Assembly: GCF_002335805.1 (NCBI RefSeq)
Contig: NZ_NISU01000001.1
Coordinates: 1,310,079-1,374,078, forward strand
Source: Bacillus sp. FJAT-45350
GTDB taxonomy: Bacteria > Bacillota > Bacilli > Bacillales > NISU01
Direction: 5' to 3'
Length of the DNA stretch: 64,000 bases
Part shown: piece after piece, positions 1-64,000 of the stretch
Position numbering within the stretch: position 1 is the stretch's first letter
Layout: the number at the start of each line of letters is the position of its first letter
Made by a program: the position numbers and the translations under genes
Notes under the pieces: generated by a model
Seen by the model: the letters and a program-made list of their open reading frames with translations, nothing else
What the model was told of the DNA's origin: nothing
Databases searched by the model: none

Positions 1-2
1 TA

Positions 3-125
3 GGACTACATTATCCATCTGATATTATTTCAGCGATAAGTATCTCAATATCTTGGTTCTTTGTCTGCTTGTATTTCTTTAGAAAGTTTAAACCAAAACG
101 AAAAGTAGGTTTCACCTTTCAATAA
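3..125 (+). CDS. PAP2-family phosphatase, C-terminal end (cut by window edge)
   Basis: The reading frame is open from the left edge to a TAA at 123-125. Its first residues, GLHYPSDIISAI, match the last conserved motif of PAP2-type acid phosphatases (G-x-HYP-x-D), where the histidine is the acid/base residue. A hydrophobic segment (residues about 10-22) and a basic tail ending in KPKRKVGFTFQ follow, as expected for the last membrane helix and cytoplasmic end of a lipid phosphatase such as an undecaprenyl-diphosphate phosphatase. The start, the other motifs and the true substrate lie outside the window, so only the family is supported. Confidence 0.6.
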   Translation, partial: GLHYPSDIISAISISISWFFVCLYFFRKFKPKRKVGFTFQ

Positions 126-366
126 ATAATATGTTATAAATTTAGGAACTGTTTTAACGACAGTTCTTATTTTAATTTTGCGAGACAAGTAAGGAGTAAA
201 ATACTGCGAGCAAAGAAGAAAGAGAAGTACTTGCAGCAGTAATAGAAGTAATTTTATTAGTCAATATAATCATTGACACCATTTGCTAGCTTAAGTATAT
301 TAAATAGGTACAAATAATAACTGTTACGATTTATTGTATTAGTAAAAGTTTTTATTCTACATTTCT

Positions 367-394
367 TATAATATATAAATCGTAATGATTACAT
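367..394 (+). promoter_or_regulatory. Probable Zur operator downstream of a -10 box, before the nik-type operon
   Basis: A TATAAT hexamer lies at 367-372. At 380-394 there is TCGTAATGATTACAT, which differs from the Bacillus Zur box TCGTAATnATTACGA only in the last two bases and keeps the 7-1-7 dyad. A Zur site placed just after the -10 box would block transcription when zinc is sufficient. A second half-site-like TTACGATTT lies near 324. The rest of 126-451 is AT-rich and I see no gene in it. The Zur assignment rests on consensus matching only; Fur boxes (TGATAATnATTATCA) fit less well. Confidence 0.6.
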
Positions 395-451
395 TTATCG
401 AAAGAGTAGTGGTACATACTAGCTATCGAAAAAATATTAGGAGTGGAATGA

Positions 452-2002
452 ATGTTTAAAAAGAAAGTAGTTCTGTTTATTATGATTGCAGCTCTTTTTA
501 CAGTTATTACTGGTTGTAATAATGCGAAAGAAACAGTTAATAAAGAGGTGGCAAGTGAAACCTCAGAATCTAGTAAGAAGTCTGTTACATTGTTGTTTAG
601 TTTTGCATCAAAAACTATTGACCCTCATCAAGACTGGATGGGTGTTCGTGCTGGAATTGCAGAAACGCTTGTAAAAATTGATGAACAGTTGGAAATTCAA
701 CCATGGTTAGCAGAGTCATGGAAGCAAGCCGATGAGAGAACATGGATATTTACTATTAGAGATGGAGTTACGTTCCATGATGGATCATCTGTTGATGGAG
801 AGGCAGTTTTGGCTTCGTTTGAACGTCTAATTGAAGTTAACGATGCAATTGCATCAAGCTTAAAAATTGAATCTATGGAAGCAGATGGTCAAGAAATTAG
901 TTTTATCACTTCTGAAGAATACCCAGCATTTCTTTCAGAATTAGTCCATATAAATACTGCTATCATAAAAGCTGATCACGAAAATATTAGTGAACAACCA
1001 ATCGCTACTGGTCCATTTCAAGTAGTTGGATTTACAACTGAAGCTGAGATTAACCTTGAAAGGTACGAAGAATACTGGGATGGTGCAGCTAATTTAGATG
1101 AAGTAACAATTAAATTTAACTCGGATGGTAATGTTCGAGCACTAGCTCTTCAATCAGGTGAAGTCGATATTGCGTATCATTTACCTCCAGAAGGATTAGC
1201 ACCAATTGAAAATAGTGTCAACCTTCGTGTTGAATCAGTTTCAAGTTTACGTGTTCATTTTCTACTATATAATGCTGCAAAGCCCGAATTACAAGATGTT
1301 AACGTACGTAAAGCTTTAGACTTACTTGTTAATCGTCCAATCGCAGTAAATGAAATCATGAATGGACATGCAACAGCAGCAAATGGTCCTTTCTATCCTG
1401 AATTTCCATTTGCGAGTGAAGAGGAACCAGTAAATTATGACCCAACGCAAGCAGAGGCATTACTAAATGAAGCTGGGTATGCATTAAACGAAAATGGAAA
1501 GTTAGAAAAAGATGGAGAGATTCTTCAATTAACATTGGCGACGTATCAGGGCAGACCTGAACTACCGTTAATGGCGCAATACTTCCAAGCGGAAGCAGCA
1601 AGTCTAGGTATTGATTTGAATATCGTGACGGTTGAAAACATTGATAGTTATTTATGGGAACAGCAGGATGAGTGGGATATCGCAACATATTCCATATTAA
1701 CAGCTCCGCGCGGAGACGGAGGCTACTTCTTAAATGTATCCTATTTGCCTGAGGGTTCGCTAAATCCAGGACAAATTACTATTCCTGCATTAAATGAGCT
1801 AACACAACAATTAAATGTAACATCAGATTTAAACGAACGGATTTCTCTTCAAAAACAAGCTGTGGCAATTATCCAAGAAGAGGTACCACAATCGTTTATC
1901 CTACATCCTCATATTATTGTTGGCGTAAATGAGCGGATAAAAAACTGGAGTCCCGGTTCTGAAGAATACTATTTAATTACGAATAAAATGAATGTTGAAT
2001 AG
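452..2002 (+). CDS. Nickel/peptide-type ABC transporter substrate-binding lipoprotein (NikA/OppA family)
   Basis: This is a solute-binding protein of SBP family 5 (516 aa), the receptor for the importer encoded by the next four genes. An N-terminal signal with lipobox VITGC puts the lipidated Cys at residue 22, so it is anchored outside the membrane. The family pattern of an ATGPF block followed by a W-D-G segment is present near residues 188-210. The start ATG has AGGAGTGG about 6 nt upstream. Family members bind oligopeptides, nickel chelates or metallophores. The Zur-like box upstream favours a zinc or zincophore ligand, but no metallophore synthesis genes are visible, so the ligand is open. 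A terminator-bearing repeat separates it from nikB, which may raise receptor levels over the channel genes. Confidence 0.8.
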   Translation: MFKKKVVLFIMIAALFTVITGCNNAKETVNKEVASETSESSKKSVTLLFSFASKTIDPHQDWMGVRAGIAETLVKIDEQLEIQPWLAESWKQADERTWIFTIRDGVTFHDGSSVDGEAVLASFERLIEVNDAIASSLKIESMEADGQEISFITSEEYPAFLSELVHINTAIIKADHENISEQPIATGPFQVVGFTTEAEINLERYEEYWDGAANLDEVTIKFNSDGNVRALALQSGEVDIAYHLPPEGLAPIENSVNLRVESVSSLRVHFLLYNAAKPELQDVNVRKALDLLVNRPIAVNEIMNGHATAANGPFYPEFPFASEEEPVNYDPTQAEALLNEAGYALNENGKLEKDGEILQLTLATYQGRPELPLMAQYFQAEAASLGIDLNIVTVENIDSYLWEQQDEWDIATYSILTAPRGDGGYFLNVSYLPEGSLNPGQITIPALNELTQQLNVTSDLNERISLQKQAVAIIQEEVPQSFILHPHIIVGVNERIKNWSPGSEEYYLITNKMNVE

Positions 2003-2032
2003 TAACGAAATAGAAGTGGCATTTGCTATGAG

Positions 2033-2147
2033 GACCAAAGACGACTGAAAAGTTCAATTAGCAGATTTAAGAAGTGGTAATGACTTCGCGCATTACTTCG
2101 AGGATGTCCCCAAAGGTAAAAAATGACCTTTTGGGACATCCTCTTCT
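2033..2147 (+). repeat. Dispersed intergenic repeat, copy A (short form, ends in a terminator)
   Basis: This copy shares the left part (CTGAAAAGTTCAA, then GAAGTGGTAATG) and the CATTAC arm with copies at 12226, 54372 and 55325. Its middle is deleted, so GTAATG (2077-2082) and CATTAC (2091-2096) form a short hairpin. The right end is a strong terminator-like hairpin: AGGATGTCCC (2101-2110) pairs with GGGACATCCT (2133-2142). It lies between the nikA-like and nikB-like genes, so it could attenuate read-through into the channel genes. Confidence 0.6.
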
Positions 2148-2186
2148 TGTTGACTAGTAAATAACGTTGTTCAGGAGGTGAAGAAT

Positions 2187-3137
2187 ATGCTTAGAGTCTT
2201 ATCGATTATTGGTTCGAGGATAATTCAATTACTCATTATGGTATTAGTTCTTTCGTTTATCACTTTTTTATTAATGAAAATTACACCTGGCGATCCAATT
2301 AGAGCGATTTTAAAGGTAGACGATGTGATTTCCACAACGGTTGATGAAGAGAGGTTAATGAAAGAGTATGGTTTTGACCAACCAATTTTAGTCCAATATG
2401 GTCAGTGGATTTGGAGTGTTGCACAGTTAGATTTGGGTGAATCGATCATTGCTAATAGGCCTGTTCTAGATATGATCATGAGCAGATTACCAGCGACAAT
2501 TGCATTATCAATAGGGGGATTGATTGTACTTTTTGTCATTTCTGTTCCACTTGGAATAGTAGGTGCAGTTTACGAAGGGCGTTGGCCCGATTATCTCAGC
2601 AGATGGATAGCGATGATCGGTGCCTCTATCCCAAGCTTTTGGTTAGGGTTACTATTAATCTATTTTTTCTCACTACAACTCAATCTTTTACCTGTTATGG
2701 GGAAAGGTACTCTTGCTCATTTTGTTTTACCATCTATAACTCTTGGGATTGCAATGGCTCCAATGTATATTAGGTTATTACGAGAACGGCTTATATCAAC
2801 GTTGCAAAGTCCATACATAGAGGCTGCAAAAGCGAGAGGATTAAGGAAAGAACGAATACTTATTTTTCATGCTTTACGAGGAAGTCTTATTCCTTTAGTA
2901 ACTATGTTTGGTTTAAGTATTGGAAGTTTACTGGGAGGGATAACTGTTATAGAGATTCTCTTTTCTTGGCCAGGAATGGGAGAACTGATAGTGAATGCTG
3001 TGATGCATCGAGATTATCCGGTCATTCAAGGTTATATTCTCGTGGTTGGTTTTCTTGTAGTCGTAACAAACTTAATTGTTGACTTATTATATTTAGTGAT
3101 TAACCCACAAATTAAGCAAGGAAAGGATTTAGGGTGA
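2187..3137 (+). CDS. Nickel/peptide-type ABC transporter permease 1 (NikB/OppB family)
   Basis: First membrane subunit of the importer, with the binding-protein-dependent transport permease fold and about six helices. The N-terminal TPGDPI segment and the EAA loop (EAAKARGL about 12 residues after LRERL) are typical of OppB/NikB. The EAA loop docks on the ATPases. ATG 2187 is preferred over an in-frame GTG at 2178 because the GTG is part of the ribosome-binding site AGGAGGTG (2173-2180). The stop overlaps the start of the next gene (TGATG), so translation is coupled. Members of this family cannot be split into peptide and metal transporters by sequence alone. Confidence 0.85.
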   Translation: MLRVLSIIGSRIIQLLIMVLVLSFITFLLMKITPGDPIRAILKVDDVISTTVDEERLMKEYGFDQPILVQYGQWIWSVAQLDLGESIIANRPVLDMIMSRLPATIALSIGGLIVLFVISVPLGIVGAVYEGRWPDYLSRWIAMIGASIPSFWLGLLLIYFFSLQLNLLPVMGKGTLAHFVLPSITLGIAMAPMYIRLLRERLISTLQSPYIEAAKARGLRKERILIFHALRGSLIPLVTMFGLSIGSLLGGITVIEILFSWPGMGELIVNAVMHRDYPVIQGYILVVGFLVVVTNLIVDLLYLVINPQIKQGKDLG

Positions 3138-3985
3138 TGGAAACAACATTAAATAAGACATCGCGACTTCTACGGAATCCGAATATCGTTTTTGGAATGT
3201 TGCTTGCTATATTCCTTGCAGGTATTACATTTCTTGGAGGAGTTCTCACGCCTCATGATCCGTTTCAAATTAATATGGGGAACAGGTTACAAGGAGCTTC
3301 GTCTGTACATTGGTTAGGTACGGATCAATTAGGTAGAGATGTTTTTTCAAGGATCGTATATGGTGCTAAATTAACGATTGGTTTAGGTATGTTTGCTATC
3401 CTAATGGCCATCTTCATTGGAGTCCCAATCGGACTTATCTCTGGCTATATTGGTGGGAAGATTGATGCATTCTTTATGAGAATAATTGACGGGATTTTGG
3501 CTTTTCCAGATTTTATCTTGGCTATTGCTATTGCAGGAATGTTAGGTCCTAGCTTAACCAATATAGTCATTGCAATTGTTCTAGTTCGGTGGATTGTTTA
3601 TGCACGAGTCGTAAGGGGATTAGTCCTTGTGGAAAAAGAGAAAGAGTATGTATTAGTTTCAAAAGCTGCTAATTCAAGCTCTCTAAAAACAATACGGAAG
3701 CATTTATTACCTCAAGTTATTCCAGATATTATTGTCATGGCAGCAATTGATGTAGGAAAAGTGATTTTACTTATTTCAGCTTTATCTTATATTGGCCTTG
3801 GAGCGCAGCCACCTATCCCAGAGTGGGGAGCGATGCTTAACGATGGTCGTGGTTATTTTCAAGTGATACCTTCGCTTATGATTTATCCAGGACTTGCAAT
3901 AATGATTACGGTTCTATGTTGTAACCTACTTGGCGATGGGTTAAAAAGTTATTTCGATATCAGAAAAGGGAGGGATTATTTGTGA
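3137..3985 (+). CDS. Nickel/peptide-type ABC transporter permease 2 (NikC/OppC family)
   Basis: Second membrane subunit, pairing with the preceding permease. It has the OppC N-terminal extension, with one helix followed by HDPFQINMGNRLQ and then HWLGTDQLGRDVFSR. This is the classical OppC/NikC signature. A five-helix core and an EAA-type loop (SKAANSSSLKTIRKHLLP) follow. ATG 3137 overlaps the upstream TGA; an alternative GTG start at 3134 is possible. The 3' end overlaps the next gene by 4 nt (GTGA), so nikB to nikE form one translationally coupled unit. Confidence 0.85.
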   Translation: METTLNKTSRLLRNPNIVFGMLLAIFLAGITFLGGVLTPHDPFQINMGNRLQGASSVHWLGTDQLGRDVFSRIVYGAKLTIGLGMFAILMAIFIGVPIGLISGYIGGKIDAFFMRIIDGILAFPDFILAIAIAGMLGPSLTNIVIAIVLVRWIVYARVVRGLVLVEKEKEYVLVSKAANSSSLKTIRKHLLPQVIPDIIVMAAIDVGKVILLISALSYIGLGAQPPIPEWGAMLNDGRGYFQVIPSLMIYPGLAIMITVLCCNLLGDGLKSYFDIRKGRDYL

Positions 3986-4800
3986 GTAAACCTCTAATTT
4001 TCATTCAAGATTTGTGTATTGAGCAAGGAAAAGAGAATAATTTTCTAGTAAAAAAGAGTAATATAAAGATAGAAAAAGGGGAGATTGTCGGTCTAATTGG
4101 AGAGAGTGGTAGTGGGAAGAGCTTAACTGCAAGAGCAATAATGGGACTTCTTCCTTCAGAAATGAATGTATCTGGTCATATTTTTTATCAAGGGACAGAT
4201 TTGTTATCAATTTCTCAAAAAGAACATCGAAAACTTCTTGGTCGTGAAATAGGGATGATTTTTCAAGATTACCGTGGTAGTTTTACTCCTTATATAAAAG
4301 TAGGAAAACAAATGATAGAAACGATTTGTACTCATCAGAAAGTACAGAAGAAAGAAGCAATAACTATAGCTTATTCAGTTCTTGAAGAAATGGGGTTAGA
4401 TTCAGAGCGGGTTTATCGAAGTTATCCTTTTCAATTAAGTGGTGGGGAAGTTCAACGAGCTACGATAGCCATGACTCTAGCATTAAGGCCTGCCTTACTT
4501 ATATGTGATGAAATTACTACAGCCTTGGATGTGATGAATGGCGAAAAGGTACTAGATTATATAGACAAAATTCGTAATAATACAGGATGCGCGGTGTTAA
4601 TGATTACTCATGATTTAGCTCAAGCATATAAGCGAACTGACCGTATGTATGTGATGAATCAAGGTGAAATCGTTGAAGAAGGGCTACCAGAACAAATTCG
4701 TTGCCATCATAAACATCCATATACAAAAAAATTATGTTCTTGTTTACTTTCTCTCCCAGAAGAGAAGCCATTACAAAATGTAAGAGTGAGTGCGTTATGA
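3982..4800 (+). CDS. ABC transporter ATP-binding protein 1 (NikD/OppD family)
   Basis: Cytoplasmic ATPase of the importer. Walker A GESGSGKS lies at about residues 40-47, the Q-loop in MIFQDY, the ABC signature LSGGEVQRA near residue 152, Walker B as LLICDE near 172, and the switch histidine in ITHD. The C-terminal part has the short OppD/F extension with a HKHPYTK motif. The start is GTG with AGGGA upstream, overlapping nikC by 4 nt. It would form a heterodimer with the next ATPase. At 272 aa it is of normal length for NikD and shorter than typical OppD. Confidence 0.85.
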   Translation: MSKPLIFIQDLCIEQGKENNFLVKKSNIKIEKGEIVGLIGESGSGKSLTARAIMGLLPSEMNVSGHIFYQGTDLLSISQKEHRKLLGREIGMIFQDYRGSFTPYIKVGKQMIETICTHQKVQKKEAITIAYSVLEEMGLDSERVYRSYPFQLSGGEVQRATIAMTLALRPALLICDEITTALDVMNGEKVLDYIDKIRNNTGCAVLMITHDLAQAYKRTDRMYVMNQGEIVEEGLPEQIRCHHKHPYTKKLCSCLLSLPEEKPLQNVRVSAL

Positions 4801-5567
4801 GTTTAATAGTAGATGGATTATCAAAACATTATTCAAAGAGCATACAAGCCTTACAAAATATTTCTTTTCGTGTTGCGGAAGGGGAATGCATAGGAATTGT
4901 AGGAGAAAGTGGTAGTGGTAAGAGTACTCTCGCAAGGATACTTATAGGGTTAGAACCTTATAAAGAAGGCTGTATCAAGATAAATGGTCAATCAATAGCA
5001 CCGAAAAAACGAGCCCTTTTACGTGAGTTCAGAAAGAATGTTCAAATGATATTTCAAGATTCTACAGGTGCTCTTAATCCCAAGTTACCGATATGGAAAA
5101 GTATAGTAGAGCCTTTAGATAATTATAAGGAATTTACGCCCTCCTTTATATCTGTAGAAGGACTTTCAAGAAGAGAAATTGCAGAAGCCCTTTTAGAGTT
5201 AGTAGGATTGGACAGGAAAATGGTTGATCGTTATCCAGGAGAATTAAGTGGGGGTCAAAAGCAGCGCGTATGTATTGCTAGAGCAATAAGCATTGAACCG
5301 GCTTTTCTCATTTGTGATGAACCTACAGCAAGCTTAGATGTTACGGTTCAAGTTCAAATATTGGAGTTACTGAAGGACCTCCAAAAGAAAACGAATATGA
5401 CGATTCTTTTTATTTCTCATGATATAAGGGCAGTTTCCTTTCTATGTGAAAAAATGATCGTACTTCATAATGGCATCATCGTTGATCAGTTTAGGTTGGA
5501 AGAGCTTTATCATAAGGAGCGTCACTCATATACCAAGGCCTTAATTGAAGCAGCGAAAATCGACTAA
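4797..5567 (+). CDS. ABC transporter ATP-binding protein 2 (NikE/OppF family)
   Basis: Second ATPase (256 aa), with Walker A GESGSGKST, Q-loop MIFQDSTGALNP, signature LSGGQKQRV, Walker B FLICDEPTASLDV and switch histidine FISHD. A HSYTKALIEAA motif closes the protein, as in NikE/OppF. I start it at ATG 4797, where ATGA overlaps the nikD stop by 4 nt. The longer reading frame from 4734 would overlap nikD deeply and has no ribosome-binding site. It is the last gene of the coupled nikBCDE unit; a 60-nt gap follows before the MATE gene. Confidence 0.85.
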   Translation: MSLIVDGLSKHYSKSIQALQNISFRVAEGECIGIVGESGSGKSTLARILIGLEPYKEGCIKINGQSIAPKKRALLREFRKNVQMIFQDSTGALNPKLPIWKSIVEPLDNYKEFTPSFISVEGLSRREIAEALLELVGLDRKMVDRYPGELSGGQKQRVCIARAISIEPAFLICDEPTASLDVTVQVQILELLKDLQKKTNMTILFISHDIRAVSFLCEKMIVLHNGIIVDQFRLEELYHKERHSYTKALIEAAKID

Positions 5568-5627
5568 ATTTAGTGATGTAAATAGTGGATTAAGCCTTTT
5601 GAAAATTTATAGTAAATGAGGAAGCGT

Positions 5628-6974
5628 ATGAAACTAGAGACAGCGCCTACAGAGTTAAAGAATACGATTCCCTTTAGCCAAAAAGAGTATTTAATATTAG
5701 CAGTTCCACTAATCATTTCAGGTATCTCTACCCCAATATTAGGTGCAGTCGATACAGCAGTGGTTGGTAGGATTCCGGACCCAGCTGTTATTGGTGGAGT
5801 AGCGATTGGTGCCGTTATTTTTAATACAATGTATTGGTTATTAGGGTTTCTTCGAGTTAGTACAAGTGGATTTACGGCTCAGGCTGAAGGAGCAAATAAC
5901 CAAAGTGAAATACTTTTATCTTTATTCCGCCCGATGATCATTGCAATGATATTTGGTATGTTCTTCGTCATTTTTCAACAACCTATTTTACAAATTGCTT
6001 TAGCTGTTATCGGAGGTAGTGAAGCAGTATCATCCTTTGCAGCAACCTACTTTTCTATTCGAATATGGGGTGCACCATTTATTTTGCTCAGCTATGTCAT
6101 TATTGGTTGGTTAATTGGGATGGGGAAGGTACGCCTAGCTTTAGCAACTCAAATACTAATGAATGTATTAAATATTGTATTAGATTTTATTTTTGTTTTA
6201 GGTTTTGGAATGGGAGTTAGCGGAGTTGCGTATGCGACATTGATTTCTGAAGTTACATCTGTATTATTTGGTTTATGGCTTATTATACGTTTAAATAATC
6301 TGACATTAGCTGACTTTAACCTTAATAAGCTATTAGATTCTGAACCATTACTTAAAATGATGAAAGTTAATCGTGACTTATTCTTACGTACTGTATGCCT
6401 CCTTATAATGACAGGAATATTTACTGCAAAGGGTGCAAGTATGGGAGAAATTACGTTAGCGGCGAATGCCATTTTACTACAAATTCATTATATTATGGCA
6501 TATATGCTAAGCGGTTTTGCTAATGCCTCAAGTATTATTGTTGGTAGATCTATTGGAGCTAAGAATCAATCGCTTTATAAACGTGCCTATAAGCTCTCTG
6601 CTCAATGGGGCTTTATTTCGGCCATTTTCTTATCATTCATTATGATAGGTTTTGGAGAAAGTATCGTTGGGTTATTTACAACAATTATAGAAGTACGAGT
6701 AGTAACGGTTGAAGCATTATTCTGGATGCTTGTTTATCCTATTGTTGGCTTTTGGGGCTTGCAATTAGAAGGGATATTCTCAGGAGCTACAGAGGCTGGT
6801 CCTGTGAGAGATTCGATTGTCTTAGCATTAATTATGTTTCTATTTGCCCTATGGTTCTTTGTACCTCTGTATCAAAACCATGGAGTATGGATTGCATTTG
6901 TATTATTTACTTTTTTCCGTTCTTTCTTTTTATCATTATATATTCCGAAATTAACGCGTTTAAAGTTTACTTGA
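5628..6974 (+). CDS. MATE-family efflux transporter, DinF-like subgroup
   Basis: Multidrug and toxic compound extrusion antiporter with about 12 hydrophobic helices in two similar halves. The first helix region AVDTAVVGRIPDP followed by IGGVAIGA is typical of the DinF/NorM subgroup. Such proteins exchange Na+ or H+ for organic compounds. ATG 5628 has GAGGAAG just upstream; ATG 5616 is possible but lacks a ribosome-binding site. It follows the importer genes on the same strand by only about 60 nt with no terminator seen, so it may be co-transcribed and could export a chelator that the importer recovers. That link is speculative. Confidence 0.85.
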   Translation: MKLETAPTELKNTIPFSQKEYLILAVPLIISGISTPILGAVDTAVVGRIPDPAVIGGVAIGAVIFNTMYWLLGFLRVSTSGFTAQAEGANNQSEILLSLFRPMIIAMIFGMFFVIFQQPILQIALAVIGGSEAVSSFAATYFSIRIWGAPFILLSYVIIGWLIGMGKVRLALATQILMNVLNIVLDFIFVLGFGMGVSGVAYATLISEVTSVLFGLWLIIRLNNLTLADFNLNKLLDSEPLLKMMKVNRDLFLRTVCLLIMTGIFTAKGASMGEITLAANAILLQIHYIMAYMLSGFANASSIIVGRSIGAKNQSLYKRAYKLSAQWGFISAIFLSFIMIGFGESIVGLFTTIIEVRVVTVEALFWMLVYPIVGFWGLQLEGIFSGATEAGPVRDSIVLALIMFLFALWFFVPLYQNHGVWIAFVLFTFFRSFFLSLYIPKLTRLKFT

Positions 6975-7026
6975 ATGAATTAATGTCTCTTTGTCAATGA
7001 TAACCCTGTAGGAGGGGTGAATCATA

Positions 7027-7182
7027 ATGGCTCAAGATGTCTTATGTGAAGTAAGTAATTGCGTGTACAATGAACAAGGAAACAAATGTGCTGCTTCAGA
7101 AATTTATGTAGTAAGTCACAAAGGGAAAGAAGCCGCTTCTCAAAAAGAAACGGACTGTAAAACATTTGAACCAGGAATGTAA
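7027..7182 (+). CDS. Small DUF1540 cysteine-rich protein
   Basis: A 51-residue protein with a very strong ribosome-binding site (GGAGGGGTGA, 7011-7020). It has four cysteines in the arrangement of DUF1540 proteins (LCEVSNC, then NKCAA, then TDCKTF), a small domain thought to bind a metal and often found in spore-forming Firmicutes. The segment after the third Cys (EIYVVSHKGKE) is the usual short strand region. A clean terminator follows at once. The function is unknown. Confidence 0.8.
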   Translation: MAQDVLCEVSNCVYNEQGNKCAASEIYVVSHKGKEAASQKETDCKTFEPGM

Positions 7183-7186
7183 TCAG

Positions 7187-7219
7187 AAAGAGACAGCCAA
7201 GTACGTGGTTGTCTCTTTT
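7187..7219 (+). terminator. Terminator after the DUF1540 gene
   Basis: AAAGAGACA (7187-7195) pairs perfectly with TGTCTCTTT (7210-7218), followed by T-rich sequence. It closes the DUF1540 transcript just before the Fur box. Confidence 0.75.
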
Positions 7220-7233
7220 CTTTATGTTATTAT

Positions 7234-7248
7234 TGATAATGATTATCA
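7234..7248. promoter_or_regulatory. Perfect Fur box without an adjacent intact gene
   Basis: TGATAATGATTATCA is an exact 7-1-7 Fur operator. It sits between the terminator of the DUF1540 gene and the 3' end of the truncated fhuF remnant on the minus strand, so no intact gene begins next to it. It may be the leftover control region of a gene lost by deletion. Confidence 0.75.
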
Positions 7249-7310
7249 TTTTTATTCGTGATTTCATCAGTTTTTTTGCCTAGAAATTGAGAGAGGATTT
7301 TCTACCTTTT

Positions 7311-7511
7311 TTAGGACAATACGGAGGCAAAAAGTAAGCCATAGCGACGCATATAGAGAGAGGTCGCTACAGCTTTGTTGGGAGAGTCATATAATGTGTT
7401 TATCTCTGCTAGTAATTTTGGATGTTGACTAATACTTTCATTAACTGTCAAAAACCCGTTTGGATGGTCAACAATGTCGACGTGAAATTGTTTAAGATTA
7501 TAATTAAGCAC
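7311..7511 (-). pseudogene. Truncated FhuF-like ferric-siderophore reductase remnant
   Basis: A 66-codon frame overlaps the 3' end of the ATPase gene by 8 nt. It contains HPNGFLTVNESISQHP and ATSLYMRRYGLLFASVL, which resemble the middle of FhuF-type 2Fe-2S siderophore reductases, where a conserved SVLYAM-like block would follow. The frame stops right after SVLS. The C-terminal half, where FhuF proteins carry the CC-x10-C-x2-C cluster ligands, is absent, so the protein cannot hold its cofactor. The orphan Fur box about 60 nt beyond suggests a deletion joining two loci. The FhuF assignment rests on short similarity and is moderate. Confidence 0.5.
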
Positions 7512-8331
7512 CTGTAATTACCTCGTTATTACTTGGAATGACACAACGTCCACGACCGAATGGAATACAGTGTGGTGTACCAAATAGGGGGTCATTTGTT
7601 ACCTGACATTCCATACCAAAAACTGATCGAACCAAGTCACAATTAATAATGTCTTCCGGAGTACCCTGATTGAAAACAGCTCCGTCTTTAATAGCAATAA
7701 TATTATGAGCATAACGAGAAGCTAAATTTATATCATGTAAGACCATAATAATTGTACGAGAATGTTTCTCATTCAACTCGAATAAAAGGTCTAATATCTC
7801 TATTTGATGTGTCATATCTAAATAGGTAGTAGGCTCATCTAGTAAAATAATATCTGAGTCTTGTGCAAGAGTCATTGCAATCCAAGCACGTTGACGTTGT
7901 CCACCTGAAAGTTCATCAACAGGTCTATCCCGTAGTTCATCGACACGTGTTGCTTTCATTGCGGCATCAACTTTCTCAGTATCTTCCTCAGTCCAGCGCT
8001 TTAGCCATGATTGGTGAGGATAACGACCTTGCTTTACTAAGTCATAAACCGTTAGTCCTTCAGGTGAGATAGGGGACTGTGGTAAAATTCCCATTTTCTT
8101 TGCTACTTCTCTTGAAGACATACGATGTACATCTTTCCCTTCTAGTAAAACGGAGCCTTCAGCTGGCTTTAATAATCGTGTCATAGAACGAAGAAGTGTT
8201 GACTTTCCACAGCCGTTACTGCCGACAAATACTGATATTTGTCCACGTGGAATAGTCAAGTTTAAGCTTTGAAATAGTAAGCGGTCATTATAACCAACAG
8301 ATAATTTGTTTGTTTGGATAGATGCTTTCAT
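7504..8331 (-). CDS. Ferric-siderophore ABC transporter ATP-binding protein (FecE/FhuC/YusV family)
   Basis: Cytoplasmic ATPase (275 aa) for Fe3+-siderophore import. Walker A GSNGCGKST lies at about residues 38-46, the Q-loop as GILPQSP, signature LSGGQRQRAWIAM near 141, Walker B IILLDEPTTYLDM and switch LHDINLA. The LDMTHQ and LHDINLASRY strings are characteristic of the FecE/YusV group. The ribosome-binding site is GGGGGGAA, 7 nt before the ATG. It diverges from the binding-protein gene across a region with two Fur boxes, and very probably energises the fused permease at 9545. YusV-type ATPases in Bacillus serve several siderophore receptors. Confidence 0.88.
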   Translation of the reverse strand: MKASIQTNKLSVGYNDRLLFQSLNLTIPRGQISVFVGSNGCGKSTLLRSMTRLLKPAEGSVLLEGKDVHRMSSREVAKKMGILPQSPISPEGLTVYDLVKQGRYPHQSWLKRWTEEDTEKVDAAMKATRVDELRDRPVDELSGGQRQRAWIAMTLAQDSDIILLDEPTTYLDMTHQIEILDLLFELNEKHSRTIIMVLHDINLASRYAHNIIAIKDGAVFNQGTPEDIINCDLVRSVFGMECQVTNDPLFGTPHCIPFGRGRCVIPSNNEVITGA

Positions 8332-8423
8332 AAATATATTCCCCCCTACATCAATAATACCTTAAAGAGCATGATAATATTTCTCATTGTATTTATCTTT
8401 ATCATAACATAATATATTTCAAT

Positions 8424-8510
8424 TGATAATGATTATTTGTATCAAAAAAACTCTTTACTTTATCAAAAAGTGAGGTTAAACTAACGTTTATGGAATGATA
8501 ATGATTATCA
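8424..8510. promoter_or_regulatory. Divergent iron-regulated promoter region with two Fur boxes
   Basis: TGATAATGATTATTT (8424-8438, two mismatches to the 7-1-7 consensus) lies nearer the minus-strand ATPase gene. TGATAATGATTATCA (8496-8510, perfect) lies about 48 nt before the plus-strand receptor gene. Each is placed to repress one of the two divergent transcripts when iron is plentiful. Confidence 0.85.
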
Positions 8511-8558
8511 GATTCATAACTACTTAGATGTACACATCATATTTGGAGGTTTTTTAAA

Positions 8559-9545
8559 ATGAAAAAAGTAATGCGAAACATACTTACGCTTGGATTACTA
8601 TTAGTAGTTTTAGCGGCATGTTCTTCTAGCAAAGTAGAAACTGTAGTAGAAAATTCAGTGACTAAGGGTAATCAAGTTACATTTATGGGCTCGAATGGAG
8701 AAGTAACTCTTGATGCTCCGGCTGAAAGAGTAGTAGTTTTAGAGTGGACGTATGCAGAGAATTTATTAGCACTAGGAATCCAGCCAGTTGGAATGGCTGA
8801 CATTGAATCATATGGAGATTATGTAAATATTGAGCCTCAATTAGATGATAGTGTTGTAGATGTTGGCGGGCGTCAAGAGCCTAGTCTAGAGGCGATTGCC
8901 TCACTTAATCCTGACTTAATTATCGGTGTCAGCTTCCGTCATGACGGGATGATTGACCAATTAGAATCAATTGCACCAACAGTCATTTTTAATCCGTATC
9001 CAGAAGATGAGAGCATTAATTTGTATGAAGAGATGGAACAAACATTTAATGAAATGGCAAAAGCAGTTGGGAAAGAAACAGTAGCACAAGAAGTGTTAGC
9101 TGAGCTTGATCAAAAGTATGATGAAGCACAGTCAACAATTAATGCTGCAAACCTAGCAACCAAAGATGTTATTTTAACGCTTGCCTATACGGGAGCTCAA
9201 GCGCCGGAAGTACGAGTTTTTACTCCACATTCTATGGCTTCTATTATTCTAGATAAGATGGGACTTAATAATGCTCATGTGCCAGACCAATTTGAAATTT
9301 TTGGTTCAAGTACATTTAATGTTGAAGGTCTTGTAAAATATGAAAATACAAACTACTTATATACTGTACCTGATGCAGACAATATTTATGAGAACCAGTT
9401 AAAAGGGAATAAAGTATGGGAAAATTTAACGTTTGTTAAAGAAGACAGATTATACGACCTTGGAGCGGATACATGGCTTTATGGAGGTCCTTTATCAGCT
9501 GGTACGCTTGTTGAGCAGATTACGAAAACATTGGTGAGCAAATAA
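8559..9545 (+). CDS. Iron-siderophore ABC transporter substrate-binding lipoprotein (FecB/FeuA-type)
   Basis: Periplasmic-binding-protein class III receptor (328 aa). The signal peptide ends in the lipobox VLAAC (Cys 21). A hallmark APAERVVVLEWTYAENLLALG block is followed by DVGGRQEPSLEAIASLNPDLII, the typical first lobe of TroA/FecB-fold siderophore receptors. Strong ribosome-binding site GGAGG. The stop overlaps the permease start by 1 nt (TAATG). The sequence does not tell which siderophore is bound; the acidic SYGDYVNIEPQLDD region resembles citrate/hydroxamate-type receptors but this is weak. Confidence 0.85.
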   Translation: MKKVMRNILTLGLLLVVLAACSSSKVETVVENSVTKGNQVTFMGSNGEVTLDAPAERVVVLEWTYAENLLALGIQPVGMADIESYGDYVNIEPQLDDSVVDVGGRQEPSLEAIASLNPDLIIGVSFRHDGMIDQLESIAPTVIFNPYPEDESINLYEEMEQTFNEMAKAVGKETVAQEVLAELDQKYDEAQSTINAANLATKDVILTLAYTGAQAPEVRVFTPHSMASIILDKMGLNNAHVPDQFEIFGSSTFNVEGLVKYENTNYLYTVPDADNIYENQLKGNKVWENLTFVKEDRLYDLGADTWLYGGPLSAGTLVEQITKTLVSK

Positions 9546-11506
9546 TGGGTAGGAGCTCGCAGAAAAAGTCATTTGCCTTATTGGCAGGGGGCTTTTTCTT
9601 GCTTATCGTTTTATCTCTAGTACATCTAACTCAAGGACAAGCAGATTATTCTATGTATGAGTTACTAGATCAGGTGTGGGTAGAAGGTCGGATACAAGAC
9701 ATTGTATTGTCTCTTCGTTTACCAAGACTAGTGATTGGTATTATTGCGGGTGGAGCACTAGCCGTTTCCGGTGCTATCCTGCAAACGTTAACGAAAAATC
9801 CACTTGCTGCACCAGGTACACTAGGGATTAATGCAGGGGCATTTTTCTTTGTGGTTGTCTCAACTATTTTTTTCCCAAGTTTTGTAGGGGGTTTTCCATT
9901 CATTACGGCTTTACTTGGAGCAACGTTATCATCCATTATGGTTGTCATATTATCAGGTAAACAAATGGAGCCTGTACGGGTTGCATTAACAGGTATGATT
10001 ATTGCACTACTTTTTGCATCAGTAACTGGTACATTGCAATTATTATTCGAAAATAAAACAAATGGTCTTTTTCTATGGGGGTCTGGTACACTCGTTCAAT
10101 TAAACTGGGATGGTGTTACATTTGCTGCACCTATGATTGCACTAGCGTTTCTTGCGGCGTTACTATTAGCGAAACCACTTGATACATTATCACTTGGTGA
10201 AGAAATAGCTACATCACTAGGACAAAATGTTTCGCTGATTAAACTAGCAACCTGGGCTACAGCGATAGTATTAGCGGCTGTTACTGTAAGTGTCGTAGGG
10301 TCAATTGGATTTATTGGCTTAATGGCTCCGCATATTGTGAGAATGCTAGGGGTTCGAGGACACTTCATGATTCTAGTACACTCCTTTTTATGGGGAGCAA
10401 TTATGCTTGTAGGGGCCGATGTGTTAGGACGTCTTATTCAACCTGGGCAAGAAGTACCTGTTGGAGCTATGACTGCTTTAATTGGTGGACCTTGGCTTTT
10501 ATATTTAGCATGGAAAACAGCTCGTTCATTAAAAAGTTCTGACCGCCAAATGGGTGGCACAACGTCCCCGATTAAATTAAAAGTAATTGTCCCAATTATG
10601 ATTGGGTTAAGTAGTGTCGGTATAGTCATTGCTTTTTCATTTAATGGAATAGCATGGACATTTGATTGGTTTAATTCAATCGTATGGAACTTCCGTATTC
10701 CACGTGTATTAACTTCATTTATTGTAGGGATGATGCTAGCAGTTACTGGGGTATTATTACAGGGAGTTCTACGTAATCCATTAGCTGATGCAAGTGTAAT
10801 CGGTGTCACATCAATGGGTGGAGCAGGTGCTATGATGCTTCTTGTGATGTTCCCAGCACTTCCTCCTGCGTTTATGCCGATTGGAGCGAGTATCGGTGCA
10901 GCAATCGCTTTATTTATTATTTTAGCTACTGCTTGGAAAAATAATTTTCAACCTTTACTAGTAGCGTTAATGGGTATTGCCATAGCTGCATTCGGTTCGG
11001 CAGCAACTCAAGTATTTATTGTAAAAGCAAAGTTAGCTGTTGCTTCTGCTCTAGTCTGGCTTTCAGGAAGTACGTATGGAAAAGGATGGGATGATGTTCA
11101 ATATGCATTAATTTTATTTATCCTATTTATTGGTCCCGCCATCTATATGACGCGCAAATTGGATACGTTAACTTTTGGTGATGACGTTGCGACTGGACTT
11201 GGACTATCTGTTCGTTCTACACGAGTTTGGGCATTATGTATCGGCGTTGCGTTAAGTACGGCAGCTGTAGCGCTAGTCGGAACAATCGGTTTTATCGGAC
11301 TTGTTGCACCACATATTGCAAGGAGATTGGTTGGATTCAGGCATCTTCCTCTTACGATTGTGTCTGGTTTGCTTGGTGGATTCTTGTTAGTAGTAGCGGA
11401 CTTTGTAGGACGAATATTAATTGCGCCGAATGAAATACCGAGTGGACTAATCGTTGCCTTAATTGGTGCTCCTTATTTATTATATTTACTTAGAAAAATG
11501 AGATAA
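9545..11506 (+). CDS. Ferric-siderophore ABC permease, fused two-domain FhuB-type
   Basis: At 653 aa this is twice the length of a usual FecCD permease and holds two homologous permease halves (about residues 10-325 and 340-653). Each has the family motifs: RLPRLVIGIIAGGALAVSGA and RIPRVLTSFIVGMMLAVTGV near the start of the halves, and GSIGFIGLMAPHIVRML and GTIGFIGLVAPHIARRL at the ATPase-docking region. About 20 helices are expected. E. coli FhuB has the same fused arrangement. ATG 9545 overlaps the receptor stop, so receptor and channel are coupled and under the Fur box at 8496. Confidence 0.9.
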   Translation: MGRSSQKKSFALLAGGFFLLIVLSLVHLTQGQADYSMYELLDQVWVEGRIQDIVLSLRLPRLVIGIIAGGALAVSGAILQTLTKNPLAAPGTLGINAGAFFFVVVSTIFFPSFVGGFPFITALLGATLSSIMVVILSGKQMEPVRVALTGMIIALLFASVTGTLQLLFENKTNGLFLWGSGTLVQLNWDGVTFAAPMIALAFLAALLLAKPLDTLSLGEEIATSLGQNVSLIKLATWATAIVLAAVTVSVVGSIGFIGLMAPHIVRMLGVRGHFMILVHSFLWGAIMLVGADVLGRLIQPGQEVPVGAMTALIGGPWLLYLAWKTARSLKSSDRQMGGTTSPIKLKVIVPIMIGLSSVGIVIAFSFNGIAWTFDWFNSIVWNFRIPRVLTSFIVGMMLAVTGVLLQGVLRNPLADASVIGVTSMGGAGAMMLLVMFPALPPAFMPIGASIGAAIALFIILATAWKNNFQPLLVALMGIAIAAFGSAATQVFIVKAKLAVASALVWLSGSTYGKGWDDVQYALILFILFIGPAIYMTRKLDTLTFGDDVATGLGLSVRSTRVWALCIGVALSTAAVALVGTIGFIGLVAPHIARRLVGFRHLPLTIVSGLLGGFLLVVADFVGRILIAPNEIPSGLIVALIGAPYLLYLLRKMR

Positions 11507-11538
11507 TCTATCACTTTGTACTAGAAAGGATGAGGTAT

Positions 11539-12135
11539 GTGGAGAAAGTAAGCTTTGTAGAAAATGCGATTACTTCAGAAGTAGCGCTGAGGGAAATCGT
11601 TGGAACACCTCATGAGTTAGTAAAGAACAAATCGATTTCATTTATTGATGAAACTGCTAAAAAATATATTTCAATGTCACCACTGATGTTTCTTTCTACA
11701 TCAGATGCTGATGGTAATTGTGACGTTTCCCCTAGAGGCGATGAACCTGGTTCGATTCACGTATTGAATAAAGAACAGTTAGTTATCCCAGACCGACCAG
11801 GTAATAGAAGAGTGGATTCAATTATTAATATTATTTCTAACCCTCATGTTGGTCTAATCTTCCTCATCCCTGGTTTGGAAGAAGTACTACGTATCAATGG
11901 ACGTGCATATATCATTCAAAATAACGATATTTTAAGTAAGATGAGTGTAGACAGCAAAAATCCACTACTAGGAATAGGAGTAGAGGTAGAAGAGTGTTTC
12001 ATACATTGTCCACGAGCTCTGAAAAAGTCAATGGTTTGGGACATTGATAAGTGGCCAAACAAAGAGAATATACCTTCGATGATGGAGATATTTCAAGCAC
12101 ATTTAAAGATAAATGGCATGGAACTGAAAGAGTAA
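11539..12135 (+). CDS. PPOX-type FMN-binding flavoprotein (MSMEG_1061-like)
   Basis: Pyridoxamine-5'-phosphate-oxidase-fold protein of about 200 aa. The segment FLSTSDADGNCDVSPRGDEPG is the usual FMN-binding strand-turn of this subgroup, and LVIPDRPGNRRVDSI followed by PHVGLIFLIPG is characteristic of the MSMEG_1061-type family. Such proteins reduce or bind small electrophiles with flavin; the substrate is unknown. GTG 11539 fits the AAAGG/GATGAGG ribosome-binding region; ATG 11530 sits on it and is less likely. It follows the iron permease by about 30 nt and could be co-transcribed, which would make it iron-regulated. Confidence 0.75.
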   Translation: MEKVSFVENAITSEVALREIVGTPHELVKNKSISFIDETAKKYISMSPLMFLSTSDADGNCDVSPRGDEPGSIHVLNKEQLVIPDRPGNRRVDSIINIISNPHVGLIFLIPGLEEVLRINGRAYIIQNNDILSKMSVDSKNPLLGIGVEVEECFIHCPRALKKSMVWDIDKWPNKENIPSMMEIFQAHLKINGMELKE

Positions 12136-12225
12136 GTGGATTATTATTTGAACGTTCAAGTATCGAAGGTTTTAGTCAGAAATTCTTTTAGCAAAAAAAT
12201 CCTAAGAGTCCTCACCTCAATATGG

Positions 12226-12393
12226 GAAGGCACTGAAAAAGTCCAATCTAGACGATTCGAGAAGTGGTAATGGCTCCGCACGTTGCGCGCTTGCTATGAG
12301 AAAACCACTCATAGCGCGCTTTTGAAAGAGGCAACGGCTTCGCGCATTACTTAGAGGCCGCTGAAAAGTGAAAATCACACTATTTCGCGGCCT
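12226..12393 (+). repeat. Dispersed structured repeat, copy B, flanked by direct repeats
   Basis: This copy shows nested pairing. GTAATG (12267-12272) pairs with CATTAC (12345-12350), CGTTGC (12281-12286) with GCAACG (12331-12336), and CTATGAG (12294-12300) plus GCGCGC with CTCATAGCGCGC (12308-12319). The right end is a terminator-like hairpin, GAGGCCGC (12354-12361) with GCGGCCTC (12387-12394). CTCAATATGG occurs at 12216-12225 and again at 12394-12403, directly bordering the element, like a target-site duplication. The left end GGCACTGAAAAAGTCC and the right end (read inward) GAGGCCGCGAAATAG are weak terminal inverted repeats. The whole gap 12136-12478 holds no gene. Confidence 0.7.
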
Positions 12394-12478
12394 CTCAATA
12401 TGGTGTGGGCTCTTTTACATATGCAACTTATAAGAATAGAAAAAAATATTAAAAAAATCAACACGGCTTATTTACTCA

Positions 12479-12841
12479 CTATAATAAATTAGCGAAATTT
12501 CCTTGACTTTGTAGTTGGTAGAAATGTCTATAAAATCCTAAATTACAAGTTAAAAACTTTAACCGATAATAGTAGTTAGATTCACTCTTTTTTTCTTTTG
12601 AAATTATTTCACCAATTACTTTGACTTGAGGTAAGAGTTTTAATTTTAAAATTAAAGATTTTTCATCTATTGAAGGGAATTCTAAATTTGTAGAAAAGCA
12701 TAGTTCTTCTAAACTAATATTATGTACTTGAACTTCCTTTTTCTTCGAATGATTTATCAATACCCCGTTAATTTCTTTTATAGTTAAATTTGCTTTTGTA
12801 GGGAACTGAAAAACGATTGAATGTTTTAATCGACGTTTCAT
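12479..12841 (-). CDS. PilZ-like domain protein
   Basis: A 120-residue single-domain protein. The layout resembles a PilZ beta-barrel: basic start (MKRRLKHSIVFQFP), a central VQVHNISLEELCFST in the place of the usual D/N-x-S-x-x-G segment, then a strand pair (LILKLKLLP) and YYYRLKFL near the end. PilZ domains bind cyclic di-GMP via RxxxR and (D/N)xSxxG motifs. Here the start could supply arginines, but the second motif reads NISLEE, so nucleotide binding may be lost. Ribosome-binding site GAGGG. No neighbour clarifies the role. Confidence 0.5.
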   Translation of the reverse strand: MKRRLKHSIVFQFPTKANLTIKEINGVLINHSKKKEVQVHNISLEELCFSTNLEFPSIDEKSLILKLKLLPQVKVIGEIISKEKKSESNYYYRLKFLTCNLGFYRHFYQLQSQGNFANLL

Positions 12842-12975
12842 ATTGAGCCCTCACTTAAGTTTATTGTTACTATAATAATAGTGTAAACTCAATGCGAAGT
12901 CTGTCATTATTTGTAGGGCGTGGAAAAATTTTTAAAATCCTTCCACAATAGGGAGTTTGTTGTTATTTTACCTCT

Positions 12976-13554
12976 TTAATAATTGGGATTAATTTGCATC
13001 TTTAAGAAAATGTTTGTGATAAGCTTTGAAATTAAAAATATTATGCAATACAAAATAAACAAATGAAAATAAGTGACTCCTTTATGTAATACGAATAAGT
13101 TTAGACCTACTAGTAATGGTTTAAAGACAAATGCTAATAGTAGTGACAATGCAAATGAAGAAACATAAATATTTTTCTTAAACTTTATTGTCCATTGATA
13201 AACAAGCATAAACACAACAGGAATTAAAGTTGCATCTAAAGCAAGATTGCCAGGGATAAATGACAGTAGCTCAAAGGGATAACTATAATATCCCTGTCTA
13301 ACACCAGCAATATTTATATAGCTAAACCAAATGTGAATATTCATGCCATAAAAACCTAAAAGTAGAATGTTCTTTCTATCTATAACAAAATACAATAAGA
13401 CTAAAGGAAGTATGAACATTAATAAAATAATTTTAAATCCCCAAGTATCAATATGTGAATACAATTGCCAGTACTCCAATTGTGTTTGACTAAGCTTTTC
13501 TGTCATTGAAGTTATTTTATTAAGTGCCTCTAATTGGTCTTTTGACGTTAACAT
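12976..13554 (-). CDS. CBO0543-family integral membrane protein
   Basis: 192 aa with about five to six hydrophobic helices after an N-terminal amphipathic stretch. WQLYSHIDTWGFKIILLMFILP and the WFSYINIAGVRQGYYSYPFE region match the CBO0543 family of Firmicute membrane proteins, which are common in spore formers and have no known function. Good ribosome-binding site (GGGAGG). Two relatives occur in this window: a frameshifted one at 26885-27342 and a probable one at 47153-47635. Confidence 0.7.
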   Translation of the reverse strand: MLTSKDQLEALNKITSMTEKLSQTQLEYWQLYSHIDTWGFKIILLMFILPLVLLYFVIDRKNILLLGFYGMNIHIWFSYINIAGVRQGYYSYPFELLSFIPGNLALDATLIPVVFMLVYQWTIKFKKNIYVSSFALSLLLAFVFKPLLVGLNLFVLHKGVTYFHLFILYCIIFLISKLITNIFLKMQINPNY

Positions 13555-13702
13555 AAAACCTAGCCTCCCTTTTTATTTTTATTATTTGAAAAGATGTACG
13601 TAATTATCCAACTTAAAGAGTCATTAACAATGCGAGTAAATTGTAGATAGATGGTAATTATATAGAGAAGTAAAAACTGTAAATATGAAGGAGGTATTTG
13701 AA

Positions 13703-14242
13703 TTGCCTAATATCATTGAAATGTTAAGCAGTACGTTCAACACGATAGTTGATGATGAACCTAAACTGCAAATAAATATAGTTGAAGCTTCTTACTGTTG
13801 GTTTTATTATGGAATTGTTAAAGAGGCTATTGCTTTTGAAGAAATTGGTTTAAATACAACAGATGACGATGAGTTAAAAGGAATACTTACCGATGCTGTA
13901 AAATTATGTTCTAAACAATCTAAAAAACTAGAACAGTTTATGAGGAAGGAAGGAGTAGCTTTGCCTCCTGTCTCAGAACCGAAACCTTTCAGCGATCCTA
14001 AAGATATTCCTCCAGGAGTTAAATTAACAGAGGAAGAGATAGCGAATGGATTGGCTATGAAAATCTTAGCTATGACTACAAAATCATCTTTAGGAGTAGC
14101 AGAGTGTGTAAGGAAAGATGTAGGAGCAATGTGGTTTCAATTTTTTAATGAAACAGTTATTTTTGGTGCAACACTTAAAACGAAAATGAGAAAAAGAGGT
14201 TGGGCTAAACTACCTCCAGCTTATACACCACCTGGGACTTAA
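13703..14242 (+). CDS. DUF3231 protein (ferritin-like helical fold expected)
   Basis: One DUF3231 domain (179 aa). Family members are helical bundles of unknown function found in Bacillus and relatives; the LPPVSEPKPFSDPKDIPPGVKLTEEEIANG segment (residues about 94-123) is the typical inter-helix proline-rich link. I start it at TTG 13703, because the perfect ribosome-binding site AAGGAGGT (13688-13695) lies 7 nt upstream. The ATG at 13685 lies before this site and cannot be the main start. A double-domain paralogue is encoded at 41597-42601. Confidence 0.8.
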   Translation: MPNIIEMLSSTFNTIVDDEPKLQINIVEASYCWFYYGIVKEAIAFEEIGLNTTDDDELKGILTDAVKLCSKQSKKLEQFMRKEGVALPPVSEPKPFSDPKDIPPGVKLTEEEIANGLAMKILAMTTKSSLGVAECVRKDVGAMWFQFFNETVIFGATLKTKMRKRGWAKLPPAYTPPGT

Positions 14243-14370
14243 AAATAAGATGCTATAGTCATACATAGTTACTTTACATTTTCTTAACCAATCCATAATG
14301 CTTAATTAATGAATCTCGTATAGAATAAATTTATAAGTACTTCATCCCAAAGTACTTCGACAAACCAACT

Positions 14371-14408
14371 GTAAAAGCCCATAGCTAATCCCGGCTATGG
14401 GCTTTTAC
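14371..14408 (+). terminator. Strong terminator after the DUF3231 gene
   Basis: GTAAAAGCCCATAGC (14371-14385) pairs perfectly over 15 bp with GCTATGGGCTTTTAC (14394-14408). The hairpin is nearly symmetrical, so it could act in both directions. Confidence 0.75.
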
Positions 14409-14421
14409 TTAAGTAATAACC

Positions 14422-14438
14422 TTTACAAAACCTTTACA
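14422..14438 (+). promoter_or_regulatory. PhoP-box-like direct repeat before the Na/phosphate transporter
   Basis: TTTACA (14422-14427) and TTTACA (14433-14438) are separated by 5 nt. This is the spacing of Bacillus PhoP boxes (TT[A/T/C]ACA repeated every 11 bp). They lie about 90 nt before a phosphate transporter start, with GATAAT as a possible -10 downstream. A similar pair, TTTACA/TTAACC at 14273-14289, lies before the terminator. Induction under phosphate starvation is inferred. Confidence 0.55.
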
Positions 14439-14529
14439 TTAACTAAATAGTAGATTAATAAAAGTTTACTATACTGATAATGTGTATTGTTGAAGTTTGT
14501 CGAAAAGATATTTTGAAGGGATGAGAGAT

Positions 14530-16155
14530 TTGGACTTACAAACATTGCTTTTCATGTTTTTTGGAGGGCTAGGAATTTTCCTATTTGGGATTAAATTTAT
14601 GGGAGACGGACTTCAGAAGGTAGCTGGAGATCGTTTAAGAGAATTATTAGACCGTTTTACGTCAAATCCTGTTATGGGGGTACTTGCAGGTCTTGTTGTT
14701 ACAATACTATTACAAACGAGTACAGGTACAACTGTATTAACAATAGGTTTAGTAAATGCAGGGTTTATGACATTAAAGCAAGCTGTTGGTGTAATTATGG
14801 GAGCCAATATTGGTACGACCGTAACAGCGTTCATCATTGGTATTAAGATATCTGCTTATGCTTTACCTATCATAGCAGTTGGTGCCTTCTTACTTTTTTT
14901 CTTTAAAAACAAAAAGGTTAGTAATTATGGTCAAGTTATATTTGGTTTTGGAGCACTATTCTATGGGTTAAATGTTATGGGAGATGGTCTAAAGCCTATT
15001 AGAGAAGTACAAGCATTTGTTGATTTAACTATTAGCATGAGTGATAATCCATTGTTAGGTGTTCTTATTGGGACAGTCTTTACTGTACTTGTGCAAAGTT
15101 CATCTGCTTCAATTGGGTTATTACAAACATTACATTCTCAAGGGGCAATGGATTTAGCTGCTTCACTTCCGGTCCTATTTGGGGATAATATCGGTACGAC
15201 GATTACAGCTGTGTTAGCAGCAATAGGAGCTTCAATAACAGCGAAAAGAGCTGCACTTGTTCATGTAATTTTTAATTTAATTGGGACACTTCTTGTATTA
15301 TCTATATTCCCTTTATATTATCGGTTTATTGGTATGTTACGAGATCAATTGATGTTAAATCCAGAGATGACGATTGCTTTTGCACACGGTATCTTTAATA
15401 CAGCGAATACACTAATCCAATTACCATTTGTCGCTGTATTGGCTTTAATCGTGACAAAATTAATCCCTGGTAAAGAGTATGAAATTGAATATAAGGCGAA
15501 GCATTTAGACCCTCGATTTATTACAAGCTCACCAGCGATCGCTCTAGGCCAAGCAAAGCAAGAAGTGTTACGTATGGCAGACTTCGCTGAAAAAGGGCTT
15601 TTGGAAGCAAATCAATATTTACAAACTGGACAAAAGAGAAATGCTGAAATGACGGTACAGTTTGAAGAAGCAATTAATAACTTGGATAGAAAAATTACAG
15701 ATTACCTAACTCAAATATCGTCACGTTCGCTATCTGATGTAGATTCAAAACTCCACTCTACACTAATGGATACAGTTCGTGACATAGAAAGAATTGGGGA
15801 TCATATGGAAAATATAATTGAATTAAAGGAATATCAATTAGCTCATAAAGTTATCTTATCAGATCAGGCACTAGCTGACTTAGATGAAATGTTTACATTA
15901 ACGATAGAAACAGTAAGACAAGGAATTACGTCTCTCGATACTGGCAGTATTGAAGAAGCACGTGCTGTCGTGGAAAAAGAAGAATTGATCGATAAAATGG
16001 AAAGAAAACTTCGTAAAATGCACATTATTCGTGTAAATGAAGGTCAATGTACAGGGTCAGCAGGGATTGTTTTTGTTGATATTGTAAGTAATCTTGAACG
16101 TGTAGGAGACCATGCGGTTAACATTGCAGAAGCAGTAATTGGAGAAGAAGTATAA
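14530..16155 (+). CDS. Na/Pi-cotransporter family protein with PhoU-like C-terminal domain
   Basis: Type II sodium-phosphate cotransporter of the NptA/YjbB kind. The two inverted repeats of the transport core are visible as VTILLQTSTGTTVLTIGLVN (about residues 59-78) and VLVQSSSASIGLLQTL near 194, the QSS motifs that bind phosphate and Na+. Residues from about 335 on form PhoU-like helices (VRDIERIGDHMENI and VSNLERVGDHAVNIAEA). TTG 14530 is favoured because GAAGGGATGAG lies just upstream; an earlier in-frame TTG (14497) lacks this. The PhoP-like boxes upstream fit the role. Confidence 0.85.
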   Translation: MDLQTLLFMFFGGLGIFLFGIKFMGDGLQKVAGDRLRELLDRFTSNPVMGVLAGLVVTILLQTSTGTTVLTIGLVNAGFMTLKQAVGVIMGANIGTTVTAFIIGIKISAYALPIIAVGAFLLFFFKNKKVSNYGQVIFGFGALFYGLNVMGDGLKPIREVQAFVDLTISMSDNPLLGVLIGTVFTVLVQSSSASIGLLQTLHSQGAMDLAASLPVLFGDNIGTTITAVLAAIGASITAKRAALVHVIFNLIGTLLVLSIFPLYYRFIGMLRDQLMLNPEMTIAFAHGIFNTANTLIQLPFVAVLALIVTKLIPGKEYEIEYKAKHLDPRFITSSPAIALGQAKQEVLRMADFAEKGLLEANQYLQTGQKRNAEMTVQFEEAINNLDRKITDYLTQISSRSLSDVDSKLHSTLMDTVRDIERIGDHMENIIELKEYQLAHKVILSDQALADLDEMFTLTIETVRQGITSLDTGSIEEARAVVEKEELIDKMERKLRKMHIIRVNEGQCTGSAGIVFVDIVSNLERVGDHAVNIAEAVIGEEV

Positions 16156-16169
16156 GGAAATAACTTTTC

Positions 16170-16210
16170 AGGGTTGAACAAAAGGCATTAGTTACCTTTT
16201 GGACAACCCT
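16170..16210. terminator. Bidirectional terminator between convergent genes
   Basis: AGGGTTG with CAAAAGG on the left pairs with CCTTTTG and CAACCCT on the right. It lies between the convergent Na/Pi transporter and DUF421 genes and serves both. Its right arm contains ACCTTTTG, shared with hairpins at 2099, 39091 and 47788. Confidence 0.7.
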
Positions 16211-16216
16211 TATTAC

Positions 16217-16798
16217 TTATTCTAAATCTTCTGGGTACGCTTTGGGATGCTTCTTGTTTATAACTTCATAAAATAGACCCCCATCAATATCTGGAGATTG
16301 GTTTTGCTCTATAACCATAGCTCCCATTAACTTTTTAAATTCTCCCACTGTAAGGGGCCTCGCATCAGGCTTTAGTTCATACCCTAATTGTCCATTTGGT
16401 TCAATTGTCGCATTCTTTATATCTGCAATATTCGATATTCCTTTTTGCCGCATTTGCATTTCTAACTTATCAATAGTTAGTCTTAACTTTTTTAAGTTCT
16501 TTAGATTTATTTGCCCATTTTCAATAACTGAAACAGCCGTTCCAGTTAGCAACCTCTCAAGTGCGTTTGATTTAACTTGAAGATATTCAAGAAATACAAG
16601 CGTCGCAATAAAAATAACCATTGTAATGATTGTTTTTGGTACGCTATCTTCAATAATTGGCTGCACAATAATAGCACCAATCGAAATCATGACAACAGTT
16701 GTCGTGATTGTCATCTGTGCAATCGATTTTCGACCAGAAATTCTCAGTAACAGAAATCCTATAATAATTAATAAAAATGACTCCCAAATAAAATCCAT
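16217..16798 (-). CDS. DUF421 membrane protein (YetF family)
   Basis: 193 aa. Two to three N-terminal helices with the family motif LLRISGRKSIAQMT are followed by a cytoplasmic alpha/beta domain with the repeated family pattern (VIENGQINLKNLKKLRLTID, then IKNATIEPNGQLGYEL). YetF proteins are common in spore-forming Bacillaceae and were linked to the spore membrane and SpoVA-type functions, but the biochemical role is unknown. Ribosome-binding site AAGGAG. The length is slightly short for the family (usually 210-230 aa). Confidence 0.8.
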   Translation of the reverse strand: MDFIWESFLLIIIGFLLLRISGRKSIAQMTITTTVVMISIGAIIVQPIIEDSVPKTIITMVIFIATLVFLEYLQVKSNALERLLTGTAVSVIENGQINLKNLKKLRLTIDKLEMQMRQKGISNIADIKNATIEPNGQLGYELKPDARPLTVGEFKKLMGAMVIEQNQSPDIDGGLFYEVINKKHPKAYPEDLE

Positions 16799-17033
16799 AA
16801 ATAATGACTCCTTATTAATACTTTCTGTATAGAATATTATGGAGTTTTCTAGCGGATTCTAGTCACAAAATTTAAATACAATTTTGTTGCTTATAAGTCT
16901 ACTCGTAAATGTAGGAGTCAGGCTACCAACATCTTCGAATAATACGTAAGATTACTTATTGGATTTTATGTAAATACCTTTTAATGTTATGATAAAGAAG
17001 TAATAGAAATCTTTGTTGAGAATGAGGGTTATG

Positions 17034-17726
17034 ATGAGTAAGTTGACAAAAATGATACCGAATATGTTTACATTAGGGAATCTCTATTGTGGGTTCTTAT
17101 CGATTGGATTTGCGGCAAGTGGACAGTTTAATAATGCTGCGATCCTAATTTTGATTGGAATGATGCTAGATAGTATGGATGGCCGACTAGCTAGAATGTT
17201 GAACGCGGATAGTAAATTAGGAAAAGAACTTGATTCATTAGCTGACATTGTTACATTTGGTGTTGCTCCGTCCTTTTTAGTGTATTATACATACTTTTTT
17301 CAATTTGGAGTAATTGGCTTTGCTGTAGCTGGTTTATTTCCATTATTTGGTGCTTATCGTTTAGCTCGCTTTAATATCAGTACGGACAAATCATCGTTAA
17401 ATTATTTTATCGGCATTCCAATTACGGCAGCTGGGGGAATATTAGCGATTCTTACGCTGTTAGGTGACATTATTCCCAACATCGTGACAACTGTGATCTT
17501 TACATCATTGTGTTTTTTAATGGTCAGTCGAATTAGAATTCCAAGTCTTAAAGAAGTTCCTCTACCGAAGTACGGGACGATAGTCACTCTTTTTCTAGGG
17601 ACGCTATTATTTGTCATTTATAAAGGAACGTACGAACAGTTTCCATATCTTATTTATATCGCAACACCATTATATATCGCATACTTAGCTTACCGCTTTG
17701 TTGTGAAAAAAAAGAATAAACAGTAA
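17034..17726 (+). CDS. pssA: CDP-diacylglycerol-serine O-phosphatidyltransferase (PssA)
   Basis: Makes phosphatidylserine from CDP-diacylglycerol and L-serine in the membrane. The CDP-alcohol phosphotransferase motif D-G-x2-A-R-x8-G-x3-D-x3-D is complete: MDGRLAR, then KLGKELDSLAD (about residues 48-71). About seven helices. ATG 17034 with GAGGG a few bases upstream is chosen; ATG 17031 or the upstream TTG (17013) are alternatives. No phosphatidylserine decarboxylase gene lies next to it, unlike the B. subtilis pssA-ybfM-psd cluster. The protein is longer at its C-terminus than B. subtilis PssA. Confidence 0.88.
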   Translation: MSKLTKMIPNMFTLGNLYCGFLSIGFAASGQFNNAAILILIGMMLDSMDGRLARMLNADSKLGKELDSLADIVTFGVAPSFLVYYTYFFQFGVIGFAVAGLFPLFGAYRLARFNISTDKSSLNYFIGIPITAAGGILAILTLLGDIIPNIVTTVIFTSLCFLMVSRIRIPSLKEVPLPKYGTIVTLFLGTLLFVIYKGTYEQFPYLIYIATPLYIAYLAYRFVVKKKNKQ

Positions 17727-17798
17727 AAAGAGGGCGTTGTAATCAGTAATTGATTTATCCTTCCAAGAAAAAAGGATAGGATGTGTCTTAACAGAGGG

Positions 17799-17835
17799 AA
17801 AAAACGTAGACTTGTGTACTTAAGTCTACGTTTTT
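17799..17835. terminator. Bidirectional terminator between pssA and the amidase
   Basis: AAAAACGTAGACTT pairs with AAGTCTACGTTTTT around a 7-nt loop. It has A-runs on one side and T-runs on the other, so it can end both convergent transcripts. Confidence 0.8.
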
Positions 17836-17840
17836 CGCTT

Positions 17841-18800
17841 TTATACAGTGGATGTTTTAGGCTGTGTTTGAGGCATATATTTTCTTATTTCAGCAGGTGT
17901 TTTTGCACTTGGTGTATCGAATGTTTTGTAGATTGGAGCTTCTTTAATACCTTTTTGATAACATTCATCGACAGGCTTTCCTGATTCTTTAAATTCTTTT
18001 AGCATTTTGAGAAAGCTAAACATTCCTAAAGATCCATACTCTCTTACCCTGCGCACTTCTTCTAGGTTAAGGTAAACAACCGTAAAGGATTCAGAATCTC
18101 CTAATTCTTCTATAATTCTACCTTCCGGATCTACTGCTACAGAATGTCCCATCCCGATTGGGTTAGGATGATTAATACTTAGGACAAAACATTGATTCTC
18201 TACTGCACGTGTGATAGCAATAGGGAGGTTGTTTCGTTGCCCTCCAATCCAATCTCCTTGTAATGTAGGTTTAATGATCACTTCTGCGCCCTTGAGTGCC
18301 AGATTTCTTGCTGCCTCTGGATAGTGACCATCTGCACAAATCATGAAGCCGACTTTTCCGATATTTGGAATCTCGAATACTGGAAAATCATCACCTGGTT
18401 TAGATTGCTCAAGAGGGTAGGGAATAAATACTTTTCGGTATTTCATGACGACTTCACCCTCAGGAGAGATGAGAATAGCCGTATTATAGGCTTCCCCGTC
18501 CGTTTCAGCTTTTTCAAAAATTGACCCTGGGGCGATCCATTTTTTATGCTCTCTAGCTTTTTGACAAAGCATATCTGTCAATGGTCCGGGAATTGTCTCT
18601 GCTGTTTCATACCAGCGCTCAGGATCTAGTCCCGGTAAATACAATTCTGGAAACGTAATTAAGTCAACCGTAGGATTCATATTGGAAATCAAATCAATGT
18701 AGTACACCATTTTTTCATAGTTTTCCAGTTTCCTTTGTTCAATGTCATTATTATTGCTTGGAGATGCGATTTGTACTAATGCCACATTTAAATAACTCAT
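17841..18800 (-). CDS. Carbon-nitrogen hydrolase, aliphatic-amidase/nitrilase superfamily
   Basis: 319 aa with the full catalytic triad of the nitrilase superfamily: Glu52 (ITFPELYLPG), Lys123 (KYRKVFIPYP) and Cys155 (FMICADGHYPE). It should hydrolyse an amide or nitrile; the D-G-H after the Cys and the long C-terminal extension resemble aliphatic amidases/formamidases. ATG 18800 has GGAAGTGGAG at the right distance. A longer frame from 18818 starts inside that ribosome-binding site region. A CcpA site lies about 50 nt upstream, and a LuxR-type regulator is divergent, so use of the substrate as nitrogen or carbon source under catabolite control is likely. Confidence 0.82.
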   Translation of the reverse strand: MSYLNVALVQIASPSNNNDIEQRKLENYEKMVYYIDLISNMNPTVDLITFPELYLPGLDPERWYETAETIPGPLTDMLCQKAREHKKWIAPGSIFEKAETDGEAYNTAILISPEGEVVMKYRKVFIPYPLEQSKPGDDFPVFEIPNIGKVGFMICADGHYPEAARNLALKGAEVIIKPTLQGDWIGGQRNNLPIAITRAVENQCFVLSINHPNPIGMGHSVAVDPEGRIIEELGDSESFTVVYLNLEEVRRVREYGSLGMFSFLKMLKEFKESGKPVDECYQKGIKEAPIYKTFDTPSAKTPAEIRKYMPQTQPKTSTV

Positions 18801-18845
18801 AACTCCACTTCCTTTCATTTACTATAATCCTATTATCACTAATTC

Positions 18846-18859
18846 AGAAAGCGCTTTCA
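18846..18859. promoter_or_regulatory. Catabolite-responsive element (CcpA site)
   Basis: AGAAAGCGCTTTCA differs from the ideal palindromic cre TGAAAGCGCTTTCA at the first base only. It lies in the 161-nt divergent region between the amidase (minus) and LuxR-type (plus) genes, so either may be repressed or activated by CcpA-HPr(Ser-P). Confidence 0.75.
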
Positions 18860-18961
18860 ATTACCCGAAAGGATAATTTTAAATTTTTGAAATAGTCTTG
18901 AAAATACACCCAAAAGTGTCTATAGTCAAAAGAAAAGTAGAATATGAGGTGAGTAACACAA

Positions 18962-19690
18962 ATGCTGACCAAAGGAGACTATGAAAAAGTAGTTAACTTC
19001 ATGGATGAAATGATAGATCCTTTTGATGATTTTCGTATACATGCTTTAAAAACTTTTGAGACAATCTTTGGTTTCCATCATGCAAACTTTTGGCTCGCAA
19101 ATGATAATCTTGAATTAGTAAGTCCAGTCCGGTTGAATGTTGACTATCGCACTATGAATGATTATCTTAATGGCTGTTCCCAATGGGATTATCATGTTCC
19201 GACAAACATTTCTCATAAGCTTGCGAAACAGCGTGTTCTGAGAATTAATGATATTATTCCATTTGAAAAGTATGAACGCGAACCATATTATAATGAATTT
19301 ATGAACAAGCATGGCTATTATCATCAAATGGTCGCTTATTTAATCAATGGAGGAAGATTGCTCGGAGGAATTGCTTTTGTTAGGCCAAAAACAGATGGAG
19401 CTTTTACTTTAAATGATGTAACATCCCTAGAAATTGTCACCCGGTATTTAACAAGATATATGGTTAATAATATCGAAAATAAAGAAGAAAAAGATAATCT
19501 CCTGCTAGCTAGCTTGTCAGTAAAAGAACTAGAAGTAATTGAATTAGTTAAAAAAGGGTTATCCAATAAAGAGATTTCGCAGAGGCTTTTCATTAGCATT
19601 AATACAGTCAAAAAACATCTACAGAATATTTATAAAAAACTTAATGTCTCAAACCGAACAAGCCTGTGCTATATAATCGGTAATAATTAG
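18962..19690 (+). CDS. LuxR/GerE-type transcriptional regulator with GAF-like sensor half
   Basis: 242 aa. The C-terminal 60 residues are a LuxR-type helix-turn-helix (LSVKELEVIELVKKGLSNKE followed by ISQRLFISINTVKKHLQNIY). The N-terminal part has no phosphoacceptor domain; its layout (FHHANFWLANDNLELVSPVR, then MVAYLINGGRLLGGIAFVRP) looks like a GAF-type ligand domain. It is divergent from the amidase gene with a shared promoter region, so regulation of that gene by an amide-related ligand is plausible. Ribosome-binding site GAGGTGA. Confidence 0.78.
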   Translation: MLTKGDYEKVVNFMDEMIDPFDDFRIHALKTFETIFGFHHANFWLANDNLELVSPVRLNVDYRTMNDYLNGCSQWDYHVPTNISHKLAKQRVLRINDIIPFEKYEREPYYNEFMNKHGYYHQMVAYLINGGRLLGGIAFVRPKTDGAFTLNDVTSLEIVTRYLTRYMVNNIENKEEKDNLLLASLSVKELEVIELVKKGLSNKEISQRLFISINTVKKHLQNIYKKLNVSNRTSLCYIIGNN

Positions 19691-19887
19691 TCATTGTGAT
19701 GCCTTTATCCCAATATTCGAAAGATTAGTTTTGAAATAAAGCTATAGATTTTACTATTGATAAAATCATCCAAATCTACTAAGCAATTATAGACTGTTAA
19801 CTCTCTTTTTCTCGACGCAATATGCTATAATTCTGTTGGGAGAAAACCACATATATTTTTGTGTGGTGAATAAAGTAGGTGGACTGA

Positions 19888-22800
19888 ATGAAGAAACAAC
19901 GTACGGCATATCGATGCCCGTTGACTCTGACGAATAAGGCGAAAGATAGGATGCGGGAACTCGGCACAGACGGGAACTCGTTTTTTTCGTTAGAGCCATC
20001 GTTTCGCGTTTATATAGAAAAATACCCAGAAACAGACGATCGTCCTCTCTCAGTTGCATTATTTTTTGATAATCGCGCAAATGGGAAGATGGCGGTTAAA
20101 CATAATGAATTAGTAATCGTATTCCATTGTGTTGTGGAAAAGGACCGGTTTATTACGACGAATGTGACGACGAGAAACGCTAATTCATCGGTTGAAACAA
20201 ATTGGCGTTCGCCTGTAGATATTAAGTTTGATTTGAAAATACAGCGGGGAGATATCGTTCCCTATGATTTGTTAAGTTTAATTAACGAAATGCCGGTAGC
20301 TCAGGAAAGTTCAGAGTATGTAAAAAAACGGATTGCCAGTTGGGAAGGCTACTTGAAAATTCAGGAGCGTTCAGCGGATATAGCCGACATGGCGTCTCCT
20401 TATTCGAGACTTACATTCAATGGTGATTTTACAAGAATGACGATAAACGGCTGCCATTTAGCTGAAAAAGAATGGAAGTCACTCAAAGATTTGAGCGTCA
20501 AACTTACTGGAATTGACCAGGATGTTGGGAAGGTACTGAAAGCAAATCGTTCCTCTCTTACAGTTGAAGTAGAATTACATGGCTATATGGAGGAACGCGC
20601 CCGTAAACAACAGTTTGACATGAAGAAAAAAGAAGTCCTTTTCAGTAATTTTGCAGCTTTAAGTCAGGTTAAAAGACTTCGACAAGGTTTTAAGCATTTA
20701 GAAAACGGACTAGCTGCAAATCCAGAGCTTGAACGTCTTTTATTTGAAAACAAGCCACCAGTTCGAATACCGAAAAAGCAAGTTACGCTAAAGTTTCACA
20801 ATCGATTGAACGAGTTTCAGCAACAAGCGGTAAGAGGTGCTGTATCAGCAGAAGATTTATACGTTATACAAGGTCCACCAGGAACAGGAAAAACAACCGT
20901 CATCTCAGAAATTTGCTTACAAAATGCGAGGGCTGGGCTACGTACACTCGTTGCGTCACAATCAAATTTGGCTGTAGACAATGCTCTTGGACGTTTACTA
21001 GCAAATAAAGATATTCGCATCCTTCGTGTAGGTCGGACAGAAAGTATTGAAGAAGAAGGAAAAAAATTCATTGAAGAAAATGTAGGTCAATATTGGAAGG
21101 ACCATACATTAAAAGAAGTCTCTGCACAATTTGAAGTAGGTAAAAAACGAAAAGTAGAAATTGAAATAGAATGGGCGGCAAATGTAGAGGAACAAGAGAA
21201 ACTAGAGCCTGTACTTGCACGACTAGAGGCTGATCTTGAAGCAAAGCAGAAAGCAGAAAAACAGTTTAGTGAGATTCAGTCTATTCTTGCTGAACGAAAA
21301 CACAACATGACTGTGGCCGAGCAAGAGAAACAAGCGGCTATGAAGCAGGTGCAGGAAAGTGAAGAAAGTATCCATTCTTTAACTACAGCTATTGAAAACG
21401 ACAAAATTTTTCTACGTAACGAACCGGACCGAGATGTGCTTCAAAAAGAGCTGAAAACATGTGAAGAATTCATTAAACAATTAAGACACAGCATAGCATA
21501 TCAAGAATTAGAAAATAAGATAATTGAAGTAAACGAATCAATCGACAAAGCAACTGAAGAACGTGAAAAATGGGCAGAGTTAGCATTCGAGATGGATGAA
21601 CTACTCGCCAAAATAACAAATATCAAACAAATTGACGGCTTAAGATGGATTATACTTGAACAAAATATAGAACGTACGGTAAACGTTCAGGAATTTATAA
21701 ATGAGCTAGAGGAACTTCGTGGCTCTATCAATCAACTGAACAAATTAAAAGAATATAATGAAATGCTTACTAAAGCAATTTCATATGTTGAATCGATTTT
21801 ATCACGACAAAATCTACCATTCTACCATCTACAGCAGCGCAAAATAACAGGGACTTATACTGCAAACGAAATTGACCAATTTCTAAATGAGCTGAGAAGC
21901 AAACTATCAGCAAAAACCACGATTTACCCACAAATGCTTATCGGATACCTTGAAGGTCTATACGGAAGAAGACAGTTTGTATGGCAAAAGGGAAGTCGTC
22001 TTCACTCGTACGAAACGTATAAACAAATGGCACAGGAAGCATTTCAGAAACTGAAACAGGAAATCGTTGAACAACTTCAGTATAAGCAACGTGAAAACAA
22101 ACAGGCATTGCAAAAGTGGCTACAAGCAATAGAAGAGCAGAGCACCGAGCTTCAATCTCTATTAAACAAACAAAAGCAAGTGACAGTGTCAATAAAAATC
22201 ATTCCAAACGCACAAGAAATACTTCGTGAACAAGAAGCAGAATCGCTTGAGATAAACAAAAAGATAGAGAAGTATGACCAAGTGAGGAACCAAGTTGAAA
22301 TTAATACCGAAAAGCATCAAGAAGGAACTAAACAACTCCAAGAAAATATCGAGAAACTTGAGCGGTACGAAGCGAACTTGACTCAGTTACAACAGATGAT
22401 TCAGGAGAATGAAAAGGAACTGACAACTCTAGAAGAGATCCTTTCAACTGAACCAGAAAAGGAACATGAAAAGGTACTTACTCAACTTGCTAGCCTATCT
22501 TTGAATAGAGAATCATTAAAGCAGGAAAAAGATAAGCTACCACTGTTTCAGTCAACACAAGGTAAATGGCTTTCTTTATTGGCAGAAGCAAATGAGCATG
22601 ACTTAGATGAAATTCGTAAGCTTTATGTTAAGCATGCGAATGTAATCGGAACAACATGTGTAGCTTCAGCACGAAAAGATTTTATCGACACGTATCCTGA
22701 ATTTGATGTAGTGATTATTGATGAAGTATCAAAAGCAACCCCACCTGAACTGCTATTACCGATGTTAAAAGGGAAGAAAATTATCCTAGTTGGTGACCAT

Positions 22801-23664
22801 CATCAGTTGCCACCTCTATTAGGTAACGACACCTTAGAAGAAACACTCCAGGAGATGGCTGATGAACGTGATGATTTTGAAGGCAAAGCAGAACTAAAAA
22901 AACTCTTGAACGAATCGCTATTTGAACGGTTGTATAAAAATTTACCGCAAAGTAATAAGGCGATGCTAGCAATCCAATACAGGATGCATGAAAACATCAT
23001 GGCAACGATCACACCATTTTACGAACATGAAAATGACAGACTACAATGTGGTCTAAACAACTCTGATTCGGACCGAGATCATTTACTAGAAACACGTCTT
23101 ATCAAGCGTGAAAATCACTTAGTATGGGTAGATATGCCAAACGAGCCTTCCTATTTTGAAGAAAGAATGAAGGGTGGAAAGAGCTTATATAACTCAGCTG
23201 AATTAAAAGAGATTAGTTCGCTTCTTAAAGAATTAGACGAAGCAGTAGAACAAGCCAAATTAGACGGAAGAATGAAAATGAACGAGCAAAAGAGTATTGG
23301 CGTTATCAGTTTTTACGGTGAGCAAATCAAAAGAATAGACCGCATCATACAGCAGGAGCTCTCTTTGCGTAATTTGACGATTCGGACGGGTACTGTTGAC
23401 CGGTTTCAAGGTATGGAAATGGATGTTATCTTGTTAAGCATGGTCCGCAATCATGACAATAAAAAGGATGATATTGGCTTTGCGAGAGACTACAGAAGGC
23501 TTAATGTTGCCTTATCAAGAGCGAAAGAGCTACTTGTATTAATCGGCAGTACAAAGATGTTTACGGAACGGACAAAATATGCTGATACAAGACAAATGTA
23601 TACGCACGTGTTAAATACAGTGGAAAAACAAAATGGCCTACGAATGTTGAGTGAGGTGACATAA
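19888..23664 (+). CDS. Large SF1 (Upf1/Dna2-like) helicase with long coiled-coil insertion
   Basis: 1258 aa. Motif I VIQGPPGTGKTT is near residue 330 and motif Ia ASQSNLAVDNAL near 355. Motif II VVIIDEVSKATPPE comes only near residue 945, followed by ILVGDHHQLPPLL (III), AIQYRMHENIMAT (IV), TVDRFQGMEMDVILLSMVRN (V) and NVALSRAKELLVLIGS (VI). About 550 residues between Ia and II are Glu/Lys/Gln-rich heptad-like helices, an SMC-like coiled coil. The N-terminal 300 residues hold no domain I recognise. It is an ATP-driven nucleic-acid motor of the SF1B Upf1 type. It is followed by a small winged-helix-like gene 3 nt downstream. A role in DNA repair, RNA handling or phage defence cannot be decided from sequence. 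Confidence 0.85.
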   Translation: MKKQRTAYRCPLTLTNKAKDRMRELGTDGNSFFSLEPSFRVYIEKYPETDDRPLSVALFFDNRANGKMAVKHNELVIVFHCVVEKDRFITTNVTTRNANSSVETNWRSPVDIKFDLKIQRGDIVPYDLLSLINEMPVAQESSEYVKKRIASWEGYLKIQERSADIADMASPYSRLTFNGDFTRMTINGCHLAEKEWKSLKDLSVKLTGIDQDVGKVLKANRSSLTVEVELHGYMEERARKQQFDMKKKEVLFSNFAALSQVKRLRQGFKHLENGLAANPELERLLFENKPPVRIPKKQVTLKFHNRLNEFQQQAVRGAVSAEDLYVIQGPPGTGKTTVISEICLQNARAGLRTLVASQSNLAVDNALGRLLANKDIRILRVGRTESIEEEGKKFIEENVGQYWKDHTLKEVSAQFEVGKKRKVEIEIEWAANVEEQEKLEPVLARLEADLEAKQKAEKQFSEIQSILAERKHNMTVAEQEKQAAMKQVQESEESIHSLTTAIENDKIFLRNEPDRDVLQKELKTCEEFIKQLRHSIAYQELENKIIEVNESIDKATEEREKWAELAFEMDELLAKITNIKQIDGLRWIILEQNIERTVNVQEFINELEELRGSINQLNKLKEYNEMLTKAISYVESILSRQNLPFYHLQQRKITGTYTANEIDQFLNELRSKLSAKTTIYPQMLIGYLEGLYGRRQFVWQKGSRLHSYETYKQMAQEAFQKLKQEIVEQLQYKQRENKQALQKWLQAIEEQSTELQSLLNKQKQVTVSIKIIPNAQEILREQEAESLEINKKIEKYDQVRNQVEINTEKHQEGTKQLQENIEKLERYEANLTQLQQMIQENEKELTTLEEILSTEPEKEHEKVLTQLASLSLNRESLKQEKDKLPLFQSTQGKWLSLLAEANEHDLDEIRKLYVKHANVIGTTCVASARKDFIDTYPEFDVVIIDEVSKATPPELLLPMLKGKKIILVGDHHQLPPLLGNDTLEETLQEMADERDDFEGKAELKKLLNESLFERLYKNLPQSNKAMLAIQYRMHENIMATITPFYEHENDRLQCGLNNSDSDRDHLLETRLIKRENHLVWVDMPNEPSYFEERMKGGKSLYNSAELKEISSLLKELDEAVEQAKLDGRMKMNEQKSIGVISFYGEQIKRIDRIIQQELSLRNLTIRTGTVDRFQGMEMDVILLSMVRNHDNKKDDIGFARDYRRLNVALSRAKELLVLIGSTKMFTERTKYADTRQMYTHVLNTVEKQNGLRMLSEVT

Positions 23665-23667
23665 TCT

Positions 23668-24432
23668 TTGGAAAAGCTGACCAAACAGCTAGAAGCAAAT
23701 CTACTTGGAAATCCAGCTGTTCAAATAAAGCAATCTGCTACTTGGTATTTACCAGTCCAGAGACTTGATGTTGCTTTTCAGCGAGTGAGAAAAGCCCAAA
23801 TGGATATTCTCATGAAAATGATGCTACTTACTTTTGAAGAAGCTGAAATAAGACGAGCAGCGAATTTAGCTGAAATATTATTAGTAGAGGAGCTATTTAT
23901 TACAGACTTACTTGAGAAAATGGTACGAACGGGCTTAATACAGCTTCAGCACTCCACCTACAAATTAACAACAAAAGGTAAGGAGCAACTTATCTCAGGA
24001 ATCGTTGAAGAGGAATTAGAGGAAGAAGAGACAGAACTATTATATAGCCCTAGTCATGATGAGCTTTGGCAGGAATTGACGTTATCCTTCGCTGACGTAG
24101 AAGACTTGACAGAGTATCGCTATGCGAGTAATCAGGGGCTTATTGAACCAAGTAGAATCATGCAAGTTCTAGCCGAGAGTAGAAATGGGTTAGACGAAAA
24201 TGGATTTCAAACCGTTGTATCAGAGATAACTAGCTTCGAGCAACAGGTAGAGGAACAAATACCATGTATTGAATTTCAAATGTACAATAAAGAACAAGAC
24301 ATTTTCTATGCTCGTGTTTGGAATACACTGCTACAACACTGGGATGATACACTTGAAAAACAGATAGAAGAACATGAAATGGTGAAGTGGCGTGATGAAC
24401 AAGAGAAGGAAGCTGAAACGAGCGGGAAATAA
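23668..24432 (+). CDS. Winged-helix-like acidic partner of the SF1 helicase
   Basis: 254 aa, starting with TTG 3 nt after the helicase stop; GTGAGGTG (23650-23657) precedes it. Residues about 38-110 are helical and end in LVRTGLIQLQ-like strand and HSTYKLTTKGKEQL, the look of a winged-helix domain (transcription-factor or nucleic-acid-binding type). After that the protein is strongly acidic (EEELEEEETELLYS) with a second helical part. I do not recognise a named family. Tight coupling to the helicase says that it works with it, for example as a DNA-binding or loading subunit. The terminator at 24458 closes the operon. Confidence 0.65.
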   Translation: MEKLTKQLEANLLGNPAVQIKQSATWYLPVQRLDVAFQRVRKAQMDILMKMMLLTFEEAEIRRAANLAEILLVEELFITDLLEKMVRTGLIQLQHSTYKLTTKGKEQLISGIVEEELEEEETELLYSPSHDELWQELTLSFADVEDLTEYRYASNQGLIEPSRIMQVLAESRNGLDENGFQTVVSEITSFEQQVEEQIPCIEFQMYNKEQDIFYARVWNTLLQHWDDTLEKQIEEHEMVKWRDEQEKEAETSGK

Positions 24433-24457
24433 GATAACTTGTTCAGTTTAATAGTAG

Positions 24458-24490
24458 AAGCGTACCATTTCGAAGTGATTTGGTACGCTT
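24458..24490 (+). terminator. Terminator of the helicase operon
   Basis: AAGCGTACCA (24458-24467) pairs with TGGTACGCTT (24481-24490), followed by GTTTCTTT. A near-copy with the same inner sequence (GCAGTGATTTGGT) occurs at 26731-26762. Confidence 0.7.
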
Positions 24491-24512
24491 GTTTCTTTAT
24501 TATCGCTTGTTA

Positions 24513-24908
24513 TTATGCGTTTACTTTTAGCTGTTGTGTAGCTGGTTTGATGAATTTAGTTAATAGACCACGAGAGATTGGTCCAACAATAAGTAACTGG
24601 GCTGGAAGTGCCACGATAAAGTTTAGACCAACTGTTGTAAGATACCTTGTCAGAATTGAACCTTCAATTCCAATCATGAATGCCGTTAAAATAACTCCGT
24701 ATACAGACATGATAAGAACCATTATAGGGACCATACAAATAGAAAGAGCTATGATAAAGTTAATTTCTTTCGATTTATCATAAGGTAGTAATAGTGCTAA
24801 CTTACGAGCTTTCGGCTCAACTAATGACTCTACGATAAATGCGATGATAAATGTAACCGCAAATTGAAGTACTGCGGGTGCATCTTTTATATCGTATACT
24901 TCTTCCTT
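24513..24908 (-). pseudogene. 5'-truncated DUF2798-type membrane protein gene
   Basis: The minus-strand frame ends at 24513 and stays open upstream to about 24908 without a proper start. It encodes two hydrophobic repeats (APAVLQFAVTFIIAFIVESL, then NFIVALPAQLLIVGPISRGL) in the pattern of DUF2798 proteins, which have two such helical hairpins. The frame runs directly into the opposite-strand subtilase remnant, so the N-terminus is lost at a junction near 24909-24912. An internal ATG at 24734 would give only the last 73 residues. Confidence 0.6.
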
Positions 24909-24912
24909 TTCA

Positions 24913-25188
24913 GATGATAATGGACATGGTACACATGTAGCCGGTATTATTGGTGCAAAAAATAATCATTATGGAACAGTTGGTATTGCCAACGAATCAA
25001 GCCTTTATGGTGTAAAAGTACTTGATCGTGATGGGAATGGGAATCTATCAGATGTTATAGCTGGAATTGATTGGTCTATTACAAATAAGATGGAAAACGT
25101 AGCAAAAGGGACCTACCACGTAAAAACAGATTCGTCTAAGAAAGACTTCGGAAGTAGTTCGGCAACTACGACTTTTCAAATTCGATAG
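24913..25188 (+). pseudogene. Subtilisin-family (S8) serine protease remnant
   Basis: The open frame begins with the catalytic-histidine motif DDNGHGTHVAGIIGA and continues through LYGVKVLDRDGNGNLSDVIA, both diagnostic of S8 subtilases. After WSITNKM the frame jumps to an unrelated tail (VAKGTYHVKTDSSKKDFGSS). The signal peptide, propeptide, Asp motif, oxyanion Asn and catalytic Ser motif (GTSMA) are all missing, so both a 5' truncation and an internal deletion have happened. It cannot be an active protease. Confidence 0.75.
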
Positions 25189-25200
25189 GCATTCTACACA

Positions 25201-25238
25201 AGAGTAATAGGAGAAATATTTTCCTGTTACTCTTTTTG
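25201..25238 (+). terminator. Terminator after the subtilase remnant
   Basis: AGAGTAA plus AGGA pair with TTCCT plus TTACTCT, followed by TTTTTG. It is probably the original terminator of the protease gene. Confidence 0.7.
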
Positions 25239-25297
25239 TTATTCAGTTATGATAATGATGAAAATACGTCTGAAAATCTTTTAAAAGGAGATATATT

Positions 25298-25483
25298 TTG
25301 AAGTATTTAATGATTTTTGCAGTTACATTAGGAATAGGAATATTGATGACGCTTGCTTATAACTACATAGAAATTATAAGGTTTAACGGTTTTTTTACTG
25401 TATTGTATGTTTTTGATTTGATCACGAGATATATCCTACCTTGGATAATCCTTTATTACGTTATAAAAATCGCTAGGAAATAA
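25298..25483 (+). CDS. Small two-helix membrane protein, unknown
   Basis: 61 aa, TTG start with AAAAGGAGA placed ideally upstream. Two hydrophobic segments (residues about 2-20 and 30-58) separated by a short polar stretch, and a basic end (KIARK). No family recognised. The strong ribosome-binding site and lack of overlap support a real gene. Confidence 0.55.
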   Translation: MKYLMIFAVTLGIGILMTLAYNYIEIIRFNGFFTVLYVFDLITRYILPWIILYYVIKIARK

Positions 25484-25662
25484 TATTTGAAAGAAGTAAA
25501 ATGCTAGGAGAGAGTTTAGATGTAGAAAATTTTATTAGTTGGACCATTTGCTAATGTAGTGTGACAACTTTCATAAAAGAAATATGTTTTCTTATGCCTT
25601 AAAATAGTTAATTTTAGGTGATACTATAGGTAAAGCATCCTTATTTTATGGGAGGTGTTATC

Positions 25663-26112
25663 ATGAGAAAACCAAAAACCGATAAGCTTTTGAAAGGTTT
25701 ACTTAGTTCAAGTATGGCTTTAATGGGCTTGGCTGCCTGTTCTCCTGCGTTGGAGGATGAATTATTATCACCACCGCCTGATCCGGAAACGAATGTACAA
25801 CCAGACCCTGATTTACTACCATCACCAGAGGAAGCAGATTGTGACACTTGGCAATGGGATGAAGAAGCTGAGGGCTACCAATGTGTCGAACAAGGAAACG
25901 AAAACTATGGTCATTATTATTATGGTGGGATGTGGTTCCCGACTATTGCTGCGTTCATGGCAGGAAGAGCTACAGCTGGTGGAGGAACTAGGACTAGACA
26001 GCCTGCTGTGACACCGCCACGTACCGACCCGAATGTAAACCCTAATCCACAACAGCCAAGAAATCCAACCCCCCGTTCAGGTATAGGCCGAGGAGGTGGC
26101 TTTGGTGGTTAA
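25663..26112 (+). CDS. Glycine/proline-rich lipoprotein, YjfM/YgiB (DUF1190)-like
   Basis: Predicted lipoprotein of 149 aa; the lipobox is LAAC. The middle (DCDTWQWDEEAEGYQC, then YGHYYYGGMWFP) resembles the Cys-W-D-E-x-G-x-Y-x-C and GHYYYG parts of DUF1190 proteins such as E. coli YjfM. The tail is proline/glycine-rich (ATAGGGTRTRQPAVTPPRTD, and ends GRGGGFGG). The ATG at 25663 follows GGGAGGTG; the frame's first ATG (25648) sits on that site. A DUF350 gene follows, as in E. coli yjfL-yjfM, so the pair is likely a functional unit of unknown role in the cell envelope. Confidence 0.6.
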   Translation: MRKPKTDKLLKGLLSSSMALMGLAACSPALEDELLSPPPDPETNVQPDPDLLPSPEEADCDTWQWDEEAEGYQCVEQGNENYGHYYYGGMWFPTIAAFMAGRATAGGGTRTRQPAVTPPRTDPNVNPNPQQPRNPTPRSGIGRGGGFGG

Positions 26113-26173
26113 ACGAGATAGCTTCAATCTAGATTAACAAAAGGAACAACCTTTGGGTGAAAGGAGCATACGT

Positions 26174-26590
26174 ATGGATTTTAGCTATTATCTTCAAACC
26201 TTTGATCATTTTTTGATTTATTTGTCAGTATCTCTTGTTTTATTTGTTATTGGAACATATCTCTTTAAATTACTCACACCATACTCGGAACGGGAGCAAA
26301 TTAGAAAAGGCAACACAGCAGTTGCTTTAAAGCTATTAGGAAAAATGGCAGGCCTTGTTGTCGTATTACAATCGGCAGTTCGTCATTCGATTAACCTGAT
26401 AGATTTGATAATTTGGGCCTTTATAGCAATTATTGTTCAAATTGTTTTACATCTTGTCATCGAATATGTATTTACTCGTAACACGAACTTGGCGAAAGAA
26501 GTGGAAAATGGCAATGTTGCGGTAGGACTGTTTCTAGGTGGTGTTTCAGTTTTGGTCGGTCTAATTGTTGCTGCTAATATTAGCTTTTAA
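26174..26590 (+). CDS. DUF350 (YjfL-type) membrane protein
   Basis: 138 aa in two similar halves, each with two helices and the DUF350 motif: GNTAVALKLLGKMAGLVVVL (about residues 46-65) and GNVAVGLFLGGVSVLVGLIV near the end. ATG 26174 has AAAGGAG upstream; the frame's earlier TTG covers that site. DUF350 proteins accompany PspA-like or DUF1190 genes in many bacteria and are thought to act in membrane-stress responses. Here the partner is the upstream lipoprotein. The stretch 26591-26884 after it holds only a hairpin at 26731. Confidence 0.75.
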   Translation: MDFSYYLQTFDHFLIYLSVSLVLFVIGTYLFKLLTPYSEREQIRKGNTAVALKLLGKMAGLVVVLQSAVRHSINLIDLIIWAFIAIIVQIVLHLVIEYVFTRNTNLAKEVENGNVAVGLFLGGVSVLVGLIVAANISF

Positions 26591-26730
26591 GATGGATGGT
26601 GGATTAAAATGATTGTGTATACATACAAAAAACAGAGACTTACTTCGTATTGGAACAGTTAGAAATGCAATCCTTGTAAACATAACGAGTTCAGTTTTTG
26701 GAAAAGAAAATAACAAATAGCAATACAAAT

Positions 26731-26762
26731 AGCGTACTAAATTGCAGTGATTTGGTGCGCTT
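26731..26762 (+). terminator. Hairpin resembling the 24458 terminator
   Basis: AGCGTACTAAA pairs imperfectly with TTTGGTGCGCTT. Loop and right arm (GCAGTGATTTGGTGCGCTTG) are close to those at 24473-24491, so the two terminators are related by duplication or transfer. Confidence 0.5.
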
Positions 26763-26884
26763 GTTTTCTATTTATTTAATGTGAAGCCTTAATAATCACG
26801 AAGAGAAAACCCTACAATATTGAACGATTGTCTAATAAGAGGTTGGTGGACTGATTTTTAAACGCAACAAAAAAAGCAAAGTTT

Positions 26885-27342
26885 TTACTTTGCCCTTTCA
26901 TAAAATTCACTAGCAAAAAACCATCTGTAATATAACCGTGATAAATATATTGTAATCCCCATAGTTATAGTACTCCAATACCATTTCCAGTGAATGTATG
27001 TTATGAGTTTTGTATATTTAACTGCAATTAACTCTAATACAGATAATACAACCAAATATAAAGAGTAGTATAGAAATTTAATCATTGAGCGTTGTTTCTC
27101 AGGGTATAAAAGGTTAAATAGTACGGAAACAGCCGGAAATACAAAATACTCAAATGTGAAACTTGCTTTATTAGACTTTTTGAACGTCTTGGATACTTAA
27201 TTAAATTGTTTTCTGCAACAAGTAACCCAATAAACCAAGTAATAATTTGCTGAAATAAAAAAGCAACATGGGCATGTCGTATTTTATTTTTCGGAACTAA
27301 TAAGAAGAGCACTAGACTTACGATTAGCCAAGATGAAATAAC
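26885..27342 (-). pseudogene. Frameshifted CBO0543-family membrane protein gene
   Basis: Two overlapping minus-strand frames together make one CBO0543-family protein. The first (from about 27342) gives VSLVLFLLVPKNKIRHAHVA and EQQIITWF-like helices up to NLIKYPRRSKSL. The second frame carries NKASFTFEYFVFPAVSVLFN, then LLYPEKQRSMIKFLYYSLYL, and ends RLYYRWFFASEFYERAK at 26885. A single-base shift at about 27175-27190 separates them. No ATG start remains in the first frame, so this gene looks dead, although a sequencing error could explain the shift alone. Confidence 0.7.
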
Positions 27343-27375
27343 TTATAATTGAAATAATTTAAAGGAGTGATTACA

Positions 27376-28119
27376 ATAGAAATTTTTGACTCGCATCTAC
27401 ATATTATTAATCGAAAATTTCCTTTGTATGAAAATCAAGGGTATTTACCGCAACCGTTCATTTGTGAGGATTATTTGGAAAGTGTAAAAAACTTGAATGT
27501 TGTTGGGGGAGCTGTCGTTTCAGGTTCCTTTCAAAAATTTGATCAAATATATCTTGAAGATGCGTTAAAAATTTTGGGCACAAAATTTGTTGGAGTAACT
27601 CAATTACCTTACGATACCTCCGATGAGAAAATTATCCGTCTTAATGATATTGGTGTAAAGGCCATACGTTTTAATGTGATGCGTGGTGGATCTGAAGATG
27701 TATCTTATTTAGAATCCTTTTCTAAAAGAGTGTATGAATTAGCAGGATGGCATACTGAGTTATACATTGATTCAAAAACCCTATTAGAAATTACCCCAAT
27801 TATAAAGGAACTACCTGCAGTTTCCATTGATCATCTTGGTTTAGTTAATGAGGGATTTAGTAATTTACTATCTTTAGTTGATAAAGGTGTAAAAGTAAAG
27901 GCAACTGGTTTTGGAAGAGTTGATTTAGATGTACAGAGTACTTTGTTATCAATTCATAATGTTAATCCTCATGCGCTAATGTTTGGAACGGATTTACCTT
28001 CTACAAGAGCGAAGAGGCCGTTTCAAAAATCGGATATAGAGCTAATAAAATCTATTTTTAACGAGGAACAAGCAAGTAAAATTTTATATGAAAATTCTAT
28101 CAATTGGTATTTCAAATAA
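27376..28119 (+). CDS. Amidohydrolase-family TIM-barrel hydrolase
   Basis: About 247 aa. It opens with the metal-binding motif IFDSHLHI (HxH at the first strand) and has IDHLG near residue 155 and MFGTDLPS near 210 (Asp at strand 8), as in the amidohydrolase-2 family of lactonases and decarboxylases. The substrate is unknown. Start: AAAGGAGTGA (27361-27370) is an excellent ribosome-binding site, but the only canonical in-frame start, GTG 27367, lies within it. The codon at the ideal distance is ATA (27376), where relatives have Met before EIFDSHLH. An ATA (or ATT 27382) start, or inefficient use of the GTG, must be assumed. An acyl-CoA dehydrogenase follows. Confidence 0.75.
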   Translation: MEIFDSHLHIINRKFPLYENQGYLPQPFICEDYLESVKNLNVVGGAVVSGSFQKFDQIYLEDALKILGTKFVGVTQLPYDTSDEKIIRLNDIGVKAIRFNVMRGGSEDVSYLESFSKRVYELAGWHTELYIDSKTLLEITPIIKELPAVSIDHLGLVNEGFSNLLSLVDKGVKVKATGFGRVDLDVQSTLLSIHNVNPHALMFGTDLPSTRAKRPFQKSDIELIKSIFNEEQASKILYENSINWYFK

Positions 28120-28164
28120 ATTTTAGTTGTGTTAGAATTAGAAAAATTCAGATTTTTTATAGTA

Positions 28165-28190
28165 TAAATGAGCGAGCGCTCGGTCGTTAA
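28165..28190. promoter_or_regulatory. Palindromic operator-like site before the acyl-CoA dehydrogenase
   Basis: CGAGCGCTCG (28173-28182) is a perfect palindrome within a longer imperfect dyad (AATGAGCGAGCGCTCGGTCG). It is GC-rich in an AT-rich gap and lies 30 nt before the start. Sites of this kind are usual for TetR-family repressors of fatty-acid or acyl-CoA genes; no regulator gene is adjacent. Confidence 0.55.
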
Positions 28191-28211
28191 TTAGGGGGGT
28201 AAAACAATAAA

Positions 28212-29354
28212 ATGGAGTTAAGATTAAATGAGGAACAGCAAATGATAAAAAAAATGGTAAGAGAATTTTCGAATGAGATCATAAAAAAAGCTGTAGTTGA
28301 TATGGAAGAATCAGATGAATTTCCACTTGAAACCATTCGGAAAATGGGAGAATTAGGTTTAATGGGCATACCAATTCTACAAAAATATGGTGGAACGGAA
28401 CTGGATTTTATTTCGTATATTCTGGTCATTAATGAAATATCAAAAGTAAGTGCAACCATAGGAGAAATTGTTTCAGTTCATACTTCTGTAGGGACAAATC
28501 CTATCTTATATTTTGGAACAGACGAACAAAAAATAAAATATATTCCCAAATTAGCATCTGGGAAATTTATTGGTGCCTTTGCTCTAACTGAGCCGAGTGC
28601 GGGTTCAGATGCAGCAAATATTCGTACTACTGCAGAAAGGAAGGGAAATAAGTATATTGTTAATGGTTCAAAAATGTTTATTAGTGGTGCGGGCGCAGCA
28701 GATATTTATATTACCTTTGTAGTTACTGACCCTACAAAAGGTAAAAAGGGAATTTCCACTTTAATTATTGATAAAGATACTCCAGGTTTTTTTATAGGGA
28801 AAAAAGAAAGAAAAATGGGATTACATGGTTCAAATACATGTGAATTATTCTTTGAAAATGCAGAAGTACCAGTTGAAAATCTACTTGGAACAGAGGGAGA
28901 AGGTCTTAAAATTGCATTAGGTAATTTAGATGTTGGGAGAATAGGTATTGCTGCGCAATCACTTGGAATAGCAGAGGCTGCTTTAGAGGCTGCTATACAA
29001 TATGCAAAAGAGAGGAAACAATTTGGTAAACCGATTTCTGCTCAACAAGGATTATCGTTTAAACTTGCGAACATGGCCACTAAAGTAGAGGCAGCCAAAT
29101 TATTAGTCTATCAAGCAGCTGACCTTAGAAATAAAGGAATTCCTTGTAGTAAAGAAGCCTCTATGGCTAAGTGTTTTGCTTCGGACACTGCCATGTATGT
29201 GACAACAGAGGCAATTCAGGTATTTGGTGGCTATGGGTATACAAAAGAATACCCAGTAGAACGATATTTTCGAGATGCCAAAGTAACACAAATTTATGAA
29301 GGAACAAATGAAATTCAAAGATTGGTTATTTCAAAACACCTTCTTTCCATATAG
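28212..29354 (+). CDS. Acyl-CoA dehydrogenase
   Basis: FAD enzyme (380 aa) that oxidises an acyl-CoA to the 2-enoyl-CoA and passes electrons to ETF. Both signature patterns are present: GAFALTEPSAGSDAA (about residues 121-135) and, near the end, QVFGGYGYTKEYPVERYFRD with QIYEGTNEIQRLVISKHLL, whose glutamate in YEGTNE is the catalytic base in short/medium-chain enzymes. Ribosome-binding site AGGGGGGT, somewhat distant (11 nt). No ETF or thiolase genes follow, so it is an isolated enzyme, perhaps acting with the amidohydrolase upstream in a degradation step. Chain-length specificity is not evident. Confidence 0.9.
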   Translation: MELRLNEEQQMIKKMVREFSNEIIKKAVVDMEESDEFPLETIRKMGELGLMGIPILQKYGGTELDFISYILVINEISKVSATIGEIVSVHTSVGTNPILYFGTDEQKIKYIPKLASGKFIGAFALTEPSAGSDAANIRTTAERKGNKYIVNGSKMFISGAGAADIYITFVVTDPTKGKKGISTLIIDKDTPGFFIGKKERKMGLHGSNTCELFFENAEVPVENLLGTEGEGLKIALGNLDVGRIGIAAQSLGIAEAALEAAIQYAKERKQFGKPISAQQGLSFKLANMATKVEAAKLLVYQAADLRNKGIPCSKEASMAKCFASDTAMYVTTEAIQVFGGYGYTKEYPVERYFRDAKVTQIYEGTNEIQRLVISKHLLSI

Positions 29355-29448
29355 GTAAAATAAGCATCAAATAGAGGATTATAAAGGTATTGTTTTTTAA
29401 TTAACTAACTAAAACTGTTCAACCATTAAGAACGATAACAAAAAGTGG

Positions 29449-29595
29449 TTATCTGTTCTTGATTGATTCCAGTAACTTTCTCACTCTGAAATGATGAAAA
29501 ATCGTCAATCCAATAATAACGACACTGAAAACCGAAGACATAATTGTGCTATACATTAATCCTTTTACAATATTTTGATTAAACAACCTTATCAT
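29449..29595 (-). CDS. Possible small membrane protein or remnant
   Basis: 48 codons on the minus strand, with one clear helix (STIMSSVFSVVIIGLTIFHH) and a basic tail (RVRKLLESIKNR). The frame continues upstream of the ATG (ELYPSETG) without a start codon, and the ribosome-binding site is weak, so this may be the 3' end of a lost gene. The rest of the gap 29355-29853 shows nothing else. Confidence 0.3.
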   Translation of the reverse strand: MIRLFNQNIVKGLMYSTIMSSVFSVVIIGLTIFHHFRVRKLLESIKNR

Positions 29596-29815
29596 TCCTG
29601 TCTCTGAGGGATATAGTTCAATGATTATTATTTATTGAAACCAATGAAATTATCCACAAAATAATGACTACACAGTACAGTACAACGTTACTGGTAATAG
29701 AATAAACATCTAAGAGACGGTTGCTTTCAAAGTGATCGTCTTTTCATATTTGAATGATAATGCACAGTTTACAAAAGGTGAATCATACAGGGTAGGAACC
29801 GAAAAATAATAAAAA

Positions 29816-29839
29816 CGAGCACTAATGATGCAGTGCTCG
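29816..29839 (-). terminator. Terminator of the YjcZ-type gene
   Basis: CGAGCACT pairs with AGTGCTCG (8 bp). Read on the minus strand it is followed by TTTTTATT, just after the stop codon at 29854. Confidence 0.7.
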
Positions 29840-29853
29840 AATAAAAATAGGTT

Positions 29854-29958
29854 CTAGTAATGTGGTCTAACGAAAGCTGTGCCGACAATAATCAATAAAA
29901 TGAACAGCACAACAATTAACGCAAAATTATTATCTTTTCTGTGACCGTAAACACTCAT
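29854..29958 (-). CDS. YjcZ-family small sporulation membrane peptide
   Basis: 34 aa: a short polar start (MSVYGHRKDN), then FALIVVLFILLIIVGTAF and a short end. This matches the FALIVVLFILLIIVG core of YjcZ/CotZ-like small spore proteins, which are numerous in Bacillus. The ribosome-binding site TTGGAGGTG is very strong, supporting a real gene. Confidence 0.75.
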   Translation of the reverse strand: MSVYGHRKDNNFALIVVLFILLIIVGTAFVRPHY

Positions 29959-30155
29959 GAAGTTTCACCTCCAATATTTACAGGATTAATATACTTTATG
30001 TTTTAGTTGTAAGAAGGGATTGGACGAACTCCTTAAGATTAAATACATTTTTATGTATTCTGTGGAAGGAAGTAAGTTTAATTAACGGTACGAATTTTGC
30101 CCTAAATAATTAGGTCATAAACGACAGCATATACGAATTTAAGTGTAGAGAAAGA

Positions 30156-30180
30156 AAAAAGAGCTGTTTCAGCTCTTTTT
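30156..30180. terminator. Terminator overlapping the end of the next minus-strand gene
   Basis: AAAAAGAGCTG pairs with CAGCTCTTTTT (11 bp around a 3-nt loop). It is symmetrical and can act on both strands; it ends the gene at 30179-30370. Confidence 0.75.
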
Positions 30181-30370
30181 AGAAAAAACGTCGTAAAAGA
30201 AGTAGAGATGTGATTAAGAAGAAGGGAATAAATAATCTTCTAAACGGTGATGTGCGAAGAAATAATCCTCTTTGTTGATTAACACCTTCGATAATACCAG
30301 TATGAATTCCACCATAAGCATCTCTAATTTCTACCATCTGTCCTTGATAAGCCCAAGCTAATTGTTCCAT
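30179..30370 (-). CDS. Small basic protein with C-terminal membrane helix, Bacillus type
   Basis: 63 aa. The first 40 residues (WAYQGQMVEIRDAYGGIHTG, then IIEGVNQQRGLFL) look like a small SH3-like/Sm-type barrel of the kind seen in spore-coat-associated DUF2642-type proteins. The end is a hydrophobic segment (LFIPFFLITSLLLLRRFF). Good ribosome-binding site (AAGGAG). I cannot name the family with certainty. Confidence 0.55.
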   Translation of the reverse strand: MEQLAWAYQGQMVEIRDAYGGIHTGIIEGVNQQRGLFLRTSPFRRLFIPFFLITSLLLLRRFF

Positions 30371-30585
30371 ATAATGTCTCCTTATCTATTTTTTATTATC
30401 TAATTTACTTTAAGTTTATGATGGAACCTTAGAAAAGATTGGACAGAGAGACTGCAAAAGTAAACTTGGTTAAATAATCTATATAAAGCAAGTGATAGGT
30501 AGTTAATTCCAAAAACCATTAAAGAGATGGTTTTAAAGCTAAAGTCGACATATACTTTAAAGTACTTTTTAAAGGAGGTTCTAAT

Positions 30586-30701
30586 TTGAAGGGAATTGAG
30601 ATTGCGAAGAAATTAAATATAAGCACGAGTGCATTAATACATTACGAAGATTGGGGGGAGTTCCTCCCGTTGAACGAAAAGAGAACGGTTATAGAAATTA
30701 A
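30586..30701 (+). pseudogene. MerR-type regulator, N-terminal fragment with frameshift
   Basis: TTG start with AAAGGAGG upstream. The first frame gives IEIAKKLNISTSALIHYEDW, the MerR helix-turn-helix. The next residues appear only in another frame as VPPVERKENGYRN, the wing of MerR (PPVERxxNGYR). The shift lies in the six-G run at 30653-30658, where one extra G would restore the frame. The remainder of a MerR protein is missing, so it is dead regardless of the shift. Confidence 0.65.
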
Positions 30702-30900
30702 AAAAAAGAACATAAAAAATATTATAAATGTTTCCATTGAATTTGAAGTGTTTTTTTAATTTGCGATTGGTAAGGTTGTACATTTTCTAGAATTCTCAAT
30801 TTATAAGTTCATTTTTAAAAAAGATAGACATAGATTGTGTTGATTGCCATATTATCCCTGTTATTAGTGTGGACTTTATAAACTTGAGAGGAGAATGTAA

Positions 30901-31498
30901 TGAAGAAAAATGTTGTTAAGTTTGTTTGTAATTACCTTGTTAATGTTTACTGGTGTTTATGGGACGTTTGCTAAGAGTTCAATTGAATTTTCTGATGTCC
31001 CAACTTACCATTGGGCAAAATCTACTATTGATGAAGCGGCAATGGCTGGGCATGTGTTAGGTTACCCAGACGGTACATTTAGGCCAAATCAGTCTGTCAT
31101 TGTTGCTGAATTTGCTACGTTTTTAGCTCGCTTTTATGGTGAAGGGGATAAAATTCACGGTGAGGGAAGTTTTTATGAAAATGTTGAAAGGTTTATGCGA
31201 GAAAATCAGTATCCGTATTCTCAACATCCTAGGAACATTAACATATAGTAACTTTGCATTTGAGATAGCTTCATTAAAACACCTAACTTTTTCAATTGAA
31301 TTAGAAGGTGCAAATGCAAATAAATACGATTTTAATGACATTATATCTAGATTAGGTAACCCACAAGTTGAAGGAAAAACAGATAATGGAGTTTACTATA
31401 TTGGCTATGGAACAGAAGATCAAAACTTAATTTTTAATTCTCATAACAAGAGTAATGTATCAAGTATAGAGTACCTTTTATGGTCAGCAATCCAATAA
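30901..31498 (+). pseudogene. Decayed SLH-domain surface-protein gene
   Basis: ATG 30901 follows GAGGAG, but its frame ends early. One base fewer in the AAAAA run at 30905-30909 would join MKK to MLLSLFVITLLMFTGVYG, a signal peptide, in the frame of ATG 30910. An SLH domain follows (IEFSDVPTYHWAKSTIDEAA, then GHVLGYPDGTFRPNQSV), which anchors proteins to the cell wall. That frame ends at 31248. A third frame ends at 31498 with FSIELEGANANKYDFNDIIS and GNPQVEGKTDNGVYYIG, perhaps the C-terminal domain of the same or another protein. The result is a chimeric, broken gene. Nothing else is seen in 31499-31747. Confidence 0.6.
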
Positions 31499-31747
31499 AT
31501 AAATGATGATTTTGTAGAAATAGAGTAGATATCAATTAACAAATCGAAGGTAATCATTGGGAAGGTAGTAGTATTAATTTTGAAAATGACACCATAGGGG
31601 CTAATTCATTCTTTTTTGGATGAGTAACCTTTTTGTATCAAAGTACATATTTTTCATTCATAGTAGTGGTAGCAATATAATCTAAAGATTGTTCAATGGG
31701 TAAGATATAACGTACAATAACCGCAAAGTAAAAGAAAGGAGACCGTC

Positions 31748-32395
31748 ATGAACTATAATATACAAGCAAATACTATCCAAACTGCAACATTCGGTATGGG
31801 CTGATTTTGGGGTCCTGATGCTCGGTTCGGGCATCTACCAGGTGTTGTGAGGACAAGGGTTGGTTATGCTGGTGGCACAACAATTGCTCCAACTTACCGC
31901 CAGATAGGAGATCACTCGGAAACGCTACAAATTGATTTTGACCCTAACCTAATTACGTATGATGAGATTTTACGTCAGTTTTGGGAGAATCATAATGCTG
32001 TTAAGGAGCGCAATTATAAGGGACGTCAGTATATATCTATTCTTCTGTATCATGATGAAAGTCAAAGAGAAACAGCTAAAAGACTAAAAGCGGAATGGGA
32101 ACGTCTACAAAATGGAGAAATACAAACGGAATTCCAAGCTTATGCGAATTTCTATGTGGCTGAAGACTATCATCAAAAGTATTATTTGAAAAGGTATGTA
32201 AAAGCAACATCCGAAATTCAACATCTGTTTTATGACCATGATGCATTCATAAATTCCACAATCTCTGCCCGTTTAAATGGTTTCGTTAAGGGATTCGGCA
32301 CTATGAACACTATAAAGGAAGAGATAGAGAATTGGGGTCTTAATGCGGAAGAAAAGACAGATTTATTACACCATTTAGGTAATATTAAGTGGTAA
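31748..32395 (+). CDS. msrA: Peptide-methionine (S)-S-oxide reductase MsrA, probable selenoprotein (UGA at the catalytic Cys)
   Basis: Repairs oxidised methionine (S-sulfoxide) in proteins. ATG 31748 follows AAAGGAGACC. The frame is open for 215 residues except for one TGA at 31802-31804 (codon 19). The context TATFGMG-TGA-FWGPDARFG puts it exactly at the nucleophilic Cys of the MsrA motif G-C-F-W-G. Downstream, MsrA landmarks are intact: GVVRTRVGYAGGT, IDFDPNLITYDEILRQFW and HNAVKERNYKGRQYISILL. A hairpin with a GGUUC loop starts 13 nt after the TGA (see 31817). Sec-containing MsrA is known from some clostridia and algae. Read as Sec the protein is complete; read as a stop, only 18 residues would be made. 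A Cys-to-stop mutation remains the alternative. Confidence 0.8.
31817..31835 (+). promoter_or_regulatory. Candidate bacterial SECIS hairpin in msrA
   Basis: GATGC (31817-31821) pairs with GCATC (31831-31835), extended inward by T-G and C-G pairs to a GGTTC loop (31824-31828). The first loop G is 19 nt after the TGA, within the range for bacterial SECIS elements, where SelB needs a short hairpin with a GG/GU loop next to the UGA. CCT (31814-31816) and AGG (31840-31842) could extend the stem below a bulge. Confidence 0.65.
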
Positions 32396-32421
32396 CTGAG
32401 ATGTTAATTCAAAGTTCATTA

Positions 32422-32459
32422 ACAAAGAAAGAAGCTTACTTTGAGCTTCTTTCTTTGTA
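32422..32459. terminator. Bidirectional terminator between msrA and the FapA gene
   Basis: ACAAAGAAAGAAGCT pairs with AGCTTCTTTCTTTGT over 15 bp. The two genes converge on it. Confidence 0.8.
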
Positions 32460-32470
32460 CATATTAGTGA

Positions 32471-34342
32471 TTACATTCTTTTCACTTTTTCAGTCTTCGG
32501 GTCGTATATGAATTTTAAATTTTTATAACTTCCTTCAAAAAATTCATTGTAGTAAGGTAGCTTTATTTTACTTTGATAGAGTGTATCAATCTCAATCATT
32601 TCACCTGCATAAAGTTCAGGTGGCTCACCTAATTCCGTTCCTACTGTGCTGGCTTTTATTGATTGTAATGCTTCAATCTTACCTCCACGAATGACTGCAT
32701 CCTTATGAGAGAAGATAATATTTTTACCTGCAAACAGTTGAGATTGAATGACCCCATCTTTCTTTATAATGATCTCACCATTTGTCTTTATCGTTGACGA
32801 TGTAGCAGACTTTATTTGAATACTACTTTCTTCATTTACCATAGATTCCATCTCTATAATTAACTCCTTAATTGAAAGGAGAATACTATTAAGTGCAGCT
32901 ATTGACTGAATCATTCGAATTGAATGAAAGTCTTTAAATTTAGATAGGCCATTTAAGAGTATTCTAGTTTTTACAGAATGCTGTATTTGGTTTTCAGGCA
33001 TTTCACTGAATATTTGATATAATTGATTGACTTCTTTAATGATATGGTCAAATTTCATTTCAAATAGCGTCTGGATTACATGGTTGAAGTTGAATTCAAG
33101 GTTCTTTTCGGTCATTGATTTTTCTAGTTGCTTCACTGCCAAGATTAATTTTTCAAAAGAAATTAAAAGATCTTGGGAAGTTTTGTATACTTGACTATAA
33201 TACATACTAAGTTGGCCAGCTATTACTTTACTATTGATGACGGTTCCCATTATATGAATATCTTGAGTAGCCGCAAGCTTGGCATGATAGACGTTTCCAT
33301 ACACATATATACTTCCAGAGCTTTCAACTTTCATATTGTCTTTTACATGACCTCGAATTAACACATCTCCACTAAAGTAAATATTTCCTGTCTTCATATC
33401 TACATCGCTATTTACTTCATATGTTTCAAGAATATCAATATGTTTGACCGAGTGACCAGTAATAGAAGGGCGACCTTGTTGAAGTGCAATCACTTGACCA
33501 TCTTCAGTAAGACGAACCCTCGGTTTTGGTCTTACTTCGATTTTCTTTGGTGGCTTTGGTTGGAGTACTTCTCCATAAACATTAATTCCATCTTTACCTT
33601 CTTTTGGTGGGAAGAGCCTTGCAATAACTTGTCCTGCCTCTACAGTAGGAATTTTCAACCGATTTTTATAATCGGCTTTTCCATCTACCTCTTCAATTAC
33701 TTCTTTTAAGTCTTTGGAAAAGTATTTTTCTATTACAGAGTCGACTGCTGGAATAGGTGGTAAGCCTTCCGCTACTTTAATAGGCTTGAACGTTGGATTT
33801 AACAACTCTTGAATAATTTTCGTTGTGTAAATCTCAACTGAAACACCTTTTTTTAATACTTCTTCAGTAATTTTTGAACTGACTTCTTCTACATCACACG
33901 GGCTCGAAACGGCTTCAAGCTCTAGCATCATACGATGAGAACGAGCTTTTGTAGCTAGTTCGTATGTTTTAAACAGTTCTGAGGACACTTGTAATAGAAT
34001 AGACAATTTATCATCACTAATTTTTATCGTAAAAGGTAAGGAAGAAGATTTTCTATGAATTTCAATTTTATCTTTAGAAAATACGATACGTTCTTTTTTT
34101 AGTAGTTGTTCATTTACTAGAATTTGCAGATCTGTATTAGGTACTAATATTGGATTTTTTCCACCTTCATTAGGGTCAATCACAAAAAGTTGTTGATCAC
34201 GCACTTCAATAAATCCATCATTTTTATTTAGGACTGATTCTCTACTAGTATGTTGAGTTTCATTATCAGAAGATGGTTTATGAATTTCTTGATTTAAGTT
34301 AAGGTCGTCTATTAATTCAAATAATTTCGCATCATTTTTCAT
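32471..34342 (-). CDS. FapA-family (DUF342) protein
   Basis: 623 aa. After an N-terminal region of about 170 residues, the FapA core starts with ITEEVLKKGVSVEIYTTKII and LPPIPAVDSVIEKYF. The central part has the family marks YKNRLKIPTVEAGQVIARLF and GKDGINVYGEVLQPKPPK, followed by beta-helix repeats (GNIYFSGDVLIRGHVKDNMK, then SGSIYVYGNVYHAKLAATQD) and a coiled-coil segment before a last repeat part. FapA proteins are tied to polar localisation/flagellar assembly in Vibrio; in Bacillaceae (YlxF/DUF342 kin) the role is unclear. Start ATG has AAAGGATG upstream. It is a single gene unit. Confidence 0.8.
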   Translation of the reverse strand: MKNDAKLFELIDDLNLNQEIHKPSSDNETQHTSRESVLNKNDGFIEVRDQQLFVIDPNEGGKNPILVPNTDLQILVNEQLLKKERIVFSKDKIEIHRKSSSLPFTIKISDDKLSILLQVSSELFKTYELATKARSHRMMLELEAVSSPCDVEEVSSKITEEVLKKGVSVEIYTTKIIQELLNPTFKPIKVAEGLPPIPAVDSVIEKYFSKDLKEVIEEVDGKADYKNRLKIPTVEAGQVIARLFPPKEGKDGINVYGEVLQPKPPKKIEVRPKPRVRLTEDGQVIALQQGRPSITGHSVKHIDILETYEVNSDVDMKTGNIYFSGDVLIRGHVKDNMKVESSGSIYVYGNVYHAKLAATQDIHIMGTVINSKVIAGQLSMYYSQVYKTSQDLLISFEKLILAVKQLEKSMTEKNLEFNFNHVIQTLFEMKFDHIIKEVNQLYQIFSEMPENQIQHSVKTRILLNGLSKFKDFHSIRMIQSIAALNSILLSIKELIIEMESMVNEESSIQIKSATSSTIKTNGEIIIKKDGVIQSQLFAGKNIIFSHKDAVIRGGKIEALQSIKASTVGTELGEPPELYAGEMIEIDTLYQSKIKLPYYNEFFEGSYKNLKFIYDPKTEKVKRM

Positions 34343-34647
34343 AGTCTCATCACATCCTTTGCTGTAATTTTATAAGAATTATTATAATCTATAGTAGAGT
34401 GTAGAGTTGTACTTTTAATTCGCTAGCACTAATATTTTTCTATATTATTAATCGATTCTAACTATATTTTACTAAAGTAATTTTGGTTTTGATGTGAAAT
34501 AAGTCACAGAATTGTTTAAAATCACCATAATTGTTACCATAAAAGTTAATAATACATTAAAATTAGATATATTTTAATAGTTTATATATAAAACTATAGG
34601 ACTTGAAAAAAATTTACTCAATAAATTTTTTAGAAAGGATGTCAAAT

Positions 34648-35328
34648 ATGTGCGGGCGTTATACATTAACAGTCGATCCTAACTTAATTATGGCAGAATA
34701 TCAAATAATAAATGATTTCACTGACCAATATGAGATGCGCTATAATATTGCTCCTAGTCAAGGAGCGCTATCAATTATTAGTGACGGTGAAAATAGAAGA
34801 GCTGGATACTTACGATGGGGACTAATTCCATTCTGGTCAAAGGATGAAAAGATTGGCTATAAATTGATTAATGCAAGATCGGAAACATTACACGAGAAGC
34901 CTAGCTTCAAAAATGCTTTTAAAAAGCGACGTTGCCTAGTAATGGCTGATGGTTTTTATGAATGGAAGCGTACTGAAGACAAGAAACAGCCAATGAGAAT
35001 TACTTTAAAAGATAAAAAAATCTTTGCGATGGCAGGCCTTTGGGAGAAATGGACATCGCCTGAAGGACAAGATATTCACTCATGTACAATCATTACAACC
35101 AAGCCGAATGATTTAATGGAAGAAATACATGACCGAATGCCAGCTATTTTAACTAGAGAACAAGAGCAAATATGGTTGAATAGAAGTATTGAGGATACGA
35201 ATATTTTGCAAGATGTTTTAACGCCCTATGATGCAAGTAAAATGGAAGCTTATAAGGTCTCTACACTTGTTAACTCACCTAAGAATGATTCGGAAGTGCT
35301 AATGGAAAGGGTTGTAGAACAACAATAG
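34648..35328 (+). CDS. SOS-response-associated peptidase (SRAP/YedK/HMCES family)
   Basis: Protects abasic sites in single-stranded DNA by forming a thiazolidine crosslink with its N-terminal cysteine. ATG 34648 is followed directly by TGC (Cys2), which becomes the active N-terminus after removal of Met. An upstream extension in the frame would destroy this, so it is not used. The other family marks are present: CGRYTLT, YNIAPSQ, RWGLIPFW, INARSET, CLVMADGFYEWK (catalytic Glu) and HDRMPAIL (catalytic His). 226 aa is normal. Ribosome-binding site GAAAGGATG. Confidence 0.92.
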   Translation: MCGRYTLTVDPNLIMAEYQIINDFTDQYEMRYNIAPSQGALSIISDGENRRAGYLRWGLIPFWSKDEKIGYKLINARSETLHEKPSFKNAFKKRRCLVMADGFYEWKRTEDKKQPMRITLKDKKIFAMAGLWEKWTSPEGQDIHSCTIITTKPNDLMEEIHDRMPAILTREQEQIWLNRSIEDTNILQDVLTPYDASKMEAYKVSTLVNSPKNDSEVLMERVVEQQ

Positions 35329-35347
35329 TGCCTACTATGATAATTTC

Positions 35348-35386
35348 ACGGTACCCTATTAGAATTTTGATAGAGTACCGTTTTTC
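35348..35386. terminator. Terminator after the SRAP gene
   Basis: ACGGTACCCTA pairs with TAGAGTACCGT (one mismatch), followed by TTTTTC. Confidence 0.75.
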
Positions 35387-35446
35387 TTTATTTACTCAAT
35401 TAGTCTTTATCAGTGGCGTTTAATTTCAAAATTATCGCTTATATGT

Positions 35447-35617
35447 TTATTCGTTTGCTTTGTCAAAAAAAGCCTGAAATTTATTTACGACTGACATTAT
35501 AATAAGCCCAATAATTAGTATTATCCAGATGCTTAATTCGGGGAAAAAATACATTAAACCTTGGGCAACTATTATAGCAACAATAGGTGCTAGAACTATT
35601 TTTAATAGTGGCTTCAT
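35447..35617 (-). CDS. Small two-helix membrane protein, unknown
   Basis: 56 aa on the minus strand with GGAGTG before the ATG. Two helices, PLLKIVLAPIVAIIVAQGLM and LSIWIILIIGLIIMSVV, joined at FFPE. No family recognised. It lies between the SRAP terminator and the AOR promoter region. The AT-rich region 35618-35825 shows no riboswitch fold that I can recognise. Confidence 0.5.
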   Translation of the reverse strand: MKPLLKIVLAPIVAIIVAQGLMYFFPELSIWIILIIGLIIMSVVNKFQAFFDKANE

Positions 35618-35825
35618 AAAAACACTCCTTGAAAACGTATGTTGAAAGTGTAATCTACTTTATTAACAATAGATAATTTTTTTTAGAAGTTAAGTAATAG
35701 CATTGGATGTCAGATGTATTTACAGAAAATTTTAAAGTGTTAAAATTAATAGTAGTATCTAGTAATATTATCAAGTAATACCATTAATAATTTATTATAG
35801 TAAATACTTTGGAGGGTGAGAAACG

Positions 35826-37535
35826 ATGAACAAAATAATAAAAATAGATATGAAACATTTAACTGTAAAAGAAGAGGATTCAAAACGCTATGAAAGGTTA
35901 GGCGGTAGGGGATTAACGTCAAGAATTATTCTAGATGAGGTATTACCAACATGTCATCCACTTGGGGGAAAGAATAAACTTATTTTTGCTACTGGTTTAT
36001 TGACGGGGTCTGGAGCATCGAGTGCGGATCGTTATTCGATCGGAGCAAAAAGTCCATTAACGGGTGGTATAAAGGAAAGTAACGCTGGGGGAATTACAGG
36101 TCTAACATTAGGGAAACTAGGCATAAAAGCATTGGTTTTTGAAAATATTCGAGATGATTTTAAAATTATTCGTATTACAAAAGACGGTATTACCTTTGAT
36201 AATGCAGACCCTATTTTAGGAAAAGGTTTGAGTGAATCAGCTACTTGGTTAAGAGACACTTATGGGAAACATGTTGCGGTATGGTTAATTGGTGTCGCTG
36301 GAGAGCAAAAAATGAACTTAGCCGGAATTGCAGGACAAGATAAAGACGGACACCCTACGCGGTATAATGGCAGAGGTGGTTTAGGTTCCGTTGCTGGTTC
36401 GAAGGGGATCAAAGCGATCGTCTTAGATCCAACAGGTATTGAAAAAAATCGACCAAACGATAGGGAGAGTTTTAAACCTGCGTTAAAACAATATCACACG
36501 TCGTTAATGGAAACACCAGCAACATCGAAAATTTTTCCAGAACTAGGAACAGCGGCTTTAGTAGAAACGACAAATGCTATCGGAGCATTACCTACTAGAA
36601 ACTTTTCAACTGGATCAATCGAAGGGTATAAAAACATTACCGGTGAAACGCTAAGACAAACGATACTTGATCGTGGTGGTGATGGAACACCTACACATGC
36701 ATGTATGCCGGGTTGTATAATTCGATGTTCTAACGTGTATTCTGATGCGGATGGTAATCGTATGACAGGTCCAATTGAATATGAAAATATTGGGTTGCTA
36801 GGTTCGAACCTTGATATAACAAATTTAGATGAAATTGCTGAATTAAACACTCTTTGCAATGAACTTGGCATTGATACAATTGAAGCAGGTGGAGCTTTAG
36901 GTGTATTAATGGCACAGAACGTAATTCCTTTCGGTGATATAAAGGCTGCCAAAGAGGCTTTAAACGAAATTAGAACAGGAAGCCCATTAGGTAGGATTGT
37001 TGGTAGTGGTGCAGATTTGATTGGGAAAATCTATGGGGAGCCTAAGGTACCTACAGCAAAAGGACAAACGATGCCCGCATACGATCCAAGAGCTGTTAAA
37101 GGATTAGGAGTGACGTATGCAACATCACCACAAGGGGCAGATCACACCGCTGGTCAAACAGTTCGAGCTCAAATTGACCATCATTCACCAGAGGGACAAG
37201 TTAAAGTATCGAAGGGAGCCCAAACTGTAAATACGGTGTTTGATAATCTAGGTATGTGTTTATTTAGTGCTGGTGCAGTTAAAAATCGCTGGGACTTGTT
37301 GGCGGAACTAGTGACAGCTTATACAGGAATAGATTTTACAGGTGAAGATATAGTAGCTGGTGCCAAAGAAACGTTAAAAGTAGAGCATCAATTTAACCGT
37401 GAAGCTGGATTTACAAAAGCAAACGATAAAATTGCAGACTACTTTTATGAAGACGAAAATGAGGCAAGTAAAACTGTTTTTGACGTTCCAGAAGAGGAAC
37501 TCCATTCAATTGGAGTTGAAAGAGATGATTTGTAA
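35826..37535 (+). CDS. Aldehyde:ferredoxin oxidoreductase family (tungsten/molybdopterin) enzyme
   Basis: 569 aa. Family marks: RLGGRGLTSRIILDE (N-terminal cofactor domain), TGSGASSADRYSIGAKSPLT, then GHPTRYNGRGGLGSVAGSKG and AIVLDPTG. Cysteines for the 4Fe-4S cluster are in HACMPGCIIRC (about residues 296-306) and NLGMCLFSAG near 477. AOR enzymes hold tungsto-bispyranopterin and oxidise aldehydes to acids with ferredoxin. Such enzymes are typical of anaerobes and rare in Bacillaceae. The next gene encodes a MoaD-like protein, as usual for bacterial AOR operons. Strong ribosome-binding site (GGAGGGTG). No ferredoxin-type AorA subunit lies nearby. Confidence 0.88.
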   Translation: MNKIIKIDMKHLTVKEEDSKRYERLGGRGLTSRIILDEVLPTCHPLGGKNKLIFATGLLTGSGASSADRYSIGAKSPLTGGIKESNAGGITGLTLGKLGIKALVFENIRDDFKIIRITKDGITFDNADPILGKGLSESATWLRDTYGKHVAVWLIGVAGEQKMNLAGIAGQDKDGHPTRYNGRGGLGSVAGSKGIKAIVLDPTGIEKNRPNDRESFKPALKQYHTSLMETPATSKIFPELGTAALVETTNAIGALPTRNFSTGSIEGYKNITGETLRQTILDRGGDGTPTHACMPGCIIRCSNVYSDADGNRMTGPIEYENIGLLGSNLDITNLDEIAELNTLCNELGIDTIEAGGALGVLMAQNVIPFGDIKAAKEALNEIRTGSPLGRIVGSGADLIGKIYGEPKVPTAKGQTMPAYDPRAVKGLGVTYATSPQGADHTAGQTVRAQIDHHSPEGQVKVSKGAQTVNTVFDNLGMCLFSAGAVKNRWDLLAELVTAYTGIDFTGEDIVAGAKETLKVEHQFNREAGFTKANDKIADYFYEDENEASKTVFDVPEEELHSIGVERDDL

Positions 37536-37570
37536 AATCGAGTATATGAAAATTTTTGGAGTCTTAGAAA

Positions 37571-37792
37571 ATGATTATTAAAGTGACATCTTTTATTCCC
37601 TACTTAGAAATAAGTCATTCTGAATATGAAATTGAAGAACGTACGACGATAGAAGAGTTCGTAACTCAATTAGGGGCAATATGGGATGACGATGTATTAG
37701 TGGTAGTCAATCGATATATCGTAACTGATAAACAACTGCAGTTACAAAATGAAGACGAGGTAAAACTGTTTATCCCGATTTCTGGAGGGTAA
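37571..37792 (+). CDS. MoaD/ThiS-family sulfur carrier, AOR-associated
   Basis: 73 aa ubiquitin-like sulfur carrier ending in the required Gly-Gly (IPISGG), where the thiocarboxylate is formed. It donates sulfur to the pterin dithiolene during cofactor synthesis. It lies 35 nt after the AOR gene with GGAG upstream of the ATG, so it is probably a dedicated MoaD for the tungsten cofactor of that enzyme. Confidence 0.82.
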   Translation: MIIKVTSFIPYLEISHSEYEIEERTTIEEFVTQLGAIWDDDVLVVVNRYIVTDKQLQLQNEDEVKLFIPISGG

Positions 37793-37864
37793 TAATTGAT
37801 TAGAAGGTGAGGAAAGTTATTTTTAAAATGAGAAGTTTTTCAGTCGACAAAAGGTGGAATTATA

Positions 37865-39034
37865 TTGAAGTTAAATAAAGCATTACCTATTCTTTTTCTA
37901 ATAATGTTCTTAGTTATGATGGGGTTTGGAATTATTATTCCAGTACTTCCATTCTATGCTGAAGAACTTGGGGCATCGCCTACCGTACTCGGTTTACTCA
38001 TGGCGACCTACTCCTTAATGCAATTTATCTTTGCACCGATGTGGGGGCGTCTTTCTGATCGTATTGGTCGTAAGCCAGTAATCATGATCGGTATTTTCGG
38101 GCTGTCACTATCCTTTTTCATACTAGCATTTTCTACAAGCATATGGATGCTATTTGCTGCTAGAATCATTGGAGGCGTATTATCAGCTGCGAATATGCCA
38201 ACTGTAATGGCTTATGTTGCGGATATTACTAGTGAAGAAGAACGTGGTAAGGGCATGGGAATTATTGGAGCAGCAACTGGACTAGGTTTTATTTTTGGAC
38301 CAGCAATTGGTGGCGTGTTTACAAATATTAACCTACAAACTCCTTTTTATATATCCGGTTTTGTATCATTATTTACGTTAATCTTAGTCTTTTTTGTTCT
38401 GAAAGAGTCCTTACAACCATCGAGTGATAAGGTCATTTCAAGAGAGAAAAAATCGTTAAGAAAAGCTGTTCGTGAACCACTATCTATGCTATATTTTCTT
38501 CAATTATTTATCTCACTTTCGTTATCAGGGTTAGAAGCTACTTTTGCTTATTATGCAGCAGTAAGGGCAGGGCTTGATTCCGTGACATTAGGTTATATCT
38601 TTATGATAATGGGGTTAGCAAGTGCAATTGTCCAAGGGTCGATGGGGAAACTGACGAAAAAATTTGGAGAAACTACAATCATTAAAGCGGGTATTCTCAT
38701 ATCTGCTACTGGTTTCGGCCTTATCCTATTTATCCAAGACTTCACTACGGCTGCCATTTTTCTAGCTATATTTGGTGTCGGTAATGGTGTAATCAGGCCA
38801 AGTGTTTCTTCTTTATTAACGAAAAAAGCAAAAACTGGCTACGGGACTGCTACCGGATATTTAGCTTCATTTGACTCGCTAGGGAGAATCATCGGACCTA
38901 TAGTTGGTGGGGTTTTGTATTCAATTACGATTGGCTTACCTTATATTTCAGGAATCTTCCTGTCAATAATCGCATTTCTTCTATTTAGAGTGTACACAAA
39001 AAGGTCAAGTCAACAGTTACCTTCAACTGGCTGA
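37865..39034 (+). CDS. MFS drug/tetracycline-type efflux transporter
   Basis: 389 aa, 12 helices, H+ antiporter of the TetA/NorA/Bmr group. MFS motif A is WGRLSDRIGRKPV after helix 2, and the antiporter motif C-like GAATGLGFIFGPAIGG is in helix 5. TTG start with AAGGTGGAA upstream. Its 73-nt gap after the MoaD-like gene carries no terminator, so co-transcription with the AOR unit is possible but may be accidental. The substrate is unknown. Confidence 0.82.
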   Translation: MKLNKALPILFLIMFLVMMGFGIIIPVLPFYAEELGASPTVLGLLMATYSLMQFIFAPMWGRLSDRIGRKPVIMIGIFGLSLSFFILAFSTSIWMLFAARIIGGVLSAANMPTVMAYVADITSEEERGKGMGIIGAATGLGFIFGPAIGGVFTNINLQTPFYISGFVSLFTLILVFFVLKESLQPSSDKVISREKKSLRKAVREPLSMLYFLQLFISLSLSGLEATFAYYAAVRAGLDSVTLGYIFMIMGLASAIVQGSMGKLTKKFGETTIIKAGILISATGFGLILFIQDFTTAAIFLAIFGVGNGVIRPSVSSLLTKKAKTGYGTATGYLASFDSLGRIIGPIVGGVLYSITIGLPYISGIFLSIIAFLLFRVYTKRSSQQLPSTG

Positions 39035-39090
39035 TAGTATAATTAAGAAAACTATATTTTGTAGTAAATGTAACGGATTTAATTTTATAA

Positions 39091-39135
39091 ATGGTTTGTC
39101 CTAAGGATAAAAATCAACCTTTTGGGACAAACCAT
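39091..39135 (+). terminator. Terminator after the MFS gene
   Basis: ATGGTTTGTCC pairs with GGGACAAACCAT; inner AAGGAT/ACCTTTT pairing continues the stem, with TTTTC after. It shares ACCTTTTGGGACA with the hairpin at 2099-2143. Confidence 0.75.
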
Positions 39136-39759
39136 TTTCTGTTCCTTCATAAGATTACAAAAGTTTAAATACTTAGTATAATAAATCAATTTACTTTATC
39201 CCCCTAAAAATAATATTTCATCACGTAAAGATTACTGTAAAACAAAATTGGAGGGATTTTTCATCATGTCAAATAACAAAATGCTATTCAGTAAAAATGT
39301 TCGAAATGTATTAGCTACAAGTGTAATTACAACGTCTTTAGCATTTACTTCTGTAGCTGGACAAGCTTATGCAAATAATCATGAACTGGAAGCGGACTTA
39401 CATATTGAGGCAACAACAGATGGTTCTGTAGACTATGAATCTATTAATGTAGAATTAGAAGAGTTAATTGGGTCAGGTGACGAGAATTCGAACGGTGATG
39501 ACGGTTTACAAGAAACTCCTAAACTTCTCCCAGGTGACCTATTGTACTTTACTAAAACAGTACTGGAAAATGTTAAGCTTGCCTTGACGTTTGACGATGT
39601 AAAAGAAATTGAAATAATGATTACCTTTACTCAAGAACGTATCAAAGAAGCTGCAGCTTTACTTGAAAACGGTGAAGAGGAGTTAGCTAATATAGTGCTT
39701 CAAAGAGCTATTGAACAACAAGAGTTAGCACTAGCAAAATATGAAAACATTGAAGATGT

Positions 39760-39980
39760 AGTAACAGAAGAAGAAGCTGGCAAAGAAGAAGTTACTGAGG
39801 AAGAAGTTAACGAAGAGGAAGTTACAGAAGAAGATGCTAACGTAGATGAAGTTACTTAGGAAGAAGTTAATGAAGAGGAAGTTACTGAGGAAGATGCTAA
39901 CGTAGACGAAGTTACTGAGGAAGAAGTTAATGAAGATGTAGTAACAGAAGAAGATGCTAGCGAAGAGGAAGTTATAGAAG
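39760..39980 (+). repeat. Degenerate short tandem repeats encoding VTEEE/VNEEE
   Basis: GAAGTTACTGAGGAAGAAGTTAA-like units recur about every 30-60 bp (for example at 39790, 39850 and 39910). They encode acidic repeats in the DUF5667 protein. The amber codon at 39857 lies within one unit. Confidence 0.7.
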
Positions 39981-40427
39981 AAGAGGAACAAATAGATTCG
40001 ATTCGTGCTGAACTAGAAGCTAAATTTTCTTCTAATATCCGAGCATTACAAGCAGCTCTAGAAAAGGTAAAAAATCCTAAAGCAAAAGAATCTTTACAAA
40101 AAAATATTTTAAAGGCACAAGAAAAGCTTGAAAAGAAAATCGATAAAAGATTAGCCAAGCTCCAAGAAGAAGAAATTAACGAAGAAAAAGTGGTAACTGA
40201 TGAGTTACAAGAGGAAGAATACGTGGAAGTAGAAGCTGATAAAAATAACGATGACTTAACTGAAGAAAAAGAAAAAGAACAACTCGTTGAGCAAGAAGTT
40301 GAAGATAATACGATAGTTGTTACACATAGCGTACAAGTACAAGAAAGAAATAACGACAATGAAGTGAAACAACTTGAAGAAGAAAAACAAGTAATAGAAG
40401 CTGCTAACAAAGCTGCAGTACTGCAAC

Positions 40428-40685
40428 GAGAAGAAGAAAAACAAGCTAGAGAAGAAGCTAAAAAGGTTGCCGAACAACAACGTGAGGAAGCTAAACAAAC
40501 TAGAGAAGAAGCTAAAAAGGTTGCCGAACAGCAACGTGAGGAAGCTAAACAAGCTAGAGAAGAAGCTAAAAAGGTTGCAGAACAGCAACGTGAGGAAGCT
40601 AAGCAAGCAAGGGAAGCAGCTAAAAAGGCTGCGGAACAGCAACGTGAGGAAGCTAAGCAAGCAAGGGAAGCCGCTAAAAAGGAAC
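40428..40685 (+). repeat. 54-bp tandem repeats encoding an 18-residue helical unit
   Basis: Four to five near-identical 54-bp units encode KQAREEAKKVAEQQREEA with A/T, E/A and V/A variants. They form a charged single alpha-helix or coiled coil at the C-terminus of the DUF5667 protein. Length variation between strains is likely. Confidence 0.8.
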
Positions 40686-40885
40686 ATGAGGACGTAAGAA
40701 AGAGTAATTAAGTGTCTCAAGTTAAAAACAAACAATCAAGAAGAATTAGTACAAGTGGAACTAGAGCCAACATGCTTTAGTTCCCTTTGGCGTACCCATT
40801 TGTTTCTACTATACCCATGGAAGACATTACTTGTTTAAAGACGATAAAATTTTTGTTAGGGTAGATAGAGAATATTTTTCGAGTT

Positions 40886-40911
40886 AAGAAGCTGATGCGG
40901 CTTCTTTTTTT
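40886..40911 (+). terminator. Short terminator before the SleB-type gene
   Basis: AAGAAGC pairs with GCTTCTT, followed by a run of T. Confidence 0.6.
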
Positions 40912-40990
40912 ATTGCCTATAACTACTTCATGCGATAAGTGATAGCATATTCAAAGCACGAAAACAAAAAATCAAGGGGGTTATTAGCTA

Positions 40991-41533
40991 ATGTTAACTA
41001 TAATTACTTCATTGTTACTAATGACCGGAATAGGATTACCGGAAGTTGATGATACATTACTTATACCGAAATATGAAAATGAAATTATAGAGTGTACAAT
41101 TGATACCAAAAATGAACGTTTAGAAGAATTAGTAGAGAATTTAGAAACTATAGATGAGCTAGAAGAGAGAGTTCTTCTGACGGATGAGGAAATAGATATG
41201 TTGGAACGTCTTGTAACTGCAGAAGCGAAGAGTGAACCGTTAGAAGGACAGGTAGCTGTAGCAGAAGTCGTGTTGAATAGAATGGAAAGTGAACAATTTC
41301 CTGATGAACTAGAAGAAGTGGTCTATGAAAAGGATCAATTTAGCCCAGTAACAAATGGTTCAATCAATAATGAACCTACAGAAAATGCAAAGCAAGCAGT
41401 TGAGGAAGCTTTATCAGGAACGAATGAGGCAAACGGGGCAATCTTTTTTTACAACGATACGATAATAAAGAAAAGTTGGTTAGAAACTAGACAAACGACA
41501 ACTAGGATCGGAGAACATGTATTTAAGTTATAG
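40991..41533 (+). CDS. SleB/CwlJ-type cell-wall hydrolase
   Basis: 180 aa. The C-terminal half (from about residue 75) is a Hydrolase_2 domain as in SleB and CwlJ: RLVTAEAKSEPLEGQVAVAE, with the catalytic-type Glu in AEAKSEP, then VVLNRMES and DQFSPVTNGS, and a closing FFYNDTIIKKSWLETR. These enzymes cleave spore cortex or vegetative peptidoglycan (lytic transglycosylase type). The N-terminus is a short hydrophobic stretch and then an acidic linker. Ribosome-binding site AAGGGGG. SleB-like spore germination function or a general wall role cannot be told apart. Confidence 0.8.
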   Translation: MLTIITSLLLMTGIGLPEVDDTLLIPKYENEIIECTIDTKNERLEELVENLETIDELEERVLLTDEEIDMLERLVTAEAKSEPLEGQVAVAEVVLNRMESEQFPDELEEVVYEKDQFSPVTNGSINNEPTENAKQAVEEALSGTNEANGAIFFYNDTIIKKSWLETRQTTTRIGEHVFKL

Positions 41534-41596
41534 TAGAAAAGCTGACGGCAAGGGAGGTACGAGTTATTTTTCACCTCCCTTTGAACAGCTTCTTCC

Positions 41597-42601
41597 TTAT
41601 TCACGATGTGCTAACCCTCTTCTACTAACTGATTGTGGAGGTTGTTCCATCCAACCGTGATCGATTAATATATTGGCACCATCCTCTGCGTAAAACATTA
41701 CCTCATGCATGAGTCGGTTGTAGTGTAGCCCTATATCACGTCGCGGACTAGTACCTAAGCTTGTTCCATAATGACTAACAGATGCGGCTGTGAGTGCAGA
41801 AATATGAAACATGATCAACTTATCAGAAAACGTACGTGCAGTTGATGAAGTAGGTAACGTGTCCCAAGTCATTGGTGACGGAAGTTCGCCTTCACTTAGA
41901 ATGGAACCAAATATTTCAATATGCTTTGATGAAATTTCCACGCCCCTTAATAAGTATTTCACAACTTCTTCCTTTTCAGCCACTTGACTAAAAGCTGTAA
42001 TTAGAGATTTCCCAAGCTGGTTTCGTTCGATATTAAAAAATAAGTTCATGATCTCAATGCTCGTTAATGGTCGACGTTCACCTAACCAACCCGTTAGGAA
42101 GTTCTGTTTTTTTACATAATCTACTTTAGTTGGAGCTTCTATTTGTGGTGGTCTTAAAAATAGGCCCTTACTCAGCATAGTATTTGCACATGTATTAAAT
42201 AACTTCATCGTTTTTTCTCCACACTTAGTGAAAAAATGTCTGATATCATCACGTGCTGAGTTTGCAAGAGCAAGTGTAAAAGAGTTTCCGCCAATTTTAG
42301 CCATATTATGTACATAATACAAGCAGAAAGTATCTGAAAATAGTTTTGGAGCTTTTAAATTAACATCATCTTGTAAATTAAATCCATGTGGAATTGCAAT
42401 ATGTTCTTTATTAAATATAACTTCAATATCTCGCACATGTTGCTCTGATATTTGTAAGGCAACCTGAACATTTTCTTTAATTTCTAGATCTTTAATATGC
42501 TGCAAAAAATGATGTAGTACACATATCGCCATACTGTCATTCATATATGCAGTCCAAAGATTTCCAATTTCTGACGTAGAAAGCTTAATGTTAGCTTCCA
42601 A
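41597..42601 (-). CDS. Two-domain DUF3231 protein
   Basis: 334 aa made of two DUF3231 repeats, each about 165 aa. The first has VEVIFNKEHIAIPHGFNLQD and LKAPKLFSDTFCLYYVHNMA; the second has FGSILSEGELPSPMTWDTLP. Both show the typical xGxxxPxxF/W-type link between helices. The function is unknown; a metal-binding ferritin-like fold has been suggested for the family. TTG 42601 lies 10 nt after AAGGGG; GTG 42610 is nearly on it. The single-domain paralogue is at 13703. Confidence 0.78.
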   Translation of the reverse strand: MEANIKLSTSEIGNLWTAYMNDSMAICVLHHFLQHIKDLEIKENVQVALQISEQHVRDIEVIFNKEHIAIPHGFNLQDDVNLKAPKLFSDTFCLYYVHNMAKIGGNSFTLALANSARDDIRHFFTKCGEKTMKLFNTCANTMLSKGLFLRPPQIEAPTKVDYVKKQNFLTGWLGERRPLTSIEIMNLFFNIERNQLGKSLITAFSQVAEKEEVVKYLLRGVEISSKHIEIFGSILSEGELPSPMTWDTLPTSSTARTFSDKLIMFHISALTAASVSHYGTSLGTSPRRDIGLHYNRLMHEVMFYAEDGANILIDHGWMEQPPQSVSRRGLAHRE

Positions 42602-42839
42602 TATCCACACCCCTTATTTAAGCTATAGATTTAATGTAACCTAAGTAGTAAAACTTATGAATTATCGTGTATGTTTTATAAAAGATATCTGTTTGAAACA
42701 TAAATTATGAAAATAGACTGAAAAATACACCTTTTATACTTACATAAGTGGTAGTAAAGTTTGGCATACTCAAAAGAGCAATGTAAATTAAAAAACGCAC
42801 GATCGTTTTAAATTTAAATAGTTGTTAGAGGTGACCACA

Positions 42840-43823
42840 GTGGATAATGTATTTGATTACGAAGATATTCAATTAATTCCAGCAAAGTCTATAGTAAATA
42901 GCCGTACTGAATGTGATACATCTGTAACATTAGGTGGACATTCGTTTAAATTACCAGTTGTACCCGCAAATATGCAAACAATAATAGATGAAAAAATCGC
43001 CATTTTCTTAGCGGAAAATGGTTACTTCTATATTATGCATCGTTTTGAACCGGATAAAAGGATTTCATTTATAAAAGATATGAAATCAAGAGGTTTATAC
43101 GCATCAATTAGTGTCGGAGTTAAAGAGGATGAATATGAATTCATACAACAATTATCAGAAAAAGATCTTTCCCCTGAATTCATCACAATCGATATTGCGC
43201 ATGGACACTCTAACTCGGTGATTGAAATGATTCAATATATTAAGAAGTACTTACCTAAAAGTTTTGTGATAGCTGGTAACGTAGGAACTCCACAAGCTGT
43301 AAGAGAATTAGAACATGCGGGAGCAGATGCTACAAAAGTAGGTATAGGCCCAGGTAAGGTTTGTATCACTAAAATTAAAACTGGATTTGGTACAGGTGGT
43401 TGGCAATTAGCCGCGATTAGGTGGTGTGCAAAGGCTGCTAGTAAACCTATTATAGCTGATGGGGGTATTCGTACAAATGGTGATATCGCTAAATCTATTA
43501 GATTTGGTGCTACTATGGTAATGATTGGATCACTTTTTGCTGGACATGAAGAATCTCCAGGTGAAACTATTGAAAAAGATGGAAAGCTCTGCAAAGAATA
43601 CTTTGGCTCAGCATCGGAATTTCAAAAGGGTGAAAAAAAGAATGTTGAAGGTAAGAAAATGTATGTAGAACATAAAGGAATGTTACAAGATACTTTGATA
43701 GAAATGGAACAAGACCTTCAATCTTCAATCTCTTATGCAGGAGGGAATAAGCTAGAGGCCATAAGGACTGTCGATTATGTAGTCGTTAAGAATTCGATAT
43801 TTAATGGTGATGCAGTATATTAG
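42840..43823 (+). CDS. guaC: GMP reductase
   Basis: Converts GMP to IMP with NADPH in purine salvage. IMPDH/GMPR TIM barrel of 327 aa without CBS domains, as expected. Marks: [13 protein letters not shown] at the start, [19 protein letters not shown], then [19 protein letters not shown] with the catalytic Cys, [20 protein letters not shown], and [14 protein letters not shown] in the flap. GTG 42840 follows GAGGTGA; the frame extends further upstream from 42822 but across that site. AAAACG/CGTTTT inverted repeats at about 42792-42809 could be an operator. Confidence 0.92.
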
Positions 43824-43935
43824 AGGTTCATTTATGAATTTTATTTAGGAAACAATAGCAATGGTCACTTCTAGGTTTCTTTTTCAATAACAATAATAAG
43901 ATAATACTTATATAATCTCTAAAGTCATATAATTA

Positions 43936-43980
43936 AAAACATATATCTTTTTCCACGCTGGAAGGGATATATGTTTTTTT
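43936..43980 (+). terminator. Terminator after guaC
   Basis: AAAACATATATC pairs with GATATATGTTTTTTT. Nothing else is visible between 43824 and 44122. Confidence 0.7.
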
Positions 43981-44122
43981 ATCTGTATTCTTACATTATC
44001 TATAAATGAGTTATTTATGATAAGGTATAGTAGATACTTGCAAGGTAATTATGTTGAGAGCTAATAGGATTTTTTAGTAAGATAAAATAAATGCTAAACA
44101 TTAAGCTTAAGGGGGATTTGCG

Positions 44123-44467
44123 TTGAAATTAATTAGCCCTTCCGAAGTACAAAACAAACTAAATGAGTTCAATGAACAAGATCTATACTTACATTTAGAA
44201 ACTACAAATGGAGCGTATGCTTCACACCAAAACAAATCTGTAATGACAGTTGGTGCTTATATTCGTAACGGTGTTATTCGTTATGAACATGCTAAAATTA
44301 CCGGCAATGGACCATATCGTGTTGGGATGAAGATGAAGATCGGCTGGGTATACGCTGAAGGCTTGACTCATTGGGAAGTCGATTCAGAGAATAGACTATT
44401 ATTAGCAGGGCATGATGCTGATGGGAAGCTCGCTGTCGCCTGTCAAATTAGTACGCAACCATTTTAA
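44123..44467 (+). CDS. yojF: YojF-family (DUF1806) protein
   Basis: 114 aa, one DUF1806 domain, which is found next to bshB2 in Bacillus. The family pattern includes LHLETTNGAYASH and VGMKMKIGWVYAEGLTHWEV. TTG start after a GGGGGAT ribosome-binding site. The gene for the bacillithiol deacetylase BshB2 follows after 32 nt, the same pair as B. subtilis yojF-yojG, so a role linked to bacillithiol is likely, though the activity is unknown. Confidence 0.85.
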   Translation: MKLISPSEVQNKLNEFNEQDLYLHLETTNGAYASHQNKSVMTVGAYIRNGVIRYEHAKITGNGPYRVGMKMKIGWVYAEGLTHWEVDSENRLLLAGHDADGKLAVACQISTQPF

Positions 44468-44499
44468 AGATTAAGAATGTAGCAAAGGAGTGTGTATAC

Positions 44500-45162
44500 A
44501 TGGAGAACCGTATTTTAATCATTTATCCTCATCCAGATGATGAAGCTTTTAGTGTTTCTGGGACAATTGCCTTACATAGAGAAAAAGGGGCGGAAGTTAC
44601 ATATGTTTGTTGTACACTTGGTGAAATGGGACGTAACATGGGCAATCCACCAATTGCTACACGCGAATCCCTACCCTTAATTCGAAAAAAAGAACTTATG
44701 AATGCTGTTAAAGCTATTGATGTTACCGATGTACGGTTGCTAGGCTTACGAGATAAAACATTAGAATTTGAAGATTTAGATGAATTAGCGAATCGCTTTC
44801 GCGCATTTATTGATGAACTAAACCCATCACTAGTGATTACCTTTTATCCTGGATATAGTGTACATCCTGACCATGATGCGACAGGTCGTGCGGTTGTCCA
44901 TGCCATGCAACAGATGCCAGAAGCAACACGTCCTAAGCTACATTGTGTAGCATTCTCACATGATTGTGAAGAAAAACTGGGCAAACCAGATGTTATTGTA
45001 GATGTATCCGCTGTGCAAGATAAAAAAATTGCATGTTACAAAGCACATAAAACACAAACAAGTGGATTTATTAGCGGACTACCAGAAAAACTAAAAAATA
45101 AGGACCCGCAAATTCTTGCATGGATTAATACAGAACGATTTTGGACTTATTCATTTGATTAA
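44500..45162 (+). CDS. bshB2: Bacillithiol biosynthesis deacetylase BshB2
   Basis: Removes acetate from GlcNAc-malate to give GlcN-malate, the second step to bacillithiol, the main low-molecular thiol of these bacteria. The LmbE/PIG-L zinc motifs are present: IYPHPDDEAFS (His-x2-Asp-Asp) and YSVHPDHDATG (His-x2-Asp-His). 220 aa as in B. subtilis BshB2 (YojG). ATG with AAAGGAG upstream; forms an operon with yojF. Confidence 0.9.
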   Translation: MENRILIIYPHPDDEAFSVSGTIALHREKGAEVTYVCCTLGEMGRNMGNPPIATRESLPLIRKKELMNAVKAIDVTDVRLLGLRDKTLEFEDLDELANRFRAFIDELNPSLVITFYPGYSVHPDHDATGRAVVHAMQQMPEATRPKLHCVAFSHDCEEKLGKPDVIVDVSAVQDKKIACYKAHKTQTSGFISGLPEKLKNKDPQILAWINTERFWTYSFD

Positions 45163-45180
45163 TATTTTTGTCGAGATAAA

Positions 45181-45213
45181 ACAAAACCGACACTAGCGTA
45201 CGAGTCGGTTTTG
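45181..45213. terminator. Bidirectional terminator after bshB2
   Basis: ACAAAACCGAC pairs with GTCGGTTTTGT; it lies between convergent genes and serves both. Confidence 0.8.
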
Positions 45214-45230
45214 TTTATTTGATGGTATTT

Positions 45231-45533
45231 TTACAAATAAGAATAATCTATTTTCGGTTCTGTATCGATTAACAGTTTACCTTCTTTCTCGATTAATCCC
45301 ATTCTAAAAGTGTTTGGATTTCCTGATATTGTTATATCGACAAATGTAGGTACGGAATCATTTTCGGTAGTTACTGTATTGTATTGAAGATATGTATGAG
45401 TACCAAAATTAAACCGCCGTAAAACTTTTTTATGTTTTTCCTCGCAAAACAATGCTTCATGGAGGTTTTTACTAGTTAACTCTTTGCCAATCAACGGATT
45501 TAATCTATCTAAAACATCAGCTTTTCTTATCAT
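45231..45533 (-). CDS. Conserved-looking protein of unknown function
   Basis: 100 aa, soluble. ATG 45533 follows GAAGGGGAAA; a longer frame from 45593 includes this site. Pattern IRKADVLDRLNPLIGKELTS, then LHEALFCEEKHKKVLRRFNF, with an extended beta-rich second half. I do not recognise the family. The gap 45534-45907 upstream of the next gene is AT-rich, with two TATAAT hexamers (45864 and 45875) that could drive the flavoprotein gene; I see no riboswitch. Confidence 0.6.
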   Translation of the reverse strand: MIRKADVLDRLNPLIGKELTSKNLHEALFCEEKHKKVLRRFNFGTHTYLQYNTVTTENDSVPTFVDITISGNPNTFRMGLIEKEGKLLIDTEPKIDYSYL

Positions 45534-45907
45534 AATCTTTTCCCCTTCATTAATCTCTCTTTTATACTTGAACTTTAAGTAAAACAACATCATACATTAA
45601 TTATAAGCATAGAAATTACTGACGCAACTAATTCAATATTTTCATTCGATTAGTGTAAAATATGATGGATTTTCAAAAGTGTGTAATAATAAAAGCAGAC
45701 AGTTCTTACTGAAAAAATGAATACACATTTTTTATTGTCCAATTTGTTAGAATATTATACAAGACGTTTTCGTGAACGTTGTGAGATTTTCTACCAAGGT
45801 TTTTTAAATTTTTTAATTTTGGCTATCCAAAAATGTAATAAAAATGATAGAATTTATTGTGGATATAATTAGTGTATAATTGACAAATTCTTGGTGAGGT
45901 GAAAAAT

Positions 45908-47071
45908 ATGAATAGCACAGAGCAAAACAAAACAGTTGCAACTGCGTATTCAAGAACAAATCCGTTTCATGCAGAGGTTCTTGAAAATATAAATTTAAAT
46001 GGAGAAGGCTCAAGTAAAGAGACTAGGCATATTGAATTATCATTAAAAGGGTCTGACCTGTCTTATGTACCAGGTGACTGCCTTGGAATCCTTCCTGAAA
46101 ATGACCCTGAACTAGTAGCAACTCTTATTAATGAAATGAACTGGGATGAAGCGCAACCAGTAACAATTAATAAGCAGGGTGACACGCTACCACTTAAAGA
46201 AGCTTTAACAACACATTTTGAAATTACACTTCTAACAAAGAAAGTATTACAAAATGCTGTGGAATTAACAGAAAGCGAGAAACTTAAAGAGCTTGTTGCT
46301 GTTGAAAATGTAGTTAAGTTAAAAGAATATATTGATGGACGTGACTTACTTGATTTCTTACGCGATTTCGGACCGTGGAATGCAACAGCTGAGCAAATTG
46401 TAGCTCTTTTAAGAAAAATGCCTCCACGTCTATATTCAATTGCAAGTAGTATCGCAGCTAATCCAGAAGAAGTTCATCTGACTATCGGTGCAGTTAGATA
46501 CACTACGCATGGTCGTGAAAGAAATGGCGTATGTTCTGTACAGTGTGCGGAGCGTCTACCTGAAGGTGATACACTGCCTGTATTTATCCAACAAAATAAA
46601 CACTTTAATCTTCCCGATTCACGTGATACCGATATTATTATGCTTGGACCAGGAACTGGAATAGCACCGTTCCGTTCATTTATTCAAGAACGTGCTGTAA
46701 ATAAAGGAGAAGGTAGATCGTGGTTATTCTTTGGTGACCAACATGCAGCAACTGATTTCCTTTATCAAGATGAGCTAGAACAATATCAAAAAGATGGTGT
46801 TCTAACAAAATTAGATGCTGCATTCTCACGTGATTCTGACCAAAAAGTATATGTTCAACATAAAATGCTTGAACATAGTAAAGAATTATTTGAATGGTTA
46901 GAAAATGGTGCTTACTTCTACGTTTGTGGTGATAAGCAATATATGGCGAAAGACGTTCATAGTGCACTTCTTGAGATTATTGAAAAAGAAGGTGCGATGA
47001 GTCCCGAGGCAGCAGAAGAGTACCTAAGTGATATGCAAAAACAAAAACGTTACCAACGTGACGTATATTAA
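45908..47071 (+). CDS. CysJ-like FAD/NADPH reductase without flavodoxin domain
   Basis: 387 aa. It has the sulfite reductase alpha-type FAD-binding region (RHIELSLKGSDLSYVPGDCL) and connecting helical domain, FAD motif PPRLYSIASS, NADPH motif GPGTGIAPFRSFIQER, then GDKQYMAKDVHSALLEII and the C-terminal KRYQRDVY that stacks on FAD. The N-terminal FMN/flavodoxin domain of CysJ (about 200 aa) is absent, so electrons must pass to a separate flavodoxin, ferredoxin or partner. No CysI gene is adjacent. ATG 45908 follows GAGGTG. Ferredoxin/flavodoxin-NADP reductase-like function is a fair alternative name. Confidence 0.82.
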   Translation: MNSTEQNKTVATAYSRTNPFHAEVLENINLNGEGSSKETRHIELSLKGSDLSYVPGDCLGILPENDPELVATLINEMNWDEAQPVTINKQGDTLPLKEALTTHFEITLLTKKVLQNAVELTESEKLKELVAVENVVKLKEYIDGRDLLDFLRDFGPWNATAEQIVALLRKMPPRLYSIASSIAANPEEVHLTIGAVRYTTHGRERNGVCSVQCAERLPEGDTLPVFIQQNKHFNLPDSRDTDIIMLGPGTGIAPFRSFIQERAVNKGEGRSWLFFGDQHAATDFLYQDELEQYQKDGVLTKLDAAFSRDSDQKVYVQHKMLEHSKELFEWLENGAYFYVCGDKQYMAKDVHSALLEIIEKEGAMSPEAAEEYLSDMQKQKRYQRDVY

Positions 47072-47080
47072 GAAAAATAA

Positions 47081-47120
47081 AAAAGATAGGTGAGTAGCAA
47101 CTGCTTTCCTATCTTTTTTA
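47081..47120. terminator. Terminator after the CysJ-like gene
   Basis: AAAAGATAGG pairs with CCTATCTTTT, with T-runs on both strands. Confidence 0.75.
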
Positions 47121-47152
47121 ACTATACATCGTGTTTTGAATTTACCTTATAC

Positions 47153-47635
47153 TTATAATTCACTTTTTTTGTGTTCCTTTCTAAAGGTATTATCATAAAG
47201 AGCCTGAAATCCATACATTAATACTGATTTTATAAGAAACACAACCGATAATTGAACTTTAGTTAATCTAACAAGTGAAGCGTAACCAATTTTCTTAAGC
47301 CAGTCCATAATAAAAAAGGTAAAAACGGAATCGATTAATAAATTAACTAAAAGATATAATTTAAACTTTCCAAAAGTATATTTTAAAATCCAAAGAGAAC
47401 CAACAAAAAATGGCCCTATGATTAGAGGGATTTCTCCTAGTACATTAGGTTTTACATTGAAATGAAACCACCACCATTTTTTCTTCTCTCCTAATCGACC
47501 TTCATTAAATACATATAGGCACATGAATAATGCTCCAGGAAGAAATTTCTTTAATGACTTTGAACCGATCAGTGGAAAAGTAAGCCATGGTAAAATAGTC
47601 ATTAAAAGAATATATTTATTAGTATTCTTCACCAC
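47153..47635 (-). CDS. Multi-helix membrane protein, CBO0543-like
   Basis: 160 aa with four to five helices. Marks such as ILPWLTFPLIGSKSLKKFLP, WWWFHFNVKPNVLGEIPLII and IGPFFVGSLWILKYTFGKFK are like those of a Bacillus membrane-protein family related to CBO0543. The charged tail is RKEHKKSEL. Two GTG codons (47635 and 47632) can start it; AAGGGGG lies upstream. The function is unknown. Confidence 0.6.
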   Translation of the reverse strand: MVKNTNKYILLMTILPWLTFPLIGSKSLKKFLPGALFMCLYVFNEGRLGEKKKWWWFHFNVKPNVLGEIPLIIGPFFVGSLWILKYTFGKFKLYLLVNLLIDSVFTFFIMDWLKKIGYASLVRLTKVQLSVVFLIKSVLMYGFQALYDNTFRKEHKKSEL

Positions 47636-47787
47636 AAAATCCCCCTTTTAACTATCATAGTAAAATTTTCCCCCTTTAAAAGAAAGTTATGTATTACTAA
47701 TAGACTGATTTTAAAAAAGATACTAATGAAGGGATATTATAAATATAGAGATAATAAGGAAAGTGATTTGAAAATGGATATAAAAAC

Positions 47788-47826
47788 AGGCTGGGACAAT
47801 GTCATTATGACCTTTTGTCCCAGCCT
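47788..47826. terminator. Terminator-like hairpin before the SnoaL-type gene end
   Basis: AGGCTGGGACAA pairs perfectly with TTGTCCCAGCCT. It ends the minus-strand SnoaL-type gene. Its inner part, TATGACCTTTTG, resembles hairpins at 2099, 16170 and 39091. Confidence 0.7.
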
Positions 47827-47841
47827 CTAAGTTAGTTTGTT

Positions 47842-48180
47842 TCAATTTAAAAAACGTACATGAGTAATTAAACCATATTCAACTTTGTAAACAGCGACAA
47901 CATGTTTTTCTTCTGTTAAGCCACGAGACCCAGTAACTCTTTCCTCATCGAGTACATAATTTTCAAGGATAATTCTTGAAACTAGTTGACAATGGAGATT
48001 GGGACTTTCGTGAAAAAGTAATTCATACCGCTTACGCATTGCTTCTTTATTCTCCATTAGCACATTACCTGCACCGTCTTCAACGAAGCAATCTTCTGAA
48101 TAGCATTCCAAAAATGTTTCTAAATCTCTGTTATTATAGGCTTCTAATTGCTTTTGTGCTGGAGCTGATATATCACTCAT
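47842..48180 (-). CDS. SnoaL-like (NTF2-fold) protein
   Basis: 112 aa cone-shaped NTF2-like protein. LEAYNNRDLETFLECYSEDC is the typical opening (helix then FxxxYxxDxxxxD) and AVYKVEYGLITHVRFLN the typical end of steroid-isomerase-like/SnoaL proteins. The ligand is unknown. ATG 48180 follows GGAGGTTATTTG; the frame's first TTG (48183) is less likely. It is divergent from the cueP homologue. Confidence 0.78.
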   Translation of the reverse strand: MSDISAPAQKQLEAYNNRDLETFLECYSEDCFVEDGAGNVLMENKEAMRKRYELLFHESPNLHCQLVSRIILENYVLDEERVTGSRGLTEEKHVVAVYKVEYGLITHVRFLN

Positions 48181-48438
48181 CAAATAACCTCCAAAATGTC
48201 TTTTACATGTAGATTATACATTACGAATAGTTTGTACTAAGAGGGTAGGATGGTCAAGCTAGAATAACATCTCAACTTCTAATTGCATATTAATTTCAAA
48301 ACTAATTTTACTACCTATCTATTATCCTATTAGGGTAAACTTAAATTACCAGTGTGAATTCTAGTGTTTTCAGTTAAAATTAAGTAGAATGAATATATGA
48401 TAATCTGTAGTTCAAATAGACAGAGGGGTGAATACAAA

Positions 48439-48951
48439 GTGAAAAGTACAATCTTTACTCTTGTTGCACTCATTTCCATATTGTTATTGACAGCTTGTGG
48501 AGGAAACGAAGATAGTGCAAAAGATATTAAGGAATTGGTGAATGATTATAGTGTCACTAATATGGAAGGACAAATTGCTTCAATCACTTCCCATGAACTT
48601 ATTGTCACTAATAGTGATGAAAGTCAGTTAACTTATGACCTTCCTGAAGATGAGTTTTTTGTTTCTATCGCGCCGTACCTGAACAATACCCATCCTTGAC
48701 TTATCCATAACTTGACAGGTTGTCAAGGCGAATTAACAAATGAAGAGTTTGCTTTATACATTGAAGACAAGGAAGGCAACGCAATACTAGATGAAACCGT
48801 AACTTCATTAGCGAACGGTTTTATTGATTTATGGCTACCAAGAGACAATAATTATACTGTTAGAATTGAATATGACGAAAAAACAGTGGAGTCAGAGATT
48901 TCTACATTTGAAGGAGACGCCACTTGTATTACAACGATGCAGTTGATGTAG
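48439..48951 (+). CDS. cueP: CueP-family copper-binding lipoprotein, probable selenoprotein (UGA at conserved Cys)
   Basis: CueP holds copper outside the membrane and in Salmonella supplies it to superoxide dismutase. GTG 48439 follows GAGGGGTG. The lipobox LLLTAC lipidates the protein. The frame holds 170 residues with one TGA at 48697-48699 (codon 87). Around it, APYLNNTHP-TGA-LIHNLTGCQGEL matches the CueP motif H-P-C-x7-C. The next Cys are residues 95 and 163, with spacings of 8 and 68. As I recall, the Salmonella CueP copper cysteines are 96, 104 and 172, which gives the same spacing. Before and after the TGA the protein is intact (ESQLTYDLPEDEFFVSIAP and ANGFIDLWLPRDNNY). A SECIS-like hairpin follows. 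If it is a stop, the gene is dead. Confidence 0.78.
48711..48727 (+). promoter_or_regulatory. Candidate bacterial SECIS hairpin in cueP
   Basis: CTTGACA (48711-48717) pairs perfectly with TGTCAAG (48721-48727) around the loop GGT (48718-48720). The loop begins 18 nt after the TGA, the distance found in E. coli fdhF, whose loop is also GGU-centred. The stem codes for the conserved LTGCQ stretch, so coding constraint may explain part of it. Confidence 0.7.
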
Positions 48952-48972
48952 AGAAAACAAGGATTCATCACT

Positions 48973-49001
48973 AAGCGTTTCTGGAAAAAACAGGAGCGCT
49001 T
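48973..49001 (+). terminator. Terminator after cueP
   Basis: AAGCG and CTG pair with CAG and CGCTT in a bulged hairpin, followed by TTTT. Confidence 0.55.
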
Positions 49002-49128
49002 TTTAAATTTTAGTCAAATTTGTAAAAGATAACGTGAAACTTATTTTAAGTATATTCGTATATTAAAATGATAGGTTGATAAAATATGAAATGTAGTTTT
49101 CAGAATAGAATAAGAGGAGAGATTCATA

Positions 49129-50028
49129 GTGGCATTAAAGCTAGAACGAGTAACGAAAAAATTTGGAGAGTTTACGGCAGTTGATGATTTGTCCCTTTCT
49201 ATTCCTGAAAAAGAAATGTTCGGCTTTTTAGGAGCAAATGGTGCGGGGAAAACGACGACATTTAGAATGATTCTAGGACTGTTAAGCCAAAGCAGCGGAT
49301 TAATCACGTGGGACAATAAACCGATTAATTATTCTACTAGTCACATAATTGGTTACCTTCCAGAAGAAAGAGGACTTTATCCTAAGTTAAAAGTAAAAGA
49401 CCAAATCGTTTATTTAGCAAGACTTAGAGGGATGCAAAAAAAAGAAATTCTAACAGAATTGGATTATTGGTTAACCAGATTCAAAGTACCGGAAAACGGT
49501 GAAAAGAAAATAGAAGAGCTTTCAAAAGGGAATCAGCAAAAGATACAATTTATCACTGCTATTATACATAAACCAAAACTATTGATTTTAGATGAGCCTT
49601 TCAGTGGTCTTGATCCAGTGAATGTAGAAATGCTAAAAGAAGCAGTACTAGATTTAAAAGAAAAAGGGACGACGATTGTATTTTCAAGTCATCGAATGGA
49701 GCATGTAGAGGAAATGTGCGAGCATTTATGTATTATGCATCATGGTAAGCCGGTTGTTCAGGGTTCTTTAAAAGCAATTAAACGGTCATTTGGAAAGAAG
49801 AACTTAATCATTCACGCAGACTTTCCTTTAGATGTTCTAAAGAATTACTCTGGTGTCACAAAAACTAAACAAACTACTCAAGGGATTCATTTACAGATAG
49901 AAGGAGAACATGTGGCAGAAACCATTTTAAAGGATATTGTAGGCAAAGGATTCATTAGAAAGTTCGAACTTGAAGAACCTTCTTTGAATGATATTTTTAT
50001 TGAAAAAGTAGGTGCTTCCTATGAATAA
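49129..50028 (+). CDS. ABC exporter ATP-binding protein (NatA/YhaQ type)
   Basis: 299 aa. Walker A GANGAGKTTT (about residues 37-46), Q-loop-type GYLPEERGLYPKL, signature LSKGNQQKIQ and Walker B LLILDEPFSGLDPVN; the switch is FSSHRMEH. The LPEERGLYP and SKGNQQK strings mark the NatA/YhaQ class, and the C-terminal extension is of DUF4162 type. GTG start after AGAGGAGA. It overlaps the permease gene by 8 nt. In B. subtilis NatAB exports sodium and YhaQ has an unknown substrate. Confidence 0.85.
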   Translation: MALKLERVTKKFGEFTAVDDLSLSIPEKEMFGFLGANGAGKTTTFRMILGLLSQSSGLITWDNKPINYSTSHIIGYLPEERGLYPKLKVKDQIVYLARLRGMQKKEILTELDYWLTRFKVPENGEKKIEELSKGNQQKIQFITAIIHKPKLLILDEPFSGLDPVNVEMLKEAVLDLKEKGTTIVFSSHRMEHVEEMCEHLCIMHHGKPVVQGSLKAIKRSFGKKNLIIHADFPLDVLKNYSGVTKTKQTTQGIHLQIEGEHVAETILKDIVGKGFIRKFELEEPSLNDIFIEKVGASYE

Positions 50029-51274
50029 TTTTTGGATTATTTTATTTCATACGTACTTCAGCAAGTTAAAAACAAAACAATTTATCATTTCTACAGCAAT
50101 CACATTAGCAATTATTATTGGTTTAACGAATATGACGAATATCATTGATTTTTTTAATAGGGATGATGGAAAACAAACGATTGCAGTGATTGATGAAACA
50201 ACAGTTTTATTCGAAACACTTGAATCAAATTTACAAGAGACGAATACTCAAATTGAACTCATTAATTACAATGGTGATGAAGCACAAGCACAAACGGAAG
50301 TGGAAGAAGGGGAATATACTGGATTACTTCTTCTTTCTACTGATTCAGAAAACCTTCCTGTTGCCACGTATAAATCGATGACAATGTCAGATTCCTTTTT
50401 ACCTATGGAGTTACGTAATAGTTTACAGCAAATTAAAACAGAGATGATTGCTTCACAAATCAATCTGAGTAACGAGCAATTAACGAAGCTTTATGAGCCT
50501 GTTGTATTTGAGCAGGTAGCACTTGAGGAGAATGCAAAAACAGCTGAGGAATTAAATCAAGCTAGAGGCTTAGTCTACGTCTTATTATTTGTTATTTATT
50601 TCGCCGTTATTTTGTATGCTAATATGATTGCGATGGAAGTGGCGACGGAGAAATCATCTCGTGTCATGGAAATACTAATCTCGAGCGTGTCTCCAATTAA
50701 GCAAATGTTTGCTAAGATACTAGGGGTTGGTTTACTTAGTTTGACACAAATGTTCTTGATGTTAGGGGTAGGATATTTTTCTATTCAACGAAATCTCGCT
50801 TCAATGGAAGGTGGTTTTTTCGAATTTTTTGGATTTAACAATATCCCTATGAGTACAATTATTTATGCTGTTGTATTTTTCGTATTAGGTTACTTTTTAT
50901 ATGCAACATTAGCGGCATTTTTAGGTTCATTAGTGAGCAGGATTGAGGATGTTCAGCAAATGATTACACCGATGACATTAGTCGTAGTTGCTGGGTTCAT
51001 GATTGCGATGTTTGGATTAGGTCAGCCTGATACAACATTTATTACGATAACGTCTTATATTCCTTTCTTTACACCGATGTTAATGTTTATGCGTGTTGGC
51101 ATGTTAAACCTACCTGTGTGGGAGCCGATTTTAGGAATTGCTATTCTTATCGTAACTATTTTTATCCTCGCTATTTTTGGTGCAAGAGTCTACAAAGGTG
51201 GAGTACTCATGTACGGGAAATCTAGCTCCTTTAAAGATATTAAAAAAGCTTTAGATTTCACTAAAAATAAGTAA
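50021..51274 (+). CDS. ABC-2 type exporter permease (NatB/YhaP type)
   Basis: 417 aa. One N-terminal helix, an extracellular domain of about 150 residues, then six helices: LVYVLLFVIYFAVILYANMI, followed by the coupling motif EVATEKSSRVMEILISSVSP that is shared by NatB/YhaP proteins, and LGYFLYATLAAFLGSLVSRI near the end. ATG 50021 (AGGTG upstream) overlaps the ATPase stop by 8 nt, so the pair is coupled. The substrate (Na+, antibiotic or other) is unknown. Confidence 0.85.
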   Translation: MNNFWIILFHTYFSKLKTKQFIISTAITLAIIIGLTNMTNIIDFFNRDDGKQTIAVIDETTVLFETLESNLQETNTQIELINYNGDEAQAQTEVEEGEYTGLLLLSTDSENLPVATYKSMTMSDSFLPMELRNSLQQIKTEMIASQINLSNEQLTKLYEPVVFEQVALEENAKTAEELNQARGLVYVLLFVIYFAVILYANMIAMEVATEKSSRVMEILISSVSPIKQMFAKILGVGLLSLTQMFLMLGVGYFSIQRNLASMEGGFFEFFGFNNIPMSTIIYAVVFFVLGYFLYATLAAFLGSLVSRIEDVQQMITPMTLVVVAGFMIAMFGLGQPDTTFITITSYIPFFTPMLMFMRVGMLNLPVWEPILGIAILIVTIFILAIFGARVYKGGVLMYGKSSSFKDIKKALDFTKNK

Positions 51275-51278
51275 GTCA

Positions 51279-51577
51279 GTAACAAGAGTAACGATTGATG
51301 ACGAACTTCTCATGAATCAAATAATAGAAGATTTTTCTACTATTAGACTCAAAGAAGATAGGGGAGCTCGTTTTCTAGATAGAAGGTATACAATTGCAAT
51401 AACCACAAACAATGAGATTAAAGAGAATTTCTCAGAAACGAAAACTCTCTACCTATATATATTGATGAAGATTATATTAATAATTACAAAATTATAAGTG
51501 AAATATATCATTTAGAAACAATCGAATCACTCGTTGATAAGGATGATGTAGATTGGGAAATAATGAATGATAGGTAG
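51279..51577 (+). pseudogene. Decayed gene of unknown family, frameshifted
   Basis: After the permease stop, one frame reads VTIDDELLMNQIIEDFSTIR and KEDRGARFLDRRYTIAITTN, and a second continues from about 51466 with YIDEDYINNYKIISEIYHLE and IESLVDKDDVDWEIMNDR to a TAG. The two parts look like one soluble acidic protein split by a frameshift, without start codon or ribosome-binding site. No family recognised. Confidence 0.4.
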
Positions 51578-51584
51578 AAATAGA

Positions 51585-51631
51585 GGGCCTGTTCTTTTGT
51601 ACAGTAATGTACTAAGAACAGGCCTTTTTCT
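51585..51631 (+). terminator. Strong terminator after the decayed gene
   Basis: AGGGCCTGTTCTT pairs with AAGAACAGGCCTTTTT (one base offset), a long hairpin with T-run. Between it and 51844 I see no gene. Confidence 0.75.
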
Positions 51632-51844
51632 ATAAAAAATACTAGATGAAATGTAGTACTGCTCGTCAAAATGATGAATTTTATTACAACAAGATCTCCT
51701 ACAAATTACGTCTAAGAAAATTCGTTTTTTCTTAGTGCATGATTTGTCCAAATCCTGAATAGCTATTAACAAAGAAGTAGGACTGGCAAGTGCTCTTCAA
51801 CAATTTGATTTTATGCTAACTAAGTTTTGACAGGAGGGATTTTC

Positions 51845-53677
51845 ATGGTTGAAGCGATTCTTAAACTATTTACAAGTGAACAACAGGCCCAGTCGATTTT
51901 ATCTAATTCCTTGATTGAATTAATTTTCATGGTACTATTTGTCACATTTATTGTGGCTATTCTCATTCATTTCATTTTGTTTAGTAAGTTAAGGAGAATT
52001 CGAAATTTTATAACTGATACGGGTTCTTTGGATATTGATCCGTTAAATCGGTTTCAAGCAGAGTACGAGCATAAGGCCAAAGAAGAATCTGTGAAAGCTG
52101 AGACATTTGTGCAAAATAAATTCTCTAGTTGGCGTATGTTTAACGTACCAGTTGTCAGTCTGATTAAAATGATTCAGATGACCGTCTCTGTTTTTATCCT
52201 AGTTGGGGTACTTGGAACATTCATAGGTCTTGCTATGTCTCTAGGAAGCATCGATGCAACTGGGGACCAGCTAGTCGAAAATGTAGCGTTGGTACTTGCG
52301 GGTATTGATGTAGCGTTCTATACAAGTATTGCGGGTATGGGATTATCTCTAATTATGACAGTAGTTACGAAAGTGGCGAATACGGAATTTATGCTAACCG
52401 ATATTATGTTAAAGACAGAATCCCATTTAGAAGAACAGGAAGAAGATGGGATAAGTCGTCTTATTGATGTCTCAGAATCAATTAATTCTTCAATAGTTGA
52501 ACTAAAAGAAACGAATCAGGAATCGTTAAACGAGGTCGTTCAATCGTTTAGAGGCTTTCAAGAATATACGGTTGGTTTGCAGCAATCTGCTCGAGATTTG
52601 GCAAAGTTTAATGAAGGTCTATCTAATAATCTCAAGGACTTCACAGTCATTTTTGATAGCATCAAAGAAGTTACAAATGACTTTGATAAAGGAGTAGGGA
52701 AGCTCAATAAGAACTTCGATCAGTTATTTTCTTACTTCCATAAAATGGACCAGAGAAACGAGCTCATGACAAATACTTTTACTGAAACATATAAAAATAT
52801 GAAGCAACTATCAAACTCCCAAGTGGAAACATTAAACCAATTCCAACAAACAACAGTCGATTTAAAAGACTATTTCTCTTCCATTGCAGAAAGGCAGGAA
52901 TCCATACAAGGGGCATTTGATAGAATGAACGCACAGAGCGAACATCTTGTAAAAGTAATGAAGGAAAACAATCAACAGTTTGAACGCATTTTTGGTAACG
53001 ATCTTACTACTCAATTAACTGGAATTACCACACATTTAAGAGCATTGAAGAATGACTTTGATAAACTAGGAAACTCTATCGTTCGTCTTCCAGAAGCATT
53101 AGAAACGATTAACACTGTACAAGGGGAATATAAGAACCTGTTATCGGATCGGTTTGATGAATTGAAAGAGTTTAATAGGGAATTTAATACCCATTTAAAA
53201 ACTCATGCTGCAGATTCACAAAATTTTGAGAAACATTTAAATGACGCAACTCGATCTTATGAGCAAATAGGTATGAAAAATAATCAATTACTAAATGAAA
53301 TCAATCGTACGATAGCCCATATGACAGATTCGTTTAATCAAAGAGAGAATCAAATTGAAACAAGCGTTGGTGTACTCAAAGACACTTTATCTAGATATGT
53401 CGGCAATTTAGAGGGTACGCTTGGTGATAAACTAGATAAAGTGAGCAGAAGCATTGGCGACTATGTAGTTGATATGAATGACACAGTGAAGAAAGAATTT
53501 AAACAAATAGGAGAAATTACAGAAGATAACCAACAAAGAAGTGCTCGTTACATGCAACAAACCGTCAGTGATTTGAGTCAAGAGCTTCACCAGTTAAATC
53601 GCCAGCTTCAAGCTCTATACCAAGAAGCAATGAGACAACAACAAAGTAATCGTGTAAGGGTTGGAAGCAATGATTAA
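51845..53677 (+). CDS. ZorA-like MotA/TolQ/ExbB-family proton channel with long coiled-coil tail
   Basis: 610 aa. Helix 1 at about residues 20-45 (VLFVTFIVAILIHFILF). The ExbB/MotA core follows at about 105-190: SVFILVGVLGTFIGLAMSLG and LAGIDVAFYTSIAGMGLSLI, the motif that lines the ion path. From 200 to 610 the protein is a coiled coil (for example QEYTVGLQQSARDLAKFNEG), unlike MotA but like the intracellular tail of ZorA in Zorya anti-phage systems. ATG 51845 follows GGAGGG; the frame begins earlier across that site. It overlaps the MotB-like gene by 8 nt, so the two form a stator-like complex. Confidence 0.8.
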   Translation: MVEAILKLFTSEQQAQSILSNSLIELIFMVLFVTFIVAILIHFILFSKLRRIRNFITDTGSLDIDPLNRFQAEYEHKAKEESVKAETFVQNKFSSWRMFNVPVVSLIKMIQMTVSVFILVGVLGTFIGLAMSLGSIDATGDQLVENVALVLAGIDVAFYTSIAGMGLSLIMTVVTKVANTEFMLTDIMLKTESHLEEQEEDGISRLIDVSESINSSIVELKETNQESLNEVVQSFRGFQEYTVGLQQSARDLAKFNEGLSNNLKDFTVIFDSIKEVTNDFDKGVGKLNKNFDQLFSYFHKMDQRNELMTNTFTETYKNMKQLSNSQVETLNQFQQTTVDLKDYFSSIAERQESIQGAFDRMNAQSEHLVKVMKENNQQFERIFGNDLTTQLTGITTHLRALKNDFDKLGNSIVRLPEALETINTVQGEYKNLLSDRFDELKEFNREFNTHLKTHAADSQNFEKHLNDATRSYEQIGMKNNQLLNEINRTIAHMTDSFNQRENQIETSVGVLKDTLSRYVGNLEGTLGDKLDKVSRSIGDYVVDMNDTVKKEFKQIGEITEDNQQRSARYMQQTVSDLSQELHQLNRQLQALYQEAMRQQQSNRVRVGSND

Positions 53678-54365
53678 TAAATATAAAAAGCTATTTAACG
53701 GTGAACAGGAGGAAGGACATTTTTGGCCATCATTCACTGACTTATTAACGGCGATTTTACTTTGTTTTATCTTGATTTTTATAATCATGATGGTTATTAA
53801 ATCATTTCAAATTGAAGAAATGAAACGAACAATTGATCAAATAATGGGTGTCAGAGTCCATTTAATTACGGAGTTGAATGAAGAATTTAGTGATTCTACG
53901 TTAAGCATTGAAATCGATGAGCAAACAGGTGCGATGATTTTTAATACAGATATTTTATTTGAATTTGATTCAGATGTTTTAAAGCCAGAGGCATTTCAGT
54001 TTTTAGATGAATTTGTTCCCGCATATTTAGATGTCTTATTAGAAAGTGGGTATGAAGACTATATTTCAGAAATCATAATAGAGGGTCATGCAGATAGTAT
54101 CGGTAGCTATTTGTATAATCTAGAGCTTTCTCAGCAAAGGGCGTTTAGTGTAGCAGAATATATTCTAAGCGACCAATTTCCATATAAAAACATCCAAGAA
54201 CACCTAAAAGAGAAACTAACGGTAAATGGAAGGTCTTATACGGATGGACGTACCGATGAAGATGGGAATTACAGTAATCAAGCCTCTCGTCGTGTTGAGT
54301 TTAAATTCCGTTTAAAGGATGAAGAGATTTTAGAAAAGACACGGGAATTATTGGGAGGAACTTGA
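53670..54365 (+). CDS. ZorB-like MotB/OmpA-family protein
   Basis: 231 aa. One membrane helix (SFTDLLTAILLCFILIFIIM) carries the Asp needed for proton flow (FTD) as in MotB and ZorB. It is followed by an OmpA-like peptidoglycan-binding domain: FEFDSDVLKPEAFQFLDEF, IIIEGHADSIGSYLYNLELS and QRAFSVAEYIL, with a late ASRRVEF. It would clamp the wall so that the ion-driven ZorA-like partner can turn or move its tail. No ZorC/ZorD/ZorE-type effector is adjacent; a repeat and CarD follow. Confidence 0.8.
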   Translation: MINKYKKLFNGEQEEGHFWPSFTDLLTAILLCFILIFIIMMVIKSFQIEEMKRTIDQIMGVRVHLITELNEEFSDSTLSIEIDEQTGAMIFNTDILFEFDSDVLKPEAFQFLDEFVPAYLDVLLESGYEDYISEIIIEGHADSIGSYLYNLELSQQRAFSVAEYILSDQFPYKNIQEHLKEKLTVNGRSYTDGRTDEDGNYSNQASRRVEFKFRLKDEEILEKTRELLGGT

Positions 54366-54371
54366 TAACCT

Positions 54372-54545
54372 GAAATTGCTGAAAAGATAGAATAAAATGG
54401 ATTCAAGAAGTGGTAATGGCTTCTCAGATTGCGCGCTTACAATGATTAAACAAATCATAGCAGCCACTAAATGATGTAACGGCTTCAAGCATTACTTAAT
54501 AAGACTGCTGGAAAAGTGAAAATCACACTTTTTCAGCAGTCTTCA
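54372..54545 (+). repeat. Dispersed structured repeat, copy C (diverged)
   Basis: GTAATG near 54413 pairs with CATTAC near 54490, and an inner CAATGATT/AATCAT hairpin is kept although the sequence differs from copies B and D. The right-end hairpin GACTGCTG with CAGCAGTC, plus inner GAAAAGTG/CACTTTTTC, acts as terminator of the ZorAB-like operon. No clear flanking direct repeat is seen. The rest of 54366-54762 has a TTGACA (54664) as a likely promoter element for carD. Confidence 0.6.
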
Positions 54546-54762
54546 TGTTCCTTAAGGGTTAGTAGAGGTTACAGAATATACACAGGAAAATTTACCTTTC
54601 ATTTATTGATTATTCTACACGATTACTTTTTTCTGATTTTTCTGATTTTTAAATAAAAAAATAGTTGACAAGAAAAATAAATTTATGATATTATTAAAAA
54701 TTTGATAATAAATAATTTACATGTTAAGATTAAGAAGGTTACGATATATGGGGGTGGGTTAT

Positions 54763-55224
54763 TTGTTTCAAATTGGCGATAACATTGTTTATTCAATGCA
54801 CGGTGCAGGTATAATAAAAGCCATAGAAGAAAAGGAAATCTCAGGGGACAAACGACAGTATTATGTCATAAAAATGTTAATCGGTAATATGCAAGTTATG
54901 ATTCCTACGGGTAAAATATTGAGTTCATGTTTACGCCCTGTTACTGACATAATTGCATTAAAACAGATCATACACATTTTTCAGCATGGAGAATCAGATA
55001 GATTACTGCCGTGGAAACAAAGGTATAAAGTGAACATGGACAAAATAAAAACCGGTAAAATACAAGATTGTGCTGAAGTTGTACGTGATTTAATGCGTAT
55101 GAAAAAAGAAAAAGCACTTAATACAAGCGAAAAAGAAATGTTAGATAACGCACATAAATTTTTGATTAGTGAACTAGGATTAATTAAAGGGATTACTGAA
55201 AATCAAATAAAAAGTTTCTATTAA
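54763..55224 (+). CDS. CarD-family transcriptional regulator
   Basis: 153 aa. N-terminal RNA-polymerase-interaction domain (MFQIGDNIVYSMHGAGIIKA, then YYVIKMLIGNMQVMIPT) and helical DNA-binding part (LPWKQRYKVNMDKIKTGKIQ). CarD binds the polymerase beta subunit and stabilises open complexes; the B. subtilis relative is YdeB. TTG 54763 matches the family start and has GGGGGTGGG upstream; the longer frame from 54721 is not needed. A terminator follows at 55256. Confidence 0.85.
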   Translation: MFQIGDNIVYSMHGAGIIKAIEEKEISGDKRQYYVIKMLIGNMQVMIPTGKILSSCLRPVTDIIALKQIIHIFQHGESDRLLPWKQRYKVNMDKIKTGKIQDCAEVVRDLMRMKKEKALNTSEKEMLDNAHKFLISELGLIKGITENQIKSFY

Positions 55225-55255
55225 GGTTAACTTTTAAATAATGTATTGCATCTCC

Positions 55256-55281
55256 CTACTCGAACGTTGAGTAGTTTTTTT
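55256..55281 (+). terminator. Terminator after carD
   Basis: CTACTC pairs with GAGTAG around a 7-nt loop, followed by seven T. Confidence 0.7.
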
Positions 55282-55324
55282 ATTGATATGCAAAAAACAA
55301 AAAAAACAGGCCCTATATAAAGAG

Positions 55325-55468
55325 GGCACTGAAAAAGTCCAATCAAGACGATTCGAGAAGCAGTAATGACTCCGAACGTTGCTCGCTTGCTATGAGAAAC
55401 CCACTCATTGCAAGCTTTTGAAAAGAGGCAACGACTTCGCACATTACTTCAAGGCTACTCAGCATCCT
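55325..55468 (+). repeat. Dispersed structured repeat, copy D, flanked by direct repeats
   Basis: It starts GGCACTGAAAAAGTCCAATC as copy B does. GTAATG near 55364 pairs with CATTAC near 55443, CGTTGC with GCAACG, and TTGCTATGAG with CTCATTGCAAG. It ends ...CAGCATCCT. CTATATAAAGAG stands at 55313-55324 and again at 55469-55480, on each border. The flanking word is unlike that of copy B, which is what insertion with target duplication would give. Confidence 0.7.
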
Positions 55469-55504
55469 CTATATAAAGAGCTTGTTTGTATATACGATTT
55501 AAGA

Positions 55505-55708
55505 TTAAGCAACTTTTTGAACGTTAGCAGCTTGATCTCCACGAGCACCTTGCTCAACGTCAAATGTTACTTTTTGACCTTCGTCTAATGATTTGAAACC
55601 TTCACTTTGGATAGCAGAGAAGTGTACGAATACATCGTCTCCAATTTCACGTTCAATAAAGCCAAAACCTTTTTCTGCATTAAACCATTTTACTGTACCT
55701 TTTTCCAT
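55505..55708 (-). CDS. Cold-shock protein (CspA/CspB family)
   Basis: 67 aa nucleic-acid chaperone. RNP1 KGFGFI and RNP2 VFVHF are present, within [20 protein letters not shown] and [20 protein letters not shown]. It binds single-stranded RNA/DNA and helps translation at low temperature. GGAGGC precedes the ATG. The 5' leader is about 110 nt long from the promoter at 55827-55855, as usual for csp genes with thermosensor leaders. Confidence 0.93.
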
Positions 55709-55826
55709 CTTTGTTGCCTCCTAGTGCGTTACCACACATTTAATACTACCCTTGCCCAAAGTATCATCAAGACGAAAAGTCGATATTCATACTATCCTTT
55801 ACACCGAACAAAAATAATTCTTCTTT

Positions 55827-55855
55827 ATTATAGCAGAAAACGGAAATAAATGCAA
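55827..55855 (-). promoter_or_regulatory. SigA-type promoter of the cold-shock gene
   Basis: On the minus strand TTGCAT (55855-55850) is followed after exactly 17 nt by TATAAT (55832-55827). It lies about 120 nt before the csp start. Confidence 0.75.
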
Positions 55856-55907
55856 AAAATTGAAATTAAACTAAAATAGGTACAAAATCCACAAAGAAAG
55901 AAAGGCT

Positions 55908-56906
55908 TTATTCCATAGAAGCTAACACCTCATCTATTTTACCGGAGATAAGTGGATAGAAATATTTCTTTGCACTGGATGTTGAATTTCCACCGAAAAA
56001 TCCTGTACCAGGGCAAGTTTTCACATTATAATCTGGCCCATTATCTAATACCTTTTCTCCTGTTTTTAAATCCCACCAATGATGGTATGTGATACTGTCT
56101 ATGGAAGGAGATAAGCCGAACTTAATACAAAGTAAGGCATTAATATACACAATCGTTTCCTTTTGTTGTTCCGTCATTACATCATTCCCGATATCAAAGT
56201 TCCCAACATGTTCAATCGAAAGAGCTCCTGTGTTAGCAGTAGCACCAATTGAACCTTCTGGGGCTACATTAAAAGGTCTAGATACGGCTATTTTCCCATC
56301 TGGGAATGTCGTAATGTTTTGAGCGATATTACTCCAACCCATCTTGTTTATATGATGATTTTCCATCCCACTTAACATTCTAAAATGGTTTGAGCCATCA
56401 AAATGTTTGTATGACGGAACCCATGTGTGATGTTGCTGGATCTTTGTAATCGGTCTGTTGAATTCATTGTGAAATAACCAATCTTTAAATTCCTCTCTTG
56501 TCATAAGAATATGCTGTCCTTGCATGGTCATTTTTTGTGGAACAATTTTGATTATTTGTCCAGTATACAGCTCTTCTGATGACAGTCCGTTTATTGTTTT
56601 TATTAGTTCTATTGATGAATTATGTGTTATAGCAATGTCCTTTAATGTGTCACCAACGACAACTTCATAAGTTACCGGTACCCACAATTTTTGTCCGGCT
56701 AATAACGTATTAGATTGCAATCCATTTGTTATTATTAGTTCATCAACTGTCGTATCAAATCTTTCTGCGACTTTGGAGATTGTATCGCCTGTTTTAACGA
56801 CATAAATATTACTAGGACCAGATTCTGCCGAAAATACAGGAGAATACGTAAGCAACACACAAAAAAACAAACAAATTATGAACACAATGTTTTTTTTCAT
56901 ATTCAA
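55908..56906 (-). CDS. N-acetylmuramoyl-L-alanine amidase with two LysM domains
   Basis: 332 aa exported wall hydrolase. Signal peptide (residues about 1-27, ends VFSAES). Two LysM repeats: YVVKTGDTISKVAERFDTTV (about 35-78) and YEVVVGDTLKDIAITHNSSI (about 80-123). From about 160 comes an amidase_2/PGRP domain with zinc ligands: IQQHHTWVPSYKHF, then LSIEHVGNFD, YHHWWDL and KTCPGTGF. It cleaves the amide between MurNAc and L-Ala and is similar to the CwlA/XlyA class. ATG 56906 or the next ATG (56900) starts it, after GGAAATTG. An AT-rich gap to 57026 follows upstream. Confidence 0.85.
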   Translation of the reverse strand: MNMKKNIVFIICLFFCVLLTYSPVFSAESGPSNIYVVKTGDTISKVAERFDTTVDELIITNGLQSNTLLAGQKLWVPVTYEVVVGDTLKDIAITHNSSIELIKTINGLSSEELYTGQIIKIVPQKMTMQGQHILMTREEFKDWLFHNEFNRPITKIQQHHTWVPSYKHFDGSNHFRMLSGMENHHINKMGWSNIAQNITTFPDGKIAVSRPFNVAPEGSIGATANTGALSIEHVGNFDIGNDVMTEQQKETIVYINALLCIKFGLSPSIDSITYHHWWDLKTGEKVLDNGPDYNVKTCPGTGFFGGNSTSSAKKYFYPLISGKIDEVLASME

Positions 56907-57025
56907 TTTCCTTTCTTAAAAATCGTATTCGTAGCTTTGCGGGGTTTTGGTCATTCCTTAGTTTGTTGTACGATCATAAATATATTCTCCATAACATTTT
57001 TTTAATCTCCATTGTTATGTAAAAA

Positions 57026-57063
57026 ACTACTTCTAGAAGAGAGAATTCTTCCAGAAGTAGTAA
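57026..57063. terminator. Terminator of the Gln-rich protein gene
   Basis: ACTACTTCT pairs with AGAAGTAGT, with further AGAATTCT pairing inside. It lies just after the minus-strand stop at 57075. Confidence 0.7.
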
Positions 57064-57074
57064 TGTTTAAATCT

Positions 57075-57776
57075 CTATTGTAATGAGCTATTGTTTTGGT
57101 TTTGATATGAAGAATTTTGGAATTGATTTTGTTGTGATTGTTGGCCTTGACCTTGACCTTGACTTTGGTTTGTACCTTGACCTTGCTGTTGTTGTTGTTG
57201 TAATTGTTGCTGAGATTGGTTAATTTGTTGAGTAATTTGGTTAAGCATGTTAAATGATTGAAGTGACTGTTCAACACCTCCTAATGTTTGTGTAGCTTGT
57301 TGAATTGATTGTTGCAATTGCTGGAATGTTTTTTGTTGTTGCTGTTGTGCTTGGCTACTAAATTGTTGCATTTGTTGTAGTAATTCGTTTGAAGATTGCA
57401 TTGTTTGGTTTGAAGCCGTACCACCCATACCACTTTGTTGTTGAGTAGACTGCATTTGTGTTAATGCATTTTGCATCGTTTGTAATTGATTTCTTAGAGG
57501 CATTAACTCATCTCCAATTTCTTCCTCGACTTTTGATTCAGTAATTCTTTCAATAACAGCCTTTTCAGCAGCAGCCTTTGTTTTTGCATCAACGTCTCTA
57601 AGTGTTTTTGTGTCCTTTTCCATAGCGAATTCCTCCTGAAATTTGTTTTGAGTGATTGGGACTGGTCTAACTAGATGGTAGTTAGACTCTGTTTCTCGTT
57701 TGCGACCTGTAGCATAAACAATACCAATTGCAACAGCAAAGCCCAAAAGTACTAAGAAGAATAACATTCCAAAAAT
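57075..57776 (-). CDS. Membrane-anchored glutamine-rich protein, unknown
   Basis: About 233 aa. One N-terminal helix (LFFLVLLGFAVAIGIVYATG) followed by basic GRKRE, then an extended region rich in Gln (LQQMQQFSSQAQQQQQKTFQ, QQINQSQQQLQQQQQQGQG). Low complexity; no family recognised. The ribosome-binding site TGGAGGTG (57791-57784) lies inside the frame of the first ATG (57806), so the real start is probably downstream: ATT 57776 at 7 nt spacing. ATG 57767 is at 16 nt and less likely; ATG 57806 has no ribosome-binding site. An ATT start would be unusual. Confidence 0.6.
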   Translation of the reverse strand: MFGMLFFLVLLGFAVAIGIVYATGRKRETESNYHLVRPVPITQNKFQEEFAMEKDTKTLRDVDAKTKAAAEKAVIERITESKVEEEIGDELMPLRNQLQTMQNALTQMQSTQQQSGMGGTASNQTMQSSNELLQQMQQFSSQAQQQQQKTFQQLQQSIQQATQTLGGVEQSLQSFNMLNQITQQINQSQQQLQQQQQQGQGTNQSQGQGQGQQSQQNQFQNSSYQNQNNSSLQ

Positions 57777-58006
57777 GGTAATGCACCTCCAAGTTGACTG
57801 CACCATTTAAAATGTTTGGTAAAGCAGTACCTGAGTTATTATGGTCTTAATTGCGGTATGTATTACTTGAATTAATTTCCATAAATAAAATAATCTAATA
57901 AATCTTAAAATGAATTTTCCAGATAATTTGTGCAAAATCATTGGAAAAATGAGGCTAAGTCACTACACCAGTAATGATATAAGTGTTTTAATTTACGGGG
58001 GTGACT

Positions 58007-58872
58007 ATGCTGACTGTAGACGAAGTAAAAATAAATCCAACATTCAATACATTGACTACTGTTTCTAAAAAATGTTTTCATTAATCAGTGAGCGTTTGAA
58101 TGTACAGACAGCTTATGTAACAAAAAGAGGCGATACAGCTATGACTGTATTAAGTTCTTATAATAAAGAAGAAGAGATCATTCCAGAAGGTTACAGCGTT
58201 GAATACGGTGATACATACTGTAGACTAATTATTAGTAACAAAGGTCATGCTATGCACACAACTAATTTAGCAATAGATGAGTTAACAAAAGAATTAGAAG
58301 TAACAAAGCTTTTAAACACAAAAGGTTTTCTAGGTGTTACGTTAAAGGATTTAAAAGGGAATGTATTTGGTACATTATGTGTAATGGATCGTAGAGAAAG
58401 AACGTTTTCAGCTGAAGACATAGTATATCTAAAAAATATGGCTAATATTTTATCTCATATGATAGAGTTGGATTATATGAATTACAATATTGGTTTTTTT
58501 AGCGTTCCAATTATTCCTATTACTGAAGATGTTGCACTACTTACTTTGCAAGGTATTGTCGATGAGAAACGTACTGAACAAATCATGGTAGATGTGTTAC
58601 ATAGTGTCGCTGAAAAGGAATTTGATTATTTCATCATGGATTGGTCAAAGCTTCGTTTAGAAGATGATTCGTATAGTAATGTTCAAAATGTGCTTTTTAA
58701 TATTATTAATGCCCTCAAATTAATGGGTGTAGAAACAATAATAACGGGGGTTACTCCAACTTTTGCAAGAAAACAAGTAAATAATTTTGATGTCAAAGAA
58801 TTCAAAACAAAAATGGTAAAAGACGTACAAAGTGCACTTGAATACGCGGGTTATACATTAACAAAAAAATAA
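58007..58872 (+). pseudogene. GAF-STAS regulator gene with a frameshift in an A-run
   Basis: ATG 58007 has GGGGGTGA ideally upstream and reads MLTVDEVKINPTFNTLTTVSKK, then ends at HisTAA. The next frame (from ATG 58072) continues directly: MFSLISERLNVQTAYVTKRG and then a GAF domain with YCRLIISNKGHAMHTTNLAI and GTLCVMDRRERTFSAEDI. The last third is a STAS domain (VALLTLQGIVDEKRTEQIMV). The shift lies at six A (58067-58072); a seventh A would restore the frame. Such proteins are RsbR/RsbS-type sensors of stress pathways. It could be a loss of function, a slip site, or an assembly error. Confidence 0.7.
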
Positions 58873-58892
58873 TTATAAGTACGAGACGCTAG

Positions 58893-58923
58893 AAGCAATT
58901 CCTTACTAACTAAGGGGTTGCTT
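58893..58923 (+). terminator. Terminator after the GAF-STAS gene
   Basis: AAGCAA and CCTT pair with AAGG and TTGCTT, then TTTCTATTTT. Confidence 0.65.
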
Positions 58924-59041
58924 TTTCTATTTTCCTATCAAGAATAGATTTGATAGTATTTTTATTAAGAATAGGTTTATTTTTTTTTGAATAGGGTATT
59001 TAAGACAATTAGGTGTATAAAAAATAAAGTGAGGGAAACGC

Positions 59042-60772
59042 ATGCTTACATTCAACACAATTATTTGTAAACTAACAAATAGTCCTTCCGTCATCAATAG
59101 TGGGGCACATATCCTTTACATGTATAATGATATTGATACATATATAGAGAATGCGATTAGCTTCATTTATGAAGGTATCCTACAAGAAGCATTCGTATTT
59201 TTAATTGAAAACGAAGAAATAACAATTAGAATAAAAGACCAATTGTCATTAATGAACTTGACAATTGAGCAAATGAACTATGTTACATACATAAAATCTG
59301 ATGAGTTTTATCTTATTGATGGAAAATTTGACGGAATAGAAGCAGGAGCTAATCTGAAATCACTTGTACAACCTCTTATTGATAAAGGAGGTTCCATACG
59401 AACATGGGGGAAAATACCTGTTGCAACGGATAACATACTGGATTCAATTAAATTTTATGAATGCTCAAAGGATAAATATATTACCGAAAGAAACATGATT
59501 TCGGTCTGTTCATATAGCAATATATCTTCTCCAGCTTATTTACAAAATGAGTTACTCAAAACACACACACATATTATGACAGACGATGATTATAATCTAT
59601 CACCTTTTTACAATCGGAAACATCATGATTATTCTTCCGTAGAGGTAGTAAGGTCACAGCTAGTAAGAAAAAAAATTAAAGACCTAAAATATCAAAAAAG
59701 CCATTTAGTATTTGAGAATAATAAATTTAAAATAAAAAATGAAGTAATTAGGAAAAGTGAGTTTAAACTTCGAACGATCATTAATGAACTTCCAATTCCT
59801 GTTATTATTAGAAGTAAATCAAAGATTCTTTATACGAACGATGTTGCGGAAGAGAATTTCTCTATTGCTTCCATAAATACAATAGGTAAAGATACGCTTG
59901 AGGATTTCTTTTCTAGTTATGAATTAGATGTACCCAATGCGTCAAATCAAACGGTGCATGAACATCAGTTTATTCACGAAAACGGTAAGAAGAAATTTTA
60001 TTTAGTAAAGTCAATCAATATTATATTTGAGGAAGAACCAGCGATAATGCACTCTTTTGTTGATATTACTCAGGAAAAAGAAAATGAGAAACTCATTATT
60101 CGTTCTGAAAAAATGAATATAGCAGGTGAACTTGCAGCTAGTATTGCTCATGAATTAAGAAACCCACTAACAGCTATTAAAGGGTTCTTCCATATGTTAA
60201 GAAATACAAATGAAGATAAAGAGATGTATTATGATATTATTGAAGACGAGCTTTCACGTATTGAGCAAATTTCTAGTGAATTATTAACACTTGCGAAGCC
60301 TCATTCTGAGAACCGAGGTAGTCATAATATCATTCAAATTGTAGAAGACGTTATATTATTACTTACGTCCCCATCAAATATGAAGAGTATTGAAATAATC
60401 CTTGAAACTACTGAAGAAGAATTAAACATAAATTGCGAAGTAACAAAAATTAAACAAGTCTTTATTAACTTGGTCAAGAATGCAATTGATGCGATGAAAA
60501 ATGGCGGTATTATCAAGATAAACGTTAAGAAAATTAATAAAAATATTGAAATAAAAGTCATTGATCAAGGTTGCGGGATTCCGACAGAATTAATTAATAA
60601 AATCGGAGAGCCTTTTTATACAACGAAAGAAAAAGGGACTGGAATCGGACTAATGATTTGCTATCAAATAATTGAAAGCCATGAGGGGACAATCCAGTTA
60701 GAAAGCAAAGTTGGTTGTGGTACGACATTCACTATTACTTTACCAGCAACCAGTGAAAGAGTAATTGCCTAA
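59042..60772 (+). CDS. MEDS-PAS sensor histidine kinase (sporulation-kinase type)
   Basis: 576 aa cytoplasmic kinase. Residues about 15-170 are a MEDS domain (HILYMYNDIDTYIENAISFI), a sensory unit found in DcmR-type proteins. A PAS domain follows (about 245-350; LRTIINELPIPVIIRSKSKI). The HisKA box is SIAHELRNPLTAIKGF with phosphoacceptor His370. The HATPase domain has the N box VFINLVKNAIDAM, G1 DQGCGIP and G2 GTGIGLMICYQII. This arrangement is that of orphan kinases such as KinA/KinC-type sporulation kinases; no response regulator is adjacent. ATG follows GAGGG. Confidence 0.88.
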   Translation: MLTFNTIICKLTNSPSVINSGAHILYMYNDIDTYIENAISFIYEGILQEAFVFLIENEEITIRIKDQLSLMNLTIEQMNYVTYIKSDEFYLIDGKFDGIEAGANLKSLVQPLIDKGGSIRTWGKIPVATDNILDSIKFYECSKDKYITERNMISVCSYSNISSPAYLQNELLKTHTHIMTDDDYNLSPFYNRKHHDYSSVEVVRSQLVRKKIKDLKYQKSHLVFENNKFKIKNEVIRKSEFKLRTIINELPIPVIIRSKSKILYTNDVAEENFSIASINTIGKDTLEDFFSSYELDVPNASNQTVHEHQFIHENGKKKFYLVKSINIIFEEEPAIMHSFVDITQEKENEKLIIRSEKMNIAGELAASIAHELRNPLTAIKGFFHMLRNTNEDKEMYYDIIEDELSRIEQISSELLTLAKPHSENRGSHNIIQIVEDVILLLTSPSNMKSIEIILETTEEELNINCEVTKIKQVFINLVKNAIDAMKNGGIIKINVKKINKNIEIKVIDQGCGIPTELINKIGEPFYTTKEKGTGIGLMICYQIIESHEGTIQLESKVGCGTTFTITLPATSERVIA

Positions 60773-60796
60773 TAAATATTATATCAATTACTCATT

Positions 60797-60830
60797 AAAC
60801 GCTCAGTTTACTTATTGTAATAGAGCGTTT
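60797..60830 (+). terminator. Terminator after the histidine kinase gene
   Basis: AAACGCTC pairs with GAGCGTTT, followed by TTTTG. Confidence 0.7.
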
Positions 60831-60958
60831 TTTGTGCTGAGTTTGAACAAATTATTAATTAGATCTATTAATGAAGTGGCATTATATGTAATATGAATGA
60901 TATACAATTCAAAAAAATTGATGTTAATTGTTATTTGATAATTTGGGAGGTCTTTATT

Positions 60959-61849
60959 ATGACCATATTAGAAACTAGAAATTTAACAAAAGAGTTCGGA
61001 AAATTTACTGCATTAGATGGAGTAAACATGAAAGTAAACGGTGGAGAAGTGTATGGTTTCATAGGACCAAACGGCTCAGGAAAATCGACTACGATCCGTA
61101 TCTTGCTAGGAATTTTGAAACCGACTGAAGGTGAGGCGAAAATTTTTGGCAAAGATGCATGGAACGATGCAGTCGACATTCATAAACGACTGGCGTATGT
61201 ACCTGGCGATGTAAATCTTTGGCCAAATTTAACAGGTGGAGAAGTGATAGATTTATTCATGAAATTGCGTGGCTCGAATAACAGGAAGCTTCGAGATGAA
61301 TTAATCGAAAAATTTAAATTGGATCCTTCCAAAAAGTGTAGAACCTACTCAAAAGGAAATCGTCAAAAGGTTGCATTAGTATCAGCTTTTTCATCAGATG
61401 CAGAACTCTATATTTTAGATGAGCCTACATCAGGTCTAGATCCACTAATGGAAAAATTATTTCAAGAATGTGTTCTCGATGCGAAAAAAGCTGGGAAAAG
61501 TGTCCTACTTTCTAGTCATATTTTATCTGAGGTTGAAAAGGTATGTGACAAGGTAGGAATTATACGTGAAGGGAAAATGATTGAAACTGGTACATTAAAT
61601 GAATTACGTCATTTAACAAGGACGAATTTAATAATCGAAACAAAGCAACCAATTCTTAATCTAGAAAACGTAAAAGGAGTTCACGAAATACAAAAAAATG
61701 AACAAACAATTTCCTTTCAAGTTGATGTTGAAGAATTAGATGAAGTGATCAGGCATGTTAGTCAATTCGGTTTAAACAAACTAGAAAGTTCACCACCTAC
61801 ATTAGAGGATTTATTTATGCGTCATTATGAGAATGTAGGAGGCGAATAA
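60959..61849 (+). CDS. ABC exporter ATP-binding protein
   Basis: 296 aa. Walker A GPNGSGKSTT at about 38-47, signature YSKGNRQKV, Walker B LYILDEPTSGLDPL, and switch LSSHILSEVEKVCD. The tetronasin/daunorubicin-type group of antibiotic exporters has the same layout. ATG 60959 follows GGGAGG; the frame from 60893 includes extra upstream codons without a ribosome-binding site. It ends 3 nt before the permease gene, so the two form one unit. Confidence 0.85.
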   Translation: MTILETRNLTKEFGKFTALDGVNMKVNGGEVYGFIGPNGSGKSTTIRILLGILKPTEGEAKIFGKDAWNDAVDIHKRLAYVPGDVNLWPNLTGGEVIDLFMKLRGSNNRKLRDELIEKFKLDPSKKCRTYSKGNRQKVALVSAFSSDAELYILDEPTSGLDPLMEKLFQECVLDAKKAGKSVLLSSHILSEVEKVCDKVGIIREGKMIETGTLNELRHLTRTNLIIETKQPILNLENVKGVHEIQKNEQTISFQVDVEELDEVIRHVSQFGLNKLESSPPTLEDLFMRHYENVGGE

Positions 61850-61852
61850 CCA

Positions 61853-63445
61853 GTGTGGATGCAAACAGGAAGTATGATACGCTTCATAGTACGACGTGAT
61901 CGAATCCGAATAACCACTTGGTTAATTGCATTGATAGCAATTACCGTTATTACAGCTTCGGCTTTTACTGGTTTATATCAATCAGATGCAGAAAGACAGG
62001 CAATTGCTGAAACAATGAAAAATCCTGCAATGATCGCAATGGTTGGTCCAGGATACGGATTGGATGATTATACTGAAGGACCAATGATGGCACATCAAAT
62101 GTTATTATTCACTGCAATTGTAGTAGCGATTATGAGTATTTTACTCGTTACACGACATACTCGAGAAGAGGAGGAAGAAGGTCGAGTAGAATTAGTTAGA
62201 TCTCTCCCGGTCGGTCGACTTGCAAATATAAGTGCAACAATAATTGTTTTATTCTCTATCAATACGCTATTAGCTATAATGATTGGATTTGGTCTTTTTA
62301 GTTTACAGTTAGAAAGCATGGATTTAGCTGGCTCCCTATTATATGGAGCAGCATTAGGAGCTACAGGTTTTTTCTTTACATCTATTACTTCGCTATTTGC
62401 ACAACTATCGGAAAACTCTAGAGGTACGATTGGTTTTTCATTTGCAGTATTGGGAGGAGCCTATCTGATTCGAGCTGTTGGTGATGTTAGTAATGAAGCT
62501 TTATCTTGGCTTTCTCCATTAGGGTGGATTGTTAAATCAGAGGTATATGTCAATAATTACTGGTGGCCTATCATATTAACAATAGTTTTTTCCATAATAC
62601 TAGCGGGTATTGCTCTTAAATTAAACGAAATACGTGATGTAGGATCAGGGTTTTTAGCAGCTAAACCAGGGAAAAAGTATGCCTCACCTCTTTTACAAAG
62701 TCCTATCGGGTTAGCCTTTCGATTACAACGTACAAGTATCATATCTTGGGCAATAGGTATGTTTGTGTTAGGTCTGACGTATGGTTCGGTATTGGGAGAT
62801 TTAGAATCCTTTTTTGCAAATAATGAAATGCTACAAAACATGTTAACTCCTGTAGAAGGGTATTCATTAACGGAACAATTTTTGACTATGTTGATGGCAG
62901 TTATATCAATGATGTGTACTGTCCCTGCTTTGTTGTTTATGCTAAAGCTTCGCTCAGAGGAGAAAAAGAACCGTACTGAAAACTTGTTAACTAGAGCAGT
63001 ATCAAGAAATAAATTAATAGGGAGTTATTTATTCCTTTCTGTTTCATTTGGTTTTGTCATGTTATTTCTTGCTTTACTTGGATTGTGGTCAGCAGGATCA
63101 CTAGTGATGGAAGAGGCTATTTCTTTCACAGTTATATTTAAAGCAGCAATGATTTATTTACCAGCTATTTGGATTATGACTGGCATAACTGTATTACTTA
63201 TTGGTGTTTTTCCTAAACTTATTAATATTAGTTGGCTTTATTTAGGATATTCATTTTTGGTTGTCTATTTAGGGGGCTTACTAGACTTTCCTGATTGGTT
63301 AGGAATGTTATCGCCATTTGGACATGTACCTCAGTATCCAGTGGAAGAGATTTCGATAGTTAAGCTGTTCATCATAACTTCTATTGCGATAGCACTATGT
63401 ATCGTTGGATTTACTAGCTATAAAAATCGTGACCTTGAAGGGTAA
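61853..63445 (+). CDS. ABC exporter permease, two-half type
   Basis: 530 aa with about 12 helices in two similar halves (N-half with RRDRIRITTWLIALIAITVI, C-half with LQRTSIISWAIGMFVLGLTY). HTREEEEEGRVELVRSLPVG is the typical loop of this exporter family, of the tetronasin-resistance (TnrB2-like) kind. It works with the ATPase just upstream. GTG 61853 lies 10 nt after AGGAGG; ATG 61859 is an alternative. The exported compound is unknown. Confidence 0.82.
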   Translation: MWMQTGSMIRFIVRRDRIRITTWLIALIAITVITASAFTGLYQSDAERQAIAETMKNPAMIAMVGPGYGLDDYTEGPMMAHQMLLFTAIVVAIMSILLVTRHTREEEEEGRVELVRSLPVGRLANISATIIVLFSINTLLAIMIGFGLFSLQLESMDLAGSLLYGAALGATGFFFTSITSLFAQLSENSRGTIGFSFAVLGGAYLIRAVGDVSNEALSWLSPLGWIVKSEVYVNNYWWPIILTIVFSIILAGIALKLNEIRDVGSGFLAAKPGKKYASPLLQSPIGLAFRLQRTSIISWAIGMFVLGLTYGSVLGDLESFFANNEMLQNMLTPVEGYSLTEQFLTMLMAVISMMCTVPALLFMLKLRSEEKKNRTENLLTRAVSRNKLIGSYLFLSVSFGFVMLFLALLGLWSAGSLVMEEAISFTVIFKAAMIYLPAIWIMTGITVLLIGVFPKLINISWLYLGYSFLVVYLGGLLDFPDWLGMLSPFGHVPQYPVEEISIVKLFIITSIAIALCIVGFTSYKNRDLEG

Positions 63446-63472
63446 ATCAAGATAGGTCTCAGGATAAGTAAT

Positions 63473-63515
63473 AGCCCATTGAAAAAAAGCATGCAATTCG
63501 CTTTTTCAGTGGGCT
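63473..63515. terminator. Bidirectional terminator after the permease
   Basis: AGCCCATTGAAAAAAAGC pairs with GCTTTTTCAGTGGGCT (small bulge). The convergent PhnB-like gene ends about 70 nt further on. Confidence 0.75.
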
Positions 63516-63586
63516 TTTGGTATTGCTTAGCGTAAATATAGGTAGTTCAATGTGGATAAATGAAAGCAAATTCCTCTTTGCGGATT

Positions 63587-64000
63587 TTATTCTTCAGTAT
63601 TGAGATTCAACTGCCATATGACGCCAAACTTATCAGTGACTTGCCCATAGCATTTACTCCAAAATGTCTCTTGAAGCTCCATGCCAACGTTTCCGCCTTC
63701 TTTAATTTTATCGAAATAAGATTGAATATCTTCTTTGTTTTTACTTACCACCGCAAGACTTATATTGTTTCCCGTAACAAATGGAGTCCCTGGGAATGTA
63801 TCAGAAAACATAACGGTACTTCCATTTATCGTTAGTCGTGCGTGCATGATTAAATTCTTGGCTTCTTCTGGTAAAGGGTATTCAGGATTCGGTGGAGAAT
63901 CTCCAAATATCATAATTTGTGGTACTTCTGTTTTGAAAACATCTGAATAAAATTCTACTGCTTCACGGCAATTCCCATTAAAAGTAAGGTACACATCAAT
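63587..64000 (-). CDS. PhnB-like VOC-family protein (start beyond window edge)
   Basis: At least 137 residues of a vicinal-oxygen-chelate/glyoxalase-fold protein of the PhnB/YjdN type. It starts within the window as VYLTFNGNCREAVEFYSDVF, continues with MFSDTFPGTPFVTGNNISLA and ends CYGQVTDKFGVIWQLNLN. The typical family start (M-x-x-x-VYLTFNG) would lie a few codons beyond 64000; the GTG at 63994 is probably not the start. Members usually lack known enzymatic activity; some are linked to phosphonate or antibiotic resistance. No neighbour gives a lead. Confidence 0.82.
   Translation of the reverse strand: MDVYLTFNGNCREAVEFYSDVFKTEVPQIMIFGDSPPNPEYPLPEEAKNLIMHARLTINGSTVMFSDTFPGTPFVTGNNISLAVVSKNKEDIQSYFDKIKEGGNVGMELQETFWSKCYGQVTDKFGVIWQLNLNTEE

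Follow-up and report, generated by a model that had tools for sequence, protein, structure and literature searches.

Selenocysteine-containing peptide-methionine (S)-S-oxide reductase (Sec-MsrA) is one of the named selenoprotein families of prokaryotes (PMC9312934; PMC2398784; PMC1794560), and a 2006 survey counted three selenoproteins in all for Bacillales (PMC1794560). The closest described system is the MsrA of Clostridium (Alkaliphilus) oremlandii (CoMsrA; structures 4LWJ, 4LWK, 4LWL, 4LWM and 4U66), which has Sec in a catalytic GUFWG motif, is of the 1-Cys type without any cysteine, and carries a C-terminal helical domain whose role in this enzyme has been described as essential (PMC4333827). 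The ordinary Cys-MsrAs of Bacillus and E. coli (PF01625, TIGR00401) share the fold and motifs of the catalytic domain but have Cys in place of Sec, usually also contain resolving Cys residues, and are without the helical domain. Our search, which covered the open-access literature, found no paper on Sec-MsrA in Bacillales.

The window, which here means the whole stretch of 64,000 nucleotides that was analysed, contains an msrA frame interrupted by one in-frame TGA, with the following features.

31736..31741, plus strand: Shine-Dalgarno sequence AAGGAG, 6 nt 5' of the ATG (direct reading).
31748..32395, plus strand: msrA, predicted to encode a selenoprotein peptide-methionine (S)-S-oxide reductase of 215 aa with Sec19, followed by TAA (32393-32395).
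31802..31804, plus strand: TGA, predicted selenocysteine codon for catalytic residue 19, the counterpart of U16 in C. oremlandii MsrA.
31817..31835, plus strand: SECIS hairpin with a 7-bp stem (31817-31823 with 31829-31835) and the loop GGUUC (31824-31828), the conserved G being the second loop base (synonymous-codon test, further loci, covariation, fold).
31847..31849, plus strand: internal GTG, the start chosen by a table-11 ORF caller; an artefact without the active site.
32195..32392, plus strand: residues 150-215, predicted to form the C-terminal helical domain that marks the C. oremlandii type (role from PMC4333827).
32422..32458, plus strand: perfect 15-bp inverted repeat in the interval between msrA and a convergent gene at 32471-34342 (minus strand) (direct reading).

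An earlier note, made from the letters of this DNA, had read the frame as a selenoprotein MsrA, and its description of the locus agrees with ours: ATG 31748 follows a good ribosome-binding site, the only internal stop is the TGA of codon 19, which occupies the catalytic position of GMG-U-FWG and has 196 codons beyond it, and a hairpin GAUGCUC/GGUUC/GGGCAUC begins its loop 19 nt past the UGA. Read through, the protein is MNYNIQANTIQTATFGMG-U-FWGPDARFGHLPG..., 215 residues with zero cysteine. It matches PF01625 with 139.9 bits (cut-off 23.7; profile positions 1-147 of 153) and exceeds the cut-off of TIGR00401, while no model dedicated to Sec-MsrA is among its NCBIfam matches. As the note had foreseen, mechanical ORF calling (table 11) yields only GTG 31847-32395; because the active site is thereby dropped, such genes are likely to be misannotated. 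Downstream, the inverted repeat is likely a terminator common to msrA and the convergent gene, although it was not among the terminators listed by a simple scan. A promoter scan stayed under the shuffle level.

The nearest solved proteins by both sequence and fold are all C. oremlandii MsrA. The best sequence match, to 4u66, has an E-value of 6.5e-52, and the structure model of the window MsrA (pLDDT 94) aligns with 4lwm and 4lwj at TM 0.85-0.90 over 203-207 columns (0.85-0.86 query-normalised), whereas other MsrAs reach about 0.6 (query-normalised). The model has five predicted helices at residues 151-211, and comparison with 4lwj and 4lwm predicts that this C-terminal domain packs on the catalytic domain. 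All 22 invariant residues are retained, with U19-F20-W21, E58, H142 and Y145 conserved; the last three correspond to E55, H137 and Y140 of CoMsrA. Identity to CoMsrA is 41% over the whole length, and the differences are the origin from Bacillales and two extra residues near position 90. Ordinary Cys-MsrAs, in contrast, mostly align only at residues of about 10-150, with roughly 31-47% identity. As far as sequence and model can tell, the window MsrA fits each testable feature of CoMsrA, i.e., absence of Cys, catalytic residues and helices.

A Sec reading requires the corresponding machinery, whose absence the earlier note had named as grounds for abandoning its proposal. The host genome (4.30 Mb, 99.96% complete) contains all of it: selA (C1:812937-814304, 560.5 bits), selB (C1:804933-806801, 353.2 bits), selD about 1 kb from selA (L002:6277-7329, minus strand, 407.8 bits) and tRNA-Sec (C1:802686-802778, 59.1 bits with the Rfam model; anticodon UCA in CUUCAAA). 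ARAGORN found no tRNA in the first stretch taken around selA, and the tRNA-Sec sits just outside that stretch. At least two further genes of the genome have an in-frame TGA, namely selD and a peroxiredoxin-like lipoprotein. The UGA of selD is codon 18 (STKAG-U-GCK), and SelD is itself a selenoprotein here. The lipoprotein (L173:503-1030 = C1:138402-138929, plus strand) is AhpC/TSA-like, with the lipobox LSSILLSGC and the TGA in FTEIG-U-GLC, a UxxC motif, and is a candidate for a further selenoprotein. The three FDH-alpha-like genes of the genome were checked for TGA and have none; formate dehydrogenase therefore does not explain why this organism has a Sec system.

The TGA is far from private to this genome. 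A homologue search over the genome contigs and 60 relatives recovered 36 full-length homologues. The codon aligned with codon 19 of the window gene is TGA in 33 of them and a Cys codon, TGC or TGT, in the other three, a comparison the earlier note had proposed. The TGA homologues span six or more phyla, those outside Bacillota coming from Synergistota, Thermodesulfobacteriota, Spirochaetota, Acidobacteriota, Planctomycetota and Armatimonadota. Many of these non-Bacillota Sec-MsrAs (L066-L080) have N-terminal signal-peptide or lipobox-like leaders, which suggests from their sequences that they may be exported. Within the order, we searched an evenly drawn sample of 397 genomes with a family profile and tallied the counts from the result table: a long-form msrA with in-frame TGA occurs in 47/397 (E <= 1e-53), about one in eight, and there are eight long forms without a stop. 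Sec-MsrA is thus a minority yet widespread trait in the order, and the earlier remark that it would be unusual in Bacillaceae was too strong. The nearest tree rows to the window MsrA are Salirhabdus euzebyi (65% identity), Aquibacillus and Texcoconibacillus. The MsrA of G009 is closer still (75% over codons 1-83, 65% beyond), and in this closest relative (L031:1275-1920) the frame shifts at a run of G, which may be an assembly or sequencing error or mark a young pseudogene. Comparison of msrA gene neighbourhoods gave no conserved neighbours and no functional link.

A bacterial SECIS is a hairpin that closely follows the UGA on its 3' side and has G as one of the first two bases of the apical loop, and the hairpin of the window has this form. 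Its folding energy alone is unremarkable (z -0.87), and that of the 51-nt region reaches p<0.05 in 5/34 sequences, a test too weak per sequence; pairing of the specific stem under synonymous resampling was used instead. This also addresses the concern that coding for the conserved peptide FWGPDARFGHL might by itself produce the hairpin. The peptide of each homologue was recoded from local codon usage in 2000 draws and the seven named pairs were counted. The 33 Sec genes form 211/231 stem pairs against 141.8±5.9 under the synonymous null (maximum 161), while the three Cys homologues form 8/21 against 9.9±1.6. In the loop, Arg is encoded by CGG in 25/25 Sec genes (12% expected) and Gln by CAG in 8/8, and the second loop base is G in 33/33. 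Further loci from the order-wide set gave 119/126 pairs against 82.3±4.2 for Sec, with the loop G in 17/18 (3/18 of these loci are apparently from species already in the first set), and 17/35 against 13.7±2.0 for Cys. The stem also covaries strongly: doubly changed cells number 24, where shuffles give 8.0±3.2 and 0/500 of them reach that count, and the signal fails when the stem register is slid. For example, GAUGC..GCAUC becomes GACUCC..GGAGUC, with Ala/His changing to Ser/Ser in step in the protein. The hairpin 3' of the UGA is under real selection, and only the comparative test is decisive on this point.

Three other explanations of the TGA were weighed and rejected. The one that survives best, still very improbable, is that a near-cognate tRNA (e.g., that of Trp) reads the UGA without selenium. 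Bacillus is known to read through UGA at a low level, which lends this some plausibility; however, TGA ends 5/36 of the non-overlapping long ORFs in the window and so is a normal stop, the catalytic chemistry requires Se or S at residue 19, Cys is the sole replacement of Sec at the catalytic codon among the homologues, and the Sec state follows selA and selB. Scarcely credible is that a nonsense mutation hit the catalytic Cys codon of a redundant msrA copy and left a pseudogene. The earlier note had named an intact second msrA together with decay of this copy as the finding that would overturn its proposal, and the first half does hold, as the genome has two strong Cys MsrA genes, by which MsrA function is backed up, as well as a truly decayed MsrA fragment. 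The window copy itself is not decaying: dozens of genomes share its TGA, the TGA and hairpin are conserved over several phyla down to synonymous sites, the invariant residues are in place, its terminal branch is not long, and purifying selection acts on the codons to either side of the TGA. In codons 1-33, comparison with G009 and S. euzebyi gives dN 0.06-0.07 and dS 0.42-0.62, and in the remaining codons dN 0.18-0.38 and dS 0.53-2.9; the low dS of codons 1-33 fits the SECIS constraint. Equally implausible is a truncated, non-catalytic protein made from GTG 31847, whose frame is indeed open, with the upstream part untranslated, because it would be without U19, F20 and W21, a strong ribosome-binding site precedes ATG 31748, and codons 1-33 have a dN/dS of about 0.1 against both relatives and are therefore translated and constrained.

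Overall, we are next to certain that the window gene encodes a 1-Cys-type selenoprotein MsrA. The reading frame, machinery genes, conserved TGA, selected hairpin, conserved catalytic residues, predicted fold and purifying selection are results of the analysis, and actual Sec insertion, enzymatic activity and the reductant are inferred; the interpretation of the earlier note is supported by the Sec machinery, the conserved TGA, the selected hairpin, purifying selection and the CoMsrA match. SelB, tRNA-Sec(UCA) and the ribosome would decode UGA 31802-31804 as selenocysteine under the direction of the hairpin at 31817-31835. The Sec selenolate would attack the sulfoxide of Met-S-oxide with release of methionine, and since the protein has no resolving Cys, the oxidised Sec would have to be reduced from outside, by analogy with the CoMsrA type, which uses glutaredoxin and not thioredoxin, probably by a glutaredoxin-like protein. 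The genome has five Grx-like genes, with TGA in none. The C-terminal helical domain would keep the active site together.

The Sec or Cys state tracks the presence of selA and selB. In the first set selA is found in 33/34 genomes with the Sec form and 0/3 with the Cys form (the match in G013 is weak, far below the cut-off), and in the order-wide set selB is found in 40/40 Sec genomes and 0/9 stop-free ones. The exception is the metagenome bin G067, with a Sec homologue and neither selA nor selB detectable, probably due to incompleteness of the MAG. The Cys long forms (Planococcus koreensis, Tetzosporium hominis, groups f14 and f41) are full-length, with the helical domain and 48-56% identity to the window MsrA, but have TGC or TGT for TGA, no selA or selB in their genomes and, mostly, no hairpin. 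The exception is L141 (genome G370), which has TGC and keeps 6/7 SECIS pairs, likely a fossil SECIS after a Sec-to-Cys change. In the tree, Cys forms are nested among Bacillales Sec forms with a minimum of two changes (outgroup excluded), and the outgroup root suggests Sec-to-Cys replacement, although many branches are weakly supported. We consider it likely that Sec-MsrA is widespread and overlooked in Bacillales, and that the long-form family was ancestrally Sec, with Cys arising in lineages losing the Sec machinery. If so, the order would offer a natural setting in which to examine how Cys replaces Sec in a 1-Cys enzyme of solved structure. The paired Sec and Cys forms allow the reasons for retaining Sec to be studied by comparison. 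The window gene is a further case of a known selenoprotein, probably among many that have escaped notice in the order, and adds a real selenoprotein to Bacillales.

Two smaller observations concern other parts of the genome. The decayed MsrA fragment (L131:1455-1823, 122 aa, without the catalytic Cys) adjoins an IS3-type transposase. Upstream of msrA in the window, at 30910-31498, a short SLH-domain gene overlaps an ORF in another frame without a known domain, and the two are possibly one frameshifted S-layer-type gene.

Follow-up and report, generated by a model that had tools for sequence, protein, structure and literature searches.

The closest described relative of the protein studied here is CueP of Salmonella (PDB 4gqz; models NF038094/NF038095 and PF21172), which is exported, binds copper, is supplied with Cu(I) by two thiol proteins, ScsB and ScsC, and serves SodC (PMC13201067; PMC7558416). 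Its conserved cysteine and histidine residues gather on one face of the protein (PMC7558416), and Cys104 forms a metal-thiolate, the C104S variant having lost resistance (PMC13201067). Selenocysteine (Sec) at metal-linked cysteine positions, encoded by UGA with a bacterial SECIS element as proposed here for a CueP, has been described in the CopZ-family 2Fe-2S protein, the SO_0444 Cu/Zn efflux transporter, the mercuric transport protein, SaoB/SaoC and MbdU, but all of these families are unrelated to CueP (PMC13188914, Table 1). CueP is not among the 119 prokaryotic selenoprotein families in the May 2026 catalogue (PMC13188914), in agreement with the original prediction that its Sec form had not been described, and it is not mentioned in the 2022 review or in the 2025 deep-Sep paper. 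Our literature search retrieved no relevant paper joining CueP with selenocysteine or selenoproteins; RefSeq annotations and subscription papers were outside its scope, and a database-only or unpublished annotation is possible. The UGA-containing cueP genes with a common hairpin that we found in dozens of Bacillus relatives apparently constitute an undescribed selenoprotein family.

A CueP lipoprotein gene interrupted by UGA

The window, i.e. the whole stretch of 64,000 nucleotides of Bacillus sp. FJAT-45350 that was analysed, contains a cueP-like gene with the following features, all on the forward (+) strand:

48422..48430, +, Shine-Dalgarno-like AGAGGGGTG, 8 nt 5' of the GTG (sequence reading)
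48439..48951, +, cueP-like gene, GTG start, UGA at codon 87 as predicted Sec, 170 amino acids, TAG stop (ORF reading and profile match)
48439..48498, +, lipoprotein signal peptide with lipobox LLTAC, codon of the lipid-bearing Cys20 at 48496-48498 (sequence reading)
48697..48699, +, TGA codon 87, predicted Sec, equivalent to Salmonella CueP Cys96 (alignment)
48711..48727, +, predicted bacterial SECIS hairpin, 7 bp stem 48711-48717/48721-48727 and GGU loop 48718-48720 (folding and comparison)
48721..48723, +, Cys95 codon, equivalent to Salmonella Cys104, within the 3' arm of the SECIS (alignment)
48925..48927, +, Cys163 codon, equivalent to Salmonella Cys172 (alignment)
48973..49001, +, terminator-like hairpin 3' of cueP, 11 pairs and a T tail (one found against 0.2 expected)

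ORF reading bore out the original description of a GTG-started lipoprotein frame of 170 codons in which the TGA at 48697-48699, located between THP and LIHNLTGCQGEL, is the sole internal stop, the TAG end codon beginning at 48949. The translated protein scored 193 bits against the CueP_fam profile NF038094 (cut-off 60) and 146.6 bits against the Pfam CueP profile PF21172 (cut-off 27), but did not reach the cut-off of NF038095, the Salmonella-type model (131.9 bits against 195). When aligned to 4gqz, residues U87, C95 and C163 fall on the three cysteines of the Salmonella protein with the same spacings (8 and 68) and THPC of Salmonella stands over THPU, so that the UGA indeed occupies the first of the three CueP cysteines. 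An AlphaFold2 model in which Sec was entered as Cys had a mean pLDDT of 82 and retrieved 4gqz as the sole strong match in a structure search (E 8.6e-15, TM 0.78), suggesting that the window protein folds like Salmonella CueP. It differs from the latter by the predicted Sec in place of Cys96 and by being a Gram-positive lipoprotein; the lipobox Cys20 is almost invariant across its CueP relatives. The window cueP is solitary, with a terminator-like hairpin of its own and no recognised copper genes adjoining. In Bacillaceae and Paenibacillaceae there are Cys-form CueP lipoproteins that are ca. 55-70% identical to the window protein and share its signal and motif; their Sec site reads TGT or TGC, and of the copies sampled two thirds belong to genomes without SelA.

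Conservation of the UGA codon and of the hairpin downstream

CueP was present in 73 of the 328 genomes sampled from the order, about half of them having a copy with exactly one internal TGA. In a comparison set of 149 distinct CueP genes, including those from 80 loci of named genomes, the codon 87 site was TGA in 61, TGT or TGC in 87 and belonged to a decayed copy in the remaining one, while TAA, TAG and TGG were found at this codon in none of the 149. Cys/UGA pairs, for which an alignment had been proposed, were thus abundant, and a read error in our strain fails as an explanation given the 60 other genes with UGA at the same codon. Named hosts of UGA copies belong to Cytobacillus, Neobacillus, Mesobacillus, Halalkalibacter, Salipaludibacillus, Niallia and Robertmurraya and include Sporosarcina globispora. 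Among 299 genomes sampled across the phylum, CueP genes from outside the order were few, and all of them were Cys forms. The UGA-bearing relatives are in general free of the other lesions that would be expected from decay. Median pairwise dN/dS was 0.23 downstream of the UGA (SECIS codons omitted), matching the 0.21 found upstream and indicating that the sequence past the UGA is translated and under the same purifying selection as the part before it. Two loci had peculiar arrangements: in one (L082 of genome G131, ~4800-5340) the UGA-cueP is spread over two frames, either by a frameshift of the gene or by an assembly error, and another genome (G028, locus L103) contains two UGA-cueP copies 13.5 kb apart.

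The hairpin of seven perfect base pairs around a GGT loop was confirmed by base pairing, starting 12 nt after the UGA with its loop at 18 nt as had been noticed originally. Published bSECIS criteria are a loop of 3-9 nt, a stem of 4-16 bp, a G in the first two loop bases, 16-37 nt from the UGA and an MFE of -7.5 or lower (PMC13188914). The fold examined here lies within these limits, although its MFE of -7.5 kcal/mol over 40 nt is exactly at the last one. Comparable hairpins were found at 16 of the 2470 TGAs of the window (0.65%; both strands, all frames), and Rfam scans of the region and of the loci gave no match to a SECIS family. Since the encoded peptide LTGCQ is inherently palindromic when suitable codons are used, the hairpin by itself would be a weak argument.

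The perfect 7-bp stem with GGT loop was present in 61 of 61 UGA genes and in 4 of 87 Cys genes (Fisher 2.8e-37, a value that ignores kinship and overstates certainty), and its position relative to the UGA was identical in all 61. Actually, LTGCQ is encoded in both groups alike; the Cys genes write it freely with synonymous codons, scrambling the SECIS codons in 83 of 87, while the UGA genes use only YTG ACA GGT TGT CAR with the exception of a single compensated variant. This is TTG GCA GGT TGC CAA, in which a Thr-to-Ala change (ACA to GCA) is matched by TGT to TGC on the opposite arm. Such a choice of codons does not reflect the usage in the rest of the same UGA genes, where GGA is commoner than GGT for Gly, TGC is commoner than TGT for Cys and Thr codons vary freely outside the hairpin. 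Furthermore, the hairpin pair 13-27 was TA in 52 UGA genes and CG in nine, with no mixed states, which are common in Cys genes, and TTG/CAA and CTG/CAG have replaced each other only jointly, in about five changes on the tree. Codons frozen apart from compensatory changes indicate that this hairpin is a SECIS.

Probable selenocysteine decoding and switching between Sec and Cys

The search for selA, selB, selC and selD in the genome of strain FJAT-45350 was successful for all four genes, which are clustered at one locus:

L088 (G000:C1:800000-818000), tRNA-Sec, SelB, SelD, SelA and a SelW-like gene, within 12 kb

The tRNA-Sec (selC) has the anticodon UCA (TCA in the DNA), SelB scored 353 bits and SelA was matched with an E value of 1.5e-145, and the catalytic site of SelD is itself encoded by UGA. 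Between SelD and SelA (L088, 12540-12779) there is an Rdx/SelW-like gene (PF10262) with an in-frame UGA (CMMU), probably another selenoprotein of this genome besides SelD. Like the window cueP, both are UGA-Sec genes that would be served by the same SelB, but they sit in the sel locus and are not metallochaperone-like. Formate dehydrogenases were discarded as the reason for the sel genes because those of this genome lack UGA; the sel genes would be explained by SelD and SelW. The sel locus also contains, between selB and selD (L088, 7849-10375), a set of ABC transporter genes (substrate-binding lipoprotein, permease and ATPase) that looks PhnDEC-like by eye and may serve in selenium uptake.

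Across the order sample, with SelA presence classed by strong matches (E < 1e-100), SelA was found in the host genomes of 38 of 38 classified UGA copies against 12 of 38 Cys copies (p 3.5e-11, again ignoring kinship and overstating certainty). It was also found in 21 of 22 further named UGA genomes. The one UGA genome devoid of both SelA and SelB is that of Metabacillus malikii (L173). A stretch of 7.8 kb that includes its UGA-cueP shares 96.5% identity with DNA of Robertmurraya massiliosenegalensis (L175). Because of this similarity the gene looks like a recent transfer that would be unreadable in its new host. In one UGA genome (G032) no tRNA-Sec was detected above the gathering score, despite the presence of SelA, SelB, a UGA-SelD and a UGA-FDH.

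Although kinship weakens both p values, the freezing of the codons, the compensatory changes and the link to SelA agree in direction, and they extend the original proposal of a Sec-containing CueP beyond what a single sequence could provide. We consider it very probable that the UGA at codon 87 is read as Sec. The ribosome would arrive at this codon, SelB carrying Sec-tRNA-Sec would bind the hairpin 18 nt downstream, Sec would be inserted and translation would run on to the TAG at 48949; this SelB- and hairpin-driven insertion with continuation is strongly supported by the comparative data. UGA is the leakiest stop codon in bacilli, and a truncated product is to be expected whenever Sec is scarce, so the codon might instead be suppressed by near-cognate Trp or Cys read-through, or act as a programmed partial stop with the short lipoprotein as the real product. 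However, only SelB-dependent decoding explains the SelA association together with the compensatory SECIS changes, and the half past the UGA shows conservation at the protein level and contains two of the three conserved cysteines; unspecific read-through was rejected on these grounds as very improbable. That the UGA is a chance Cys-to-stop mutation (TGC or TGT to TGA) in a dying copy, or a sequencing error, is hardly credible for a family with 61 such genes with intact flanks, a downstream dN/dS of 0.23, frozen SECIS codons and UGA copies that follow SelA. True decay does exist in a second copy of genome G161 (L092, ~5000-5400), where the second Cys codon is TGA, the Sec site reads TAC and a TAG is also present; this genome lacks SelA and has an undamaged Cys copy at a distance of 17 kb.

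Sec and Cys forms are intermixed on the CueP tree, with 16 changes between them in the best tree, a rough count from a short alignment in which most forks are unresolved; at least three are forced by the starred branches, on which independent-pair tests had three pairs only, not enough for significance. Within the comparison set, the sequence closest to the window gene, from Evansella tamaricis (L144, ~5809-6249), combines TGC at the Sec site with an unaltered hairpin, and its genome encodes SelA and SelB. This is likely a recent switch if, as we infer, the direction was from Sec to Cys. Genome G032 has both forms, a Cys copy (L003) and a UGA copy (L027).

A possible redox role at a copper site

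A copper role in the Bacillus lineage is suggested by homology. Sec87 would lie within the copper site because the cluster of conserved Cys and His of the Salmonella protein includes its position. The genes near cueP were surveyed at ~98 loci of bacilli with mechanically called ORFs, and they included a DsbD_2-type membrane protein (17), a TlpA-like redoxin (10), pieces of P-type ATPases (12) and DUF326 genes (10). The last is a Cys-rich family that we take to include copper-storage proteins; all ten were beside Cys copies, and together with the P-type ATPase pieces they were mostly near Cys copies. These neighbourhoods point towards a copper-linked thiol/selenol redox cycle. Sec-CueP would be exported through its lipoprotein signal and then fold like Salmonella CueP, with Sec87, Cys95, Cys163 and nearby His forming a copper-handling cluster on the outer face of the membrane. 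Here Sec would be the redox-active or attacking residue, speeding the thiol/selenenylsulfide reactions by which copper is bound or reduced, and a reductant of the DsbD/CcdA or TlpA type may reset the site. We lean slightly towards this redox function over that of a pure ligand.

The original prediction had proposed a selenolate copper ligand; in this version a real Sec would act as a pure selenolate ligand of Cu(I), or a copper buffer, without redox turnover. A selenolate copper ligand is plausible, given the copper binding of Salmonella CueP, the metal-thiolate at Cys104 and the loss of resistance in C104S (PMC13201067), and a metal-ligand role is proposed for Sec in several predicted selenoproteins (PMC13188914). 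A redox role is at least equally compatible: most characterised Sec residues are in redox sites (PMC13188914), genes resembling DsbD and TlpA are repeatedly found around CueP in other species and in Salmonella two thiol proteins, ScsB and ScsC, pass Cu(I) to CueP (PMC13201067), so that ligation alone is a possible but somewhat less probable function. It is unlikely that the decoded protein handles another soft metal or oxidant (e.g. Hg, Ag or hypochlorous species) and not copper. Many metal-linked selenoproteins do concern Hg and As (PMC13188914), Salmonella cueP responds also to N-chlorotaurine (PMC13201067) and the window copy has no recognised copper genes beside it, but homology and fold are those of CueP and the P-type ATPase pieces and DUF326 genes are found near copies of this family, if mostly Cys ones.

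Taken as a whole, the picture of a widespread new family of exported lipoproteins, in which Sec would be a direct redox-active copper ligand on the Gram-positive outer surface and would have switched repeatedly with Cys, has in our opinion an even chance of being correct. The family brings selenium into the extracytoplasmic copper handling of bacilli that are common in soils and in the sea. It also accounts for genes that the standard code would cut at residue 86 or label as pseudogenes. The paired Sec and Cys orthologues, both forms within genome G032 and the Cys form with hairpin of Evansella tamaricis, allow a direct test of what a copper site gains from Sec in place of Cys.
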